NCBI RefSeq assembly: GCF_000328625.1
Contig: NC_019978.1
Coordinates: 1,798,001 to 1,862,000 of the forward strand
Direction of reading: 5' to 3'
DNA length: 64,000 bases
From: Halobacteroides halobius DSM 5150
GTDB lineage: Bacteria > Bacillota > Halanaerobiia > Halobacteroidales > Halobacteroidaceae
This document shows, in pieces, positions 1-64,000 of this stretch; positions within the stretch are counted from its first letter, which is position 1, and every line of letters begins with the position of its first letter. A program made the translations under genes and the position numbers. Under the pieces are notes generated by a model. That model made no database searches. It saw only the letters and a program-made list of their open reading frames with translations, and was not told where the DNA came from.

Positions 1-148
1 ATAAATCATCATTAGCAGGATCTAAATCAATTGTTTGAAAGCCTTGTTTTTTTAAAGCAGCTAAAATAGCTTTTCCTGTTTTAAGAGAGACCTCTCGCTC
101 CTTAGATTTTCCTCCTCTTATAACAGCAATTGTTTTATCTTCTAACAT
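1..148 (-). CDS. ddl: D-alanine--D-alanine ligase, N-terminal part (runs off the window)
   Basis: Only the first 49 codons are present. The N terminus carries the glycine-rich start of the ATP-grasp ligase family (VIRGGKSKEREVSLKTGKA). The family joins two D-alanines in the cytoplasm for the peptidoglycan stem peptide. A GGAGGT ribosome binding site sits 5 bases before the ATG at 148 and overlaps the end of murA, so the gene is the next member of the wall-synthesis operon. The identification rests on about 49 residues and on the neighbours. Confidence 0.85.
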   Translation of the reverse strand, partial: MLEDKTIAVIRGGKSKEREVSLKTGKAILAALKKQGFQTIDLDPANDDL

Positions 149-160
149 CTGACTACCTCC

Positions 161-1411
161 TTACTTCACTCGTATAATATTTGCACCAAGTTTAGTTAAC
201 TTATCTTCGATATTTTCATAACCACGATCAATATGATAAATATTATCAACTTTAGTTTTACCTTCAGCTGATAAACCAGCTAAAATCAAAGCAGCTCCTG
301 CTCTTAAATCACTTGCTTCTACTCTTGTTCCAGACAATTTGGCTACTCCATTAACAATAGCTGAACTATTATTAACTTCGATATTAGCTCCCATTTTATT
401 TAGTTCTTTAGCATGTTGTAAACGATTATCAAAAATAGTTTCTGTAATTACACTTCTACCTTCTGCTATAGAAAGAAAAGTCATAAACTGAGGTTGCATA
501 TCAGTTGGAAATCCAGGATATGGTAGGGTCTTAAGCTGAACACCTTGCCAATCTTCTACTCCTGTTACCCTTACTTTATCATCTATAGTCTCTACTTTAA
601 CGCCTGTTTCAGATAATTTAGCTAATATTGATTCAATATGTACAGGGATAAGATCTTTAGCAATTACTTGCCCCCCTGTAATTGCTGCTCCAATTAAAAA
701 AGTACCTGCTTCAATACGATCAGGAATAACTCGATAATCTATAGCATGTAACTTCTCTACTCCTTTAATCTTAATTACATCTGTTCCTGCTCCCTTGATA
801 TTTGCCCCCAATTTATTTAAAAAATTCTGCAAATCAACAATTTCAGGTTCTCTAGCTGCATTATAAATTTTTGTTAAGCCTTTAGCTTTAGTAGCAGCCA
901 TCATGATATTTTCTGTAGCTCCTACACTAGGAAAATCAAGGTGGATTTCTGCTCCTTTTAATTCATCAGCTTTGCCTTTTAAAGAGTTCTCATCTTCAGT
1001 AAATTCTACCCCCAAAGCCTCTAATCCTTTCAAATGTAAATCAATTGGTCGAGAACCAATGCTACATCCTCCAGGTTGAGAAATTTCAACTTGACCAAAC
1101 CTAGCTACTAAAGGCCCCATCAAAAAAACACTAGCCCGCATCTTTTGCATCAATTCTTGAGGAATCTCACAACTATCTACATCTTTAGTATCTATAATCA
1201 TTTTACCTGGCTTATCTTCAACTTTAGAACCCAATAGAGTTAATACCTCTTTCATAACTCTAACATCTCTTAAATTAGGAACTCGACTAATTACAGATTG
1301 CCCTTCTGCTAATACTGTACCAGCTAAAATTGGTAATACAGCATTTTTAGCCCCATTAATGTCTATCTCTCCTTCTAAAGGTTTACCACCTTCAATCACA
1401 AATCTAGCCAT
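161..1411 (-). CDS. murA: UDP-N-acetylglucosamine 1-carboxyvinyltransferase
   Basis: This enzyme transfers enolpyruvate from PEP to UDP-GlcNAc, the first committed step of peptidoglycan precursor synthesis. The 416 residues are the usual length for MurA. Lys22 lies in the NGAKNA motif and the catalytic-loop Cys is at about residue 116 in PGGCSIGSRP. Cys at this position implies fosfomycin sensitivity by family knowledge. The gene lies 14 bases after murB, with a GGAGGTGAA ribosome binding site overlapping the murB stop. A murA copy between murB and ddl is a little unusual for a dcw cluster. Confidence 0.97.
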   Translation of the reverse strand: MARFVIEGGKPLEGEIDINGAKNAVLPILAGTVLAEGQSVISRVPNLRDVRVMKEVLTLLGSKVEDKPGKMIIDTKDVDSCEIPQELMQKMRASVFLMGPLVARFGQVEISQPGGCSIGSRPIDLHLKGLEALGVEFTEDENSLKGKADELKGAEIHLDFPSVGATENIMMAATKAKGLTKIYNAAREPEIVDLQNFLNKLGANIKGAGTDVIKIKGVEKLHAIDYRVIPDRIEAGTFLIGAAITGGQVIAKDLIPVHIESILAKLSETGVKVETIDDKVRVTGVEDWQGVQLKTLPYPGFPTDMQPQFMTFLSIAEGRSVITETIFDNRLQHAKELNKMGANIEVNNSSAIVNGVAKLSGTRVEASDLRAGAALILAGLSAEGKTKVDNIYHIDRGYENIEDKLTKLGANIIRVK

Positions 1412-1425
1412 TGGCCTTCACCTCC

Positions 1426-2319
1426 TTAAAATAATATCTCTAGTTCTCGATTTAGTTTAACTCCAAATTTTTTATAAACTGATTTTTCTACTTGCCCCAT
1501 TAAACTCAATACATCTTCCGCTGTTGCTTCGCCTATATTGACAATAAAATTAGCATGTTTATCAGATACTTGAGCTCCACCAACAGTTAACCCTTTACAT
1601 CCAGCTTCATCAATTAATCTACCAGCTGAATCAGAAGGAGGATTCTTAAAAACACATCCAGCATTAGGTAATGATAGTGGCTGTTTTGCCTTTCGCTTAG
1701 CTAAATGCTCTTTCATTCTACTTTTAATTAACTGGGGTTTTTTAGGATTTAACTCTAATTCAACACCTAAAACAATTTCATCTTTATCCTGAAAGATACT
1801 TTTTCTATATTTAAAATCTAAATTAGAGTAAGTTTTTAGTTTACCTGTAGAAGATAAAGTCTCTACTTTAGTTATTAATTTTCCTATTTCTTCTTCTTTA
1901 ACTCCTGCATTCATTACTACTGCTCCTCCCACAGTAGCAGGTAATCCAACTCCAAACTCTAGACCACTTAAACCTTTTTTAGCAACTTTCTTAGCCAATA
2001 AAGGCAACTTAACTCCTGCTTGAGCTTTTACAGTTGGCTTATTAATTTCAATTTTATTTAATTTTGATAGTTTAATTACTACCCCTTTTAAACCTTGGTC
2101 ACTGACTAATAAATTGGTTCCATTGCCTATTATCCAATAAGGTAATTCTAATTCTGATAAATATGTAATCAACCTTCTTAAGTCTTCTTTATTCTGAGGA
2201 ATAATTAGGGCTTCTGCCATCCCACCTATTTTAAAAGAAGTGTGATTCTTTAGTGGTTCATTAAATAGTACCCTTCCTGTTAGCAATGAAACAAGCTCTT
2301 CTTTTATTTTTTCTTTCAT
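1426..2319 (-). CDS. murB: UDP-N-acetylenolpyruvoylglucosamine reductase
   Basis: This FAD enzyme reduces the MurA product to UDP-MurNAc using NADPH. The FAD-binding segment includes IIGNGTNLLVSDQG (about residues 63-76). The substrate region contains Tyr171-Arg172 (YRKSIF). The proton-donor position, Ser in many MurBs, is Cys222 here (NAGCVFKNP), and the catalytic C-terminal Glu lies in NRELEIL. The 297-residue length fits the shorter type II MurB. A GGTGATAAA ribosome binding site precedes the ATG. About 110 bases separate it from murG, and no murC lies there. Confidence 0.96.
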   Translation of the reverse strand: MKEKIKEELVSLLTGRVLFNEPLKNHTSFKIGGMAEALIIPQNKEDLRRLITYLSELELPYWIIGNGTNLLVSDQGLKGVVIKLSKLNKIEINKPTVKAQAGVKLPLLAKKVAKKGLSGLEFGVGLPATVGGAVVMNAGVKEEEIGKLITKVETLSSTGKLKTYSNLDFKYRKSIFQDKDEIVLGVELELNPKKPQLIKSRMKEHLAKRKAKQPLSLPNAGCVFKNPPSDSAGRLIDEAGCKGLTVGGAQVSDKHANFIVNIGEATAEDVLSLMGQVEKSVYKKFGVKLNRELEILF

Positions 2320-2429
2320 TATTTTATCACCTCAACTTCAAACCATACTATATCCTATTATCACTCATATGATATGCAGATTCTATTATATCTGTTACCA
2401 TATAGCTTGTCCTAGATTTATAAATTTCT

Positions 2430-3533
2430 CTAACTTAAACTTAAAATTAGATCTACTAATTTATTAGCAGCATTAGGTTTGCCTAACTTTTTACTTTCCT
2501 TAGCCATCTTATTTAATTTTGGTTCATCCTTAATCAATTTATTAAATAATTTAAATAACTTTTCTCCGGTTAGATTTTGGTCTAGAATAACCTTTGCTGC
2601 TCCATTGCGCTCTAACGAACGAGCATTATGTTCTTGATGATTCTCAGCAGCATGAGGATAAGGAACTAAAATAGAAGGTATTCCACAAGCTGTAATCTCT
2701 GCCAATCCAGTTGCTCCAGCTCGAGAAATAATTAAATCAGCTATAGCCAAAGCAGCCTCCATATTATATGAATAAGACTTAATTATAATATTCCCCGCTT
2801 CTAAATTATTTATTCCTTGTTCTTTAGCTTGTTTAGCAATATCTGAAAAATCCCTTTTGCCAGTAATATGTAATACTTGCAGATCAGATTCTTTAAGCTT
2901 GGGATAAATATTAACTAATGCTTGGTTGATACTTTTAGCCCCTCTACTACCACCAAAAACTAATATTATTTTCTTTTGTGGGGCTAGACCTAACTCTTTA
3001 TAAGATGTTAACTTATCTTTACGTAAAATCTCAGGCCGAATTGGATTCCCGGTTAATATTGTTTTCTCTGGAGTACTAAAATGTTTTTTAGCGTCTAAAT
3101 TACTTAAAGCTATCTTATCTACTACCCGGGCCAACATCCGGTTAGTCAATCCTGGATAAGCATTTTGCTCATGAATTAAAGTAGGTACTTTACTTAAAGA
3201 AGCTGCTAAAACAGTTGGCCCACAAACATAACCTCCTGTACCCACAACTATATCCGGCTTGAAATTTTTAATAATTCTTTTAGCTTCAACTAAACCTAAA
3301 CCCGTCTTTAAAAGAGATCTTGCCAACTGCAGTGATATCTTCCTCGGTAATCCTTCCACATGAATAGTCTCTAATTTATACCCTTCTTTAGGAATAATAT
3401 CTGCCTCTAAACCATCTTTAGTCCCTACAAATAGGATTTCACTATCTTTAACCCTCTCTTCTAACTTTTTAGCAATAGCTAAACTAGGATAAATATGTCC
3501 TCCTGTACCCCCTCCTGAAAATAAAACCCTCAT
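2430..3533 (-). CDS. murG: Lipid II synthase (UDP-GlcNAc:lipid I N-acetylglucosaminyltransferase)
   Basis: MurG is a GT-B glycosyltransferase acting at the inner face of the cytoplasmic membrane, converting lipid I to lipid II. The N-terminal GGGTGGHIYPSLAIA loop is diagnostic. GGSRGAKSINQ and the C-terminal nucleotide-sugar site (SRAGATGLAEI, then PYPHAAENHQ) are intact. The 367-residue length is normal. The gene follows ftsW with an 11-base gap. In most Firmicutes murC or murB comes next; here only murB follows. Confidence 0.97.
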   Translation of the reverse strand: MRVLFSGGGTGGHIYPSLAIAKKLEERVKDSEILFVGTKDGLEADIIPKEGYKLETIHVEGLPRKISLQLARSLLKTGLGLVEAKRIIKNFKPDIVVGTGGYVCGPTVLAASLSKVPTLIHEQNAYPGLTNRMLARVVDKIALSNLDAKKHFSTPEKTILTGNPIRPEILRKDKLTSYKELGLAPQKKIILVFGGSRGAKSINQALVNIYPKLKESDLQVLHITGKRDFSDIAKQAKEQGINNLEAGNIIIKSYSYNMEAALAIADLIISRAGATGLAEITACGIPSILVPYPHAAENHQEHNARSLERNGAAKVILDQNLTGEKLFKLFNKLIKDEPKLNKMAKESKKLGKPNAANKLVDLILSLS

Positions 3534-3544
3534 TTTTCAACCCC

Positions 3545-4627
3545 CTACTTTTTACAGAATCGCGATATGTTTAATAAAACACCTATACTAGCTGACATAA
3601 CAATAAGTGAAGTACCACCATAACTAATAAAAGGTAGTGTAATTCCTGTTACTGGCATTGAACCAGTTACAACACCAATATTAATTATTGCTTGCAGTAC
3701 AATCCATGTAGTAATCCCTACTGCTAACATAGAACCAAATAAATCAGGAGCTCGCATTGCAATCTGTAATCCTCGTAAAGCAAGCAATAAATAAAGAAAT
3801 AAAACAACCGAACTACCAACAAATCCTAATTCTTCTCCTAAAACTGCAAAAATAAAATCGGTACCTGGTTCAGGTAAATAAAAGAATTTTTGTTTACTAT
3901 GTCCTAAACCAACCCCAAATAACCCCCCTGAACCTAAAGCATATAGAGATTGGATAATATGAAAGCCAGTTCCTTGTGGATCAGCCCAAGGATCTAAAAA
4001 AGCAAAAATTCTCCTTCTGCGATAGGATTCCCCCATTAAAGCAAAGACAAATAAGGGTAAACCTGAGGCAGCTAACCCACCTAAATGTAGCACCCTAGCA
4101 CCAGCAGCAACTAACATAACTACCACTGTCATAGCTATTGTACCAGCAGTCCCTAAATCAGGCTCTAATAAAATTAGAACAAAGAATAATCCCAATATAG
4201 CTAAAGCAGGCATTAATCCTGTCCAAAACTTCTTGATTCTATCTTGAGCTAAGTGTATATAGCGAGCCATATAAAATATTATTGCTATTTTAGCAATAGT
4301 TGATGGTTGAATTCTAATCCCCATATCAAGCCACCGCTTTGAACCATTTACTTCATTACCAACTATTAATACTAAAATTAATAAAATAATACTCCCTAAT
4401 AGAATATAGTTGGCCCAATTAAGATAACGATGATAATTAACATTTGCTACTAGAATCATCACTGCCAATCCTAAAGCAACCCAAGTAAGTTGGCGCTTTA
4501 GAAAATAAAAACTATCCTCATAGTTAACATAAGCTGAAATAGACGTAGCACTAAAAACCATAGTAACACTAAGCCCCATTAACAATATAATCACTAAAAA
4601 GATTATATAGTCAGGAGGTCTTTTCAT
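3545..4627 (-). CDS. ftsW: Lipid II polymerase of the SEDS family (FtsW/SpoVE type)
   Basis: A polytopic membrane protein of 360 residues with about ten hydrophobic segments. SEDS proteins polymerise lipid II into glycan strands, here presumably with the class B PBP encoded upstream at 9852-11930. Family-typical stretches include ILLEPDLGTAGTIA, HIIQSLYALGSGGLFG and the C-terminal LPFISYGGTSLI. The position between murD and murG supports the division polymerase FtsW (or the sporulation paralogue SpoVE); sequence alone does not separate them. Confidence 0.93.
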   Translation of the reverse strand: MKRPPDYIIFLVIILLMGLSVTMVFSATSISAYVNYEDSFYFLKRQLTWVALGLAVMILVANVNYHRYLNWANYILLGSIILLILVLIVGNEVNGSKRWLDMGIRIQPSTIAKIAIIFYMARYIHLAQDRIKKFWTGLMPALAILGLFFVLILLEPDLGTAGTIAMTVVVMLVAAGARVLHLGGLAASGLPLFVFALMGESYRRRRIFAFLDPWADPQGTGFHIIQSLYALGSGGLFGVGLGHSKQKFFYLPEPGTDFIFAVLGEELGFVGSSVVLFLYLLLALRGLQIAMRAPDLFGSMLAVGITTWIVLQAIINIGVVTGSMPVTGITLPFISYGGTSLIVMSASIGVLLNISRFCKK

Positions 4628-4628
4628 A

Positions 4629-5993
4629 TTAACCCCTCCTTAAACTTTGCACAGCCTTTTTAAACATTTTACCACGGTGCTTATAGCTACTGAACATATC
4701 CCAGCTTGCACATGCTGGTGATAATAAAACTATATCTCCTTGAGAAGCTAATTGAGAAGCTTGGTGAGTAGCTTCTTCAATTCCTGAAACCTGATATGTA
4801 TCTGTAAAACCAAACTCCTTTACTTTATCTTCAATTTCATCTGCAGTCTCTCCTAATAAAACCAACCCCTTAATTTTATTGGCTGCTATCTTAGCAAAAT
4901 CAGTAAAATCAGACTCTTTATTCATCCCCCCAGCAATCAAAATAATAGGTTCATTAAAAGTCTCTAAAGCCTTAATTGCTGCTGCTGGATTGGTTCCTTT
5001 AGAATCATTAACATACTTAACTCCTTTTATTGTTGCTACACCCTCAATTCTATGTTCAACACTTGTAAACTCACTCAATACTTTTACTAGTTTGTCTTTA
5101 CTAACCCCCATTAATAAAGACATTGCTATTGCTCCTAAAGCATTCTCTAGATTGTGAGGACCTTTAAGTCCTAGTTGCTCTATACTAATTATCTCTTCAG
5201 TTTGGCCTTTAAGATTGCTAACTATTTTATTATCAGTAACAAAGACCCCTTTCTCTAGTTCTTCTTGCTGACTAAAAAAGACAACCTCTGCTGCTGTAGA
5301 ATTAGCAAATTGTCTTACATCTTGATCATCATAATTTAAAATAGCATAATCTTCTTTTCTTTGGTTAACTACTATTTTTTTCTTAGCTGCAGCATAATTT
5401 TCAAAAGTACCATGACGATCTAAATGGTCGGGGGTTAAATTTAAAACCAGACTAATTTTTGGTCTAAATTCTTTAGTCCCTTCTAATTGAAAAGAACTTA
5501 TTTCAGCAATGGCCAAGTCCTCTTTACTTAAATATGGTAGATCTTTAATTAAAGCTCGACCTATATTTCCTCCTACAATTGTTTTAAAATCTGTCTCTTT
5601 AAAAATTTCACCGGTTAACATAGTAGTCGTAGTTTTACCATTACTTCCTGTAATAGCTAAAATTTGTGCTGTAGTATATCGATAAGCCAATTCTACTTCA
5701 CTAATAACCTCAATCCCTGCTCCTCTTGCTTGATTTAACAGAGGAATATCTATTGGTACCCCAGGACTAATAACAATTAAATCTGAATTTAAAATTAATT
5801 CTGGAGTATGACCTCCTAGATCTAAATCAACCTCATAATCATCTAACAGATTAATCTCCTCTGCCAATTTGGTTTGGGATTTAGTATCTGTAGCAATCAC
5901 CTTGGCCCCTTGTTGGACTAAAAATTTAACCGTTTCTACCCCAGTTCTTTTACTTAACCCTACAACAGTTACTAATTTATCAACTAACTCCAT
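4629..5993 (-). CDS. murD: UDP-N-acetylmuramoylalanine--D-glutamate ligase
   Basis: This cytoplasmic Mur ligase adds D-glutamate to UDP-MurNAc-L-Ala. It has the three-domain ligase layout: an N-terminal Rossmann-like domain, the P-loop GSNGKTTT at about 116-123, then the family signature NLTPDHLDRHGTFENYAAAK and VNDSKGTNPAA. The 454-residue length is typical. It ends 1 base before the ftsW start, consistent with translational coupling. Confidence 0.96.
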   Translation of the reverse strand: MELVDKLVTVVGLSKRTGVETVKFLVQQGAKVIATDTKSQTKLAEEINLLDDYEVDLDLGGHTPELILNSDLIVISPGVPIDIPLLNQARGAGIEVISEVELAYRYTTAQILAITGSNGKTTTTMLTGEIFKETDFKTIVGGNIGRALIKDLPYLSKEDLAIAEISSFQLEGTKEFRPKISLVLNLTPDHLDRHGTFENYAAAKKKIVVNQRKEDYAILNYDDQDVRQFANSTAAEVVFFSQQEELEKGVFVTDNKIVSNLKGQTEEIISIEQLGLKGPHNLENALGAIAMSLLMGVSKDKLVKVLSEFTSVEHRIEGVATIKGVKYVNDSKGTNPAAAIKALETFNEPIILIAGGMNKESDFTDFAKIAANKIKGLVLLGETADEIEDKVKEFGFTDTYQVSGIEEATHQASQLASQGDIVLLSPACASWDMFSSYKHRGKMFKKAVQSLRRG

Positions 5994-6006
5994 AATATCC
6001 CCTTTC

Positions 6007-6972
6007 TCAGCCTAAATTATACAGCCCTAATAACCCTACTAAAGATAAAATAATTGCTAGAATCCAAAATCTAACAACTACCTTAGATTCTTCCCAGCCA
6101 TCTAATTCAAAATGGTGATGAACCGGACTCATTTTAAAAATTCTCTTTCCATTAGTTAATCTATAATACCCTACTTGTATCATAACAGATAATGCCTCAA
6201 TTACATAAACACCACCAATAATAAATAAAAACAACTCTGTCCTAGTAAGAATAGACAAAGCAGCAATTGCTCCTCCTAAAGCTAAAGAACCAGTATCCCC
6301 CATAAATACCTGGGCTGGATGACTATTAAACCAGGAAAAACCTAAACAAGCTCCAGCAATAGAAGTAGCAAAAATAGCTAAATTATGATCACCAAATTTA
6401 AATATCATATAAGCATAAGTAATGGCTACAATAATTGTTACACCAGCTGCTAAGCCATCTAAGCCATCAGTTAAATTAACTGCATTTGATGTACCAATCA
6501 CTACTAAAATAACAAAAGGAATAAATAAATAACCTAAATCTATTGTTTCTAATATATAAGGAATTATTATTTCTGTTCCCAATTGTAACTTCGTTATAGC
6601 AACAACTCCAATCACTAAAGCTATTAAAACTTGCCCTACTATCTTTTGCCAAGCCCTTAATCCTAACGATCTATTAGCTATTATTTTAATTGAATCATCT
6701 AATAATCCTAAAATACCATAACCCACCATTACAAATAAAGATAAAACAATCTCTAAACTGGGCCTAGCAAAAAATAAGGTGGAAATTAAAATAGCTAAAA
6801 TAATTATTACCCCACCCATAGTTGGAATGCCTGATTTCTTTAAGTGGCTTTCTGGGCCAACCTCTCTAATATTCTGTCCAAACTCTAACTTCGTAAACCA
6901 TTTTATGATAAAGGGGCCTATTATTATACTGATTATAAAAGATAATCCTGCTGCATATATCAAGTCAATCAC
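6007..6972 (-). CDS. mraY: Phospho-MurNAc-pentapeptide transferase
   Basis: MraY transfers phospho-MurNAc-pentapeptide to undecaprenyl phosphate, making lipid I. It is a polytopic membrane enzyme of about 320 residues. Conserved cytoplasmic loops are visible: NAVNLTDGLDGLAAG with its catalytic Asp residues, VFMGDTGSLALGG, and the PVHHHFELDGW histidine loop. I chose the GTG at 6972 because AAGGAG lies 8 bases before it, inside the last codons of murF. A GTG at 6981 would also give an open frame but would lie on the ribosome binding site. Confidence 0.94.
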   Translation of the reverse strand: MIDLIYAAGLSFIISIIIGPFIIKWFTKLEFGQNIREVGPESHLKKSGIPTMGGVIIILAILISTLFFARPSLEIVLSLFVMVGYGILGLLDDSIKIIANRSLGLRAWQKIVGQVLIALVIGVVAITKLQLGTEIIIPYILETIDLGYLFIPFVILVVIGTSNAVNLTDGLDGLAAGVTIIVAITYAYMIFKFGDHNLAIFATSIAGACLGFSWFNSHPAQVFMGDTGSLALGGAIAALSILTRTELFLFIIGGVYVIEALSVMIQVGYYRLTNGKRIFKMSPVHHHFELDGWEESKVVVRFWILAIILSLVGLLGLYNLG

Positions 6973-6977
6973 TATTA

Positions 6978-8354
6978 TCACTCCTTGCTTTCTAACACAT
7001 CTACTATTTCTTCTAATTCCATTCCTCGAGACCCTTTAACTAAGACTGTATCCTCTGCATTTAATATCTGCAATAACTGCTTACTAGCTTCTTCTTTATC
7101 TTGATAACTAAATATCTTACTCTCATTCATTCCAGCTTTTATAGCACCTTGAGCTATATTCTTAGCTAAATCTCCTATAGTAAATAAATAATCAATTTTC
7201 TGGTGAACTATTAGTCTCCCTATCTTTTGGTGTTCCTTAGTAGCTAATTTGCCTAATTCTAACATATCTCCTAATACAGCTATTTTTCTACTAGAAGCTA
7301 CCTCAACTAGAGTATTGATCGCTGCTTTCATAGAAGTTGGATTAGCATTATAAGCATCATTAATAATTCTTAAATTATTTTTAGTAGTTATTAGCTGATT
7401 TCTCATCTTACTTAATTTAAGATTCTCTAAACCTATCTTAATTTCCTCTAGATTTAAATTCAACTCTAATCCTACAGCTACAGCTGCTAAAGCATTATAA
7501 ACATTATATTCACCTGGCAAAGGTAATTTAAATTGATAATCTTCTTTTGCTTCATTATCTACTAAATTGAATTTAACCCCTTTGCTACCTAAACTTTCTA
7601 TATTAATAGCTTGTAATTGATTATTTTCTGCTAAACCATAAGTTATAACTTGAGCTGAGGTTAATTCTTTCATTCTTCTAACTCGTTTATCATCACCATT
7701 TAATATAGCAATACTCTCCTGCTCTAAACTTTCAATTAACTCTCCCTTAGCTTGAGCTATCTTAGCTTGGCTACCTAATAATTCAATATGAGTCACTCCT
7801 ACATTAGTAACTACCCCTAAATTAGGTTTAGCAATTTGAGCTAACTCTCTAATTTGACCTAGTCCCCTCATCCCCATTTCAACAACCACAGCTTGATGGG
7901 TGCTATTTAACCGAAATAAAGTTAAAGGTAACCCGATTTCATTATTAAAGTTCCCTTGGCTCTTAAGTGTTTTATACTTTTGATCTACTACAGCAGCTAT
8001 CATATCCTTAGTTGTAGTCTTACCAGTACTTCCTGTTACAGCAATTACTGGTAAGGAAAACTGGTTACGATAATAAGAAGCCAAGTCCTGTAAAGCTTTA
8101 GTAGTATCTTCAACTACGATCAAAGGCTTATCTAGATCAACTTCCTGAGAGACTATGGCAATTTTAGCTCCTTTTTCAAAAGCATCCTCTATAAAGTTAT
8201 GAGCATTAAAGTTATCTCCTATCAAAGCAATAAATAAAGAACCAGGCTTTAAATTACGAGTATCAGTAGAAATATTATCTATTTTAAAATCTACATTAGC
8301 AGTTAACTTACCTGCAACTGCCTTAGTAATCTCTGCTACCGAAAGAGGCTCCAT
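6978..8354 (-). CDS. murF: UDP-MurNAc-tripeptide--D-alanyl-D-alanine ligase
   Basis: MurF adds the D-Ala-D-Ala dipeptide to the UDP-MurNAc-tripeptide. The P-loop VTGSTGKTTTKD lies at about residues 106-117. Family motifs EMGMRGLGQI and INDAYNANPTSM follow. The 458 residues are normal for the family. Its start overlaps the murE stop by one base and its own end carries the mraY ribosome binding site, so the three genes look translationally coupled. Confidence 0.96.
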   Translation of the reverse strand: MEPLSVAEITKAVAGKLTANVDFKIDNISTDTRNLKPGSLFIALIGDNFNAHNFIEDAFEKGAKIAIVSQEVDLDKPLIVVEDTTKALQDLASYYRNQFSLPVIAVTGSTGKTTTKDMIAAVVDQKYKTLKSQGNFNNEIGLPLTLFRLNSTHQAVVVEMGMRGLGQIRELAQIAKPNLGVVTNVGVTHIELLGSQAKIAQAKGELIESLEQESIAILNGDDKRVRRMKELTSAQVITYGLAENNQLQAINIESLGSKGVKFNLVDNEAKEDYQFKLPLPGEYNVYNALAAVAVGLELNLNLEEIKIGLENLKLSKMRNQLITTKNNLRIINDAYNANPTSMKAAINTLVEVASSRKIAVLGDMLELGKLATKEHQKIGRLIVHQKIDYLFTIGDLAKNIAQGAIKAGMNESKIFSYQDKEEASKQLLQILNAEDTVLVKGSRGMELEEIVDVLESKE

Positions 8355-9823
8355 TATTCTTCACTCCTATACTCTAAAGCTTCTCTAGCTACCTCGCTAT
8401 CATCAAAATCTATCACTTTATCTCCTAGATCTTGATAGGTCTCATGACCTTTTCCAATAATCAAGATTATATCATCTGCATTTGCCATTTCAACTGCCTT
8501 ATTGATAGCTTCTCCTCTATTTTCAATAACAATATAATCTTCCCCTGATTTCTTTTCTAACTCATTAATTCCAGGCATTATATCAGCAATGATATCCATT
8601 GGATCTTCACTACGTGGATTATCAGAGGTTACAATAGCAAAATCAGCTAAAGTAACACCTAAACGACCCATAATCGGTCTTTTCTTGCGATCACGATCTC
8701 CTCCACAACCAAAGACTACAATTACACGTCCTGTAGTAAATTCATTAGCTGTTTTTAAAACATTCTCCATCCCATCTGGAGTATGAGCATAATCAACAAT
8801 TACTCCAAAATCTTGGCCCTGGTCTATTAATTGAAACCTGCCTGGAACACCACAGATATCTTCTATTCCTTCCTTAATCTCAGTTAAGTCAAAACCTAAA
8901 CTAGCTACAGTCGCAATAGCAGCTAATGAATTATATACATTAAACTTACCACTTAACTTTAATTTAACAGGTAATTTATTTTGCTTAGTTATTAATTGGT
9001 AGTTAACTCCCTTAACATCTATCTTAATATCTCTAGCCTTAAAGTCAACTTCATCTTCCAAACCATAACTTATAATTTCTCCTCGAGCCTGCTCTTTAAT
9101 CTTATCAGCCTGTTGGTCATCAAAATTAATAATTGCTGGTTTATCATTCATTGTAAATAATTTAAGCTTAGCATTTAAATAATCTTCTAAAGACTGATGA
9201 AAATCAAGGTGATCTTGACTTAAATTAGTAAACACCTGACGATCAAAGTCAATCTCTAATACCCTTCCTAATTCTAAAGCATGAGAAGAAACCTCCATTA
9301 CTGCATGAGTAACTCCTTCTTCCCTCATTTGAGCAAAAAATCTTTGGATATCCAAAGATTCAGGGGTGGTTCTACTAGCCCCCTGAATACTAGTTCCTAC
9401 TTTATTCTTTATCGTTCCAATTAATCCTGTTTTAAGACCTAAATTATCCAACACAGACTCAATTAAATAAGTTGTTGTTGTCTTACCATTAGTTCCTGTA
9501 ACTCCAATAATAGTTAAATCATCAGCTGGATAATCATAAAATTTAGCACTAGCCCTAGCTAATGCTTTTCTAGTATTACTCACTTTAATTGTTGTAACAT
9601 CCTTATTAGCTATATCTTTTTCTACTAATACTGCTTGAGCCCCATTAGCAATAGCACCATTTATAAAATCATGACCATCTACTTCAAATCCCGTGATAGC
9701 TACAAATAGTTCTCCAGGCCTTATTTTACGAGAATCATAAGCAATACCTGTAATATCAATATCCAGATTCCCTACTGTATCTTCTACTTCTAATACTTCA
9801 ACTAATTCTTTTAGATTAATCAT
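8354..9823 (-). CDS. murE: UDP-MurNAc-L-Ala-D-Glu--meso-diaminopimelate ligase
   Basis: MurE adds the third amino acid of the stem peptide. The P-loop VTGTNGKTTTTY is at about 108-119. The substrate loop reads SDNPRSEDP: the DNPR signature marks enzymes specific for meso-diaminopimelate, so this organism should have DAP-type peptidoglycan, which is an inference from family knowledge. The 489-residue length is normal. Other conserved stretches are SSHALELGR and GCGGDRDRKKRP. Confidence 0.96.
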   Translation of the reverse strand: MINLKELVEVLEVEDTVGNLDIDITGIAYDSRKIRPGELFVAITGFEVDGHDFINGAIANGAQAVLVEKDIANKDVTTIKVSNTRKALARASAKFYDYPADDLTIIGVTGTNGKTTTTYLIESVLDNLGLKTGLIGTIKNKVGTSIQGASRTTPESLDIQRFFAQMREEGVTHAVMEVSSHALELGRVLEIDFDRQVFTNLSQDHLDFHQSLEDYLNAKLKLFTMNDKPAIINFDDQQADKIKEQARGEIISYGLEDEVDFKARDIKIDVKGVNYQLITKQNKLPVKLKLSGKFNVYNSLAAIATVASLGFDLTEIKEGIEDICGVPGRFQLIDQGQDFGVIVDYAHTPDGMENVLKTANEFTTGRVIVVFGCGGDRDRKKRPIMGRLGVTLADFAIVTSDNPRSEDPMDIIADIMPGINELEKKSGEDYIVIENRGEAINKAVEMANADDIILIIGKGHETYQDLGDKVIDFDDSEVAREALEYRSEE

Positions 9824-9851
9824 TCTTATCCCCCTCTATACAATAAAGATA

Positions 9852-11930
9852 TTAATTTGACCACACCTTAACATATTTTCCTGAATCAATTGTAAATCCA
9901 GCAGCAGGATCTTGATTATTAATTACTCCTTTACCAGAACTTTTAAGCTTTAATCCTAACTCTCCTAATAATCTAGCAGCTTCTTTAACAGTCATCCCTT
10001 CTAAATTAGGTACAGTCACTTGATACTTGTTTTTTTCTTCTAAAGCTCCTTTAAAGAATAAAATTACTGTGCTTTTTTTATTAACTACTGCCCCCGGTTG
10101 AGGAATTTGGGCAACTACTTTTTCTCCTTGACCTTCTAACTTAACCTGTAACCCTTGCTGGATTAATTTATTTTCGGCCTGCTCTAAAGTTAAGTTTGAT
10201 ACATTTGGTACTTCAACTTGGTTTAATTTATCATCGCTTTCCTCTGGCATAGGCTTATTAGATGGTGGAATCTCCAAGTAACGTACAGCATCCTTTACTA
10301 CATCATGAAAAATAGGAGCCCCTACTTGAGAACCATAATAAGGATAACTACTTACCCCATACAAAACTACTAAAGTGACAAGCTGTGGTTTTTCAATGGG
10401 CACCATTCCTATAAAAGAAGAATCATAAAGTTGTGTTCCATAATGTTTAGCCGTTCCAGTCTTTCCTCCAATTCTATATCCTTTAACAGCAGCTTTTTTA
10501 CCAGAACCATCAGCTACTACTCCTTCTAACAACTTTCTAACTGTTTTAGCTGTTTCTTTAGAGATTACTTTTCTGACAGGCTCTGGTTTAATTTTTTTAA
10601 TTAATTTACCATTCGGATTTTTAATTTTATTTACTAAATGAGGCTGTAATAATTGTCCGTTATTAGCTACAGCAGAGACTGCTGTAATTAGTTGAATAGG
10701 AGTTACTGAAATACCATGCCCAAAAGATATCGTAGCTAACTCTACTGGGCCAACATCCTCTAAATCATAAATTAATCCTTCCGCCTCCCCGGGTAAACGA
10801 ATCCCCGTTTCTTCACCAAACCCAAAAGCTTTAATATACTTATAAAACTTTTCCTCTCCTACTCTTTGACCTACTTGAACAAAGCCAGGGTTACAAGAAT
10901 TTTTTACAACTTCAGCAAATGTCTGTTTGCCGTGTCCACCACTCTTCCAACAATTAATCCTTTGACCAGCAACTTCTATATAGCCCGGGTCATAAAAGGT
11001 ATCTGTTGGATGAACAACTCCTTCTTCTAATCCTGCTGAAGCTGTAATAATCTTAAACGTAGAACCGGGCTCATAACTATTTGATATAGCCCTATTTCTC
11101 CATAACCGGGGAGTATAATTAGCAAAGTGATTAGGATTATAAGTAGGCTGGTTAGCTAATGCTAAAACATCCCCCGTTTGGGGATCCATCATAATAATAG
11201 TTCCACCTTTAGCTTCATTTTCATTCATTGCTTCTTTTAATTCTCTTTCCGCTATGTATTGTAATACATGATCAATTGTTAAATATACATCATTTCCATC
11301 ATCAGGTGCAACATAATCTTTAATCCCTTTAGGAATTTCACGTCCTACTGCATCACTTTCTATAGATATGCGACCAGGATCGCCCCTTAATTGTTGATCA
11401 TAAGATAATTCTATCCCTTGTAATCCTTGACTATCAATACCAGCAAATCCTAATACATGAGCAGCCAAATTACCCTTAGGATAAAATCTTTTACTTTCTT
11501 CTGTAAAATAAATACCTGATAGATCTAATTTTTGAATTTGTTGTGCCTTTTTAACTGATATTTTTCGAGAGATATAAACAGCAGCTAAGTCCTTAGTCAA
11601 CTCCTGATAGATCTCTGCTTGAGACATCTCTAAAATTTCTGCCAATTTCTTAGCAGTTTCTTTAGGGTTTTCAATATCCTGAGGTGCAGCTACTACAGTA
11701 TCAGAACTGGCACTAACAGCAAGCTCAACTCCGTTTCTATCATAAATAACCCCTCTTTTAGGCTCTACCTTAACTGTTCTAAGGCGTTGTTGTAAAGCCC
11801 TTTTTTGATAGAGGTTATTTTTGGATAATTGAATCCAACCTACTCTAAAAATCAAAATTACGATTGTCACTAAAGCAACACAAAATAATAAAACTATTCT
11901 TGCTCTAACTTGATGCCTAATTCTACTCAC
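9852..11930 (-). CDS. spoVD: Class B penicillin-binding protein with two PASTA domains (SpoVD/FtsI type)
   Basis: A division or sporulation transpeptidase anchored by one N-terminal membrane segment (about residues 12-32). The PBP dimerisation domain follows, then the transpeptidase domain with the SxxK motif STFK (about 291), the SxN-type motif SCN (about 343), and the KTG motif in GGKTGTAKHY. The C terminus has two PASTA repeats (starting VEVPNVSNLT and VTVPNLEGMT), as in SpoVD and PBP2x. The 692-residue length fits. Only one class B PBP gene lies here, unlike the pbpB-spoVD pair of Bacillus, so it may serve division (FtsI role) rather than spores. Confidence 0.93.
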   Translation of the reverse strand: MSRIRHQVRARIVLLFCVALVTIVILIFRVGWIQLSKNNLYQKRALQQRLRTVKVEPKRGVIYDRNGVELAVSASSDTVVAAPQDIENPKETAKKLAEILEMSQAEIYQELTKDLAAVYISRKISVKKAQQIQKLDLSGIYFTEESKRFYPKGNLAAHVLGFAGIDSQGLQGIELSYDQQLRGDPGRISIESDAVGREIPKGIKDYVAPDDGNDVYLTIDHVLQYIAERELKEAMNENEAKGGTIIMMDPQTGDVLALANQPTYNPNHFANYTPRLWRNRAISNSYEPGSTFKIITASAGLEEGVVHPTDTFYDPGYIEVAGQRINCWKSGGHGKQTFAEVVKNSCNPGFVQVGQRVGEEKFYKYIKAFGFGEETGIRLPGEAEGLIYDLEDVGPVELATISFGHGISVTPIQLITAVSAVANNGQLLQPHLVNKIKNPNGKLIKKIKPEPVRKVISKETAKTVRKLLEGVVADGSGKKAAVKGYRIGGKTGTAKHYGTQLYDSSFIGMVPIEKPQLVTLVVLYGVSSYPYYGSQVGAPIFHDVVKDAVRYLEIPPSNKPMPEESDDKLNQVEVPNVSNLTLEQAENKLIQQGLQVKLEGQGEKVVAQIPQPGAVVNKKSTVILFFKGALEEKNKYQVTVPNLEGMTVKEAARLLGELGLKLKSSGKGVINNQDPAAGFTIDSGKYVKVWSN

Positions 11931-11963
11931 TTTATTACACCCCTTCCCTAGCTAAGGAAGTTA

Positions 11964-12455
11964 TTATTCTAAAGTATCAGCTTGAACATTAGTCAGTTTA
12001 TTAAACCAAGCCAAAACTTTTTCTTTGATTCCTCTATTCGGTTTTTGATTATCTTCTTTTTGCGATTTTTGAGAGCTTAATTTCATATTTTTATCATCCT
12101 TAGTTTGATTAAGAACAATATAATTTACATTTTCAGGCTCTTTCATATTTAACTCTTGTTTAGCTATTCGTTCAATTCTATCTAATGAAATTAAGCGAGA
12201 AATCTTTAATTGCAAATGTGCTTTTTCACTTTTAAGCTGATTTATCTTTTCTTTTAAAGATTCTATCTTAAAATTCCTTCTTGCTAACTTAACATATTGA
12301 TTAACATGTATTAAAATTAATAAAACAATAATTGCAATCATAAACACAACCAAAATAATGCTTTTTAACCTATTCTTTTTTTTAGGAGATTGAGACTTAT
12401 TCTGTTGTAAAGATAGTTGATGATGATCATAATTTTTTTTGTTATTCATTCCCAA
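11964..12455 (-). CDS. ftsL: FtsL-like cell division protein
   Basis: A 163-residue bitopic protein: a basic cytoplasmic tail, one membrane segment (about 33-52), then a heptad-rich coiled coil (FKIESLKEKINQLKSEKA) and a charged C-terminal tail. This layout and the position between rsmH and the class B PBP gene identify FtsL, which links the divisome to septal wall synthesis. Sequence conservation in the family is low, so context carries weight. The start is a TTG 7 bases after AGGTG; an ATG two codons later is poorly spaced. Confidence 0.85.
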   Translation of the reverse strand: MGMNNKKNYDHHQLSLQQNKSQSPKKKNRLKSIILVVFMIAIIVLLILIHVNQYVKLARRNFKIESLKEKINQLKSEKAHLQLKISRLISLDRIERIAKQELNMKEPENVNYIVLNQTKDDKNMKLSSQKSQKEDNQKPNRGIKEKVLAWFNKLTNVQADTLE

Positions 12456-12491
12456 TCTTATTCACCTACCTTTTAATTTAGAACTTACAAA

Positions 12492-13424
12492 TTAGATCTT
12501 CTCTGCCACTCTTAATTTAGAACTTCTAGCTCTACGATTTTGAGAAATCTCTTCTTTAGTAGGCGAAATAGCACTCTTAGTTATAACTTTTACCTTAGCT
12601 TCTTTATCACAACCACAAATAGGAAGTTTAGGTGGACAAATACAATCTATAGCTAATTCTTTAAAGTTATGTTTAACTATCTTATCTTCTAATGAATGAA
12701 AACTAATCACACAAATTCTTCCTTTAGGATTTAATCTTTCTATAGCATCTTGGATGGCCTCTTCAACAATTTCTAACTCGTTATTAACTGCAATCCTAAT
12801 AGCTTGAAAAGTCCTCTTAGCTGGGTGAGGACCTTTTCTTCTCGCTGGAGCGGGAATAGCATCTTTAATTATTTTTACCAATTCAGTTGTAGTTTTAATC
12901 CTCTCTTGTTTACGATAATCTACAATAAATTCAGCAATTCGGTTGGCCCATTTTTCTTCCCCATACTTTCTTATTATCTTTGTTAATTCTGATTTGGAGT
13001 AATCATTTACGATATCTGCTGCAGTTTTGTTCTGGCGTTGGTCCATTCTCATATCTAAAGGTGCTTCATATCTATAACTAAACCCTCTACTAGGATTGTC
13101 CAATTGATAAGAAGAGACACCTAAATCAAATAAAAAGCCATCTACCTTATCAATTCCTAATTGATCTAAAACCTGATTTAACTCTTGATAGTTAGCTCTT
13201 ACTAATTCAACTTTATCACTATAATCACTTAATTTTTCCCAGGCTGCTTCAATTGCTGCTTTATCTTGGTCTATCCCTACTAACTTACCAGAATCAAGTT
13301 GTTTAACAATTTCTTTACTATGTCCAGCCCCCCCTAAAGTACAATCAACATAAATTCCATCTTCTTTACAATTAAGATACTCTAATACTTCGTCCAATAA
13401 AACAGGTATATGATTAAATTCCAT
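12492..13424 (-). CDS. rsmH: 16S rRNA (cytosine(1402)-N(4))-methyltransferase
   Basis: RsmH (MraW) methylates C1402 in the decoding centre of 16S rRNA using SAM. The N terminus FNHIPVLLDEVLEYL and the SAM-binding VDCTLGGAGHSKEI are characteristic, as are FDLGVSSYQLDNPSRGFSY and CVISFHSLEDKIVK near the end. I chose ATG 13424, preceded by AGGTG at good distance, over a GTG three codons earlier, giving 310 residues. It is the first gene of the dcw operon here; mraZ, usually directly upstream, is absent. Confidence 0.95.
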   Translation of the reverse strand: MEFNHIPVLLDEVLEYLNCKEDGIYVDCTLGGAGHSKEIVKQLDSGKLVGIDQDKAAIEAAWEKLSDYSDKVELVRANYQELNQVLDQLGIDKVDGFLFDLGVSSYQLDNPSRGFSYRYEAPLDMRMDQRQNKTAADIVNDYSKSELTKIIRKYGEEKWANRIAEFIVDYRKQERIKTTTELVKIIKDAIPAPARRKGPHPAKRTFQAIRIAVNNELEIVEEAIQDAIERLNPKGRICVISFHSLEDKIVKHNFKELAIDCICPPKLPICGCDKEAKVKVITKSAISPTKEEISQNRRARSSKLRVAEKI

Positions 13425-13466
13425 TATTATCACCTTCTCTATTAAATAAATTGAGCGACATTACAT

Positions 13467-13495
13467 ATTTTATTACATAAAAGATTATTTCGCAA
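13467..13495 (-). promoter_or_regulatory. Putative sigma-70/A promoter of the dcw operon
   Basis: On the minus strand TTGCGA (13490-13495) and TAAAAT (13467-13472) are separated by 17 bases, about 45 bases upstream of the rsmH start. The region is very AT-rich, so a chance match is possible. Confidence 0.45.
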
Positions 13496-13647
13496 TACAA
13501 ATTAACTACAAATTCTTTTTTTTACATATAATTACTCTATACTCCTAATTATTCACAGTTTAAAAATAAGAAAACAAAAATTTGTAACTTTTTCGTTTTG
13601 AATACATAAATATAAAATAAGTTATCCCTTAGAAGGGAGGGTCTGCA

Positions 13648-13767
13648 ATGAAGATTAATTTCTTATTTACCTGGTCTAAAGATGAAGATGAGGACTTAAA
13701 ATCAGTAGGCGGGGGCTTTAACGTACCAGCTCCCTTCAAATGGATATTTTCTGTATTCAAAAAATAA
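13648..13767 (+). CDS. Small hypothetical protein, 39 residues
   Basis: I do not recognise a family. The ORF has a strong ribosome binding site (GGGAGGG, 6 bases before ATG) and stops at 13767, one base before the convergent lysO end. The product has an acidic patch (KDEDEDLK), a glycine turn (VGGGF) and an amphipathic, aromatic, basic C terminus (PFKWIFSVFKK). It is one of very few plus-strand reading frames with a ribosome binding site in the window. It could be a membrane-associated small protein; function unknown. Confidence 0.5.
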   Translation: MKINFLFTWSKDEDEDLKSVGGGFNVPAPFKWIFSVFKK

Positions 13768-13768
13768 A

Positions 13769-14368
13769 TCATATTTCAATTAATATGGGAACTAAAATAG
13801 GTACTAAACTAGATAAAATAGCACCACTAACAAAAGAAATAACAATTATTTCAGTCTGATTAGTAGTCTTAGAAATCAAAGGCAAAGTAGTATCCATTGT
13901 TGTAGCTCCACCTGGAGCAATAATGGATACCTTCGCACCTAATTTAGCCATAATAGGGATTAAAATAATAGCAATCAACTCTCGAAAAACATTTGTTAAA
14001 AATGCTAAAGCACCTAATTTAGCACTATAAATTTTAGCCAATAATACACCAGATAAACTATACCAACCAAAACCAGCTCCTATAGCACTAGCTTCATTAA
14101 AAGGTAAACCTAATAGTTTACCACTTATAACTGCACCACTAATACTACCTATAGCAATTAAAATAGGAATTAAGAGCAATTTAAAACCAAACTCTTTTAA
14201 TTTATTCAGTACTTCTTTGTTACCACCAATATCAATTCCAACTCCAAATAATAAGACTGCTAATAAATATGTAGAAGTTGAACTCAAATAATTTATTAAG
14301 TTACTTGGCATTATAAAGTGGCCTAATAATATTCCAAGTATAAGTGTAGCTATAATTGCAATAAACAT
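13769..14368 (-). CDS. lysO: LysO-type lysine exporter, large half
   Basis: A hydrophobic 199-residue protein with about five to six membrane segments, matching the DUF340/LysO family, which exports lysine (YbjE in E. coli). Conserved stretches include GFGWYSLSGVLLAK and FLTNVFRELIAI and the APGGATTMDTTLP motif. In E. coli the transporter is one chain of about 300 residues; here two genes of 89 and 199 residues cover it. The stop and start are separated by 2 bases and the upstream gene's last codons carry AAGGAGG, so this is a true gene split rather than a frameshift. Confidence 0.8.
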   Translation of the reverse strand: MFIAIIATLILGILLGHFIMPSNLINYLSSTSTYLLAVLLFGVGIDIGGNKEVLNKLKEFGFKLLLIPILIAIGSISGAVISGKLLGLPFNEASAIGAGFGWYSLSGVLLAKIYSAKLGALAFLTNVFRELIAIILIPIMAKLGAKVSIIAPGGATTMDTTLPLISKTTNQTEIIVISFVSGAILSSLVPILVPILIEI

Positions 14369-14370
14369 CC

Positions 14371-14640
14371 TTAATCCTCCTTACCAGATAATTCAAAGAA
14401 TAAAATCAAGATTATACTACCTATTATAGAACCAACTGCTAATATAATTGCTTTAAATCCAATTTGCTCTAGATTAGACAGGATTTGAGGATTGGCCCCA
14501 ATTTCAACTCCCATTGTAAATAATAATAAAAATAATCCTCCTAATACTAAATAATCACTAAATTTAGCAACATTATCTGGTACTAAATCTAAAAAACCTA
14601 TTGTAAGTCCTATTATTAATGAACCTATAATCAACCACAT
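14371..14640 (-). CDS. LysO-type exporter, small N-terminal half
   Basis: An 89-residue membrane protein with three hydrophobic segments and the motif LVLGGLFLLLFTMGVEIG, matching the N-terminal part of DUF340/LysO exporters. It is the first gene of a two-gene unit with the large half and should assemble with it into one transporter. The substrate is inferred from the family (lysine in E. coli), not shown here. Confidence 0.78.
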   Translation of the reverse strand: MWLIIGSLIIGLTIGFLDLVPDNVAKFSDYLVLGGLFLLLFTMGVEIGANPQILSNLEQIGFKAIILAVGSIIGSIILILFFELSGKED

Positions 14641-14668
14641 ACTCTACACTCCTTAGTTTAATAAATAA

Positions 14669-14688
14669 TATGTTATAATTATAACATA
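14669..14688. promoter_or_regulatory. Perfect 20-bp palindrome upstream of the lysO pair
   Basis: TATGTTATAATTATAACATA reads the same on both strands. It ends 28 bases before the start of the small lysO gene and contains a TATAAT that could be its -10 box. This looks like an operator overlapping a promoter. No regulator gene is adjacent. Confidence 0.5.
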
Positions 14689-14712
14689 CTTAATCTTGCC
14701 AGTAAATCAATT

Positions 14713-14748
14713 AATTTAAAGGCTTTCTAGCTAGAAAGCCTTTAAATT
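14713..14748. terminator. Terminator at the end of the pilus operon
   Basis: A perfect 36-base inverted repeat (arms 14713-14730 and 14731-14748) begins at the pilQ stop codon. GGCTTTCTAG and CTAGAAAGCC form the GC-richer centre, with AT-rich flanks. It stands between the pilus operon and lysO, both on the minus strand, so it should end pilus transcription; a long T run is lacking. Confidence 0.7.
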
Positions 14749-16259
14749 CAGTCTTTTTTTATCCCGATTGCCCTATCTTCAGCTTTAACCTTAACTGGTA
14801 ATACAAGCTTCATCTTTTCTTTATTTTGTAAGCTATTTAAGTTGTTGATTTGTCTCATTCTTTTTAAGTTAATATGATACTCCTTAGCAATTTGCTTTAA
14901 AGTATCTCCGGCTTTAACCAAATAATAGTGGTCTTTACGAACAGGAATCTTTAGCTTGTCACCCACTTTTAATTGAGGAAAACCAGGTTGATTATTAACA
15001 GACATAATTTTAGTAAAAGAAATATTAAATAACTCACTAACTGTTAATAATGTATCCCCTTTTTGAACTTGATATTTAAAAGAATTAGTCTCTACCTGAT
15101 GTTTTATATCATTAGTTATAATTTTGGGTGTAATAAAAATAATCAATTCTTTCTTCTTTTTTTCAGTCCGACTACTTTGGAATAACTTACCTAAAATTGG
15201 GATATCACCTAATAGAGGAACTTTAGCTAAACTTCTAATTTCTTTTTCTTTAATCAAACCTCCAATAGCAATTGTTCTACCGGTAGGCACTCTAATATTA
15301 GTCTTTACCTCTCGAGTACTTATAATTGGATATTTTCCTGTATCATCATACCCATTAACTACACTTACCTTAAAATTAACCTGAATAAATACTTGCTTAT
15401 CACTAACCACTTGCGGGGTAATCTTTAGATTGATTCCTACATTTTTAAATTCAACTTTAGTCTCTCCATCAGCATTAGTCTGGGCTATTGGTACCTGGTC
15501 ACCAATAGTAATACTAGCTTCTTTTCCTGCAACTGTTGTTATCTGAGGATTAGCCAATACCGAAGCTTGCCCCTTATTCTCTAATATTTTTAAAAATTTT
15601 CTGTATTTAATCCCCATTCCTAAATCTCGAATATTTATTATACCTTCCCCTTCTGGCTTAACAGTGAAATTATTTAGACTCCAATTGACACCTAATTCCT
15701 CTAACTTATTCCAGGATACTTCTTCTATTCTAGCTTGTAAAGCAACTTGTTTTTTAGCTTGATCCAGCCTATCAATTAATTTCTTAATCTTAGGAATCTG
15801 ATTTTTATAAGCAGTAACTACTAAACTACTTGTTCGCTGGTCTACTTTAATTAAGCTATCCTTTATCATTGAATCTAGTACTTCTTTTATCTCTGTAGGA
15901 GTAGCATTCTCTAACTTAAACACATAAGTTGCTCTGCTACCAAAGCCTTGTTTTAACTTATTTGGAGTAGCTACTACCACAGTATTATTAATTACTTTAT
16001 AAGCTAATCCATTTGTTTTAGCTAGTAATTCTACTGCTTCTAAAAAAGAAATTTTCTCTAAATGAACTGTTATCCTACCAGTAACAGAATTATCAGTTAT
16101 AAGGTTCATATTAGCTATATCTGCTAGGGCTCTAAAAGCATCTTGTAACTCTATTCCTTTAAAATTAAGACTAATATCATCCCCTTTAGCACTACAAACT
16201 AAACTTTGCCCTAAAATTAAAATTACTACTAATACCACCGTAATCTTCTTTAGTTTAAT
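14748..16259 (-). CDS. pilQ: Type IV pilus secretin PilQ with two C-terminal LysM repeats
   Basis: This protein should form the outer-membrane channel for the pilus. From the proposed start it has a signal peptide (MKLKKITVVLVVILILG, cleavage near VCSA), a secretin/TonB short N-terminal domain (about 25-95), an N1-type domain (about 105-165), and the secretin core ending in PLLGDIPILGKLFQ and LIIFITPKII (about 225-385). Two LysM repeats follow (about 395-440, YQVQKGDTL; about 445-489, YLVKAGDTL). LysM after the secretin core is unusual. The start looks like ATT at 16259, 8 bases after GGAGG; the frame has only TTG/GTG codons further upstream, on top of that site. Its presence implies an outer membrane. 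Confidence 0.9.
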   Translation of the reverse strand: MKLKKITVVLVVILILGQSLVCSAKGDDISLNFKGIELQDAFRALADIANMNLITDNSVTGRITVHLEKISFLEAVELLAKTNGLAYKVINNTVVVATPNKLKQGFGSRATYVFKLENATPTEIKEVLDSMIKDSLIKVDQRTSSLVVTAYKNQIPKIKKLIDRLDQAKKQVALQARIEEVSWNKLEELGVNWSLNNFTVKPEGEGIINIRDLGMGIKYRKFLKILENKGQASVLANPQITTVAGKEASITIGDQVPIAQTNADGETKVEFKNVGINLKITPQVVSDKQVFIQVNFKVSVVNGYDDTGKYPIISTREVKTNIRVPTGRTIAIGGLIKEKEIRSLAKVPLLGDIPILGKLFQSSRTEKKKKELIIFITPKIITNDIKHQVETNSFKYQVQKGDTLLTVSELFNISFTKIMSVNNQPGFPQLKVGDKLKIPVRKDHYYLVKAGDTLKQIAKEYHINLKRMRQINNLNSLQNKEKMKLVLPVKVKAEDRAIGIKKD

Positions 16260-16785
16260 TATTTGCACCTCCAAATTGATAGAAAAAATATTGTTTCCCT
16301 CTTTTAACTGTTATCCTATTATCCATTATATTACATATTTCTAAATCATTAACCTTATCTCCTGGTTGTAAGATATAGCTTTTTCCTGAATTAAATTTAA
16401 TGATCACTTTTTTATTAATAGCATCTTTTATAATTCCTAAAACTTTTATTATAGGCTTATTGTCTTTAATCTCTTTAGGTGTCACCTTTTCTTTTTGAGC
16501 TTTTAAAATAGATTTAAAGGGATTAGAATAGCCTTCTAGGTTATTATCTAGCCTTATTTTATTTGGTTGTACTGGCGTTTGTCTCTCCTCTTGTTGATTA
16601 AGTTCTTGGTATTGATACTCTTGGTGTTTATTAGCGATTTCACTAATTCTTCTCTTGAATTTAGTCAAGTTTTGCTTAGCACTTCTATCTAAAATAAAAA
16701 AAATCAAGCTACCACTAATAATAGTTACCAATAAACTACCACCTAAGATTAATAATTTATCTCTCAAATTTATATTAAGGTTCAT
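16255..16785 (-). CDS. pilP: PilP-like pilus assembly protein
   Basis: A 176-residue protein with one N-terminal membrane segment (about 11-31), a charged linker, and a C-terminal beta domain (IIKVLGIIKD, SYILQPGDKV). This fits PilP, the periplasmic connector between PilN/PilO and the secretin, though similarity is weak and position between pilO and pilQ is the main argument. Its stop codon overlaps the proposed ATT start region of pilQ, so the two are probably translationally coupled. A GGAG ribosome binding site precedes the ATG. Confidence 0.75.
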   Translation of the reverse strand: MNLNINLRDKLLILGGSLLVTIISGSLIFFILDRSAKQNLTKFKRRISEIANKHQEYQYQELNQQEERQTPVQPNKIRLDNNLEGYSNPFKSILKAQKEKVTPKEIKDNKPIIKVLGIIKDAINKKVIIKFNSGKSYILQPGDKVNDLEICNIMDNRITVKRGKQYFFYQFGGANN

Positions 16786-16797
16786 TATTATCTCCTT

Positions 16798-17337
16798 TTA
16801 TTGCAAATAAGCTACTAATTTTAAGTTAACTAGCACCTGATTATTTGGTTTTAGTCCTGAACTAACAGTTAATGCTTCTACCTTAACTAGATAATTTAAC
16901 CTCTCTACTTGCTTTATAAAACTTAAAAGTGCTTGATAATTTGCTTTTAGTTCAAGTGTAATAGGAAATTTAAGATATCTTCCTTTTTCTGTTAAAGAGT
17001 GAGGCGTCATTGTTATTAGATCCACCCTTGTATTAAAGATAAAATTATTTAAGGCAATAATTAATTTACTTCTTTCATTTTGAGGCAACAGCCTTTTTTC
17101 TTTCATTTCTAACTCTTTTTTTAATCTTTGGTACTCTCTTTTTAAATTCCTCTGCTTACCTAACTTCTTGCTCTTAACCTTTAATTGCTGAATTTTTAGT
17201 TCAATCTTTTTTTCTAATCTAGCTATCTTCTTAAGCTGAGGTTGATATAGATAAAAATAACTTCCTAGACTTAAAATCAAGACTATCCCCATCACAATTA
17301 ATCTTTTTTCTCTAGAAGTTAACCCCTGCTCTAGCAT
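16798..17337 (-). CDS. pilO: PilO-like pilus alignment protein
   Basis: A 179-residue bitopic protein: short cytoplasmic tail, membrane segment (about 13-30), a long coiled coil rich in Lys and Leu (LKKIARLEKKIELKIQQLK), and a ferredoxin-like C-terminal domain. PilO dimerises with PilN in the periplasm. It overlaps the end of pilN by 26 bases, which supports coexpression. Confidence 0.82.
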   Translation of the reverse strand: MLEQGLTSREKRLIVMGIVLILSLGSYFYLYQPQLKKIARLEKKIELKIQQLKVKSKKLGKQRNLKREYQRLKKELEMKEKRLLPQNERSKLIIALNNFIFNTRVDLITMTPHSLTEKGRYLKFPITLELKANYQALLSFIKQVERLNYLVKVEALTVSSGLKPNNQVLVNLKLVAYLQ

Positions 17338-17896
17338 TCAAATCCTCCCTAATAAATACTAGTTTTCCTTGTAATTGATAATAAAGGATCTTTTTTAGAT
17401 TATAATCTTTATTTGATAAATCCCTTTGCTCTATAAATTCTACAGATAACTCTTTAATAAAAGGCATCTTATTTAATCTATTTATAATTATTTTTAAATT
17501 TCTTCGTTTTACCGTATATCCTAGTAGCTTAAAAGAATTATAATTATAAATAGTCAGTTTTGATATCCAACTCTGATTAGGTATTACTGAACTTAGTTCT
17601 TTTAAAATAATAGTTGTTTTAACTTTATCTCTACCAATACTTTTTCTTTCTGTTAAAGCATTCTTTATTTTCTTTATCTTCTTCTCAAGTTTTTTTAATT
17701 GCTCTTCCTGAAGATTGATTTGGCCTAATTGTTTATTTACTAAATTCACTTTTTTTTCTAATTTATGGACCTTAACTAATAAATTAAAATAATAAAACCC
17801 ACAACTTAAAACCAAAGTAGTTCCTAAAATCACACTAATAAATGTCTTACTATTTAATCTGCTTTTTTTATAACTTGAGGGTAATAGATTAGCCAT
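17312..17896 (-). CDS. pilN: PilN-like pilus alignment protein
   Basis: A 194-residue bitopic protein beginning MANLLPSSYKK. The NLLP motif is the conserved cytoplasmic peptide of PilN that binds PilM. A membrane segment (about 19-38), coiled coil and periplasmic domain with a typical SWISKLTIYN segment follow. The gene overlaps pilM by 8 bases. Confidence 0.86.
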   Translation of the reverse strand: MANLLPSSYKKSRLNSKTFISVILGTTLVLSCGFYYFNLLVKVHKLEKKVNLVNKQLGQINLQEEQLKKLEKKIKKIKNALTERKSIGRDKVKTTIILKELSSVIPNQSWISKLTIYNYNSFKLLGYTVKRRNLKIIINRLNKMPFIKELSVEFIEQRDLSNKDYNLKKILYYQLQGKLVFIREDLNARAGVNF

Positions 17897-18926
17897 TGCT
17901 TTTTAACCCCCTAATTGCCAATCCGATTGCTACTCCTAATGATGATGAAAAATTAGAGATAGAATTTGAATTTTCTTCTTTAATCTCTATACAATCTAAA
18001 CTAGTTAATAACTCTATTTCTATTTTAAATTCATTCTCTAAATGATTAATTAATCCCGTTAAATTACTACCTTGGCCTGTTAAAAATAACTTATTTAATT
18101 CATAATCATTATATTTAACTTGAAAATAATCTAGTGAACGATAAATAGCTGTGACCCAACTTCTAATTACAGGCCTTAATTTATCATCACTAAAAATATT
18201 ATTATTCAATTTATAATCCTCAGCTTCTTTTAAATCGAGTTGATAAGAATCTGCTATTTCTTCTGTGATATTTTGACTACCCGCTTCAATAGTTCTAGTA
18301 AATAAAAGCTCCCCTGCTTCATAAATTGAAACATCTGTGGTTAAACCACCAATATCTACTACCCCCACGATTTGTTTAGTATCTAAACATTGTAATACAT
18401 TAGTCATAGCTGTAGCTTCAATTTCAATTGCCACTGGATCTAATCTAAGACGCTTAAATAACTTTAGGTAAGTATTAATTACTTCCTCTTTAACTGCTAT
18501 TACTAACAATTGATATGCCCCATTACCTTTTTTAAGTATTTCATAATCTAAGATAGCATCTTCTACTGCCACAGGAAGTTGGCCCTTAGCTTCCCATTTC
18601 ACTGCCTCGGCCAATTCTTCAGCTGGCATACTAGGTACTTCAACTGTTCTAATAATTACCTCTTCTCCACTAACAGCAGTAACAATTTTATGGGCCTTAA
18701 ATTTATTTTCTTTTAATAAACAATTGATTTTTTCTGCTAATAAATCTATATCATTTAGTACTCCTTCTTGAACTGCTGCTTGAGGAGTCTTAGCAACCGC
18801 AACATTAGTTAATAATATAGTATCATTTTCCTTTTCTAGCTCTACTATCTTAATTAAGTTATTACCGATATCTAAACCAATTACTTGTTGTTTAAATAAA
18901 TTTTTTATTGTATTTAGTATCCCCAT
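17889..18926 (-). CDS. pilM: Type IV pilus assembly ATPase-like protein PilM
   Basis: PilM is an actin-like cytoplasmic protein that couples the PilN/PilO complex to the motor. The start VIGLDIGNNLIKIVEL is the actin-fold phosphate-binding loop, and VGVVDIGGLTTDVSIY the second nucleotide motif. The conserved PilM stretch VPSMPAEELAEAVKWEA is also present. The 345 residues are normal. It heads the classical pilM-N-O-P-Q order. Confidence 0.94.
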   Translation of the reverse strand: MGILNTIKNLFKQQVIGLDIGNNLIKIVELEKENDTILLTNVAVAKTPQAAVQEGVLNDIDLLAEKINCLLKENKFKAHKIVTAVSGEEVIIRTVEVPSMPAEELAEAVKWEAKGQLPVAVEDAILDYEILKKGNGAYQLLVIAVKEEVINTYLKLFKRLRLDPVAIEIEATAMTNVLQCLDTKQIVGVVDIGGLTTDVSIYEAGELLFTRTIEAGSQNITEEIADSYQLDLKEAEDYKLNNNIFSDDKLRPVIRSWVTAIYRSLDYFQVKYNDYELNKLFLTGQGSNLTGLINHLENEFKIEIELLTSLDCIEIKEENSNSISNFSSSLGVAIGLAIRGLKSNG

Positions 18927-18939
18927 TACTTCACCTCAC

Positions 18940-19956
18940 TTAATCTTCTTGCCAAGAGATAATTGCTACTTTTTCTTGAGCTAAGTATAACCTATTATAA
19001 TTAGGTAATCTAGGACTTATACTTGGGTTATTACCATAAAAGATAAAATCATCTGGGGTTAATAATAAGCCATTAAAAGTTATATTATTAACTTTTCCAG
19101 TTGGCCCACCTAATTTAATCCCTTCTTGAGCATAAACTAAACAATTATTCATTACTAATTTATTAGCACTACCATTAACTAAAAATTCACCCTTAATAAT
19201 AAAATAAATATTCTCTAAAGATGAGTGGAGATTAGCATTAGTAATTCTTAAATCACCATCTACTACAAGAATTGCTGGTTGCTCTTTTGCTCTAGCACTA
19301 AAGGTTGTATTCTTTAAATCTACATTAATATCTGATTTAATATAGAAGATTTCACCTTTTATATCTCGATTATTAAAGAGTAGATTACTATTATAAATAT
19401 TATTGCTTTGCTTTGCTTTTGCTTTATATTTATCAAAGTTAAATCTAGGAATAGTAGTGGCCATAGTAACTAATTCATCCAGATTATTATTTTTCTTACC
19501 ATTACTTTTTATCTTACTTTCTCCACCTACAATAATATTTTTTCTAGGGTGTTGAGTAACTAAAGACTTTAAGCTATTAATATTTCTACTACCAGTTATT
19601 CTAACTGTAATAGTAATCTTTTTAGTTACTTCTCCAATCTTACTTATAGAATTAATTTTTAAATTACCCTTACTATCATAAATATTAGATAAATTAATCT
19701 TTTCATCTTCAACTCTAATTACTGTAGGTAAGTGCTTTAGATTTAATCTTCCCTTTTTTAATTGACTATTAATAATATCTATACTTCTTTCTATTCCTGC
19801 TTCCGCTAAATAAAGAGCTTGAATATTCTTTTGGTAGTGGTTGACTGACTTTAGTTCATTATTTATTAGTACACTAGTTCCAATGACTAATATCATTAAT
19901 ATAGTGATCACCAGTAATGATAAATAAATAGTAAAACCTTGTTCACTAGTAAACAT
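18940..19956 (-). CDS. PilX-like minor pilin or pilus-associated protein with a beta-rich tail
   Basis: The N terminus has a prepilin-like segment (EQGFTIYLSLLVITILMILV), followed by ALYLAEAGIERSID as in PilX-type proteins. The long C-terminal part (about 160-330) is beta-rich with repeated short strands (PAILVVDGDLRITNANL, FIIKGEFLVNGS), like polymer-forming or beta-helix domains. A Gly before Phe suits the prepilin peptidase encoded nearby, but the usual Glu at +5 is absent. Likely a minor pilin, perhaps at the pilus tip; the exact role is unknown. Confidence 0.65.
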   Translation of the reverse strand: MFTSEQGFTIYLSLLVITILMILVIGTSVLINNELKSVNHYQKNIQALYLAEAGIERSIDIINSQLKKGRLNLKHLPTVIRVEDEKINLSNIYDSKGNLKINSISKIGEVTKKITITVRITGSRNINSLKSLVTQHPRKNIIVGGESKIKSNGKKNNNLDELVTMATTIPRFNFDKYKAKAKQSNNIYNSNLLFNNRDIKGEIFYIKSDINVDLKNTTFSARAKEQPAILVVDGDLRITNANLHSSLENIYFIIKGEFLVNGSANKLVMNNCLVYAQEGIKLGGPTGKVNNITFNGLLLTPDDFIFYGNNPSISPRLPNYNRLYLAQEKVAIISWQED

Positions 19957-19957
19957 T

Positions 19958-20479
19958 TTATTTAGTCCCTTCCATTTTATAATATCTAGGATAAACTTGG
20001 TGGTTACTAAGCTTATAACTTTGGTTTTGATTAGCTAAAATTAAATCTATGATTATCACTTGGTTAGCTGATTGTTTAAATTTAATCTCCTTTACTTCTT
20101 CAAAAGCAATGGACAACTTATCTATATTATCCCACCTACTACCGGGCCAAGCTCCTAAACCATCTATAACCTGATAATAAACTGTTTCTTGTTTGGAGTT
20201 AAAATAATATCTAATATATTTTTGCTTACCTTGTTTAATTATTAATTCAAAATCACTTTTAATCCTTAGTTTATCAGCTTGTCTAATTTGTTCTTCTAGC
20301 TGACTAATAATCAATCTAGCTTGTTGCTGTAAGTTAACTTGTTGGTAATTAAACTGATAAAACTTCCAACCAATTGAATGAATATCAATGATAATAATAC
20401 TAACTATACTAATCATAACTAACACAACTAATAGCTCAACTAAAGTAAAGCCTTGATTATAATTCTTCATTATTATCAT
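19958..20479 (-). CDS. Minor prepilin (PulJ/PilW-like)
   Basis: A class III signal peptide is clear: NYNQG, cleavage, FTLVELLVVLVM. The remaining 150 residues resemble GspJ/PilW-type minor pilins (coiled helix with QQQARLIISQLEEQIRQADK). The start overlaps the stop of the upstream prepilin gene (ATGA). An in-frame ATG three codons later (20470) would give the more usual short leader MKNYNQG. Confidence 0.8.
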   Translation of the reverse strand: MIIMKNYNQGFTLVELLVVLVMISIVSIIIIDIHSIGWKFYQFNYQQVNLQQQARLIISQLEEQIRQADKLRIKSDFELIIKQGKQKYIRYYFNSKQETVYYQVIDGLGAWPGSRWDNIDKLSIAFEEVKEIKFKQSANQVIIIDLILANQNQSYKLSNHQVYPRYYKMEGTK

Positions 20480-20847
20480 CTTCTTGAAAGCAAAGTTACA
20501 AGCTCTAAGCTTTGCTTATTTTCCCATAAAATTTTAACCTTTATCTTTTTAATATCACGCTCACCTTGATAAGGAAGTATAATGACTTTTCTTTTAAACT
20601 TTATTCCCTGGGAGATAATTCCTGTATATTGGGTAGCCTTTAACTCTAAATTGCTGAATTTAGTCGCTTTAAGTCCTTCTATAGCCTGTTGGCCCAAGTG
20701 TAATGCCTTAGTTCGGTATTTTACTTGCTGAATAACCTTAGTTTGCTTAACTAAAAAGCCCATAATTGGGAGTAGAGCACTAGAGAGGATAACTAGCCCC
20801 ACCATCACTTCAACTAAAGTCATTCCTTCTTCTTGCTTTAGTAACAT
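20476..20847 (-). CDS. Minor prepilin (PilV/GspI-like)
   Basis: A 123-residue protein with a class III leader (KQEEG, then MTLVEVMVGLVIL) and the PilV/GspI-type helix that follows (RTKALHLGQQAIEGLKA). Such pilins prime pilus assembly and form the tip complex. Position +1 is Met rather than Phe, which prepilin peptidases tolerate, and Glu is at +5. Confidence 0.8.
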   Translation of the reverse strand: MLLKQEEGMTLVEVMVGLVILSSALLPIMGFLVKQTKVIQQVKYRTKALHLGQQAIEGLKATKFSNLELKATQYTGIISQGIKFKRKVIILPYQGERDIKKIKVKILWENKQSLELVTLLSRR

Positions 20848-20865
20848 ATTATTTATGCTCCTTAA

Positions 20866-21600
20866 TTAGTATAATTGAAAATAAAAATTAATAATAGGCT
20901 CTCGAAACAACAAAACCAGTATAGTCCCAATAGCAATAAATGGGCCAAAAGGAATCCTACTTTTCCGATTTTTAATCCCTAAACTTATTAATCCTACTCC
21001 TAGAATTGAGCCTATCAAAGAACCAAAAAAGATACCTACTAAGGTATCTCTAAGGCCAATAAATGAACCAATCATAGCTACTAATTTAACATCTCCTAGT
21101 CCCATTCCACCAACTAAAGCAATAATTAATAGTAAACCAGCCGGAATTAAAAGTCCCAGTAATGAAGCTCTAACAGAAATATGATTAAATACTACACTAG
21201 CTAATAAACCAGATATAATCCCTAAGTAAGTTATTTTATTGGGGATAATCATTAACTTAAAATCAATCACACTAGCCACAATTAGTAAAGCAACTAACAA
21301 ACTATAAGTCATAAATTGACTACTTAAATGATATTGCTGGAAAAGACCAACTACTAGCCCCCCAGTTACTAACTCAACTAGTGGATACTGCCTTGAAACC
21401 TTTGTATTACAATAACGACATCTACCTCTCAATAATAAATAACTTAGCACCGGCACCAAATCCAGTGCAGCTAATTTAGTTTTACACTTTGGACAATAAG
21501 ATCGGGAAACAGCTACCCCTTCACCTTGAGGTAGACGATAAATTAAAACATTTAAAAAACTACCTACTATCAGACCTGATAAAAAGATTAATGCTAACAT
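20866..21600 (-). CDS. pilD: Prepilin leader peptidase/N-methyltransferase
   Basis: A polytopic membrane aspartyl protease that removes prepilin leaders after Gly and methylates the new N terminus. The N-terminal domain has the zinc cysteine pairs CPKC and CRYC flanking DLVPVLSYLLLRGRC. The catalytic Asp residues are in VASVIDFKLMIIPNK and in GMGLGDVKLVAMIG (the GxGD motif). At 244 residues it is complete. Confidence 0.95.
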   Translation of the reverse strand: MLALIFLSGLIVGSFLNVLIYRLPQGEGVAVSRSYCPKCKTKLAALDLVPVLSYLLLRGRCRYCNTKVSRQYPLVELVTGGLVVGLFQQYHLSSQFMTYSLLVALLIVASVIDFKLMIIPNKITYLGIISGLLASVVFNHISVRASLLGLLIPAGLLLIIALVGGMGLGDVKLVAMIGSFIGLRDTLVGIFFGSLIGSILGVGLISLGIKNRKSRIPFGPFIAIGTILVLLFREPIINFYFQLY

Positions 21601-21635
21601 TTGTCACATCCTTTGGTAAATCAGCTTTATTTAAA

Positions 21636-22067
21636 TTAGAGCTTAGTTGCAGCACTTTCTTTTGTTCCAAAACCTTTTTCTCCAATATAAAAGGTAGTAT
21701 CTGTATTACCACTTTCAATTTCTATTAAATAACCTTTACTGTTTCCATCATTATCAACAGTATAAGTAAAAGAATCAGATTTAATATCTGGTTTAATATC
21801 TGGTAAACTAACTGTCGTTAATGTATCATCTAAAGCAGCATAATCAGCTACATCTGTAGTTGATGGATATTTCCCATGTGATACATAATACATCTCCATC
21901 CCACTTCTAATTGTACTTGCTGCTGCTTTTATTTGAGTATCTCTAGCTTTCCCTAATACACCACTTAATTTAGGAATAGCAATCCCTGCTAAAATCCCAA
22001 TCACAGCAATTACAACCATTAATTCAATTAATGTAAATCCTGACTCTCTTCTTGTTTTTTTAAACAT
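21636..22067 (-). CDS. pilA: Major type IV pilin (GspG/PilA-like)
   Basis: The 143-residue product has leader MFKKTRRESG then FTLIELMVVIAVIGILAGIA, a textbook class III signal with Glu at +5. A short helix and a small, Asp/Thr-rich globular domain follow (about 60-135), of GspG-like size. No disulphide cysteines are present. ATG 22067 follows AAAAGGAG at 8 bases and is preferred over an upstream GTG. Sequence cannot exclude a pseudopilin role, but motors and PilMNOPQ in the same operon favour a pilus. Confidence 0.88.
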   Translation of the reverse strand: MFKKTRRESGFTLIELMVVIAVIGILAGIAIPKLSGVLGKARDTQIKAAASTIRSGMEMYYVSHGKYPSTTDVADYAALDDTLTTVSLPDIKPDIKSDSFTYTVDNDGNSKGYLIEIESGNTDTTFYIGEKGFGTKESAATKL

Positions 22068-22089
22068 TAATCCCACTCCTTTTAAAATT

Positions 22090-23301
22090 TTAAATTCCTT
22101 GCATCAAATTAAATAAAGGCATCATCACTGACGTAACAATTCCTCCTACTACTAAACCCAATAACAAAATTAATACTGGCTCAAGTAAAGATACAACCTG
22201 CTCAATTGTATATTCTACCTCACGATCATAAAAATCAGCTACCTTATTTAACATCTGGGCCAAGGTTCCTGTCTCTTCTCCTAACTCAATCATCTGTAAA
22301 AACATCTGAGGAAATATAGTACTCTTTTCTAAAGGAGTTACCATACTTTGGCCTTGACTAATATTTTCTCTAGCTTCAATAATCTTATCTGTAATTACCT
22401 GATTAGTTACTACATTACTTACTACATCTAACCCCTCTAAAATAGAAACACCACTCTCTAATAAAACACCTAAAGTTTTACTTAATCTACCAAGGGAGAC
22501 TTTAATAATCAAATTACTAATCACAGGTATTCTCAATAATAGAGCATCTACCTTTCTTTGGCCCTCAGTTGTTTGATAATAACGTCTAGCTACTAATCCA
22601 CTAATCAATATAGCTAATATAACTACATACCAATAATCTCCTAAAAAAGTACTTAAAGCTAATAAAGCACGAGTAATTAATGGTAACCTAACATCAAACT
22701 GAGCGAACATACCTACAAAAGTAGGTAAAATAAATGTTACTAAAAAGACAACTACATTGACTGAAATTAAAGTAATTACAGCCGGATAAACTAAAGCAGA
22801 AGTCACCTTCTGTTGAATCTCTCGCTCTCGTTCAAAGTAATTAGCCATTTCTTCTAAAGTATTATCTAATACCCCACCTGTTTCACCTACTCTTACCATA
22901 CTAATAAATAATTTAGAAAAAATATCCTCTTGCTCAACTAAAGCCTCTGATAATGCAGTTCCCTTCTCTACCTCTTCTTTAATTGAACTAACTGCTTCTT
23001 TTAATTTAGGATTAGGGGTCTGTTCTTTTAATACTCCTAAAGTCCTAACTAAAGATAAACCTGAATTTATCATTGTTGCAAACTGACGACAAAAAATACT
23101 TAAATCTTTTAGCTTTACTCTTCTCCATTGCTTAAAGATTTTTCCTAAATTCTTTCTTTCAGATTTTTCTTCAATTCTAGTTAAATAATAACCTTGCTCT
23201 CTTAATTGATCAACTGCACTATCTTTATTTCTAGCCTCAATAACCCCATCTACTAAATTACCAACTTGATCTCTTGCTTTATAATCAAAACGAGGCGTAA
23301 T
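22090..23301 (-). CDS. pilC: Type IV pilus inner-membrane platform protein PilC
   Basis: PilC is the membrane platform that the PilB and PilT motors act on. Read from the first ATG (23073) it would lack its first 76 residues, but the frame stays open upstream and encodes the normal N terminus (TPRFDYKARDQVGNLVDGVI, then QLREQGYYLTRIEEK). No ATG, GTG or TTG precedes that N terminus. An ATT at 23301 lies 6 bases after GGGGG and gives a full-length 403-residue protein with two T2SSF domains (about 75-198 and 278-400). I therefore call an ATT start, not a truncation. Confidence 0.9.
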   Translation of the reverse strand: MTPRFDYKARDQVGNLVDGVIEARNKDSAVDQLREQGYYLTRIEEKSERKNLGKIFKQWRRVKLKDLSIFCRQFATMINSGLSLVRTLGVLKEQTPNPKLKEAVSSIKEEVEKGTALSEALVEQEDIFSKLFISMVRVGETGGVLDNTLEEMANYFEREREIQQKVTSALVYPAVITLISVNVVVFLVTFILPTFVGMFAQFDVRLPLITRALLALSTFLGDYWYVVILAILISGLVARRYYQTTEGQRKVDALLLRIPVISNLIIKVSLGRLSKTLGVLLESGVSILEGLDVVSNVVTNQVITDKIIEARENISQGQSMVTPLEKSTIFPQMFLQMIELGEETGTLAQMLNKVADFYDREVEYTIEQVVSLLEPVLILLLGLVVGGIVTSVMMPLFNLMQGI

Positions 23302-23312
23302 AAAGCACCCCC

Positions 23313-24356
23313 TTAAATTAACTTTTCTAATGTCTGACGATCATTTGCTTGTTCTAATGCAACTTGATGACTAATTTTTCCTTGTAAATATAAATCTCGT
23401 AAAGAATAATCCATAGTATGCATACCCTCATGTTTACTTGTTTGCATTACTGAATCTAATTGATGATTCTTTCCCTCACGAATTAAATTTTTAACTGCAG
23501 AATTTACTAATAATAGTTCAGTAGCTACTTTTCGTTCTAATCCATCAACTGTAGGTAATAATTGTTGGGCTAATACTCCTTTTAAATTCATAGATAACTG
23601 TGTTCTAATTTGTTCCTGTTGATAAGGTGGAAACACATTAATAATACGATCAATAGTCTCAGCAGCATTATTAGTATGTAAGGTTGCTAATACTAAATGA
23701 CCAGTCTCTGCAGCAGTAATAGCAGTTGAAATAGTTTCTAAATCCCTCATTTCACCAACTAAAATGATATCAGGGTCTTGCCTTAAAGCAGCCTTAAGAC
23801 CACTAGCAAAATCAATAGTATCCCTGCCTACTTCACGTTGATTAACTAGACTTTTTTTATGTTGGTGTATATATTCAATTGGATCCTCTAAAGTAATAAT
23901 ATGCTTACTATAATTTTGATTAACTAAATTAATCATAGCAGCTAAAGTAGTTGACTTTCCACTACCAGTTGGCCCAGTAACCAAAAAAAGTCCTCTCGGT
24001 TCTACAGCTAATTTCTTTAACTTTTCTGGCAAACCTAAGCTATCCAAATCATCAATCTGATTAGGAATAATTCGTAATACTAAAGCTGGATTATTTCTTT
24101 GATAAAAAGCATTAACTCTAAATCTATATCCATCCCACTGATAAGCAAAGTCTAATTCTTTATCTGCTTCAAATTGATTCCTTCTATCCTCTAATAATTC
24201 ATCTACTAAATTATTAATTTTATCTTTATTTACAATTTTGTCATTCATCTTTTGCAATCTACCATTAACTCTGACCATAGGTTCTGTCCCCATAGTCAAA
24301 TGAATATCTGAAGCTCCTAACCTAATCCCTTCAGTTAATAAATTCTCTAATTTCAC
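23313..24356 (-). CDS. pilT: Pilus retraction ATPase
   Basis: PilT powers pilus retraction. The 347-residue hexameric ATPase has the Walker A GPTGSGKSTT (about 129-138), the Asp box ITLEDPIEY, Walker B-like DPDIILVGEMRDLET and the His box HLVLATLHTNNAAETIDR. It is complete at both ends (MKLENLLTEGIRLGASDIHL). It sits 22 bases after pilB and 11 before the proposed pilC start. Confidence 0.96.
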   Translation of the reverse strand: MKLENLLTEGIRLGASDIHLTMGTEPMVRVNGRLQKMNDKIVNKDKINNLVDELLEDRRNQFEADKELDFAYQWDGYRFRVNAFYQRNNPALVLRIIPNQIDDLDSLGLPEKLKKLAVEPRGLFLVTGPTGSGKSTTLAAMINLVNQNYSKHIITLEDPIEYIHQHKKSLVNQREVGRDTIDFASGLKAALRQDPDIILVGEMRDLETISTAITAAETGHLVLATLHTNNAAETIDRIINVFPPYQQEQIRTQLSMNLKGVLAQQLLPTVDGLERKVATELLLVNSAVKNLIREGKNHQLDSVMQTSKHEGMHTMDYSLRDLYLQGKISHQVALEQANDRQTLEKLI

Positions 24357-24378
24357 TACAAACTCCTTCCTCCCCTAG

Positions 24379-26052
24379 CTAAATTTTAGTGACTCTCATC
24401 GCCTCTTCTAAGCTAGTTATCCCTTTTTCTACCTTTTTTAAAGCAGCATCTTCAAGAGTATTCATACCTTTTGTTTTTGCTACTGATTCAATTTTAGCTG
24501 CTGATACTTTTTCTACTACTAATTCTTTTATTTTAGCTTCTACCTCTAACAATTCGTATATTGCAGTCCTTCTTTTATACCCTGCCTGATTACAGCTTCT
24601 ACATCCTTCCCCTTGATAATGTTTAAAACTATCTTTTACTTCTAAAGTTTTAGGAGGAAGTAACTTTTCGCTTTCTACTTTACAATTATCACAAATCTTT
24701 CTTACTAATCTCTGAGCTATAACACCTAGCACTGAAGAAGCAACCAAATAAGGTTCAATCCCCATATCTATTAATCTTGTTAGAGCTCCTGCAGATTGAT
24801 TAGTATGTAAAGTGCTTAATACTAGATGACCAGTCATAGCAGCATGAATAGCTATCTTTGCTGTCTCCTTATCTCTAATCTCCCCTATCATTATTACATC
24901 CGGGTCTTGACGTAAAATAGATCGTAAACCATTAGCAAAACTAAGTCCTGCTTTAGAATTAGTCTGTACTTGATTAACCCCTTTTAATTTATATTCTACT
25001 GGATCCTCTACAGTAATAATATTTTTACTACTAGCATCCATAAAATTCAAAGCAGAATAAAGGGTCGTCGTCTTACCACTGCCAGTTGGCCCAGTTATCA
25101 ATAACATACCATGAGGTTGATTAATCATCTTCTTAAAAGCAGGTTTAGCCTCAACAGATAAGCCTAACTCATCAATACTTAACATTACATTATCTTTATC
25201 TAAAATTCTAATAACAACCTTCTCACCTTCTACAGTAGGTAAAGTGGAAATTCTTAAATCAACCTTAGTATTAGCTAATTTCATCTGAATTCTTCCGTCT
25301 TGAGGTAATCTTCTTTCAGCTATATCCATTTCAGCCATAATCTTTATTCTAGAAACTAGAGCCGAAAGTGTCTGCTTAGGTATATTCATTTCTGTATGTA
25401 GTATCCCATCAATTCTATATCTTACTTGCACTTGATCTTCATCCGGCTCTATATGAATATCACTAGCTCTTGCTTTAACTGCTCTAGCAATAATGCTATT
25501 TACCAATCTAACTATTGGAGCATCTTCTACCATCTGCTGTAAATTATTATCTTCTAATTGGCCTGAATTAATCCTATCTATTTTTAAATCTACATCCTCC
25601 ATAAATTCATTAACAATATCAGTCTCACCAAAATACTGATTTATAGCATTTTGAATTTCTTCCTCACTAGAGATACCTGGAATTACTTCACAATTAGTTT
25701 TTATCCTAATATCATCAATTGCTAAAATATCCAAAGGATCAGCCATAGCTACAGTTAAGGCATTATCTTTTTGTTTTACTGGAATAGCCTTATGTCGTTC
25801 AGCTAAAGATTTAGGAATCATATTAATAACTTCAGGATCAATTATCATTTGTTTTAAATCTAGCCGGGGAATTCCTAACTGAAATTCTAATGCCTCCATT
25901 ACACTCTCATCAGTTACCAACCCCATCCTTTTTAATATATTCCCTAATCGTTGCTCAGTATTTTTCTGCCTTTTTAATGCTTCATTCAATTCTTCTTCAG
26001 TAATAAAACCGGCCTCTACCAAAATATCCCCTAACCTTTTCTTTTTAATCAT
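24379..26052 (-). CDS. pilB: Pilus extension ATPase PilB (GspE family)
   Basis: PilB powers pilus extension. The N-terminal MshEN domain (about 1-145, LGDILVEAGFITEEEL; a domain that binds c-di-GMP in several relatives) precedes the ATPase core: Walker A GPTGSGKTTT (about 320), VEDPVEYKL, the Walker B region PDVIMIGEIRDKET and the His box HLVLSTLHTNQSAG. The zinc tetracysteine CDNC and CRSC lies near the C terminus. At 557 residues it is complete. It is the first gene of the pilus operon and follows the structured leader at 26135-26241. Confidence 0.96.
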   Translation of the reverse strand: MIKKKRLGDILVEAGFITEEELNEALKRQKNTEQRLGNILKRMGLVTDESVMEALEFQLGIPRLDLKQMIIDPEVINMIPKSLAERHKAIPVKQKDNALTVAMADPLDILAIDDIRIKTNCEVIPGISSEEEIQNAINQYFGETDIVNEFMEDVDLKIDRINSGQLEDNNLQQMVEDAPIVRLVNSIIARAVKARASDIHIEPDEDQVQVRYRIDGILHTEMNIPKQTLSALVSRIKIMAEMDIAERRLPQDGRIQMKLANTKVDLRISTLPTVEGEKVVIRILDKDNVMLSIDELGLSVEAKPAFKKMINQPHGMLLITGPTGSGKTTTLYSALNFMDASSKNIITVEDPVEYKLKGVNQVQTNSKAGLSFANGLRSILRQDPDVIMIGEIRDKETAKIAIHAAMTGHLVLSTLHTNQSAGALTRLIDMGIEPYLVASSVLGVIAQRLVRKICDNCKVESEKLLPPKTLEVKDSFKHYQGEGCRSCNQAGYKRRTAIYELLEVEAKIKELVVEKVSAAKIESVAKTKGMNTLEDAALKKVEKGITSLEEAMRVTKI

Positions 26053-26134
26053 TAGTTCACCTCATTTAATTACCAATTAATACTATTATAACCAATTAAA
26101 TAAATTTAATTATGAGACAAAAAATAGATAAATA

Positions 26135-26180
26135 AAACCGCCCTAAAACTTAGATAAGATCTAAGAATATAGGACGGTTT
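26135..26180 (-). terminator. Expression-platform terminator of the pilus leader
   Basis: On the minus strand AAACCGTCCTA pairs with TAGGGCGGTTT and, above an internal loop, CTTAGAT pairs with ATCTAAG; U-rich sequence follows (26119-26134). The 5' arm reuses the strand that closes the aptamer (26170-26174), so aptamer folding and terminator folding exclude each other. This predicts an ON switch. Confidence 0.75.
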
Positions 26181-26241
26181 CACCATTAACTCCATATAAC
26201 CTAGGTGACCAAATATGAGTTATACTTCATCGTTCCTAAAT
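26169..26241 (-). promoter_or_regulatory. Probable c-di-GMP-II riboswitch aptamer controlling the pilus operon
   Basis: Read on the minus strand. P1 is UAGGA (26234-26238) with UCCUA (26170-26174). A hairpin pairs AACUC (26217-26221) with GAGUU (26188-26192). Its loop UCACC (26204-26208) pairs with GGUGA (26180-26184) outside the hairpin, making an H-type pseudoknot. Conserved-looking segments GGAACGAUGAA, AUUUGGUCAC, GAGUUAAUGGUG and AAACCG match in order those I remember from the Clostridium acetobutylicum class II aptamer (GGAAAC..AUGAUGAA, AAUUGGGCAC, GAGUUAGUAGUG, AACCG). Class II switches are known before pilus operons in Clostridia. The family call is from memory, not a covariance-model search. 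Confidence 0.8.
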
Positions 26242-26278
26242 TATTTGATTTATCACAAACATAATAATCTATATAATA

Positions 26279-26308
26279 AATTTATCATCTATTTCATTAT
26301 TTTGTCAA
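26279..26308 (-). promoter_or_regulatory. Promoter of the pilus operon
   Basis: TTGACA (26303-26308) and TAAATT (26279-26284) on the minus strand are 18 bases apart, placing the transcription start about 30 bases before the aptamer. Confidence 0.55.
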
Positions 26309-26350
26309 GTGAAATAAAATATAATTATATGGCTAACAAAAAAATAAAAA

Positions 26351-26373
26351 AATCTCCCTCTACAAAGGAGATT
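26351..26373 (-). terminator. Terminator of the rRNA-tRNA operon
   Basis: On the minus strand AATCTCC and GGAGATT form a stem just after the last tRNA gene, followed by seven T residues. It marks the end of the whole rRNA-tRNA transcription unit. Confidence 0.85.
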
Positions 26374-26376
26374 AAT

Positions 26377-26453
26377 TGGGGTGGATGACGGGATTCGAAC
26401 CCACGGCCTCAGGAGCCACAATCCTGCGCTCTAACCAACTGAGCTACACCCAC
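26377..26453 (-). tRNA. tRNA-His (GTG), distal copy
   Basis: Anticodon GTG in loop TTGTGGC; discriminator C73, encoded CCA and an encoded G at -1, as expected for tRNA-His. The acceptor stem has one G-U pair that the other copy (27357-27433) lacks. Confidence 0.97.
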
Positions 26454-26586
26454 CACGATATTTAATTGATAATTAACAATGGAGAATTTACAATCGAATT
26501 CAAAATCTAAAACCTAAAATTATATAGTTTTTTGTCTTTAGGGTTTAATTGTCAATTCTCAATTGTACATTGTAAATTGATTGATA
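26454..26586. repeat. Spacer repeat between tRNA genes, copy 1
   Basis: About 133 bases of AT-rich non-coding sequence, nearly identical to 27434-27566. It is built from variants of short words such as AATTGAC, AATTGAT, AATGGAG and AATTCTC, and its two ends are partly inverted relative to each other (TTGATAATTAACAATGGAG against CTCAATTGTACATTG). Confidence 0.8.
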
Positions 26587-26663
26587 TGGCGTGCTTGGGA
26601 GGATTCGAACCCCCGACCCACGGCTTAGAAGGCCGTTGCTCTGTCCAGCTGAGCTACAAGCAC
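26587..26663 (-). tRNA. tRNA-Arg (TCT), distal copy
   Basis: Anticodon TCT; acceptor stem GTGCTTG/CAAGCAC and CCA encoded. Same sequence as 27567-27643. Confidence 0.97.
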
Positions 26664-26672
26664 TTATTTAAT

Positions 26673-26749
26673 TGGAGCGGGAAACCGGACTCGAACCGGC
26701 GACACCCAGCTTGGAAGGCTGGTGCTCTAGCCAACTGAGCTACTCCCGC
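26673..26749 (-). tRNA. tRNA-Gly (TCC), distal copy
   Basis: Anticodon TCC between stems CCAGC and GCTGG; CCA encoded. Same sequence as 27653-27729. Confidence 0.97.
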
Positions 26750-26762
26750 ATATTAAATTAAG

Positions 26763-26838
26763 TGGTGGCAAGACCCGGATTCGAACCGGGGACACGAGGA
26801 TTTTCAATCCACTGCTCTACCGACTGAGCTATCTCGCC
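26763..26838 (-). tRNA. tRNA-Phe (GAA), distal copy
   Basis: Anticodon GAA in loop TTGAAAA; acceptor GGCGAGA/TCTTGCC, discriminator A, CCA encoded. Same sequence as 27835-27910. Confidence 0.97.
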
Positions 26839-26851
26839 ACAATTAAAATTA

Positions 26852-26927
<76 letters not shown>

Positions 26928-26931
26928 TCAA

Positions 26932-27007
26932 TGGTGAGCCATGGAGGACTCGAACCTCCGACACCCAGATTAAAAGTCTGGTGCTCTTCCAGCTGAGCTA
27001 ATGGCCC
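26932..27007 (-). tRNA. tRNA-Lys (TTT), distal copy
   Basis: Anticodon TTT between stems CCAGA and TCTGG; CCA encoded. Differs from the proximal copy by one anticodon-stem base. Confidence 0.97.
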
Positions 27008-27017
27008 AGAATTTAAT

Positions 27018-27093
27018 TGGTGGAGATAGTCGGGTTCGAACCGACGACCTCTTGTCTGCCAGACAAACGCTCTCCCAGCTGAGCTATATCCCC
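27018..27093 (-). tRNA. tRNA-Ala (GGC)
   Basis: The seven-base loop CTGGCAG between stems TTTGT and ACAAG puts GGC at positions 34-36, with T33 before it. CCA encoded. Found only in the distal block. Confidence 0.95.
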
Positions 27094-27111
27094 ACACTTT
27101 AAACGCTGAAA

Positions 27112-27187
27112 TGGTGGGCGAAACAGGACTTGAACCTGTGGCCCCCTGCTTGTAAGGCAGGTGCTCTCCCAACTGAGCTATTCGCCC
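27112..27187 (-). tRNA. tRNA-Val (TAC), distal copy
   Basis: Anticodon TAC in loop CTTACAA between CCTGC and GCAGG; CCA encoded. One base differs from 28248-28323. Confidence 0.97.
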
Positions 27188-27241
27188 GCAATATTAACTG
27201 AATAGTCTAAAAAGAACTTAATCTATTTCAAATAGTAAACT

Positions 27242-27317
27242 TGGTACCCCCAAGGGGATTCGAACCCCTGCCGCCAGGATGAAAACCTGGTATCCTAGGC
27301 CACTAGACGATGGGGGC
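27242..27317 (-). tRNA. tRNA-Glu (TTC), distal copy
   Basis: Anticodon TTC between CCAGG and CCTGG; acceptor GCCCCCA/TGGGGGT with a G1-U72 pair; CCA encoded. Same gene as 28379-28454. Confidence 0.97.
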
Positions 27318-27356
27318 CTAGCTGAATTTTATTCCTATTAGAATCATAAAAATAAT

Positions 27357-27433
27357 TGGGGTGGATGACGGGATTCGAACCCACGGCCTCAGGAGCCACA
27401 ATCCTGCGCTCTAACCAACTGAGCTACATCCAC
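27357..27433 (-). tRNA. tRNA-His (GTG), proximal copy
   Basis: Anticodon GTG, discriminator C and encoded G at -1. The acceptor stem GTGGATG/CATCCAC is fully Watson-Crick, unlike the distal copy. Confidence 0.97.
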
Positions 27434-27566
27434 CATGATATTTAATTGATAATTAACAATGGAGAATTTACAATTGAATTCAAAATCCAAAACCTAAAAT
27501 TATATAGTTTTTTGTCTTTAGGGTTTAATTGTCAATTCTCAATTGTACATTGCAAATTGATTGATA
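27434..27566. repeat. Spacer repeat between tRNA genes, copy 2
   Basis: Nearly identical to 26454-26586 and again placed between tRNA-Arg and tRNA-His. It shows that the tRNA block was duplicated together with its spacers. Confidence 0.8.
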
Positions 27567-27643
27567 TGGCGTGCTTGGGAGGATTCGAACCCCCGACCCA
27601 CGGCTTAGAAGGCCGTTGCTCTGTCCAGCTGAGCTACAAGCAC
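27567..27643 (-). tRNA. tRNA-Arg (TCT), proximal copy
   Basis: Anticodon TCT; identical to the distal copy, 980 bases away. Confidence 0.97.
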
Positions 27644-27652
27644 TTATTTAAT

Positions 27653-27729
27653 TGGAGCGGGAAACCGGACTCGAACCGGCGACACCCAGCTTGGAAGGCT
27701 GGTGCTCTAGCCAACTGAGCTACTCCCGC
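27653..27729 (-). tRNA. tRNA-Gly (TCC), proximal copy
   Basis: Anticodon TCC; identical to the distal copy. Confidence 0.97.
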
Positions 27730-27736
27730 ATATTAA

Positions 27737-27821
27737 TGGTGCGAAGGGTGGGAGTCGAACCCACACGCCTTGCGGCACTAGATCCTAAGTCTAGCGTGTC
27801 TGCCAGTTCCACCACCTTCGC
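27737..27821 (-). tRNA. tRNA-Leu (TAG)
   Basis: A class II tRNA of 85 bases with a long variable arm. Anticodon TAG between CTAGA and TCTAG; acceptor GCGAAGG/CCTTCGC; CCA encoded. Present only in the proximal block. Confidence 0.96.
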
Positions 27822-27834
27822 ATATTAAGTTAAG

Positions 27835-27910
27835 TGGTGGCAAGACCCGGATTCGAACCGGGGACACGAGGATTTTCAATCCACTGCTCTACCGACTGAG
27901 CTATCTCGCC
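27835..27910 (-). tRNA. tRNA-Phe (GAA), proximal copy
   Basis: Anticodon GAA; identical to the distal copy, 1072 bases away. Confidence 0.97.
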
Positions 27911-27923
27911 ACAATTAAAATTA

Positions 27924-27999
<76 letters not shown>

Positions 28000-28003
28000 T
28001 CAA

Positions 28004-28079
28004 TGGTGAGCCATGGAGGACTCGAACCTCCGACACCCAGATTAAAAGTCTAGTGCTCTTCCAGCTGAGCTAATGGCCC
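28004..28079 (-). tRNA. tRNA-Lys (TTT), proximal copy
   Basis: Anticodon TTT. The anticodon stem is CTAGA/TCTGG, with a U-G pair where the distal copy has C-G. Confidence 0.96.
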
Positions 28080-28085
28080 ATCTAA

Positions 28086-28161
28086 TGGAGCTGACGACCG
28101 GAGTTGAACCGGTAACCTGCTGATTACAAGTCAGCTGCTCTGCCAATTGAGCTACGTCAGC
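28086..28161 (-). tRNA. tRNA-Thr (TGT)
   Basis: Anticodon TGT between GCTGA and TCAGC; acceptor GCTGACG/CGTCAGC; CCA encoded. Only in the proximal block. Confidence 0.97.
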
Positions 28162-28165
28162 ATTA

Positions 28166-28242
28166 TGGCGGGGACGACGAGATTCGAACTCGCGATCTCC
28201 GGCGTGACAGGCCGGCGTGTTAACCAACTACACCACATCCCC
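28166..28242 (-). tRNA. tRNA-Asp (GTC)
   Basis: Anticodon GTC between CCGGC and GCCGG; acceptor GGGGATG/CGTCCCC; discriminator G as expected for Asp; CCA encoded. Confidence 0.97.
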
Positions 28243-28247
28243 ATAAA

Positions 28248-28323
28248 TGGTGGGCGAAACAGGACTTGAACCTGTGACCCCCTGCTTGTAAGGCAGGTGC
28301 TCTCCCAACTGAGCTATTCGCCC
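28248..28323 (-). tRNA. tRNA-Val (TAC), proximal copy
   Basis: Anticodon TAC; one base differs from the distal copy in the region between the anticodon and T arms. Confidence 0.97.
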
Positions 28324-28378
28324 GCAATATTAACTAAATAGATTTAAAAAGAACTTGATCTATTTTAAATAGTAAACT

Positions 28379-28454
28379 TGGTACCCCCAAGGGGATTCGA
28401 ACCCCTGCCGCCAGGATGAAAACCTGGTATCCTAGGCCACTAGACGATGGGGGC
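28379..28454 (-). tRNA. tRNA-Glu (TTC), proximal copy
   Basis: Anticodon TTC; same as the distal copy, and the spacer between Glu and Val is also duplicated. Confidence 0.97.
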
Positions 28455-28476
28455 CTAGTCAAATTGTTAGTTTTAT

Positions 28477-28551
28477 TGGCTGGGGTGGCTGGATTTGAAC
28501 CAACGAGTGCAGGAGTCAAAGTCCTGTGCCTTACCACTTGGCGACACCCCA
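28477..28551 (-). tRNA. tRNA-Gln (TTG)
   Basis: Anticodon TTG between CAGGA and TCCTG; acceptor TGGGGTG/CACCCCA beginning with U1, typical of tRNA-Gln; CCA encoded. First tRNA after the 5S gene. Confidence 0.97.
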
Positions 28552-28628
28552 TTAATAGTTTATCCTTATTAACACAAGGAGTATTATATACTATTAATTA
28601 CTAACTGTCAAGAAATAATTCAATTGAT

Positions 28629-28802
28629 TCTGGCAGCGACCTACTCTCCCATAAGGCTGCCCCTATAGTACCATCGGCGCTGGAGGACTTAACTGCTGTG
28701 TTCGAGATGGTCCTTCGAACCGGCACATCCTGTGCCACTTAGGACACTAGAACATCCGTGTTCGTCGGGAACAGGTGTTACCCCTCCGCAATCACCACCA
28801 GA
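28629..28802 (-). rRNA. rrf: 5S ribosomal RNA with a 58-nt internal insertion
   Basis: The ends (UCUGGUGGUGAU and GUCGCUGCCAGA) pair as in 5S rRNA, and all common segments are present: GCGGAGGGGUAACACC, CGAACACAGCAGUUAAG, GCGCCGAUGGUAC and GGGAGAGUAGGUCGCUGCC. The total is 174 bases. Removing 28709-28766 leaves 116 bases, a normal 5S with the usual junction GUUCCC-AUCUCGAAC. The insertion is therefore in the loop C/helix III region. Confidence 0.93.
28709..28766 (-). other. Insertion (expansion segment) inside the 5S rRNA gene
   Basis: 58 bases interrupt the 5S rRNA between GUUCCC and AUCUCGAAC. The insert can fold by itself: GAACA-CGGA-UGUUC is a tetraloop hairpin, and GUCC...GGAC encloses a second hairpin, GGCAC-AGGAU-GUGCC. 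It also contains GGUUCGAA, a T-arm-like word. Whether it stays in mature 5S or is removed cannot be told from DNA. Confidence 0.85.
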
Positions 28803-28816
28803 ATATTTTATTACAC

Positions 28817-28844
28817 TTTCAAAACTGCACAATAGTCATTCTAG

Positions 28845-28851
<7 letters not shown>
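28817..28851. other. Processing stem of 23S rRNA, 3' arm
   Basis: The plus-strand words CAAAACTGCACAATAG and TCTAGATTAAAC here are inverted copies of sequence at 31793-31830 on the other side of the 23S gene. Such stems are cut by RNase III during rRNA maturation in known bacteria. Confidence 0.75.
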
Positions 28852-31801
<2,950 letters not shown>

Positions 31802-31855
31802 AGATTAATCGCTATTGTGCAGTTTTCAAGGTGCAATTGAGACTTCTCAGTCTCT

Positions 31856-31886
31856 CAAAACTAAACAATGTAGGATTGACTATCTT
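31856..31886. other. Processing stem of 16S rRNA, 3' arm
   Basis: CAAAACTAAACAATGTAGGA and the following TTGACTATCT are complementary to the segment just upstream of 16S (about 33464-33500), giving the long stem that closes the 16S precursor. The whole 16S-23S spacer (31802-31901) contains no tRNA. Confidence 0.75.
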
Positions 31887-31897
31887 CGTGTTTAACT

Positions 31898-33437
<1,540 letters not shown>

Positions 33438-33536
33438 TAAAGGATAAGAGTTTGAAACTGACTTAGATAGTCAAAACTCTACATTGTTTAGTTTTCAAAG
33501 ACCAAATGTCTCTTGTCTTTTTAAGCGACATTTACT

Positions 33537-33565
33537 ATATTAACAAATTAATTTATCACTGTCAA
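33537..33565 (-). promoter_or_regulatory. rRNA promoter, gene-proximal
   Basis: TTGACA (33560-33565) and TAATAT (33537-33542) with a 17-base spacer on the minus strand. The transcript begins with AGTAAATGTCGC. Confidence 0.8.
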
Positions 33566-33632
33566 GACTTTTTCTTTCTTTTTCTTGCTTGTCCCAAGAA
33601 AGTGATTTCTCTTTTTTCAAGCGACATTTATT

Positions 33633-33661
33633 ATATTAACAATTTCAGCAATCTTTGTCAA
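33633..33661 (-). promoter_or_regulatory. rRNA promoter, middle
   Basis: TTGACA (33656-33661) and TAATAT (33633-33638), spacer 17. The downstream sequence AATAAATGTCGCTTGAAAA copies that of the gene-proximal promoter, so the promoter region has been duplicated. Confidence 0.8.
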
Positions 33662-33747
33662 GAACTTTTTAAATAAGTTCTTTTAAATAATATTAAGAAC
33701 AAATTTAATTTCTTTAGTATAATCTGTTTTCTTGCGCAACGTTTAAC

Positions 33748-33776
33748 ATAATAACATGGGTTTTATTATTTGTCAA
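33748..33776 (-). promoter_or_regulatory. rRNA promoter, distal
   Basis: TTGACA (33771-33776) and TATTAT (33748-33753), spacer 17. It is the strongest match to consensus in -10 and -35 spacing after the other two and starts close to the end of mnmA. Confidence 0.75.
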
Positions 33777-33818
33777 CAACTTTCAGTATTTATTTCAAAT
33801 AGGTGAATACAATATATA

Positions 33819-33838
33819 GGGCCAACCTTCGTTGACCC
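33819..33838 (-). terminator. Weak terminator-like hairpin after mnmA
   Basis: GGGTCAAC-GAAG-GTTGGCCC lies 7 bases after the mnmA stop on the minus strand. It lacks a clear T run, so it may be a leaky terminator before the rRNA promoters. Confidence 0.4.
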
Positions 33839-33845
33839 CATAGAG

Positions 33846-34922
33846 CTATTCTTTAATTAGTCCACCACCTACAACTAAATCTCCATCATAAAATACTATA
33901 GACTGTCCAGGTGTAATTGCTCGCTGCTTCTCTTTAAATACAACTTTTACCTTATCTTCTATAGGATAAATAGTTGCTTTAGCAGCCGGAGCATTATATC
34001 TAATCTTAGCATCAACTTCTTTAGGTTCTGTTAACTTAGCTGTTGCTATCCAATTTAAATCCTTGGCTATTAACTCTTTAGCAAAAACATCTTCATTGTC
34101 ACCTACAATTACAGCATTATTATCTGCATCTAATTCAACTACATACCACCGCTTGTGAGTCTCTAAACCTAATCCCTTACGTTGACCAATAGTATAAAAA
34201 GGCAAACCATCATGTTCACCTAATTTATTTCCTTCAAGGTCTAAAATTGGACCTGGTTCTATAATATCAGGATAGTGTTCTTTTAAAAACCGAGGATAAT
34301 CATCATCAGGAATAAAACAAATTTCCTGGCTATCTGGCTTATTATAAACTCGTTTTAAACCGTACTCTTTTGCCAACTTCCTTGTTTTAGTCTTTTTATA
34401 ATTAGCTAAAGGGAATAAAGTATGTTCCAATTGCTCTTGCGTTAAATTATAAAGCATATACGTTTGATCCTTCTTAGGATCAGTAGCTCTTTTTAATAAA
34501 TTACGTTCTGCTGTTCGTTCTATCTTTGCATAATGACCCGTAGCCATATAATATGCTCCTAGCTCCTTAGCCTTTCTTAAAAAAGCTTCAAACTTAATTT
34601 CTTTATTACAAACTACACAAGGGTTAGGAGTTCTAGCCTGTGCGTACTCATTCTTAAAGTTATTTATTACTGTTTCTTCAAATGAATCCTGAAAGTTAAC
34701 TACATAAAATGGAATATCTAATTTATGAGCTACTCTACGAGCATCATTTACAGCAGATAAAGAACAACAACCCCCTTCATTATCCTCGGGAGCTTCATCA
34801 GAGGGCCAAATTTGCATTGTAATTCCAATTACATCATATCCTTGTTCTTTTAACAAAGCTGCTGTTAAAGAACTATCGACTCCTCCACTCATTGCTACTA
34901 CAACCTTATTTTCATCTAGCAT
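33846..34922 (-). CDS. mnmA: tRNA-specific 2-thiouridylase
   Basis: MnmA thiolates U34 of tRNA-Lys, -Glu and -Gln, whose genes lie nearby. The PP-loop VVAMSGGVDSSLTAALL is at the N terminus. The two catalytic cysteines are in NPCVVCNKEIKF and SQEICFIPDDD. The C-terminal beta domain is intact, for 358 residues. ATG 34922, 6 bases after GGGTG, is preferred over the GTG that is part of that site. It is the last gene of the isc operon, fitting its need for sulfur from the cysteine desulfurase. Confidence 0.96.
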   Translation of the reverse strand: MLDENKVVVAMSGGVDSSLTAALLKEQGYDVIGITMQIWPSDEAPEDNEGGCCSLSAVNDARRVAHKLDIPFYVVNFQDSFEETVINNFKNEYAQARTPNPCVVCNKEIKFEAFLRKAKELGAYYMATGHYAKIERTAERNLLKRATDPKKDQTYMLYNLTQEQLEHTLFPLANYKKTKTRKLAKEYGLKRVYNKPDSQEICFIPDDDYPRFLKEHYPDIIEPGPILDLEGNKLGEHDGLPFYTIGQRKGLGLETHKRWYVVELDADNNAVIVGDNEDVFAKELIAKDLNWIATAKLTEPKEVDAKIRYNAPAAKATIYPIEDKVKVVFKEKQRAITPGQSIVFYDGDLVVGGGLIKE

Positions 34923-34941
34923 ATAATTCACCCTTTATTAT

Positions 34942-35343
34942 TTATTCATGGTGGTGGTCTTCTTCATACTCTCTTTCAATACCTAAGTAATCATCAATAG
35001 CCTTTTGTAAAGCATCAGCAGCCAAATTAGAACAGTGCATCTTTTGTGCAGGTAGGCCACCTAAAGCTTCAGCTACCGCTTCATTACTCAATTCTTTTGC
35101 TTCATCTATACTTTTTCCTTTAACTAATTCAGTAGCTATACTACTAGTAGCTATTGCAGCTCCACATCCAAAAGTCTTAAACTTTATATCATTAATTTTT
35201 CCATCATTAACCTTAATATACATTTTCATGATATCTCCACACTGTGGATTACCAACTTGACCAACACCATCTGCCTCTTCAATTTCTCCTACATTCCGTG
35301 GATTACTAAAATGATCCATTACTTCATCAGAATAATCTTTCAT
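34942..35343 (-). CDS. iscU: Fe-S cluster scaffold protein (IscU/NifU N-terminal type)
   Basis: A single-domain scaffold of 133 residues on which Fe-S clusters are built with sulfur from the desulfurase encoded just upstream. The three ligand cysteines are seen in GNPQCGD, FGCGAA and MHCSN, with the conserved Asp in PQCGD. The Asp- and His-rich tail ends in DHHHE. ATG 35343 follows GAGGAG; an upstream in-frame GTG is less well placed. Confidence 0.94.
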   Translation of the reverse strand: MKDYSDEVMDHFSNPRNVGEIEEADGVGQVGNPQCGDIMKMYIKVNDGKINDIKFKTFGCGAAIATSSIATELVKGKSIDEAKELSNEAVAEALGGLPAQKMHCSNLAADALQKAIDDYLGIEREYEEDHHHE

Positions 35344-35356
35344 CTTTATCACTCCT

Positions 35357-36532
35357 CTACGATTTTATTTCTTGATTATAAATTGGTGACATAGCCCTTA
35401 AGTCTGCTACTACTTTAGGTAACACTTCTAATACTTTCTCTACATCTTCTTTAGTATTGTACTTAGCTAACGATAAGCGTAAAGATCCGTGTGCTACCCC
35501 ATGAGATAATCCCATTGCTAATAATACATGGGAAGGGTCTAAAGAACCTGACGTACAAGCTGAACCACTAGAAGCTGCAATTCCTTCTAGATCTAATTTC
35601 ATTAAAATTGATTCACCTTCAATATACTTAATACTAAAGTTAACATTGTTCGGTAATCGCTTAGTCCGATGTCCATTTAATTTAACATAATCAATTCTTT
35701 CTTCAATTCCTGCAATCAATTCATCTCTTAATTTAGTCACTTGTTCTTCTTTTTCTTCTAATTCTTCTAAAGCTAATTCAGCTGCTTTACCCATCCCAAC
35801 AATCGCAGGAACATTTTCTGTTGTAGCTCTACGATTTCTCTCTTGGGCTCCACCATGTAAGAATTTATTAATTTTAGTTCCCTGTCTAATATATAAAGCT
35901 CCCACACCTTTAGGACCATAAAATTTATGACCTGATAGAGATAGTAAATCTACATTTAATTGATTAACATCAACTTGAATATTGCCAACTGCTTGCACTG
36001 CATCAGTATGGAATGTGATTTCAGCTTCTTTAGCAATTTCTCCAATTTCTGAAATAGGTTGAATAGTCCCCATTTCATTATTAGCTAACATAATAGTAAT
36101 TAAGATGGTATCTTCTCTAATAGCATCTTTTATATCTGCTGGATCAACCATCCCCTCTTCATCTACTGGCAGATAAGTAACTTCAAACCCTTTTTCTTCT
36201 AGGTATTCACAAGTATGTAATACAGCGTGATGTTCAATTGAAGAAGTTATAATATGCTTTCCCTTATCAGATAAAGCATCAGCTACTCCTTTAATTGCAA
36301 AATTATCTGCTTCAGTTCCACCACTAGTAAAAATAACTTCTCTATCTTTATCTGCACCAATTAATTCTGCTACTAGATCTCTAGCTTCTGTAATAGCATT
36401 CCTCGCTTCCCGACCATATGAATGAAAACTAGAAGGATTACCATAAATTTTTTCAAAATAAGGTTGCATTGCTTCTAGAACTTGAGGATCAGTTTTAGTA
36501 GTAGCTGCGTTATCCATATATACTCTTGTCAT
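35357..36532 (-). CDS. iscS: Cysteine desulfurase
   Basis: A PLP enzyme that takes sulfur from cysteine as a persulfide. The N terminus VYMDNAATTKTDPQVLEAM, the PLP lysine in SLSGHKFYGPKGVG and the mobile-loop cysteine in SSGSACTSGSLDPSH place it in the NifS/IscS group. At 391 residues it is complete. It lies between iscR and iscU in an operon, 13 bases before iscU. Confidence 0.96.
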   Translation of the reverse strand: MTRVYMDNAATTKTDPQVLEAMQPYFEKIYGNPSSFHSYGREARNAITEARDLVAELIGADKDREVIFTSGGTEADNFAIKGVADALSDKGKHIITSSIEHHAVLHTCEYLEEKGFEVTYLPVDEEGMVDPADIKDAIREDTILITIMLANNEMGTIQPISEIGEIAKEAEITFHTDAVQAVGNIQVDVNQLNVDLLSLSGHKFYGPKGVGALYIRQGTKINKFLHGGAQERNRRATTENVPAIVGMGKAAELALEELEEKEEQVTKLRDELIAGIEERIDYVKLNGHRTKRLPNNVNFSIKYIEGESILMKLDLEGIAASSGSACTSGSLDPSHVLLAMGLSHGVAHGSLRLSLAKYNTKEDVEKVLEVLPKVVADLRAMSPIYNQEIKS

Positions 36533-36581
36533 TTTTATTCCCCCTTCATTAAATTTGTGATTTATTATAAATTGTCAACTA

Positions 36582-37040
36582 TTATATGTGATACATATAA
36601 CCATGTTGTTCGCCATTTTGTTTAGCATTAATTGCTTCCTGACGTATATCCTCTAAAGTAATTGAATCTAAAACTTCATCTATATTCTCTTTTACTTGCT
36701 GCCAAATTAATTTTACCACACATCCATCATTATTCTCACATTCACTCTCTATATCTTCTGTAACACAATCTGACAGTGCAATTGGACCTTCCAAAGCCCG
36801 AATAATATCACCAACTGTTATTTCTTCTGCCTTTTTAGCTAGTAGATAACCACCATGAGCTCCTCTAACACTATTTACTAATCCTTCATTTCTTAAAGTA
36901 GCTACTAATTGTTCTAAATAATTCTCAGAAATGCCTTGTCTCTCCGCTATACTTCTTAAAGGAATTGGCCCATCTCCTTGATATAAAGCTAAATCAAACA
37001 TAGCTCGCACGCCATATCGACCTTTAGTCGATAACTTCAT
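36582..37040 (-). CDS. iscR: Rrf2-family regulator, IscR-like
   Basis: A 152-residue winged-helix repressor beginning MKLSTKGRYGVRAMFDLA. Three cysteines in the effector loop (SDCVTEDIESECENNDGC) match the Fe-S ligand pattern of IscR. The recognition helix region SENYLEQLVATLRNEGLV is typical. It is the first gene of the isc operon and probably senses cluster supply and controls its own promoter (37091-37119). Confidence 0.92.
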   Translation of the reverse strand: MKLSTKGRYGVRAMFDLALYQGDGPIPLRSIAERQGISENYLEQLVATLRNEGLVNSVRGAHGGYLLAKKAEEITVGDIIRALEGPIALSDCVTEDIESECENNDGCVVKLIWQQVKENIDEVLDSITLEDIRQEAINAKQNGEQHGYMYHI

Positions 37041-37090
37041 TAATTACTCCTCCTTTAATTCCTACCCTTCTTGTTGGAATTTGCAAAATA

Positions 37091-37119
37091 ATTCTACCAT
37101 ATTACTAGGGATTTGTCAA
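37091..37119 (-). promoter_or_regulatory. Promoter of the isc operon
   Basis: TTGACA (37114-37119) and TAGAAT (37091-37096) with a 17-base spacer on the minus strand, 51 bases before iscR. Confidence 0.7.
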
Positions 37120-37130
37120 TTTAAATATAT

Positions 37131-37155
37131 TATTTCCACCAGTTTAGTCAAGTAT
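37131..37155 (-). promoter_or_regulatory. Possible Rrf2/IscR operator
   Basis: ATACTTGACTAAACTGGTGG followed by AAATA lies just upstream of the isc promoter. It resembles the TACTTGACTAAA...GG motif I recall for Rrf2-type regulators of Firmicutes. The assignment is from memory and context. Confidence 0.4.
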
Positions 37156-37171
37156 TCACTAATAACTATAT

Positions 37172-37798
37172 CTATTTAAATAGATCTCCTACCTGCTCGA
37201 ATTTAGCTTGTCCTTTAGTAGCTTCAGCAATCCGGTTCTTAAATTTACTAATGGCACTAGGTTTTAATAAAGCCACAATCTCTGCTCCTTGATTAGTATA
37301 GTTAGTATCCATTACTTGACCTGCATGACCTTCTAAATCGTTGATAACTTGGCCCATCAGATTATAAGGAACAGAAATATTCAGTTTTATATATCGTATC
37401 TTTTCTATTATTTTAGCTTCTTTGATTGCCTGCCGTACACAACCACCATAAGCTCTGATCAATCCTCCTACTCCATGTTTAATACCTCCAAAATATCTGG
37501 TGATTACAACAGCTACATTAGTAATCTCAGCTCCTTCTAAAGCCTGTAAAGCAGGTGGCCCTGATGAACCACTTGGCTCTCCATCATCACTTGATCTAGT
37601 AACTGCCTCATCTCCTAAACCAATTTTAAACGCAAATACATTATGAGTAGCATCAGCAAACTCTTTAGAAACTTGATTGATAAATTCTTCAGCTTGATTA
37701 ACAGTCTTAACATTTTTAATTGAAGTTATAAATTTGCATTTTTTTATCTTAGTCTTGACCCTCATATTTTGAGCTATAGTCTGATAACTATCTGACAT
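37172..37798 (-). CDS. YigZ/IMPACT-family protein
   Basis: A 208-residue protein with the UPF0029/IMPACT N-terminal domain: the conserved DDGEPSGSSGPPALQALEG and VITRYFGGIKHGVGGLIRAYG motifs. The C-terminal domain (SVPYNLMGQVINDLEGH) is the usual ferredoxin-like extension. Relatives bind ribosomes or RNA in eukaryotes; the bacterial role is unclear. It is a monocistronic-looking gene between rarA and the isc operon. Confidence 0.9.
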   Translation of the reverse strand: MSDSYQTIAQNMRVKTKIKKCKFITSIKNVKTVNQAEEFINQVSKEFADATHNVFAFKIGLGDEAVTRSSDDGEPSGSSGPPALQALEGAEITNVAVVITRYFGGIKHGVGGLIRAYGGCVRQAIKEAKIIEKIRYIKLNISVPYNLMGQVINDLEGHAGQVMDTNYTNQGAEIVALLKPSAISKFKNRIAEATKGQAKFEQVGDLFK

Positions 37799-37837
37799 TC
37801 TATCACCTCTAAATAATTATAGCTAATATCAATTAAG

Positions 37838-39148
37838 TCAATCTAATTCCTCTAAAAACTCTTTGATTTTCTGTTCATAGCCATTAGTAGTTGGTTGATA
37901 AAATTTAGCTTCACTTAGTTCATCTGGTAAATACTGCTGCGGGACATAATTATTAGGATAATCATGAGGATACCTATAACTTGCTCCATGGCCTAACTCT
38001 TTTGCGCCAGGATAATGATTATCCTTTAAATGTGTTGGTACTCCAGAAGTATTTTCTTCTTCTACAGCTTTTAAAGCACTATCAATCCCTTTTATTACAG
38101 CATTGCTTTTAGATACAGTAGCTATATATAAAGCAGCTTGGGCCAAGGGAATACGAGCTTCTGGTAAACCTACATATTCTACTGCTCTAGTGGCTGATAC
38201 TGCTACCATTAAAGCATGAGGATTAGCATTTCCCACATCCTCTGCAGCATGAACGATCATCCGCCGAGCAATATACATTGGATCCTCTCCTGCTTTAATC
38301 ATCTTAGCTAACCAATATAAAGCTGCATCTGGGTCAGACCCTCGTAAACTTTTTACAAAAGCCGAGATCACATTATAATGATTATCACCATTTTGATCAT
38401 ACTTAATTGCTTTTTGTTGAATTGATTCTTCAGCTACTTCTAAAGTTATTTCTTTTACACCTCTTTTACTTTCGGGGGTAGTTAAAACTGCTAATTCTAG
38501 TGCATTCAAGGCTTGTCTAGCATCTCCATTAGCTACTTGGGCCAAGTGTTTCAAGGCTTTAGTTTCAATCTCCACCTCATATCTACCTAACCCCCTTGCC
38601 TCATCCTTTAGAGCACGTTTTAAGATTTCAATAATATCTTGTTTATCTAATAATTGTAGTTGAAAAATTCTAGAACGGGATACCAAAGGAGAGTTAACTT
38701 CAAAATAAGGATTCTCCGTTGTAGCACCTATTAATGTCACAGTTCCTTTTTCTACAGCTGGTAATAAAGCATCCTGTTGGGACTTATTAAACCTATGTAT
38801 CTCATCTATAAATAGTACTGTTTCTGTATTATACATACCCCGTCTTTCTTTAGCTCGACTAATAATTTGGCGTAGATCCTTAACACCAGAAGTAACAGCA
38901 TTCAAACTCTCAAATTCTGCCTCAGTAGTATTAGCAATCACTTTAGCTAAAGTAGTCTTTCCTGTTCCAGGTGGGCCATAAAAAATAACAGACTGTAATC
39001 TATCGGCCTTAATAGCCCTTCGTAATAATCTTCCTTGACCTACTATTTCTTCTTGGCCCACAAACTCATCTAGATTTTGTGGTCTCATTCGAGCTGCCAA
39101 AGGCTTTGTAGTATTATCATCTTTATTTGCTTGATCAAATAGATTCAT
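37838..39148 (-). CDS. rarA: Replication-associated recombination protein A (AAA ATPase)
   Basis: RarA/MgsA acts at stalled replication forks. The 436 residues include AARMRPQNLDEFVGQEEIVG, Walker A FYGPPGTGKTTLAK, Walker B TVLFIDEIHRFNKSQQDAL, the sensor GATTENPYFEVN, and the C-terminal MgsA domain (KDNHYPGAKELGHGASYRYP). ATG 39148 fits the AGGTG site better than the upstream GTG. Confidence 0.95.
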   Translation of the reverse strand: MNLFDQANKDDNTTKPLAARMRPQNLDEFVGQEEIVGQGRLLRRAIKADRLQSVIFYGPPGTGKTTLAKVIANTTEAEFESLNAVTSGVKDLRQIISRAKERRGMYNTETVLFIDEIHRFNKSQQDALLPAVEKGTVTLIGATTENPYFEVNSPLVSRSRIFQLQLLDKQDIIEILKRALKDEARGLGRYEVEIETKALKHLAQVANGDARQALNALELAVLTTPESKRGVKEITLEVAEESIQQKAIKYDQNGDNHYNVISAFVKSLRGSDPDAALYWLAKMIKAGEDPMYIARRMIVHAAEDVGNANPHALMVAVSATRAVEYVGLPEARIPLAQAALYIATVSKSNAVIKGIDSALKAVEEENTSGVPTHLKDNHYPGAKELGHGASYRYPHDYPNNYVPQQYLPDELSEAKFYQPTTNGYEQKIKEFLEELD

Positions 39149-39196
39149 CTTTTTCACCTACTTATAATTTAATTAATATCTAATATCAATAATCAA

Positions 39197-39223
39197 AACG
39201 CCAGGCTAATTACTCCTGACGCT
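39197..39223 (-). terminator. Terminator after the HAD phosphatase trio
   Basis: AGCGTCAGG and CCTGGCGTT pair on the minus strand and are followed by TTTTGATT. It lies 8 bases past the stop of the last HAD gene. Confidence 0.6.
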
Positions 39224-39230
39224 TAACTAA

Positions 39231-40019
39231 CTATAAGAATATCTTCTCTAACATAATTGCTACTCCATCCTGGTCATTATCCTTAGCTACCTTATCTGCT
39301 TTATCTTTTATTGCTTTAGGAGCATTAGCCATTGCCACACCACAATCAGCTAATTCGAGCATTGATAAATCATTATAATTATTCCCAAAACTTATTAACT
39401 TAGCAGTATCAAGTTGATATTTTGGTAATAATTTTTCTAAAGCAGACCCTTTACTTACACCACAAGCCATAATATCTATATAATTATCCGCTGTTTGAGC
39501 AATTGATAAACTACTAGCAAACTCTTCTTTTAAATCAGTCACTACTTTATCCATTTCTACCTGTTTAATATTGAATAAAATATTAATTAAATTTTGCTCT
39601 AAAGTTTCCCTTAAATCACCTACTGCTTTAGGTACCACTCCTTCTTCTTTAATATGCACATCAACCTTTTTAGTTATCTTTTCTACACAAATAGACTCAG
39701 GAAAATAAAAACTAAGATGTAATCCTTCTTGGTTAGCATAAGCTAGTACTTCTAAAGCTAATTTATCAGAAATAAATTCTTGGGCCAAGATCTTGCCATC
39801 AGGTCGTTTAACTAAAGCTCCATTATTTGAGATTAAAGGCATATCTAAATTAAGTTCCTGAGCAAAGTTAAGCATAGATTGATAAGGGCGACCACTAGCT
39901 AAAATAATCTTAATCCCTTTTTCTTTTAGTCTTAGTAAAACTTCTTTTGTATATTCTGTTATCTCTCCCTTATCATTTAATAAAGTCCCATCTAAATCTA
40001 TAGCAACTACTTTATCCAT
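39231..40019 (-). CDS. Cof-type HAD phosphatase, copy 3
   Basis: A 262-residue HAD hydrolase of the Cof/HAD-IIB class. Motif I is AIDLDGTLLND, motif II ILASGRPYQ, and motif IV SFGNNYNDLSMLELADCGVAMANA. These enzymes act on sugar phosphates, flavin or PLP phosphates; sequence does not show the substrate. It is the last of three related genes in tandem (with 40012-40818 and 40818-41627). ATG 40019 is chosen over an upstream GTG. Confidence 0.88.
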   Translation of the reverse strand: MDKVVAIDLDGTLLNDKGEITEYTKEVLLRLKEKGIKIILASGRPYQSMLNFAQELNLDMPLISNNGALVKRPDGKILAQEFISDKLALEVLAYANQEGLHLSFYFPESICVEKITKKVDVHIKEEGVVPKAVGDLRETLEQNLINILFNIKQVEMDKVVTDLKEEFASSLSIAQTADNYIDIMACGVSKGSALEKLLPKYQLDTAKLISFGNNYNDLSMLELADCGVAMANAPKAIKDKADKVAKDNDQDGVAIMLEKIFL

Positions 40020-40818
40020 TTTTATCACCTAGTATAAATTTTTCTAACGCATAAGCTACTCCATCTTGTTGATTACTCTTGGTTACAAAATCAGCCTGTT
40101 GCTTTACTTGTTCTAAAGAATTACCCATAGCTACTGCTAATCCTGCTACTTCAAACATTGGTAAGTCATTATCACCATTACCAATTGCTATAACTTCTTC
40201 TGGTTTAATATTTAATTTATTCATTATATAAGTTAGAGCATTACCCTTGTTGGCCCCTTGGGTCATAACTTCTATCGATTCTACTCCAGCACTAGTAATA
40301 TATAATTGCTCTTCATACTTATCTTCTAAGTCTTTAAAACCTTGCTCAAGAATTTCATCTTCCTGATGATGTAATAACAATTTAATTGGATCGGATTCTA
40401 GCTCCAAATTTTTATCTAATACAATATTATTAACTTCTTTTAACTCTCTGTGCAGTTTGGCCCTAGCAGAATAATTGGTTATAATTTTATCTTCATAATA
40501 GACACTAATTTCATAATCATACTCTTGAGCATAGGTTAAAATTTCTTGAGCATATTTTAAATTAAGGTTTAATTTATGATATATTTTATCAGTCAGTGAA
40601 CATTTAATCAATGATCCATTAGCAGTTATTAACGGTAATACTACTCCTAAATTATCAGCATAAGTAGCTAAAGAAGCATACGGGCGTCCACTAGCCAAAA
40701 CAATATTAATCTTCTGGTCTAACAAAGAACTGATAACTTCCCTATTCTTTTTAGAAATTTGTTGGTTTTCATCTAATAAAGTATCATCCATATCAACAGC
40801 TACTAATTTATACGACAT
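40012..40818 (-). CDS. Cof-type HAD phosphatase, copy 2
   Basis: A 268-residue HAD-IIB hydrolase. Motif I is AVDMDDTLLDE: the residue after the catalytic DMD pair is Asp where most have Gly. Motif II is LASGRPY and the metal-binding motif is IGNGDNDLPMFEVAGLAVAMGN. It overlaps the next gene by 8 bases and its start overlaps the previous stop, so the trio is one translation-coupled unit. Confidence 0.88.
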   Translation of the reverse strand: MSYKLVAVDMDDTLLDENQQISKKNREVISSLLDQKINIVLASGRPYASLATYADNLGVVLPLITANGSLIKCSLTDKIYHKLNLNLKYAQEILTYAQEYDYEISVYYEDKIITNYSARAKLHRELKEVNNIVLDKNLELESDPIKLLLHHQEDEILEQGFKDLEDKYEEQLYITSAGVESIEVMTQGANKGNALTYIMNKLNIKPEEVIAIGNGDNDLPMFEVAGLAVAMGNSLEQVKQQADFVTKSNQQDGVAYALEKFILGDKNG

Positions 40819-41627
40819 TATATCTCCCCTTTATCATTTAATATAAATTTTTTTAAAGCATAAGCGACTCCATTATCTAGGTTGCTTTTAGTTATAAAGT
40901 CAGCCTCTTCTTTTACTTCCTGAGGAGCATTATCCATAGCCACTGCTAATCCTGCTACTTCAAACATAGCTATATCATTATGATTATTCCCAATAGCTAT
41001 TACTTCTTCGGCAGTCAAATCCAATCGTTCTATTAAATATTCTAAAGCCATTCCTTTAGAAACATCAGCATTTAAAAACTCTAAGAATTCATCATCTGAT
41101 CTAGTAATATACAATTTATCTGCATACTGCTTAGTCAATTTAGAAAAGGCCTTAGTTATCTCATCAGAATTATTATAATAAAGGATCTTAATTGGAGCCT
41201 TAGTAAACTCAAATTCTTCTACTTCCATTACTTTAGGTTCAATTTTTTCTAACTCGCGGTGGCCTTGGGCTAACTCTTCATCAAATGTCACTATTTCATC
41301 TTCAAAGTACAAACTAACTGCAAAATTATTTCTTAAACCATAATGATAAATTTTTTGGGCCAACTTTAAAGGCATCTGCCATTTATGGTAGACTTTATTA
41401 TCAATAGTTGATTTAATCACTGAACCATTAGCTGTAATTAAGGGTAGGTAAACCTCTAACTCTTGGGTATAGGGATGAAGGGCATCGTAAGGCCTTCCAC
41501 TAGCTAAAACAAAGCCAATTCCTTGCTTAGCTAACTGTTTAATTGTCTTTTTATTTTCAATTGAAACTTGGTGTTGATTATTAAGTAAAGTTCCATCCAT
41601 ATCTATTGCTACTAATTTATAACTCAT
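40818..41627 (-). CDS. Cof-type HAD phosphatase, copy 1
   Basis: A 269-residue HAD-IIB hydrolase with AIDMDGTLLNNQ, VLASGRPYDAL and IGNNHNDIAMFEVAGLAVAMDNA. It is closest to copy 2 (shared MSYKLVA start, shared VEA/GLAVAM region), so the trio arose by tandem duplication. ATG 41627 follows GGAGGAGAT. Substrate unknown; a sugar phosphate is plausible given the carbohydrate loci nearby. Confidence 0.88.
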   Translation of the reverse strand: MSYKLVAIDMDGTLLNNQHQVSIENKKTIKQLAKQGIGFVLASGRPYDALHPYTQELEVYLPLITANGSVIKSTIDNKVYHKWQMPLKLAQKIYHYGLRNNFAVSLYFEDEIVTFDEELAQGHRELEKIEPKVMEVEEFEFTKAPIKILYYNNSDEITKAFSKLTKQYADKLYITRSDDEFLEFLNADVSKGMALEYLIERLDLTAEEVIAIGNNHNDIAMFEVAGLAVAMDNAPQEVKEEADFITKSNLDNGVAYALKKFILNDKGEI

Positions 41628-41734
41628 CTTAATCTCCTCCACATTGATTATATTATCTGATGTATTATTTCTAGTTATATAATAAAATACCTCTCTTAAT
41701 TCATAATAAATTAAAACCTACTAATTTAAAAAAA

Positions 41735-41754
41735 GTCCTGTTTTAAAACAGGAC
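41735..41754 (-). terminator. Terminator after the DUF1906 gene
   Basis: GTCCTGTTTTAAAACAGGAC is a perfect inverted repeat, followed on the minus strand by seven T residues. It lies 8 bases past the stop at 41763. Confidence 0.9.
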
Positions 41755-41762
41755 CCCCCTAC

Positions 41763-42410
41763 TTAGATTATAAACTGACCATAATTTTTAACTACTGCTT
41801 TATTTCTATCAACTCGTGTATCACAAAAGTATAAAGGTTTAGCACTAGTATCTACTTTATATTGAATTATATCTAGTTGCTCATGTTGTTGTAATTGGTC
41901 AGATTCCCAACTCCAAGCAATTGTCTGCCAGATATGATTAATCCCCCATCTACCATCCATAAACTTCACTGTATTATAACCACCATAAATACCTATCTTC
42001 CAGCTATCTCCATTATGCTGGGAATATTCCGCAAATACATCATAAACTCCATGAAAATAATCAACAACTTTATCTATCCAGCCTAATTTATAAGCAGGTG
42101 CATCTACAGCAAAATAAATAGCACTATCATAAGGTTGACCTATCTCCTCTGCTCTAGAAATAGCCTCGATTCCTTGCCTATGTCCATTTTCATAATTAAA
42201 ATCTGATTTTTCTGTATTACTCTCTTGATAGACAACAACTAAACTTATTCCTCGGTCACAAATTTCTTGCGCCTCTTCTAAAGTCAACAGTTTACTCCAA
42301 CCTTGCGGACAATAGTACCTAATAATAAATTCAATATCATTTTCTAAAAAACAATCCAATCTGTTTTGGGGGACTTTACTATAATAATCTAACCCTTGAG
42401 TTTGTGGCAT
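41763..42410 (-). CDS. DUF1906 (glycoside-hydrolase-like) protein
   Basis: A 215-residue protein matching the DUF1906/Rv2525c-like family, a TIM-barrel fold related to GH25 lysozymes. Seen: an early GLDYYSKVP segment, IIRYYCPQGWSKLLTLEEA, and YFAVDAPAY at the end of a predicted strand (members usually have acidic residues here), then IGIYGGYNTVKF and HIWQTIAWSWE. There is no signal peptide, so it may act inside the cell or on phage or wall material after lysis. Start ATG 42410. Function is not known. Confidence 0.75.
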   Translation of the reverse strand: MPQTQGLDYYSKVPQNRLDCFLENDIEFIIRYYCPQGWSKLLTLEEAQEICDRGISLVVVYQESNTEKSDFNYENGHRQGIEAISRAEEIGQPYDSAIYFAVDAPAYKLGWIDKVVDYFHGVYDVFAEYSQHNGDSWKIGIYGGYNTVKFMDGRWGINHIWQTIAWSWESDQLQQHEQLDIIQYKVDTSAKPLYFCDTRVDRNKAVVKNYGQFII

Positions 42411-42473
42411 CAATATCAACTCCTAACTTAAATCCTTTCATTAATATTTATTAAAAAAAGTTGATATTAGTAC

Positions 42474-43478
42474 CTAAATTTCGATTTCTTTTAAAACTTC
42501 AGTAGCTAACTCTGGCGGTGTAGGATTAATAAAAGAACCAGTTCCTAATTCAAAACCAGCTGTCTTAGATAGTCTTGGTAAAATTTCAAGATGCCAGTGA
42601 TAAATTACTTCTTTATCTCTAACAGTTGGAGCAGTATGTAAAATTATATTAAATGGTGGATGATTAAATCCTACCTCTAATTTTCGTACTATCATCTTTA
42701 AAATCTTAGCCAAACTTTTAATTTGTTCTTCATTAATTTGGCTAAAATCCTTTTGATGTTCTTTAGGTAAAATCCAACTTTCAAAAGGAAAACGAGAAGC
42801 ATAAGGACTAAAAGCTACAAAATCATCCTGATTACTAATAATTCTTTCCTCTTGCTTTATCTCATAATCTATCATCTGACAGTAAACACAACTTCCCTTA
42901 GTATTATAAAACTCTTTCGTTCCTCTTAATTCCTCTTTGATAGCAGAAGGTACTACTGGAGTAGCCATTACTTGCCAATGAGGATGCTCTAATGAAGCTC
43001 CAGCATCACTACCACAATTCTTAAACATCTGTATATATTTTAAGCGCTCATCTGTAGCTATTTTCTGGTATCTACTTCGCAAGACCTTAATAATATCTTC
43101 AATATGATCTAAAGAATGAGTTCCTAATGTACTATGATGTTCATTGGATTCAATTACTACCTCTGCTACACCAAAACCACTCTTTTTATTATAAAGTCCT
43201 CTTTTATCTTCTGTTAGTTCTATATCATTATCTAAAGCAGCAAATTTATTCGGAACGACCCTCACTCTCCACCCTGGTTTATTAGCCTTTCTATTAGGGT
43301 CATTACTTACAGCTATAATTTCTGGTGGAGTATCATCTTCACTACCGTAACAAAACGGACAATAACCATTATCTTCTGTTACTTGTTTATTATCTTTAAA
43401 ATCATGAGGTCGCTTACCCCTTTTAGCAGCAATTACTACATTATTATTAGTAATTATATCTTGTCTAATTTCTGACAT
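42474..43478 (-). CDS. galT: Galactose-1-phosphate uridylyltransferase-like enzyme
   Basis: A HIT-superfamily nucleotidylyltransferase of 334 residues. The zinc cysteines CPFC and CVYC, the active-site LEHPHWQVMATPVVP (His-Pro-His pattern, with Trp where many GalTs have Gly) and the second His site YHWHLEILPR are seen. It would interconvert UDP-glucose and a sugar 1-phosphate. It is the last gene of the sucrose-phosphate locus, 13 bases after sps, so it may supply UDP-glucose for that enzyme instead of serving galactose breakdown. Confidence 0.85.
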   Translation of the reverse strand: MSEIRQDIITNNNVVIAAKRGKRPHDFKDNKQVTEDNGYCPFCYGSEDDTPPEIIAVSNDPNRKANKPGWRVRVVPNKFAALDNDIELTEDKRGLYNKKSGFGVAEVVIESNEHHSTLGTHSLDHIEDIIKVLRSRYQKIATDERLKYIQMFKNCGSDAGASLEHPHWQVMATPVVPSAIKEELRGTKEFYNTKGSCVYCQMIDYEIKQEERIISNQDDFVAFSPYASRFPFESWILPKEHQKDFSQINEEQIKSLAKILKMIVRKLEVGFNHPPFNIILHTAPTVRDKEVIYHWHLEILPRLSKTAGFELGTGSFINPTPPELATEVLKEIEI

Positions 43479-43491
43479 ATTAATCCCCCTA

Positions 43492-44994
43492 TTAACCTAG
43501 GTATAACTCTTTTAACTTAGCTAGAGAAATATCATCATCTTCATTACCGGTTAGGAAATACTTTGGTATCTCAATCTTATCTTGTGATAGATAATCTGTT
43601 GGATTATCTAAAATTTTAGTTATTCTATTTAAATAACCCTCAGCTGTACTAGCCCAAGTATATTGTGCTTTAACTCGCTTCATTCCTGCTTTACGATACT
43701 TCTTCCAATTTTTATTATTCCCCACTACCTTTAATAAACCTTGGGCAATATCACTTGGATCAGCTGGGTCAACTAAAATACCATACTGGTTATCTTGCAT
43801 TATTTCACTTGGCCCACCATTTTGTGTCGCTACAGTAGGAAGACCTGAAGCCATTGCTTCTACTGGTGCTAAACCAAATGGTTCATAATGAGCAGTTAAA
43901 ACAAATACTGATTTATAATCGACCAGTCTTCTATAACAAGCTGCTAATTCCTTTTGGCTAGCTAAAGAGAACATACTGACTTTACCTGCTAAGTCAGTAT
44001 TACTAATGATCTCCATAATTTGATCTAAAATCTCTTCTTCATCTCCACCTGCTTGGGAATAATCTTCAAATGGATTATCAATTCCTCTTAGAGTAATAAC
44101 AAGATTTCCTTTTTTCTGTAACTTTTCATTTTGAGCAAAAGCCTTAACTAAACCAACATGATTTTTCTTATGATCTAATCGACTAGCTGCTAAAATAGCT
44201 GGTAACTCTCTACGATCAGCATCTAAATCTCGTTTAAAGACTCGTTTAATCTTCTTTTTAATCTTTTCTTCAGCTTTATTTGGAGTATCAGGATTAAAAA
44301 TATTAGTATTAGCTCCTGGTGGCACAACTGCAAACTTATTATCATCTTTAACATCTACTACACCTTGATAAGCTTGATGTGAATACTGTTCCATCCTTTC
44401 TTGGGTCGTACTAACAAAGTTAGTAGCAGAATTATGCATACTAATTCTTTCGGCCACAATCCTTCTGTGAAAATCAAACCTATTATTTAATTCTTTAATA
44501 GTATCTTTATTAATATCAAACTTATCCATCTTTTGGGCCCCTAATGAGTGTCCTGTGAAGGTAAATGGGATGCCAGTCTTTTCTTGTAAAATTGCTCCTG
44601 CTAAACCACCATCTCCATAATGAGTAGTTGTAATAGCGGGCATTTGGCCCTCAGTTTGATAAAATTCAATAACCTGATCTACATATTCATTTAAATGAGG
44701 CCATAATTGCTCCTTATTTAAAAATTCATTTCCTCCAAATGGTAGCCTGATAATCCGTACTTTATCACTTCCAATATATGAATCAAATTTTCTAGCAAAT
44801 TCGGGCCAATCTTTATCCTTAATTTGACGAGTAATAATATCTACTTGAACACCAAACTCTTCTGCCATTGCTAAACAAACCTCTTTAACATAGACAAGTT
44901 GGCCCCCAAAATCAGGGTGTTCAGTCCAATAACTATCATGAGGATCAAAGTTTCCTTGGGGATTTAAAAAAGTGATTAATTCTGGCTTTGACAT
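43492..44994 (-). CDS. sps: Sucrose-phosphate synthase
   Basis: A GT4, GT-B-fold glycosyltransferase of 500 residues that should make sucrose 6-phosphate from UDP-glucose and fructose 6-phosphate. The start FLNPQGNFDPHDSYWTEHPD and the motifs FGGQLVYVKEVCLAMAE, THYGDGGLAG and FTGHSLGAQKMDKF match my memory of the Halothermothrix orenii enzyme closely. The donor site has SRLDHKKNH and EPFGLAPVEAMASGLP. No C-terminal phosphatase domain is present. An adjacent PfkB kinase supports a fructose-6-phosphate role; sucrose is a common compatible solute. Confidence 0.88.
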   Translation of the reverse strand: MSKPELITFLNPQGNFDPHDSYWTEHPDFGGQLVYVKEVCLAMAEEFGVQVDIITRQIKDKDWPEFARKFDSYIGSDKVRIIRLPFGGNEFLNKEQLWPHLNEYVDQVIEFYQTEGQMPAITTTHYGDGGLAGAILQEKTGIPFTFTGHSLGAQKMDKFDINKDTIKELNNRFDFHRRIVAERISMHNSATNFVSTTQERMEQYSHQAYQGVVDVKDDNKFAVVPPGANTNIFNPDTPNKAEEKIKKKIKRVFKRDLDADRRELPAILAASRLDHKKNHVGLVKAFAQNEKLQKKGNLVITLRGIDNPFEDYSQAGGDEEEILDQIMEIISNTDLAGKVSMFSLASQKELAACYRRLVDYKSVFVLTAHYEPFGLAPVEAMASGLPTVATQNGGPSEIMQDNQYGILVDPADPSDIAQGLLKVVGNNKNWKKYRKAGMKRVKAQYTWASTAEGYLNRITKILDNPTDYLSQDKIEIPKYFLTGNEDDDISLAKLKELYLG

Positions 44995-45007
44995 ATTTAT
45001 TCCTCCC

Positions 45008-45979
45008 TTATAAATTAAACTCCTGCACTACTTTATCTTTAGTAGGTAAATCAGTTATAGCTCCTACTTCTTGTAAAGCTAAAGCTGCTGTAGCATTACC
45101 TACTTTAATTGCTCTTTCTAATTTATCACCTGTTACTAAAGAACTATAAAGCCCTGACCAAAATGCATCTCCGGCTCCAGTAGTATCAACTACCTTTGTA
45201 GCAAACGTATCTAACCTTTTAATCTCCTCTCCTGTAGAAACTAAAACACCATCTGCCCCTAAAGTTAAAATAACTAATTCAGCCCCGGCTTGATGAAACT
45301 TTTGTATGTACTCTTTGGGGGTTGCTAAGCCAAATATAGCTTTGGCATCATCTAAAGAAGGTTTAGTAATATTTACTTTAGATAATAGTTTTTTTATAAA
45401 CTCTTGGCCCTTTTTATTGCCTTCCCACAGTTGGGGTCTATAATTAGGGTCTAAAGAGACTATTTTCCTTTCTTTTTGGGCAATTTCAACTATCTCTAAT
45501 AAAGTCTGGCGAGTAACTGGAGCAGCTAACGCAAAAGTGGATAAATGAATAATTTTAGCCTCTGAAATTAATCCTTCTTTAATATCTTCCTTAGTAATAT
45601 ATTTCTCTGCATCACGATATGCTATAAATTCTGGGGTAGCCTTACTTTGCGTAACTAATACAGCTGAGGTATTATAATGACTATCTCTAACAATCCCTCT
45701 AGTATCGACCCCGCTAGTTTCTAACTTTTTTATTAAATAATCCCCTAATCCATCAGCTCCTACTTTACTTAACAAACCTGACTTGGCCCCTAATTTTTTA
45801 AGATTCATAGCTATATTAGCTGGAGAACCACCAAAATGGCGATTAAAGCTTCTTGCTTCTTTAAGTGAAGGAACCAACTTATCAGAGATGATATCTACTA
45901 ATACTTCTCCTACCGTTAAAACATCTAACTTGGTAGCAGTAAAATCAATCTTCTCGTTAAATTGAAACACAATGTCCAA
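45008..45979 (-). CDS. PfkB-family sugar kinase, probable fructokinase
   Basis: A ribokinase-fold kinase of about 320 residues. GEVLVDII and the signature FGGSPANIAMNLKKLG are at the N terminus; the anion hole and catalytic Asp are in VVDTTGAGDAFWSGLYSSL. Coupling with sps suggests fructose phosphorylation. The start is uncertain: the frame begins TTG (45979) 3 bases after GGAGG, while an ATT (45973) at 9 bases and a GTG after it have better spacing. Confidence 0.85.
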   Translation of the reverse strand: MDIVFQFNEKIDFTATKLDVLTVGEVLVDIISDKLVPSLKEARSFNRHFGGSPANIAMNLKKLGAKSGLLSKVGADGLGDYLIKKLETSGVDTRGIVRDSHYNTSAVLVTQSKATPEFIAYRDAEKYITKEDIKEGLISEAKIIHLSTFALAAPVTRQTLLEIVEIAQKERKIVSLDPNYRPQLWEGNKKGQEFIKKLLSKVNITKPSLDDAKAIFGLATPKEYIQKFHQAGAELVILTLGADGVLVSTGEEIKRLDTFATKVVDTTGAGDAFWSGLYSSLVTGDKLERAIKVGNATAALALQEVGAITDLPTKDKVVQEFNL

Positions 45980-45990
45980 CTCCCTCCATT

Positions 45991-46833
45991 TTAATCAATA
46001 CCTGTATTAGCAACTCCTTGTATAAACTGTCGTTGGCCAAGTAAAAATAAAATTAAAACTGGTATAGTTACAAAAGCTGCTGCTGCCATTAATAATGCAT
46101 AATTAGTAGAAAATTGACTTTGAAAAGTAGTTAATCCTAATTGAACTGTTCTCATAGCCTGAGAACGAGTTAAAATTAATGGTTTAAATAAGATATTCCA
46201 TTCAGCAGTAAAGGTAAAGATAAATAAAGAAACTGCTGCTGGTTTAGATAAGGGTAACATTATTTTCCATAAAATTTGCCATCTGCTAGCACCATCAATT
46301 AAAGCAGCTTCTTCTAAAGCATAAGGGATTTGAGCAAAAAACTGTTTAAATAAGAAAATTCCAAATGCATTAGCCAGTGAAGGAATAATTAAAGCTTTAT
46401 AACTATCTAACCATCCCAATTTAGAAATTATTACATAAACAGGAATTGATCTCATTTGGAAAGGTACAACTAAAGTTGCTAATAAAATACCAAATAACAG
46501 CTTTTTTCCTTTAAATTCAAATCTAGCAAATGCATACCCAGCCATAGCAGACGTTACAATTTGACCTAAAGTAACGGTAATAGCCATTATCATACTATTA
46601 GTAAATTGGCGACCAAAATTAGTTTTATTCCAGGCCTTAATAAAGTTCCCCCAATTAGCTTGTTTAGGTAATAAACTGATTGTTTGACTAGATAAAATTT
46701 CACTTCTAGTTTTTAAAGCAGTACTAATCATCCAAAAGAAGGGGAATAAGACTATAATCGTGCTAACTATTAATAAAATATAAACAATTGTTTTCTTGAA
46801 TTTTTCATAAGAATTTAAACTTGATGCACTCAT
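45991..46833 (-). CDS. Sugar ABC transporter permease (MalG type)
   Basis: A 280-residue inner-membrane permease of the CUT1 family with six predicted membrane segments. The EAA loop that contacts the ATPase reads EEAALIDGASRWQILWKIMLP. It pairs with the permease at 46846. No ATPase gene lies in this locus, so a shared MsmX-type ATPase is expected from elsewhere. ATG 46833 follows AAGGAGGG. Confidence 0.92.
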   Translation of the reverse strand: MSASSLNSYEKFKKTIVYILLIVSTIIVLFPFFWMISTALKTRSEILSSQTISLLPKQANWGNFIKAWNKTNFGRQFTNSMIMAITVTLGQIVTSAMAGYAFARFEFKGKKLLFGILLATLVVPFQMRSIPVYVIISKLGWLDSYKALIIPSLANAFGIFLFKQFFAQIPYALEEAALIDGASRWQILWKIMLPLSKPAAVSLFIFTFTAEWNILFKPLILTRSQAMRTVQLGLTTFQSQFSTNYALLMAAAAFVTIPVLILFLLGQRQFIQGVANTGID

Positions 46834-46845
46834 TTTCAACCCTCC

Positions 46846-47763
46846 TTATTCTTCATCTCCTAATAAGTTTATCTGAATTCTACTTACAATCATACTTATA
46901 ACTAATAAAACTACTGCTACTGCTGAAGCTTCCCCCATATTAAATTTATCAAAAGCTAGTTCATACATATGATAGACCAACACCGTAGTAGAGCCCATTG
47001 GTCCACCTTTAGTCATAGCATGGAATTGTGCAAATCCTCTAAAACTAAAGAATAACATCATAATTGTAACAAATAACGTAGTTGGTTTTAATAATGGCCA
47101 AGTAATATGTCTAAATGCTTTCCAACCAGATCCTGCTCCATCTAAACTTGCAGCTTCATAATAAGTTTTTGGAATACCTTGTAAGCCTGCTAGATAAACA
47201 ACCATAAAATATCCTGCAAATCTCCAGACAGTCAGTAAAATAACTGCAGGCATAGCCCAAGTAGTACTTTGTAACCAATTAATTGGTTCAACTCCTATCA
47301 TTCCTAACAAGTAGTTGACTAATCCTTTATTATCATCTAACATCCATACCCAAACTAATCCTGCTGCCACAAACGAAATTACTTGCGGACTAAAAAAAGC
47401 TGTTCTAAAAAAACCTAGTCCTTTTATCTTTTGATTTAATAAAATTGCTAAAAATAATGAACAAGCCACTGTTAACGGAACTGCCATAGCTACAAAATAA
47501 CCAGTATTTGCAAAAGCATTCCAAAATGATGGTGATTGAAACATTTCTATATAATTTTTTAAACCTACAAATTCCATTGGACTAATTATATTCCACTTAG
47601 TAAAACTAAGCATAACATTAAATAAGATAGGGATTAGAATAAATATACTAATCAATAACATAGCTGGAGTTATAAATAGATAACTAATAATATCTTCTTT
47701 ATCTAAATTGAATATATTCTTTACCTTACTAACAAAACCTGTTTTAGTACTAGGTTTAGGCAT
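46846..47763 (-). CDS. Sugar ABC transporter permease (MalF type)
   Basis: A 305-residue CUT1 permease. The EAA loop reads YEAASLDGAGSGWKAFRHIT. Start ATG 47763 (MPKPSTKTG) is chosen because GGAGGAGG directly upstream would otherwise be inside the coding sequence. The gene follows the binding-protein gene after an intercistronic hairpin (47798-47827). Confidence 0.92.
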   Translation of the reverse strand: MPKPSTKTGFVSKVKNIFNLDKEDIISYLFITPAMLLISIFILIPILFNVMLSFTKWNIISPMEFVGLKNYIEMFQSPSFWNAFANTGYFVAMAVPLTVACSLFLAILLNQKIKGLGFFRTAFFSPQVISFVAAGLVWVWMLDDNKGLVNYLLGMIGVEPINWLQSTTWAMPAVILLTVWRFAGYFMVVYLAGLQGIPKTYYEAASLDGAGSGWKAFRHITWPLLKPTTLFVTIMMLFFSFRGFAQFHAMTKGGPMGSTTVLVYHMYELAFDKFNMGEASAVAVVLLVISMIVSRIQINLLGDEE

Positions 47764-47797
47764 CTTATCCTCCTCCATTCCTACTTGTTTTTAAGAT

Positions 47798-47827
47798 AAG
47801 TTTGGTGGGAGATACCCCACCAAACTT
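47798..47827 (-). other. Intercistronic hairpin between binding-protein and permease genes
   Basis: AAGTTTGGTGGG and CCCACCAAACTT pair around a 6-base loop, just after the binding-protein stop. No T run follows. Such hairpins hold back processing or transcription so that binding protein is made in excess over permeases. Confidence 0.75.
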
Positions 47828-47845
47828 TAATCAAACTATAATAAT

Positions 47846-49141
47846 TTATTCATTTAATGCTTCTTGTCCTTTTTTAGCTGCATTCTCTAGTGCTTCTTCA
47901 GGAGTTAATCTCTGATATAAAGCTTTTTCAATTGCTTTACCTAATGCACTAGAAATACCTGGGTAAGCTGGTCCAGTTGGTCGTGCAAATCCATATTTCA
48001 TCTGCTTCGTAAATGTTCGTACTGCTGGATTTTCATCTAAGAAGTTCTGGTATTCATCGCTATTCATAGCCGATTTACTTACTGGAAGATAACCAGTTTT
48101 CTTGGCCCATTCTACCTGGAAGTCAGCACTCATAACATACTTAGCAAATTTCCAAGCCGCTTTTTCTTTTCTTTCAGTAGTCTTAAAAATATATAAGTTT
48201 TCTCCTCCAAGACTAGTACCTCTTTCTTCTTGCTTTGGTAACATGAAGGTACCATAATTTAAATCAGTCTTATTAAGCTGTGGAATTGTCCACGGACCAA
48301 TAATTTGCATAGCAATTCTTCCTGATTCTAAAGCCCCTGTCTTATAACCAGCACCCGTCTGAGAAAATTCAGCTACTTTATACTTGTGTACTAAATCAAC
48401 CCAATATTGTAGAGCTTCAGCACCATCTTTACTATCAAAAGCAATTTTAGTACCATTATCCTTTAAGAATTCTCCACCAGCCTGCTTTAAAAATGCTTCC
48501 CAATTCCAAACTGTCCATTCTCCTGTTCCCATTGGAACTTGAAAACCATATTCAGCATCACTATTTTCCTGTACTTTTTTTGCTACCTCAATAAACTCTG
48601 TCCAAGTATCTGGAAGTTCTTTAATTCCAGCTTGCTTAAAATAATCTTTATTATAAAAGATACCTAAATTATTTGCCTCAAATGGAGCTGTATAAATTTT
48701 ACCTTGATAAGAAGATACCTTCCATAAAGAATCATAGATATCATCTTTATTAAAACTAGGATCATTCTTGATAAATTCTGATACAGGAGCTAAAACACCA
48801 GCTTCTGCTAATTGACCAGTCATATGAGGCCCCATCCACATCATCTCGGGAGGATTACCACCTGCCACTGAAGTCATAACCTTACTTTCCGCATCATCTG
48901 CTGCACCATAACTTTGTAAATCTACTTGAATGTCAGGATGTGATTGATTAAATTCTTTTACTTTTTTCTTTAATGCTTTATTGTTAGCTCCTGATTCCAT
49001 ACCATGCCAAAATGTTAATTCCACTACCTTATTTTTCTTTTCTTCATCATCTCCAAAAATCCACCAGGCTCCAGCATTTACTGAAAGCGCTAGTACCAAT
49101 ACCAAAGATAATACTGCCACAATACTCTCTTTTTTAAACAT
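47846..49141 (-). CDS. Sugar ABC transporter substrate-binding protein
   Basis: An extracytoplasmic binding protein of 431 residues (SBP family 1). The signal peptide MFKKESIVAVLSLVLVLALS ends near NAGAWW; no lipobox Cys is seen, unusual for a monoderm but suited to a diderm periplasm. Mid-protein motifs include GIFYNKDYFKQAGI and PDTWTEFIEVAKK. The substrate is unknown; gene context suggests a fructose- or glucose-containing sugar. A GGGGGG ribosome binding site precedes the ATG. Confidence 0.9.
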   Translation of the reverse strand: MFKKESIVAVLSLVLVLALSVNAGAWWIFGDDEEKKNKVVELTFWHGMESGANNKALKKKVKEFNQSHPDIQVDLQSYGAADDAESKVMTSVAGGNPPEMMWMGPHMTGQLAEAGVLAPVSEFIKNDPSFNKDDIYDSLWKVSSYQGKIYTAPFEANNLGIFYNKDYFKQAGIKELPDTWTEFIEVAKKVQENSDAEYGFQVPMGTGEWTVWNWEAFLKQAGGEFLKDNGTKIAFDSKDGAEALQYWVDLVHKYKVAEFSQTGAGYKTGALESGRIAMQIIGPWTIPQLNKTDLNYGTFMLPKQEERGTSLGGENLYIFKTTERKEKAAWKFAKYVMSADFQVEWAKKTGYLPVSKSAMNSDEYQNFLDENPAVRTFTKQMKYGFARPTGPAYPGISSALGKAIEKALYQRLTPEEALENAAKKGQEALNE

Positions 49142-49210
49142 ACTATCCCCCCTAAAATTTATATAAATAAAGTATTATAAAAGTTATAAACTTATACTTT
49201 ATTATCTTTA

Positions 49211-49230
49211 TGTATGAAATGCTTTACATA
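49211..49230. promoter_or_regulatory. Operator-like site upstream of the first ABC operon
   Basis: TGTATGAAATGCTTTACATA is nearly the same as 50431-50450 in front of the two-headed LacI gene. The outer TGTA/TACA arms are inverted repeats. It lies about 70 bases before the binding-protein gene. Confidence 0.6.
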
Positions 49231-49247
49231 ACAAATAAAAAACTATC

Positions 49248-50405
49248 CTAACTAGACTCTCTAACTATTAGTTCATAATCTAATAATACTTTTTTCTCCT
49301 CTAGAGGTTCATTCCCAATTAATTTATTTAACATTGACATTCCTACTGCCCCTAAATGATAAATTGGTTGACTGATAGTAGTCAGTTTAGGCGTTACATA
49401 CTGTGATAACCTAATATTGTCAAAACCTACAACAACAATATCTTCTGGAATTTGTAAACCTGTTTCTTTTATTGCCTGCATAGCTCCAATTGCCATTTCA
49501 TCATTAGCAGCAAATACTGCTCTAGGTAATCTACTAGTTATTAAGATTTCTTTCGTAGCTTGATAACCACTATCTAATGTATAATCTCCTTCTACTATCC
49601 AGTTAGATTTATATTCTAAACCATTATCTTGCATTGACTGCTTAAAAGCATTTAATCTTTTTAAACCTGCAGTTTCATCTGTAAAAGAACCACTAATAAA
49701 TGCAATTTCTTTATAATCTGAATCTATTAAATATTGTGTCATATCATATGCTGCTTGATAATTATTAATATTAACTGTTGGTAAATCAATTTCCTCTTCT
49801 TCTCTTGAAATTAAGACTATAGGAAAATTACAATTATGTAATAAATCACTCTTTTGCTGATTAAAGGTACCACCTAAATAAATCATTCCATCGGCTCTTC
49901 TATCTTTTAGCACTTGTAATGATCTTTTTTCTTTTTCAAAATCAAAATTTGTATTAAACAAAACCACATTATAATCATATAATTCAGCCAAATTCTCAAT
50001 TCCCTTTACTATATTACCAAAAAAGGGATTAGAAATATCTGGGATGAATAACCCAACCAATTTAGTTTTATCTCTTCTTAAATATCGGGCATTCATATTA
50101 GGGCTATAATTGAGTTTTTTAATAGCTTGCTTAACTTTCTGCTTAGTTTCTGGAATAACTACATCATTATTATTTATGACTCGTGATACAGTAGCTTTAG
50201 AAACACCTGCTAGTTGGGCTACATCCTTAATAGTAGTTTTCTTTTTATTAGCTGTTTCATTCTGTTTATAATAATTTAATTTATCAATTACTGCCAATAC
50301 TTTTTCTTTAGTTTTAGGATTTACTTTGTTACTATCGTTTAATACTCTAGAAACTGTAGCTGTAGATACATCTGCTTCCTCTGCAATATCTTTAATAGTA
50401 GCCAT
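49248..50405 (-). CDS. LacI-family regulator with two tandem DNA-binding heads
   Basis: A 385-residue regulator, about 50 longer than usual. Residues 2-48 form one LacI helix-turn-helix (ATIKDIAEEADVSTATVSRV) and residues 57-103 a second (TIKDVAQLAGVSKATVSRV), joined by a short lysine linker. Only the second is followed by a hinge helix (NMNARYLRR). The periplasmic-binding-like sensor domain (VGLFIPDISNPFFGNIVKG, then VVVGFDNIRLSQYVTPKLTT) is complete. It is not a frameshift: one open frame throughout. It probably controls the ABC/sps operon and itself through the shared 20-base operator. Confidence 0.93.
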   Translation of the reverse strand: MATIKDIAEEADVSTATVSRVLNDSNKVNPKTKEKVLAVIDKLNYYKQNETANKKKTTIKDVAQLAGVSKATVSRVINNNDVVIPETKQKVKQAIKKLNYSPNMNARYLRRDKTKLVGLFIPDISNPFFGNIVKGIENLAELYDYNVVLFNTNFDFEKEKRSLQVLKDRRADGMIYLGGTFNQQKSDLLHNCNFPIVLISREEEEIDLPTVNINNYQAAYDMTQYLIDSDYKEIAFISGSFTDETAGLKRLNAFKQSMQDNGLEYKSNWIVEGDYTLDSGYQATKEILITSRLPRAVFAANDEMAIGAMQAIKETGLQIPEDIVVVGFDNIRLSQYVTPKLTTISQPIYHLGAVGMSMLNKLIGNEPLEEKKVLLDYELIVRESS

Positions 50406-50430
50406 TTATAGACCCTCTCTTATCTTTGTT

Positions 50431-50450
50431 TGTATGAAATCCATTACATT
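50431..50450. promoter_or_regulatory. Operator of the two-headed LacI gene
   Basis: TGTATGAAATCCATTACATT, matching 49211-49230 at 17 of 20 positions. It covers the expected transcription start of the promoter at 50455-50483, as in autorepression. Confidence 0.65.
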
Positions 50451-50454
50451 ACTT

Positions 50455-50483
50455 ATTATAATTTATCTTTAGTACTTTGTCAA
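50455..50483 (-). promoter_or_regulatory. Consensus promoter of the two-headed LacI gene
   Basis: TTGACA (50478-50483) and TATAAT (50455-50460), both perfect consensus, with a 17-base spacer on the minus strand. So strong a promoter for a regulator suggests tight autorepression. Confidence 0.85.
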
Positions 50484-50513
50484 GGGGGTTAACTATTAAA
50501 TAGAATCGATATA

Positions 50514-50564
50514 AAGTGTCGGTAAGCAGTATAAAAGATCTAAAAACTCATAATACCGACACTT
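50514..50564 (-). terminator. Hairpin after the GH65 gene
   Basis: AAGTGTCGGTA and TACCGACACTT form an 11-bp stem with a 29-base loop, 21 bases past the stop at 50586. A short AT-rich tract follows. It probably ends the 50.6-58.4 kb operon. Confidence 0.55.
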
Positions 50565-50585
50565 AATATCAATTAAATATTTACT

Positions 50586-52904
50586 CTATGAAATTTTAAC
50601 CTCTAGTTGAGATAACTCAATTGTCTTTTCTTCTTGTGGTAATAAAATATAACTATTATTATACACATTAAATTCAATCTCATCTTCTAGGTTAGAACTA
50701 GCCTTAAGTGTTAAAGAATCTCTTGTTAAATTAATAATCAATTCTACACCTTTCCAGATAATTGAAAATTCTAATTGATTCCAATTTTCTGGTAGAGTTG
50801 GATTAAATCTTAATTTACCTTCCTCTCTTCTCATACCAGCAAACCCATTAACTACAGACTGCCATAAACCACCTAAGGAAGCAGCATGTAATCCAGCCTC
50901 ACTCCCACCTAAAGTTAAGTCGATTTTTGCACCTTGCTTAAAATAATCATAAGCTTTATCTAAATCTCCCATTTCTACTGCCACAATAGAGTGAATAGCA
51001 GGACTTAAAGAGGAATCATGCATTGTTTTAGGTTCATATAATTCCCAAGCTGTCTTTTTCTCTTCAACACTAAATTTATCACTTAATAAGTACTGCAGCA
51101 TAACTACATCTGCTTGTTTTAAAGCCTGACTTTCTTCACTTATCTTCTTCCATGGTACAAGAGCTGGTAAATGTATTCCTTTTTCTTTAGCCTCTTTAAT
51201 CTTATCATCAATATTATCTTGCTCTAAAAATCCTTCATATTGAATGTATAGTTTCTTATTTTCATCATAATTAATAAATATTTTGTTAGTAATTTCTTGC
51301 CACTTAGTTAATTCCTCTTCATCTAAATTAAGTTTTTCAACTAACTTTTCCCATACTTGTGGATTATTATCTGCTAAATAGCCAACTATTTCTAGAGCCT
51401 TTTCTAAGTTAAACTGTACCATCATATTAGTATAAACATTATTATCTACATGTTCACTATATTCATCCGGGCCAATAACTCCTGTGATTTCATATCTATC
51501 TTCTCCCTGATTGTACTCAACTCGACTAGCCCAAAAACGAGCTGTTTCTAATAATATTTCAGCCCCATAATCTTGTAAGAACTCTTCATCACCAGTAGCT
51601 TGATAGTAATGATAGATAGCATAAGCAACATCAGCTGTAATATGCTCTTCTATATCTCCACACCAGATCCGGATTGGTTTTCCAGTTTCAATATCTAAGC
51701 CACCCCACTTTGGAGTTGTCTCTTCTCCAGTTCGAGCACTCTCCCAAGCGAACTGTGCACCTTGATACCCATTATCTTTAGCTTTCTGGCGGGCTCCATC
51801 CAAAGTATTATATCGATACTTAAGTAAAGTTTTAGCTGCAGCTGGATAATTATAAATAAAAAATGGTAGATTAAATATCTCATTATCCCAGAAAACATGT
51901 CCTCTATAGCCTTCGCCTGATAAAGCTTTAGCTGCTATACTGATTCGATCATCACTCTTGTGGGCCATCTGTAACTGATGGAAGATACCAAATCTAATTG
52001 CTAACTGATCAAAAGTTGGCCCATCTAACTTAATATCTGATCTGTCCCATTCCTTGGCCCAGGCACTAATGTGATTATTGGCCAAATAATCATAACCTAC
52101 TTTTATTGCTTCTTGAACAGACTTAACTGCCTCTTCTTTAGGATTAGCTACATCGCGACTGGTATAAATACTGACTAATTTTTCGCAAGTATATTGCTCT
52201 TCCTCTACAGCATTAAATTGACCTTGATAAAAAACTTTTCTTCGCCCTATATTACAATTATTATCTATTTTTAACCCTCGACCTTCAGATTTAATATTGT
52301 GCATAGCTGCTAGAGCAATATCAATTTCTGATTCTTGAGTTCTTTGCACAAGATAAATTCCTTGTTGCTCTATAGCACACTTTTCTCGGTCTATAAAGTG
52401 TTGTGTCCCACTATTTGTTATTTGACCATCTAAATTTGATTTGTATTTAATCTCTCCAGAATAATTTTTAGGGGTAATAGCAACTTTCAATCCTAGTTTA
52501 TGCTGATCAGCAATTGATACAAACCTTTCAAATCTAAGTTCAGTTACATTACCAGCAGGACTTTGCCAAGTCACTTCCCTTGTTAAGATACCCTGCTTTA
52601 AATTTAAACTACGATTATAATCTAAAATTTGCCCTTGTTTTAAATCAAAGTTTTCTCCAGCTAAATTTAAATCTATAGCTAACCAATTAGCTACATTAGG
52701 TAATTCTGTTACTTCTTCAGGCGCTTTATCAAAAGTACCTGCAATAAAAGTACCAGGCTTACTTTCACTATATGATTCTTCTAAACTACCCCTTGTTCCT
52801 AAATATCCATTTCCTAAGGTGAAAATTGTTTCATAATGTTGTAAATATTCGGTATTAAATGTATCTTCTATTATTCTCCAGTTATCACATTTAACTTTTG
52901 ACAT
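50586..52904 (-). CDS. GH65 disaccharide phosphorylase
   Basis: A 772-residue inverting glycoside phosphorylase: N-terminal beta-sandwich (about 1-270), (alpha/alpha)6 barrel and a small C-terminal beta domain. The family block GHVFWDNEIFNLPFFIY and the general acid Glu in GVIGPDEYSEHVDNN are present, as is HDSSLSPAIHSIVA near the phosphate site. Family members split kojibiose, maltose, trehalose, nigerose or glucosylglycerol into beta-glucose-1-phosphate plus a sugar or polyol; which one cannot be read here. No signal peptide, so it is cytoplasmic. The beta-phosphoglucomutase at 59673 would use its product. Confidence 0.9.
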   Translation of the reverse strand: MSKVKCDNWRIIEDTFNTEYLQHYETIFTLGNGYLGTRGSLEESYSESKPGTFIAGTFDKAPEEVTELPNVANWLAIDLNLAGENFDLKQGQILDYNRSLNLKQGILTREVTWQSPAGNVTELRFERFVSIADQHKLGLKVAITPKNYSGEIKYKSNLDGQITNSGTQHFIDREKCAIEQQGIYLVQRTQESEIDIALAAMHNIKSEGRGLKIDNNCNIGRRKVFYQGQFNAVEEEQYTCEKLVSIYTSRDVANPKEEAVKSVQEAIKVGYDYLANNHISAWAKEWDRSDIKLDGPTFDQLAIRFGIFHQLQMAHKSDDRISIAAKALSGEGYRGHVFWDNEIFNLPFFIYNYPAAAKTLLKYRYNTLDGARQKAKDNGYQGAQFAWESARTGEETTPKWGGLDIETGKPIRIWCGDIEEHITADVAYAIYHYYQATGDEEFLQDYGAEILLETARFWASRVEYNQGEDRYEITGVIGPDEYSEHVDNNVYTNMMVQFNLEKALEIVGYLADNNPQVWEKLVEKLNLDEEELTKWQEITNKIFINYDENKKLYIQYEGFLEQDNIDDKIKEAKEKGIHLPALVPWKKISEESQALKQADVVMLQYLLSDKFSVEEKKTAWELYEPKTMHDSSLSPAIHSIVAVEMGDLDKAYDYFKQGAKIDLTLGGSEAGLHAASLGGLWQSVVNGFAGMRREEGKLRFNPTLPENWNQLEFSIIWKGVELIINLTRDSLTLKASSNLEDEIEFNVYNNSYILLPQEEKTIELSQLEVKIS

Positions 52905-52927
52905 GTCTATTCCTCCTAAACCTAAAA

Positions 52928-55189
52928 CTATTTTCTTATCAAGATAGTTTTATTTTTATCTGAATCTATAATAAATCGTGTCTGGTCTTTATCAATAGTA
53001 AATTCTATTCCTTCCCCATTGACTAAAACTTGCTCTCCTATAATAGGAATTTGAAAACTTAATTCCCAATCTGTTTGATCCATATTTAAATCGATCTTAA
53101 TTTCATTATCATACTTTTGATAACTATAATCTAGCATAGCATCTCCTATTTTTAAGTTATCAATAGATAGGTCATCCCATTCTGTTGGCAATTGGGGATT
53201 AAAGTTGATTCTTTTAATTCCTGCTTCTGGTCTAACTCCCAGCATACCAACAATTAAGGGCCAAGAAAATCCATATCCTGTCCAAGCTTGGATACAACAA
53301 CCATAATCAGGAGACATTTCACTAAGTGAACCTGGCATCTGAAATTTCTCAGTAGCAGCCATTCGTTTAATATAATCTAAGGATTGATCTGCTCGATTAT
53401 AATTTGCCTCTGCTACTGCCATTACTCCCGTAGAAATAGTCATTATTCTATTATCATACTTTGAGAGATGTAATCCCCACTTACCAGTATAATTTTTTTC
53501 TAACTCTTTTAATACTTTAATAGCTTTATCCTCAGAAGCCAAATTCATCTCTAAAGGTGTAGCTATCACCCACTGACCAAATAGCCAAGGTCTTAGTTTA
53601 TTATCAATCATACTCATAGCTTGCTCTTCTATAGCTTGGTAAGCTTCTAAACCTGCTTGATTGTCATCATTTTCCATTTGCCACTTGATATCATCAATAT
53701 GATCTAGAACTTCTTGGGCTGTAGCTAACACATCTCCATACATCTCTTCTTCCTCTAGCCAGAAGTTATTATCAAATTCATCCTTTAATTTTGTTGCGTG
53801 AAGGTTGGCCCACTTGGCTACTTTTTCATCTTCTATTATTAGTGCCATCTCGCCTAAAGCTTCTAATGCTTTATAAGTATAAACAGCACTATCAACCATC
53901 CGTAAATTTAAGCCTTTAATCTCCATAATGCCATACCCTTGTGGTAATAATGTTTCATCTGAAACTAATTCTTGTAACAAATAATCCTTAATTGCTTTTT
54001 TACAAAAAGGATACAGTTCTTTTAAAAAGTCTTTATCATGTGTCCAACGATAAATTTCATAAATCACCGTCACTAAATGGGGTGTTTCTTGGGTATTACC
54101 AGAGTTACCTACCACACCGTTAGTAGAAGCCTCATGAATTACCCTTCCGTTTCCATTTTCTTTTTCTGATAAATTAACTAAATTTCGCAAACTATCTTTA
54201 GCCAGTTCAAAACGTCCTAAAGGTAATAATCCTAAAATAGCATAATTAGTATCAGTTCCAAACCACCAAGGATATGTTGGTAAACCTCCACCTAATCCTT
54301 TGCCTACCCCTGGTACTTCTCTAATCAACATATCATAATTGAATTTAACCCAATTAAATGTTTCTTCTAAATCTTTATCTGGCATTTTTACTTTAGCTTG
54401 ATCTAATAATTTTTGGTATCTTACTTCTTTAGTTTTGATTAATTGTTGATAGTTAATTTTTAAATCTTGATAATAACCTAGTGCTTCTTCTCTAGAATCA
54501 GCTGAACCAGCAATAAAAAAACTAACTTCTTTAATTTGTTTAGCATCAACTTCTAAATCATAGGTTAATTGTCCTGAAATCCCTTGACCAGTTGTCCTAG
54601 CTGGCCCCCATAAATCTCTACCTATCTCTACTTTTGTACAATCTAATTCAGATCCAAAAGTTACAAACCAGGGGTGTTGACTATCCTTAGCTAAGAACAC
54701 CTCATCTTTTGGGAGGTATTCTCCCTGGTCTAAACTATCTTCTATCCCCAACTTTTTAGATAACCAGGTTGGAGATAATTCTGAACGACCTAAAAAATCA
54801 AGTTTTAAACTTTTTTGTTGATCAGATTTATTGTTAAACTGATAAGTCACTACTAAACCAGGAGTATCATCTGGAACAAACACTTCTTGATTGATTATTA
54901 ACTCTATATTATCAAGTTCATACTTATGGATGACACTAGTTGGCTTAGTTACAAATCTTTTGGCATCTTTTAACCATTCCTGTTCAGTAGCTTTTTTATC
55001 TCTAACTTGTAACCAAAAACCATCTAGTATCTTAATGGGATGAATCCACAAGCCCCCCATTTCATCCGGTACATGATCTCCTAAATCTGGAAAAGATCCG
55101 TCTTGAGCCCCTACTAAATAAGCCCTGTTTCCAGCACAAACATATATTTCAGATAGTTTATTACTTTTAGTAGCTGCAAAATTATTCAT
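52928..55189 (-). CDS. (alpha/alpha)6-barrel glycosidase, glycogen-debranching-like
   Basis: A 753-residue protein with an N-terminal beta domain and a six-hairpin barrel (about 300-680). Visible stretches: GGLPTYPWWFGTDTNYAILG, with an acidic residue at a typical catalytic position, MVDSAVYTYKALEALGEMA, PWLFGQWVIATPLEMN and a final WTGYGFSWPLIVGMLG. I do not recognise the exact family; debranching-enzyme-like or GH15/GH63-like six-hairpin enzymes are the nearest. No signal peptide from the preferred start ATG 55189 (after GGAGGACT). The longer frame to 55294 is rejected because it would run through an operator and the upstream permease gene. Confidence 0.75.
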   Translation of the reverse strand: MNNFAATKSNKLSEIYVCAGNRAYLVGAQDGSFPDLGDHVPDEMGGLWIHPIKILDGFWLQVRDKKATEQEWLKDAKRFVTKPTSVIHKYELDNIELIINQEVFVPDDTPGLVVTYQFNNKSDQQKSLKLDFLGRSELSPTWLSKKLGIEDSLDQGEYLPKDEVFLAKDSQHPWFVTFGSELDCTKVEIGRDLWGPARTTGQGISGQLTYDLEVDAKQIKEVSFFIAGSADSREEALGYYQDLKINYQQLIKTKEVRYQKLLDQAKVKMPDKDLEETFNWVKFNYDMLIREVPGVGKGLGGGLPTYPWWFGTDTNYAILGLLPLGRFELAKDSLRNLVNLSEKENGNGRVIHEASTNGVVGNSGNTQETPHLVTVIYEIYRWTHDKDFLKELYPFCKKAIKDYLLQELVSDETLLPQGYGIMEIKGLNLRMVDSAVYTYKALEALGEMALIIEDEKVAKWANLHATKLKDEFDNNFWLEEEEMYGDVLATAQEVLDHIDDIKWQMENDDNQAGLEAYQAIEEQAMSMIDNKLRPWLFGQWVIATPLEMNLASEDKAIKVLKELEKNYTGKWGLHLSKYDNRIMTISTGVMAVAEANYNRADQSLDYIKRMAATEKFQMPGSLSEMSPDYGCCIQAWTGYGFSWPLIVGMLGVRPEAGIKRINFNPQLPTEWDDLSIDNLKIGDAMLDYSYQKYDNEIKIDLNMDQTDWELSFQIPIIGEQVLVNGEGIEFTIDKDQTRFIIDSDKNKTILIRK

Positions 55190-55199
55190 AATAGTCCTC

Positions 55200-55215
55200 C
55201 CGAAAGCGCTTTTGG
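55200..55215. promoter_or_regulatory. LacI-type operator inside the glucoside operon
   Basis: CCGAAAGCGCTTTTGG lies between the permease and glycosidase genes, next to the ribosome binding site at 55193-55200. One mismatch from the perfect site at 60352-60367. Confidence 0.75.
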
Positions 55216-55229
55216 GATTAAATTGAAAA

Positions 55230-56072
55230 TTATCCTTTAATACCAGAGAAGCTGACACCCTTAATGAAGTAATTTTGGAATATAATAAATACAATAATAA
55301 CTGGAATAGCCATTAAAACAGAACCAGTTAATACTAAATTCCATAGTGTCCGATACTGCCCTTTAAAAGCATTCATTCCTACAGTTAAAGTAAACATATC
55401 TTCAGTACTAGTTAATAAAAATGGCCACATAAAATTATTCCATTGGCCCATAAAGGTAAAAATAGTTAACGCACCTAAAGCTGGTTTTGCTAAAGGCATA
55501 ACTATTCTCCACCAGATTCCAAAACGTCCTAACCCATCGATTCTAGCTGCATCTTCTAAACTCATTGGAATAGATTGAAAAAATTGTCTCATTAAGAAGA
55601 TACCAAAGGCCCCTGTAATTCCTGGAAAAATTAATGCTTTATAAGTATTAACCCATTCTAACATACTCATTAAACTAAAGACTGGCACAATAGTTACAGG
55701 ACCTGGAATCATCATTGTCCCTAATAACCCCATAAAAATAATATCTCGTCCTGGAAAATCAATCCTAGCAAATGCATAACCAGCCAATGAACTTAAAAAT
55801 AAATTAGATACAACAATTGTTAACGTCACAAACGCTGAATTAAACAACCATCTTCCGTATGGTACTGTAGTGAAAACTTTAACATAATTTTGTAGTGTCG
55901 GGTCTTTAGGAATCAAGTGAAATGGCCAATCAAATACTGCATCAGCATGTTTAAAAGAAGAAGACAAAGTCCACAAAAATGGCCCTAAATAAAGTAATGC
56001 AAAGAAAATCAATAACCCATAAACAAATAATTTTGTTTTTAATGATGTATCTTTATTAGTCATAATATCCAT
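55230..56072 (-). CDS. Sugar ABC transporter permease (MalG type), second system
   Basis: A 280-residue CUT1 permease. The EAA loop reads LEDAARIDGLGRFGIWWRIV. ATG 56072 lies 9 bases after AAGGAG; the longer frame overlaps the upstream permease end. It pairs with 56086-57021; no ATPase gene is present here either. Confidence 0.92.
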   Translation of the reverse strand: MDIMTNKDTSLKTKLFVYGLLIFFALLYLGPFLWTLSSSFKHADAVFDWPFHLIPKDPTLQNYVKVFTTVPYGRWLFNSAFVTLTIVVSNLFLSSLAGYAFARIDFPGRDIIFMGLLGTMMIPGPVTIVPVFSLMSMLEWVNTYKALIFPGITGAFGIFLMRQFFQSIPMSLEDAARIDGLGRFGIWWRIVMPLAKPALGALTIFTFMGQWNNFMWPFLLTSTEDMFTLTVGMNAFKGQYRTLWNLVLTGSVLMAIPVIIVFIIFQNYFIKGVSFSGIKG

Positions 56073-56085
56073 TCTTATCCACTCC

Positions 56086-57021
56086 TTAATAAGAAGTATC
56101 ATCAAAGTATTTTTTTTGAATTAACGTTAATGTAAAAATAATTACAAATAAAAGGAAAGATGCTGCAGATGCATATCCCATTTTAAAATATTTAAATGCA
56201 TTTCTATAAATATAAAATACCATTGTTGTTGTTGCATGAACTGGTCCACCATTACCCGTCATAACAACTACTTGATCAAAAATTTGTAAACATCCAATCA
56301 CTGACATAACTGCTATAAAGAAAGAAGTTGGTTTTAACATTGGTATAGTAATATGCCATAACTTTTGCCAGTTACTTGCTCCATCAACTTCTGCAGACTC
56401 ATATAATTGCTCTGGAATTTCTTGTAACCCTGCTAAATATACAATCATAAAATAACCCGCTGTAGACCAAATATTCATAGCCATAATAGAGGGTAAAGCT
56501 AAACTTTTATTTCCCATAAAATCATAAGTTCCTAAACCAAGAGTAGCTAAAATTTGATTAAAGAGGCCTATCTTAGAATATAATGCCAAGAATATAACAG
56601 ATAATACAACAGAAGCAGTAACAGCAGGCATAAAGAAAGACGCTCTAAAAAAAGTTCTAAACTTCACTGACTGATTAACTAATAACGCCAAAACTAAAGC
56701 TAATACCATTTGAATAGGAACAACAAAAGCAGTATAAAAAAGTGTGTTTTTAATAGCAATTGCTAAAATTTTATCGTCTAATAAATTCGCATAATTCTTC
56801 AAACCAACAAACTCAGGTTTCGTTAATAGATCCCATTTTTGAAAGCTGAGAAAGAAAGCATAAAAAGTTGGTATTAATTTAAAAACACCAATCACTAATA
56901 TTGGAGCTAATATAAATAAATACCCGGCTAACCAATCTTCAAATTTTTTTCTTGATATTTCCTTACCAGTTACTTTCCTAAAAAGATCAAAAGTAAGCTG
57001 AGTAACTTTTGTCCGTACCAC
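56086..57021 (-). CDS. Sugar ABC transporter permease (MalF type), second system
   Basis: A 311-residue CUT1 permease with six predicted membrane segments after a basic N-terminal tail. The EAA loop reads YESAEVDGASNWQKLWHIT. It follows the binding-protein gene after a strong hairpin (57044-57078). Confidence 0.92.
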   Translation of the reverse strand: MVRTKVTQLTFDLFRKVTGKEISRKKFEDWLAGYLFILAPILVIGVFKLIPTFYAFFLSFQKWDLLTKPEFVGLKNYANLLDDKILAIAIKNTLFYTAFVVPIQMVLALVLALLVNQSVKFRTFFRASFFMPAVTASVVLSVIFLALYSKIGLFNQILATLGLGTYDFMGNKSLALPSIMAMNIWSTAGYFMIVYLAGLQEIPEQLYESAEVDGASNWQKLWHITIPMLKPTSFFIAVMSVIGCLQIFDQVVVMTGNGGPVHATTTMVFYIYRNAFKYFKMGYASAASFLLFVIIFTLTLIQKKYFDDTSY

Positions 57022-57043
57022 ATTATCCCTCCTTAAATATTAA

Positions 57044-57078
57044 GTTCTAATAAGGGAGACACCCTCCCTTATTAGAAC
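57044..57078 (-). other. Intercistronic hairpin, second ABC system
   Basis: GTTCTAATAAGGGAG and CTCCCTTATTAGAAC form a 15-bp perfect stem with a 5-base loop between the binding-protein stop and the permease gene. No T run follows. It is unrelated in sequence to the hairpin at 47798 but in the same place in the operon. Confidence 0.8.
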
Positions 57079-57089
57079 CTGTTTAGATA

Positions 57090-58358
57090 TTATTTTAAAA
57101 CTTCATTAATTTTATCAGATACTTCTTTTAATCCTTCTTCAGGAGTTACTTCACCTAAAAAGACTGCTTGTAAAGTTGTATTTACTGAATCAACTATCGG
57201 CTTAAACTTAACATTAAACTGCCAAGCTTCAGCATACTCACCAAAATCCATTAAAGTCTTTCGTTTAGGATGACTATTAAAGTAATCCATATCAGCTAAT
57301 TCTTTTCTAGATGGCAACTCCATACCTAATTTAACCCATTTTCTCTGTCCAGTTTCACTAGTTAGATATTTAACTAATTTCCAAGCTGCTTTAGGATGAT
57401 CAGATCTTCTAGCAATAGAGTATGCTACAGTAAATGCCATTGTAGATTTTTTCTTCTTCTTAGGCAATGGTGCTACACCATACTCTACCTCTGGATATTG
57501 ATCCTTCATAAATGGAATAGTCCAGTTTCCTGTAACAACCATTCCTACTCTATCCTTACCTAATGCATCACCTAACCACTGAGCACCAACATCACCAGGT
57601 TGAGCAGCATATCCCTTTTGGTATAACATATTATAAAATTCTAATGCTTTAATAGCCTCTGGACTATCAAGAGCAGATTTAGTCATACTATCATTTAATA
57701 ATTGCTCGCCATTTTGATGTAGGAAAACAATAAATCTAGCTAAACTAGTATTTAAACTCATTCCCCACTGATCTACTTTTCCATCTCCATCAGTATCTTT
57801 AGTCAATTTCTTAGCTACTTGATATAATTCAGCCCATGTATCAGGCACATCTGTAATTCCTGCTTCTTTAAACATTCGCTTATTATAAAACAAACCTAAA
57901 GTAGAATAGCCCTTAGGAATTCCATATTGTTTACCCTGATATTCGAAACCATTAATTAAGCCAGGTAAAAATTCACTATCTTCTACTCCACTTTGCTTCA
58001 TAAACTTATCCATTGGGTATAATACATTTTTAGAAGCTAAAGCGGGCAACCAAACAGAATCAACATAAAATACATCAGGAGCAGTTCCGGATGCAAGTTG
58101 TGTCTGTAGTTTATCCATATATGACCCTTGAATTGGTTCATATTTAACATTAATATTTGGATTTTCTTTTTCAAATCCTTTAATAACCTTTTCAAACAAC
58201 TTACTTTCTGTTGGAGAAGAAGACCAACCAGACAATCTAATTTCTACCTGTTCCTTTTCATCATCATTACCAAAAATCCACCATGCCCCTGCAGTTAATG
58301 AAAGAGAAAACAATAAAGTTAATGCTAATACTAATGTAAGACTCTTCTTTTTAAACAT
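57090..58358 (-). CDS. Sugar ABC transporter substrate-binding protein, second system
   Basis: A 422-residue SBP family 1 protein with signal peptide MFKKKSLTLVLALTLLFSLS and likely cleavage near TAGAWW, again with no lipobox Cys. The N-terminal region ends like the first binding protein (AWWIFG, then DDEKE), so the two are paralogues. GLFYNKRMFKEAGI and TWAELYQVAKKL are typical. The substrate should be the glucoside cleaved by the GH65 enzyme or the barrel glycosidase. AGGAGG precedes the ATG. Confidence 0.9.
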   Translation of the reverse strand: MFKKKSLTLVLALTLLFSLSLTAGAWWIFGNDDEKEQVEIRLSGWSSSPTESKLFEKVIKGFEKENPNINVKYEPIQGSYMDKLQTQLASGTAPDVFYVDSVWLPALASKNVLYPMDKFMKQSGVEDSEFLPGLINGFEYQGKQYGIPKGYSTLGLFYNKRMFKEAGITDVPDTWAELYQVAKKLTKDTDGDGKVDQWGMSLNTSLARFIVFLHQNGEQLLNDSMTKSALDSPEAIKALEFYNMLYQKGYAAQPGDVGAQWLGDALGKDRVGMVVTGNWTIPFMKDQYPEVEYGVAPLPKKKKKSTMAFTVAYSIARRSDHPKAAWKLVKYLTSETGQRKWVKLGMELPSRKELADMDYFNSHPKRKTLMDFGEYAEAWQFNVKFKPIVDSVNTTLQAVFLGEVTPEEGLKEVSDKINEVLK

Positions 58359-58494
58359 TATCTCGCCTCCTAGATTATTTTTCCCGCTAATTATCTTATG
58401 TACTTACTAGGCGATTTCAATTATCCATATTTCTACTTATATATGCTATAATCCTAATTATAAACTTATATCTTTTAGGATTCTTATTTGTCTT

Positions 58495-58510
58495 CCAAAA
58501 GCGGTTTTGA
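58495..58510. promoter_or_regulatory. LacI-type operator, site A before the second binding-protein gene
   Basis: CCAAAAGCGGTTTTGA, an imperfect palindrome of the same family as 60352-60367. It is 29 bases, centre to centre, from site B, close to three helix turns, fitting cooperative binding. Confidence 0.75.
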
Positions 58511-58523
58511 AATAAAACCTAGA

Positions 58524-58539
58524 CCAAAACCGCTTTTGA
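58524..58539. promoter_or_regulatory. LacI-type operator, site B before the second binding-protein gene
   Basis: CCAAAACCGCTTTTGA. Sites A and B each carry one altered half-site. Confidence 0.75.
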
Positions 58540-58567
58540 GTAACAAAGATTTATCATAAATCAATCA

Positions 58568-59572
58568 TTAGTTAGATTGAACAGAACCTCTAATAACCAA
58601 TTCGTAATCTAATAAAACAGGCTCAACAGAGTTAGAACCTTCTTCAATCATCTCTAATAATCCTATAACTGCGCGTTGGCCCATCTCAAACCTCTTTTGT
58701 TTTACCGTGCTTAATTGAGGATTTGTATGAGTACATAATTCAATATCATCAAACCCAATGATAGATACTTCCTCAGGAATTTTAATATTCACTTCCTTCA
58801 AAGCATCCATAACCCCTAAAGCCATTAAATCACTAGCAGCAAAGACAGCTGTGAAATCTTTATTTAAACTTAAAAATTTTTTCATTCTTTGATAAGCTAT
58901 ATCTCTTTCATATTTACCATTTAAAACCAATTGATCATTATATTTGATTTTACAATCTTGATGAGCCAATTTATAACCTTGCAGTCTTTCTTTACTTACA
59001 GGAGCATGCTCATGACCATTCATGAAAACAACTTTTTGATGCCCCAAGTTCATTAAATACTTGACAGCTTGATAAGCTCCTTCTACATTATGAGATGATA
59101 CATAAGTTGTTTTTTTTCCTGAGACTGGAATATCTATTAAAATAATTGGGATATCACTATTCTTTATTTCTTCTAAATGAGGATCATTACTTTTAATCCC
59201 TAAAATTATAGCTCCATCTACACTTCTCTCCTGACATCGTTGAATATAAGAATCAGATCTTACTTCGGTCTCAGAAAACAGCAAAATATCATATTCACTT
59301 TTACGGCTAGCATTCATTACACCTGCAACTAACTTCATAGCGAACGGATGCCCTTCACCAATTTTACCTAATAGGAATAACCCGATCGTATTGGTCTTCT
59401 TTCTGGCTAACCCTCTAGCTATTGCATTAGGTTTATAGTTTAATCTTTCTGCTACTTTTACTATCTTCCTTCTAGTTTTTTCATTTACATCATCATAATC
59501 ATTTAAAGCTCTAGAAACTGTGCTTTCTGAAACTCCTACTTCATTTGCTAAATCTTTGATAGTAGCTGACAT
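58568..59572 (-). CDS. LacI-family regulator of the glucoside regulon
   Basis: A 334-residue regulator of normal build: helix-turn-helix SATIKDLANEVGVSESTVSR, hinge helix PNAIARGLARK, then the sensor domain (IGLFLLGKIGEGHPFAMKLV, and VSIIGFDDIELCTHTNPQLS). Operators of the AAAGCGCTTT type lie before itself (59588), before bPGM (60352), before the binding-protein gene (58495, 58524) and within the operon (55200), so it is probably the regulator of all of these. The AAAGCGCTTT core is typical for LacI proteins. Confidence 0.93.
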   Translation of the reverse strand: MSATIKDLANEVGVSESTVSRALNDYDDVNEKTRRKIVKVAERLNYKPNAIARGLARKKTNTIGLFLLGKIGEGHPFAMKLVAGVMNASRKSEYDILLFSETEVRSDSYIQRCQERSVDGAIILGIKSNDPHLEEIKNSDIPIILIDIPVSGKKTTYVSSHNVEGAYQAVKYLMNLGHQKVVFMNGHEHAPVSKERLQGYKLAHQDCKIKYNDQLVLNGKYERDIAYQRMKKFLSLNKDFTAVFAASDLMALGVMDALKEVNIKIPEEVSIIGFDDIELCTHTNPQLSTVKQKRFEMGQRAVIGLLEMIEEGSNSVEPVLLDYELVIRGSVQSN

Positions 59573-59587
59573 AATTAATCCACTCCA

Positions 59588-59603
59588 TCTAAAGCGCTTT
59601 TGG
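59588..59603. promoter_or_regulatory. LacI-type operator before the regulator gene
   Basis: TCTAAAGCGCTTTTGG lies 15 bases before the regulator start and suggests autoregulation. Confidence 0.75.
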
Positions 59604-59672
59604 TATTAAATTAAATATTTTATCTTCTTACTTTTACTTTAACATATAAAGATTTATTTTGCAAGAAGATAT

Positions 59673-60332
59673 TTATTTTAAATTATCTAAAAATTCAGTT
59701 AAATTGATATCAGCAGTACTATCAAAACGATAATCACCATGTCCAACTCTCTCTTTAGGGCCAACCCCAACTGCAACCATATCTGCAGCTAAAGCAGCAT
59801 CAACACCAGATTCAGCATCTTCAAGTACTACACATTCTTCTGGTTTAACCCCTAACTTTTTGGCTGTATGTAAAAAGATATCTGGAGCAGGTTTAGCATT
59901 CTCTACACTATAGCCATCAGAAATAGTATTGAATTCCTGAGTAATATCTAACCCCTTCAGTACAGTCTTAGCATTTCTACTAGCAGAAGCTATAGCCATC
60001 TTTAAACCTCGTTCTTTAATCTCATCTAATAACTCTCTAGCTCCAGGCAATAGATCTTCTTCTCCCATTTCAGTCAAATACTCTTGATAATAACCATTCT
60101 TTCGATCCATCATCTCCTGAAATTCCTCTTTAGTATAATTATCAATATAATCTCCTAATAATAATTCTAATGATTTACTACGAGATACCCCCCTTAGTTG
60201 CTCATTATCTTCACGAGTAAAAGAGATCCCTTCTTCTTCAGCTAATCGTTTCCAGCCTTGAAAATGATACTCAGATGTTTCAGTTACAACTCCATCTAAG
60301 TCTAAAATAATCGCCTTTATATCTTTGTTCAT
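59673..60332 (-). CDS. pgmB: Beta-phosphoglucomutase
   Basis: A HAD-family mutase converting beta-glucose-1-phosphate to glucose-6-phosphate. Catalytic pair in ILDLDGVVTETSEYH; cap residues in LRGVSRSKSLELLL; SASRNAKTVL, KPAPDIFLHTAKKLG and VLEDAESGVDAALAA complete the HAD motifs. ATG 60332, 7 bases after GGAGG, gives 219 residues, the usual length. The longer frame to 60422 is rejected because it would cross the perfect operator at 60352. Pairing with a GH65 phosphorylase is the classic arrangement. Confidence 0.94.
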   Translation of the reverse strand: MNKDIKAIILDLDGVVTETSEYHFQGWKRLAEEEGISFTREDNEQLRGVSRSKSLELLLGDYIDNYTKEEFQEMMDRKNGYYQEYLTEMGEEDLLPGARELLDEIKERGLKMAIASASRNAKTVLKGLDITQEFNTISDGYSVENAKPAPDIFLHTAKKLGVKPEECVVLEDAESGVDAALAADMVAVGVGPKERVGHGDYRFDSTADINLTEFLDNLK

Positions 60333-60351
60333 CATTATTCCTCCTGAATTT

Positions 60352-60367
60352 CCAAAAGCGCTTTTGG
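60352..60367. promoter_or_regulatory. Perfect LacI-type operator before beta-phosphoglucomutase
   Basis: CCAAAAGCGCTTTTGG is a perfect 16-base palindrome, 20 bases before the gene start. It is the best copy of the five sites in the regulon. Confidence 0.85.
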
Positions 60368-60440
60368 GAGCATTAAAAAACTTCTTGTTAATAATTATAA
60401 CAAATATAATATAAACACTCAAGTCTTTTGATAGTTTTTA

Positions 60441-61004
60441 TTAATTATATACTTCTCTTTCTGTAAGCACTTTATCTACAGCAAAATCATGGTTTTCAGT
60501 AATTACTTTATCTATTATCTGCAGTTCAAAACCTAAACCAATTCTAGGAACTTCCTTTACGATTGCAAATAATCTATCATAATATCCTCCACCATATCCT
60601 AATCGATTACCATAAGCATCAAACGCAACACCTGGTACAACAATTAAATCTAACATTTTTGGACTAACTGATCTTATATAGTTATCTTTAGGCTCTAAAA
60701 TACCATAGGTTCCATGTTTTAATTCTTGGTCATAATTATTCAGTAATGATAACTCCATTTTCCTCTCTTCTTGATTAATTATTGGTACTACTATTTCTTT
60801 TCCTAAATCTAAAGCCCCTTTAATCATCAATTCAGTCTCTACTTCACTTCTAAAGGATATGTAAAACATAATTCTATCTGCTACTTTAAACTGTACTTGT
60901 TGGAATAAGTACTTCTTTATTTGTTTACTCTTTTTTAGTCTTTTTTCTTTAGTTAACCTGTCTCTTTTAGTGAGTACTTTCTTCCTTTGTTCATCTTTAG
61001 TCAT
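60441..61004 (-). CDS. 5-formyltetrahydrofolate cyclo-ligase
   Basis: A 187-residue enzyme that converts 5-formyl-THF to 5,10-methenyl-THF with ATP. The family signature VVPGVAFDAYGNRLGYGGGY followed by YDRLF is intact, with the basic N-terminal RKKVLTKRDRLTKEK region and FRSEVETE. It is separated from pgmB by about 110 bases and the operator, so it is probably not in the sugar regulon. Confidence 0.93.
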   Translation of the reverse strand: MTKDEQRKKVLTKRDRLTKEKRLKKSKQIKKYLFQQVQFKVADRIMFYISFRSEVETELMIKGALDLGKEIVVPIINQEERKMELSLLNNYDQELKHGTYGILEPKDNYIRSVSPKMLDLIVVPGVAFDAYGNRLGYGGGYYDRLFAIVKEVPRIGLGFELQIIDKVITENHDFAVDKVLTEREVYN

Positions 61005-61032
61005 TATTAGCCTCCTGTTTAAATTAAAAATT

Positions 61033-61432
61033 ATTGATATATAGTTTAACTTTTAGATTGCTGAGAGAGGATTTCTCACTAGATAAATTTCTCAAAATTC
61101 GTCTAAGCTTACTTCCATAAAAATAAGGTTAAGCTAATCAAAAACAGGTGATTAGCTAACCCAAACCTTATTTTTATTCCAGTTCACTAAGACTCATTAA
61201 TGAAAAATTTATGATTCGTTGCGAAACCCTCTCCAGCAATTATTAAAGGTATTGTGGGGCTTTTGGACTGTTTTATAGTTTTGGTTCATCTGCTTTGAAT
61301 GAAAGGTAAATGAGATATGAATAAGCAAATCTATGATTTGGTTTATCTCATTTACCTGGAATGAAATGAACAAAAACTATTTAAGGAAAAAGCCACACAA
61401 TGCCTGATTGAGAAGTGCTACTATATATCAAT
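61033..61432. mobile_element. Putative 0.4-kb foldback (MITE-like) element, non-coding
   Basis: ATTGATATATAGT (61033-61045) is repeated inverted as ACTATATATCAAT (61420-61432). Inside are two large hairpins: AATAAGGTTAAGCTAATCA against TGATTAGCTAACC...CCTTATT (about 61119-61177), and GGTAAATGAGATA against TATCTCATTTACC with further paired flanks (about 61272-61382). I see no gene. No target-site duplication could be confirmed. Confidence 0.5.
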
Positions 61433-61440
61433 TAAATAGA

Positions 61441-63542
61441 TAAAGTAGGACCAGCCTCACGGCTGGGACCTCTTGTCAAACTGCACGTACGGTTCTCCCG
61501 TATACAGCTTTCGGTCATTGTTGCTCCTTAACAGAGAGTAAGTTATCGTCTTTGTGTTGCCACAAATGTATATTTTACTCTTGTCTAAAGCACATCGGTA
61601 AGCAGTGATTCTAGTCCTAAATCTCTTAATATTTTATTAGGAAGGCGATAATTCTGCCCTTTCGCCTTCTTTCCTTCTATAAAACAACGTAATCTCATTC
61701 TTATCCAACCATCTAACCTTTTATATAGTCCTTTAACATTTCCTAGTAGAAAACTATTACCCCAACCTCTAATAATTAAATTAAGTTCATCAATCATTAC
61801 AGCTACTCCTATTGATCTATTCCTTTTGGTTTTCTTTCTTACTTTATCCTTGAAACTTTTAATAGAGCTCTCTTTTGGCATTTTATAATCACCATTATAA
61901 AATCTAAATTCTAGAAATTTAAACCCATCATCAAAATTCGTAATTACTGTTTTCCGAGGATGTAGTCTTAAGTTTAATTCATTTTCTATAATCTGGCGAG
62001 TTACTTCCAAAGCACGTTCTGCTTTAGCTTTACTCTTAGCCATAATTATAAAGTCATCGGCAAATCTAACTATCTTATATCCTCGACACCTCATTTTCTT
62101 ATCAAAATGATGTAGGTAGATATTTGCTAAAAGTGGAGAAATTACGCCTCCTTGTGGAGTTCCCTCCGTTGTTTCTTCTCTTCCTTGCTCAGTCATGACA
62201 CCTATAGTAAGCCACGACCTAATAATATCTAATACCCAACCATCACTTACTTCCTCTGCTATCAGCTCCATTAAAATTTCATGATCTATTGTATCAAAGT
62301 AAGATTTGACATCTGCGTCTAATACCCAATTATAACCTTGTTCTTTATATTCTTCTACTTTCTTAATTGCATCTTCGGTTGACCTATTAGGTCTAAAACC
62401 ATAAGAACAGTCGCAGAATATTTCTTCAAAGTGTATCTCTAGAATCTGTTTCACTGCTTGTTGGGCAATTCGGTCTTTAATTACTGGAATACCTAGTGGT
62501 CTTTGTTCTCCATTTCCTTTTGAGATATACGTTCTTAGAACTGGTTGTGGCTCATATCTATCTTCTGTTAACTGGCGATATAAAGCACTCATATTCTTAG
62601 TGTAATTTTCTCTAAATTCTTCAACTTCTACACCGTCAATCCCTCCACAACCACCATTATTCAAAACTTTCTGAGCTGCACAATGTAAATGTCTTTTCTT
62701 AGTCACTAAATCTTTTATACTATATAGCGAACTAATTTTTTTTTCACCTATCCTACCTCACGACTTACCAGTTCTTCCTATCCTGTCTTAATATCTAAAC
62801 CCCTATATTCGTAGCATTCCTAAGCACGTCTTCTAAGCTCTCGCCAATCGCACCTCTTAGTTTACTACTACTTAGGTCATGGTTTTTCTTAAATTCATCA
62901 CGCTTCCAGTTATGATTTTCTGTCCGCTATTTCTTTTAAGACTTATTGTCTTTAACAATGTTTAAACCATTTTGATTTAAATACCATCAACACTCAATTC
63001 TAAACTTCAATAACCTGGCTATCCTTCACTGTAATCAACTTTCATTGATTTTTTTTCTACTACTATGATAGCTTCTGAACTCTAATATTTCATCGCTTTG
63101 ACTTTCCCTATTCAGGTTATATCATCACTTATCTTTATAGATTTCTATAAAGACCATATTAGAGCATCCTCTGGTCACCTATGCTATATTCCAATCATTC
63201 CGACCATAATCACACTCATTAATCTAACATACTCCAATGGTCTGTAAGTCAGCTTTGGACTTCTCCATCCTTTTGGTAGATCGTCACTAATGAATGCCAC
63301 CTTCAGTTCACATATTGTTCCGGACTGATTTTTCGCCTCAAACTCTTCAGATTACATCTCACGATGAACACCCTGTTACTGTTGGCTTCATATCCTGTTC
63401 TTTATTAACTTAGGTTGACGTTTGTTTTCTCCGTTTGCTCACCCATTTCGTCTGTGAGTGCCACAATATCTCAACCATATTATCCATTCTTCCAGAATAG
63501 GCAGGACTTACACCTACTATCAGCATAGACTACAGAGCACAC
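61441..63542 (-). mobile_element. Group II intron (probably class C) inserted after the aspS terminator
   Basis: The 5' end GTGTGC at 63542 follows directly after the aspS terminator hairpin and its T run. Domain V is seen at 61478-61508 (AGCTGTATACGG, loop, CCGTACGTGCAGTTT; AGC triad at the start), then a domain VI hairpin (CCCAGCCGTGAGGCTGG) with a CCTAC branch region ending near 61441. The reverse transcriptase lies between. Insertion right after a terminator and lack of an endonuclease domain are class C traits. The 62.8-63.5 kb part holds only intron RNA domains. The 3' end is certain to a few bases only. Confidence 0.85.
61585..62706 (-). CDS. Group II intron reverse transcriptase/maturase
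   Basis: The intron-encoded protein that helps splicing and copies the intron into DNA. Fingers-palm motifs: GGIDGVEVEEF, RPLGIPVIKDRIAQQAV, YGFRPNRSTEDAI, TEGTPQGGVISPLLANIYLH and the catalytic FADD (KIVRFADDFII). The maturase X domain follows (WGNSFLLGNVKGLYKRLDGW). No HNH endonuclease domain is present. The GTG at 62706 probably misses the real N terminus: the frame is open upstream and encodes ISSLYSIKDLV after an AGGTG and a run of nine A's, so start at ATT 62736 or a frameshift in the A run is possible. Confidence 0.88.
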   Translation of the reverse strand: MTKKRHLHCAAQKVLNNGGCGGIDGVEVEEFRENYTKNMSALYRQLTEDRYEPQPVLRTYISKGNGEQRPLGIPVIKDRIAQQAVKQILEIHFEEIFCDCSYGFRPNRSTEDAIKKVEEYKEQGYNWVLDADVKSYFDTIDHEILMELIAEEVSDGWVLDIIRSWLTIGVMTEQGREETTEGTPQGGVISPLLANIYLHHFDKKMRCRGYKIVRFADDFIIMAKSKAKAERALEVTRQIIENELNLRLHPRKTVITNFDDGFKFLEFRFYNGDYKMPKESSIKSFKDKVRKKTKRNRSIGVAVMIDELNLIIRGWGNSFLLGNVKGLYKRLDGWIRMRLRCFIEGKKAKGQNYRLPNKILRDLGLESLLTDVL

Positions 63543-63545
63543 AAA

Positions 63546-63569
63546 AAGACTAGCCAATTAGCTAGTCTT
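63546..63569 (-). terminator. Terminator of aspS
   Basis: AAGACTAGC and GCTAGTCTT pair around TAATTG, 7 bases past the stop at 63576, followed by T residues up to the intron start at 63542. The intron has taken this hairpin as its target. Confidence 0.88.
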
Positions 63570-63575
63570 AAACCT

Positions 63576-64000
<425 letters not shown>

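Follow-up and report, generated by a model that had tools for sequence, protein, structure and literature searches.

A rare AUU start codon of the pilus gene pilC, kept across a bacterial order, is probably a brake on the amount of PilC

The window analyzed here is a 64,000-nucleotide stretch of the Halobacteroides halobius DSM 5150 genome, which is assembled around it as a single contig of 2.65 Mb. Its minus strand carries a run of type IV pilus genes in the order pilB, pilT, pilC, a pilin gene and pilD, followed by a minor pilin gene and pilM/N/O-like genes (Table 1). Read from an ATT codon, the 403-residue product of pilC matches the Pfam family T2SSF (2.5e-62) and displays the features of a PilC protein, namely two T2SSF stretches, the N-terminal part, and a place in a pilB-pilT-pilC run. 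Myxococcus PilC (PDB 3jc8) could be aligned over residues 2-400, and among platform proteins of the PilC/GspF type (T2SSF; 3jc8, 2whn) the window protein is an ordinary member, of full length when read from ATT. Elsewhere in the window, at 61585-62706, an open reading frame resembles a group II intron reverse transcriptase (by eye only).

Table 1. Coordinates of pilC, its neighbors and the elements of its start region in the window
Feature	Position	Strand	Remarks
Very probable AUU start codon of pilC	23299..23301	-	From homologous-column comparison and sequence
Extended Shine-Dalgarno site, AAGGGGGTG	23306..23314	-	Overlaps pilT stop; from sequence
3' end of 16S rRNA gene, GGATCACCTCCTTTCTA (anti-Shine-Dalgarno)	31901..31917	-	The window's own 16S gene
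ATG at codon 77, first canonical codon in frame	23071..23073	-	Conserved internal Met, not start
pilC	22090..23301	-	Platform protein of the type IV pilus in the inner membrane; 403 codons counted from ATT, and a stop
pilT	23313..24356	-	GTG start at 24356; cistron upstream of pilC
pilB	24379..26052	-	ATG start; first in the pilB-pilT-pilC-pilA run
pilA-like pilin gene (MFKKTRRESGFTLIEL)	21636..22067	-	ATG start; directly downstream of pilC

On the minus strand the pilT stop codon (TAA, 23315-23313) is followed by GGGGG (23312-23308), the spacer TGCTTT, ATT (23301-23299) and ACG CCT CGT TTT GAT TAT AAA, so that the junction of the two genes reads ...TTTAAGGGGGTGCTTT ATT ACG CCT CGT TTT GAT TAT. 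Upstream of ATT the pilC frame continues beyond the pilT stop and ends at a TGA after 13 codons; between this TGA and codon 77 it contains neither ATG nor GTG nor TTG. The initial annotation had described such a frame, with a 6-base spacer between GGGGG and ATT 23301, and had taken ATT as the start because it yields the N terminus of the family; re-reading of the sequence agrees on frame and spacing, and the N terminus aligns with those of orthologs from residue 1-5 onward and with 3jc8 from residue 2. Translation of pilC almost certainly begins at AUU 23301, as judged from these features and the comparisons below.

Conservation was examined in 13 genomes of the order, representing nine genera and two families. 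All 13 encode PilC, in a total of 14 genes (G006 has two copies), and the other PilC proteins of the order are 50-57% identical to that of the window. At the homologous column ATT is found in G000, G001, G002, G004, G008, G009, and G010, ATC in G005 and G007, ATG in G003, G011, and G012, and GTG in G006a; in G006b a short insertion places an ATT-ATC pair two to three codons ahead of this column. Alignment of pilC starts across related genomes, proposed earlier as a check on the window, thus shows that the codon best placed to serve as the start is ATT or ATC in 10 of 14 genes, one each in ten genomes of eight genera. The non-canonical start is therefore conserved across species of the order, and since four genes use ATG or GTG it is not an essential trait. 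AUN codons make up 9% of pilC codons, and the binomial probability of finding them at the start column in 10 of 14 genes is near 2e-8, a figure that is only a guide because the genes are related. A single base change would suffice to convert ATG, GTG or TTG into ATT, and the window alone is compatible with a sequencing or assembly error of this kind, named at the outset as an outcome that would overturn the AUU start. The same place is occupied by ATT or ATC in genomes of seven further genera, and these independent genomes refute such an error, the probability of which is next to nil. Sequence comparison thus points to the rare, weak AUU being, probably, a brake on the amount of PilC that has been kept.

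The upstream context restricts the choice of start in most of these genes. In G001, G004, G006b, and G009 a stop interrupts the pilC frame five to seven codons before the start, and in G008 ten codons before it; no ATG, GTG or TTG lies between stop and ATT/ATC in these five genes, and ATT/ATC are the only start-like codons common to them. A GTG is present in G007 and G010 but lies inside the Shine-Dalgarno site and has none of its own, while a TTG in G002, eight codons upstream and before the Shine-Dalgarno site, likewise has none. G005 has a possible alternative in an ATG two codons before ATC (Shine-Dalgarno about -8). By this reading, seven of the ten AUU/AUC genes have no usable NTG codon, two strongly favor AUU/AUC, and one allows either. 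Which codon exactly serves as the start is uncertain in G001 (CTG or ATT), G002 and G008 (two ATT each), and G006b (ATT or ATC). The same stops bear on whether pilC needs a start codon at all. In the window its frame is the -1 frame of pilT and is open past the pilT stop, as would be expected of a PilT-PilC fusion made by a -1 frameshift near that stop; yet this frame is closed in G001, G004, G006b, and G009, pilB rather than pilT lies directly upstream of pilC in G004, and inspection of the end of pilT by eye revealed no standard slippery heptamer, making a fusion extremely improbable.

Two side observations concern individual genomes. In G008 (L012 / L071) pilC contains one in-frame TAG, and the matches to pilT and pilB are broken; the pilus genes of this genome may be decaying or affected by assembly errors. 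In G007 a partial second pilC-like stretch (G007:C5:286798-287301, L024) precedes the full pilC by approximately 530 bp. A scan of the genome contigs returned distant relatives only.

The initial annotation had also noted that a start at ATG 23073 would remove 76 residues. This is so: ATG 23073, as the first canonical codon in frame, is the choice that a standard gene caller would make, and were it correct the first 76 codons would be untranslated or decayed. Codons 2-76 are instead conserved as protein in all orthologs and under purifying selection, with differences by codon position of 9/2/24 between G008 and G009 and 12/11/27 between G001 and G002, whereas 17 of 23 sites differ in the stretch just upstream of the start in either pair. 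Moreover, 14/14 genes, including those that start with ATG, have the codon-77 ATG at the equivalent position, indicating a conserved methionine of the T2SSF domain, and in all 14 this codon is essentially devoid of Shine-Dalgarno pairing (-2.2 to -3.0 kcal/mol). Initiation at ATG 23073 is thus highly improbable.

At the ATT codon, by comparison, the extended Shine-Dalgarno site pairs with the 3' end of 16S rRNA over 9 bases, including one G-U pair, in a duplex of about -13.5 kcal/mol. The strongest pairing falls at ATT/ATC in 10/10 such genes (-12.1 to -18.2 kcal/mol, mean -15.3), compared with a mean of -11.8 for neighboring genes, whose starts were called automatically with a few wrong (Mann-Whitney p 0.0002). 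Copies of pilC with canonical starts, both inside and outside the order, have equally strong sites (p 0.23). A strong Shine-Dalgarno site is thus a property of pilC, and compensation for AUU is not shown by it. Folding of the -45..+36 stretch, aimed at conserved RNA structure at the start, revealed no common trend in accessibility.

A class-wide search of 59 genomes allowed 17 further pilC orthologs to be read from other families of the class. Unlike pilC of the window, all 17 have a canonical start in the same column (ATG in 14, TTG in three), indicating that the position of the start is ancestral and AUU/AUC derived. In a tree of 31 PilC proteins the 14 genes of the order form one clade with full support, and parsimony requires a minimum of four changes between AUU/AUC and NTG, whether or not the three less certain genes are included. 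One change to AUU/AUC on the stem followed by three reversions (in G003, G006a, and the G011-G012 pair) would fit this count; the exact history of the codon is not fixed, as deep branches within the order are partly unresolved.

Controls were drawn from the same 13 genomes and comprised the other genes of the pilus cluster together with the ftsZ (dcw) cluster and a flagellar cluster. Family alignments were screened for a canonical start with a Shine-Dalgarno site near the family start, and such a start was found in 107/113 pilus, 203/209 dcw, and 235/244 flagellar genes (545/566 in total). AUN-like starts among the remainder were limited to pilA of G006b and one dcw gene of G006, both AUA; the other exceptions were broken or cut genes or had weak Shine-Dalgarno sites. 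The gene pilC was left out of this tally because under half of its members are canonical, and fliA was left out likewise; 10 of 14 pilC genes have an AUN codon with a Shine-Dalgarno site and no canonical start with such a site within eight codons. An automatic start call, which labeled 10 of 101 control genes non-canonical, was dropped since these were mostly ties with a nearby ATG; for the same reason a Fisher test on the automatic calls was not used, and the alignment-based screen replaced it. Matches to AUN plus Shine-Dalgarno deep inside conserved genes were also rejected as starts, as they reflect protein motifs. That AUU initiation is available in these organisms is indicated by infC, which begins with ATT in 13/13 genomes, mostly behind GGAGGTG-type Shine-Dalgarno sites; the IF3_C domain was likewise found in all 13.

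AUU could be the true start of pilC and still be neutral, the need for PilC being so small that neither selection nor regulation is involved. The 4/14 pilC genes with ATG or GTG are in keeping with this, as are single AUA starts in other genes of the order, in pilA (G006b) and a minor-pilin gene (G004). On the other hand, AUU/AUC has been kept in lineages whose proteins share about half of their residues, and AUN starts hardly occur among the 566 controls; because one third-base mutation restores ATG, neutral retention is unlikely, and neutrality is a minority reading.

When AUU serves as a start it is read by initiator tRNA(fMet), and IF3 selects against such initiation; a pilus machine needs few copies of PilC. 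The AUU of pilC would be decoded by the ordinary initiator tRNA, giving Met as the first residue, with the extended Shine-Dalgarno site helping the weak codon. An ancestral ATG or TTG would have become AUU/AUC in the ancestor of the order, and most lineages would have retained it. Initiation at this codon would be infrequent and sensitive to IF3, and PilC would as a result be made in smaller amounts than the PilB, PilT, and pilin encoded in the same gene run, with stoichiometry as the benefit. By analogy with the S. aureus and Streptomyces cases below, we infer that PilC is kept less abundant than the pilin and the two hexameric ATPases, PilB and PilT. This explanation as a whole, in which a conserved AUU start lowers PilC output within its gene run, is given a probability of about 0.85 on the sequence evidence. 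That AUU lowers output is, by the same analogy, likely; that it was selected for doing so is somewhat less so, though favored. The initial annotation had proposed that AUU limits PilC or ties it to pilT. Limitation would be the natural reading, whereas the tie to pilT is not conserved: in G009 pilC lies about 140 bp from pilT and in G004 it follows pilB rather than pilT, yet each retains ATT and has a stop a short way upstream. Because the codon is retained despite differences in spacing and gene order, coupling to pilT is unsupported as the reason for it.

Initially infC was cited as the known case of an AUU start, which understates the record, as cvfC1 (AUU), ccpN (AUA), and sigR (GTC) are also documented (PMC13009471, PMC5472188). 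Like pilC, infC combines AUU with a strong Shine-Dalgarno site; its product is IF3, so infC regulates itself, whereas pilC would lie downstream of IF3 as a target, with no feedback. In S. aureus, ribosome profiling and reporters have shown that the conserved starts of cvfC1 and ccpN, with extended Shine-Dalgarno sites, lower initiation (PMC13009471). The pilC start resembles these in being a conserved AUN codon behind an extended site; the genes differ, cvfC1 encoding a small putative zinc-finger protein and ccpN a repressor of gluconeogenesis. The GTC start of Streptomyces sigR, which IF3 represses, holds one protein at a lower level than its partner (PMC5472188). As with pilC, it is a conserved non-canonical start that annotation missed and it limits one of several partner proteins, the role proposed here for the pilC codon; it differs in its codon, in IF3 repression having been established by experiment, and in belonging to a sigma factor rather than a pilus part. 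Traits of AUN starts that pilC displays are the lack of a usable NTG at the family N terminus, AUN at the proper distance from the Shine-Dalgarno site, an extended form of that site, and conservation across species.

A second case turned up unsought in a control cluster. In the sister family, all five genomes (G001-G005; L107-L111, e.g. L095:192-971, minus strand) have ATA as the start codon of fliA, the sigma-28 gene; a stop 5-10 codons upstream is followed by GGAGGG or GGGGGG, two codons, and ATA, with no ATG, GTG or TTG between. In all eight genomes of the window's own family fliA has ATG or GTG. Other sigma-factor genes were matched with one stop inside the matched stretch at G001:C1:1798607-1799320, G002:C5:155491-156204, G005:C10:14833-15531, and G011:C8:206003-206716. 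Conserved non-canonical starts are of a known kind, and pilC and fliA look to be new targets; a literature search, in a limited collection that cannot serve as proof, found no non-canonical start reported for pilC, any pilus gene or fliA.

Three single genes have apparent ATA starts. In the second pilus cluster of G006 (L069), pilA reads AAGAAGGTGGCGATT ATA ATT AAT AAA, compared with ATG ATT AGT AAG in relatives. A minor-pilin-like gene of G004 (L066), a relative of window 18940-19956, has ATA behind GGGAGGTGG where the aligned window gene has ATG TTT, and in a gene of dcw family 0 in G006 (L087) ATA lies behind GTGAGGTGG, relatives being canonical.

It is a possibility, from this small sample of sequences, that weak starts gather on motility genes in this order. 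The broader proposal, that AUN starts mark surface-motility genes (pilC order-wide, fliA in one family, a single pilA and minor-pilin gene) and that pilus and flagellum output follows IF3 activity, and hence growth state, at translation, is doubtful.

Standard gene callers accept ATG, GTG, and TTG only, and in many genomes would trim 76 residues from PilC, a core component of the pilus. A start that stays weak throughout an order offers a clean natural case for asking why one part of a machine stays low. Together with fliA, pilC suggests that weak starts may serve beyond the autocontrol of IF3.
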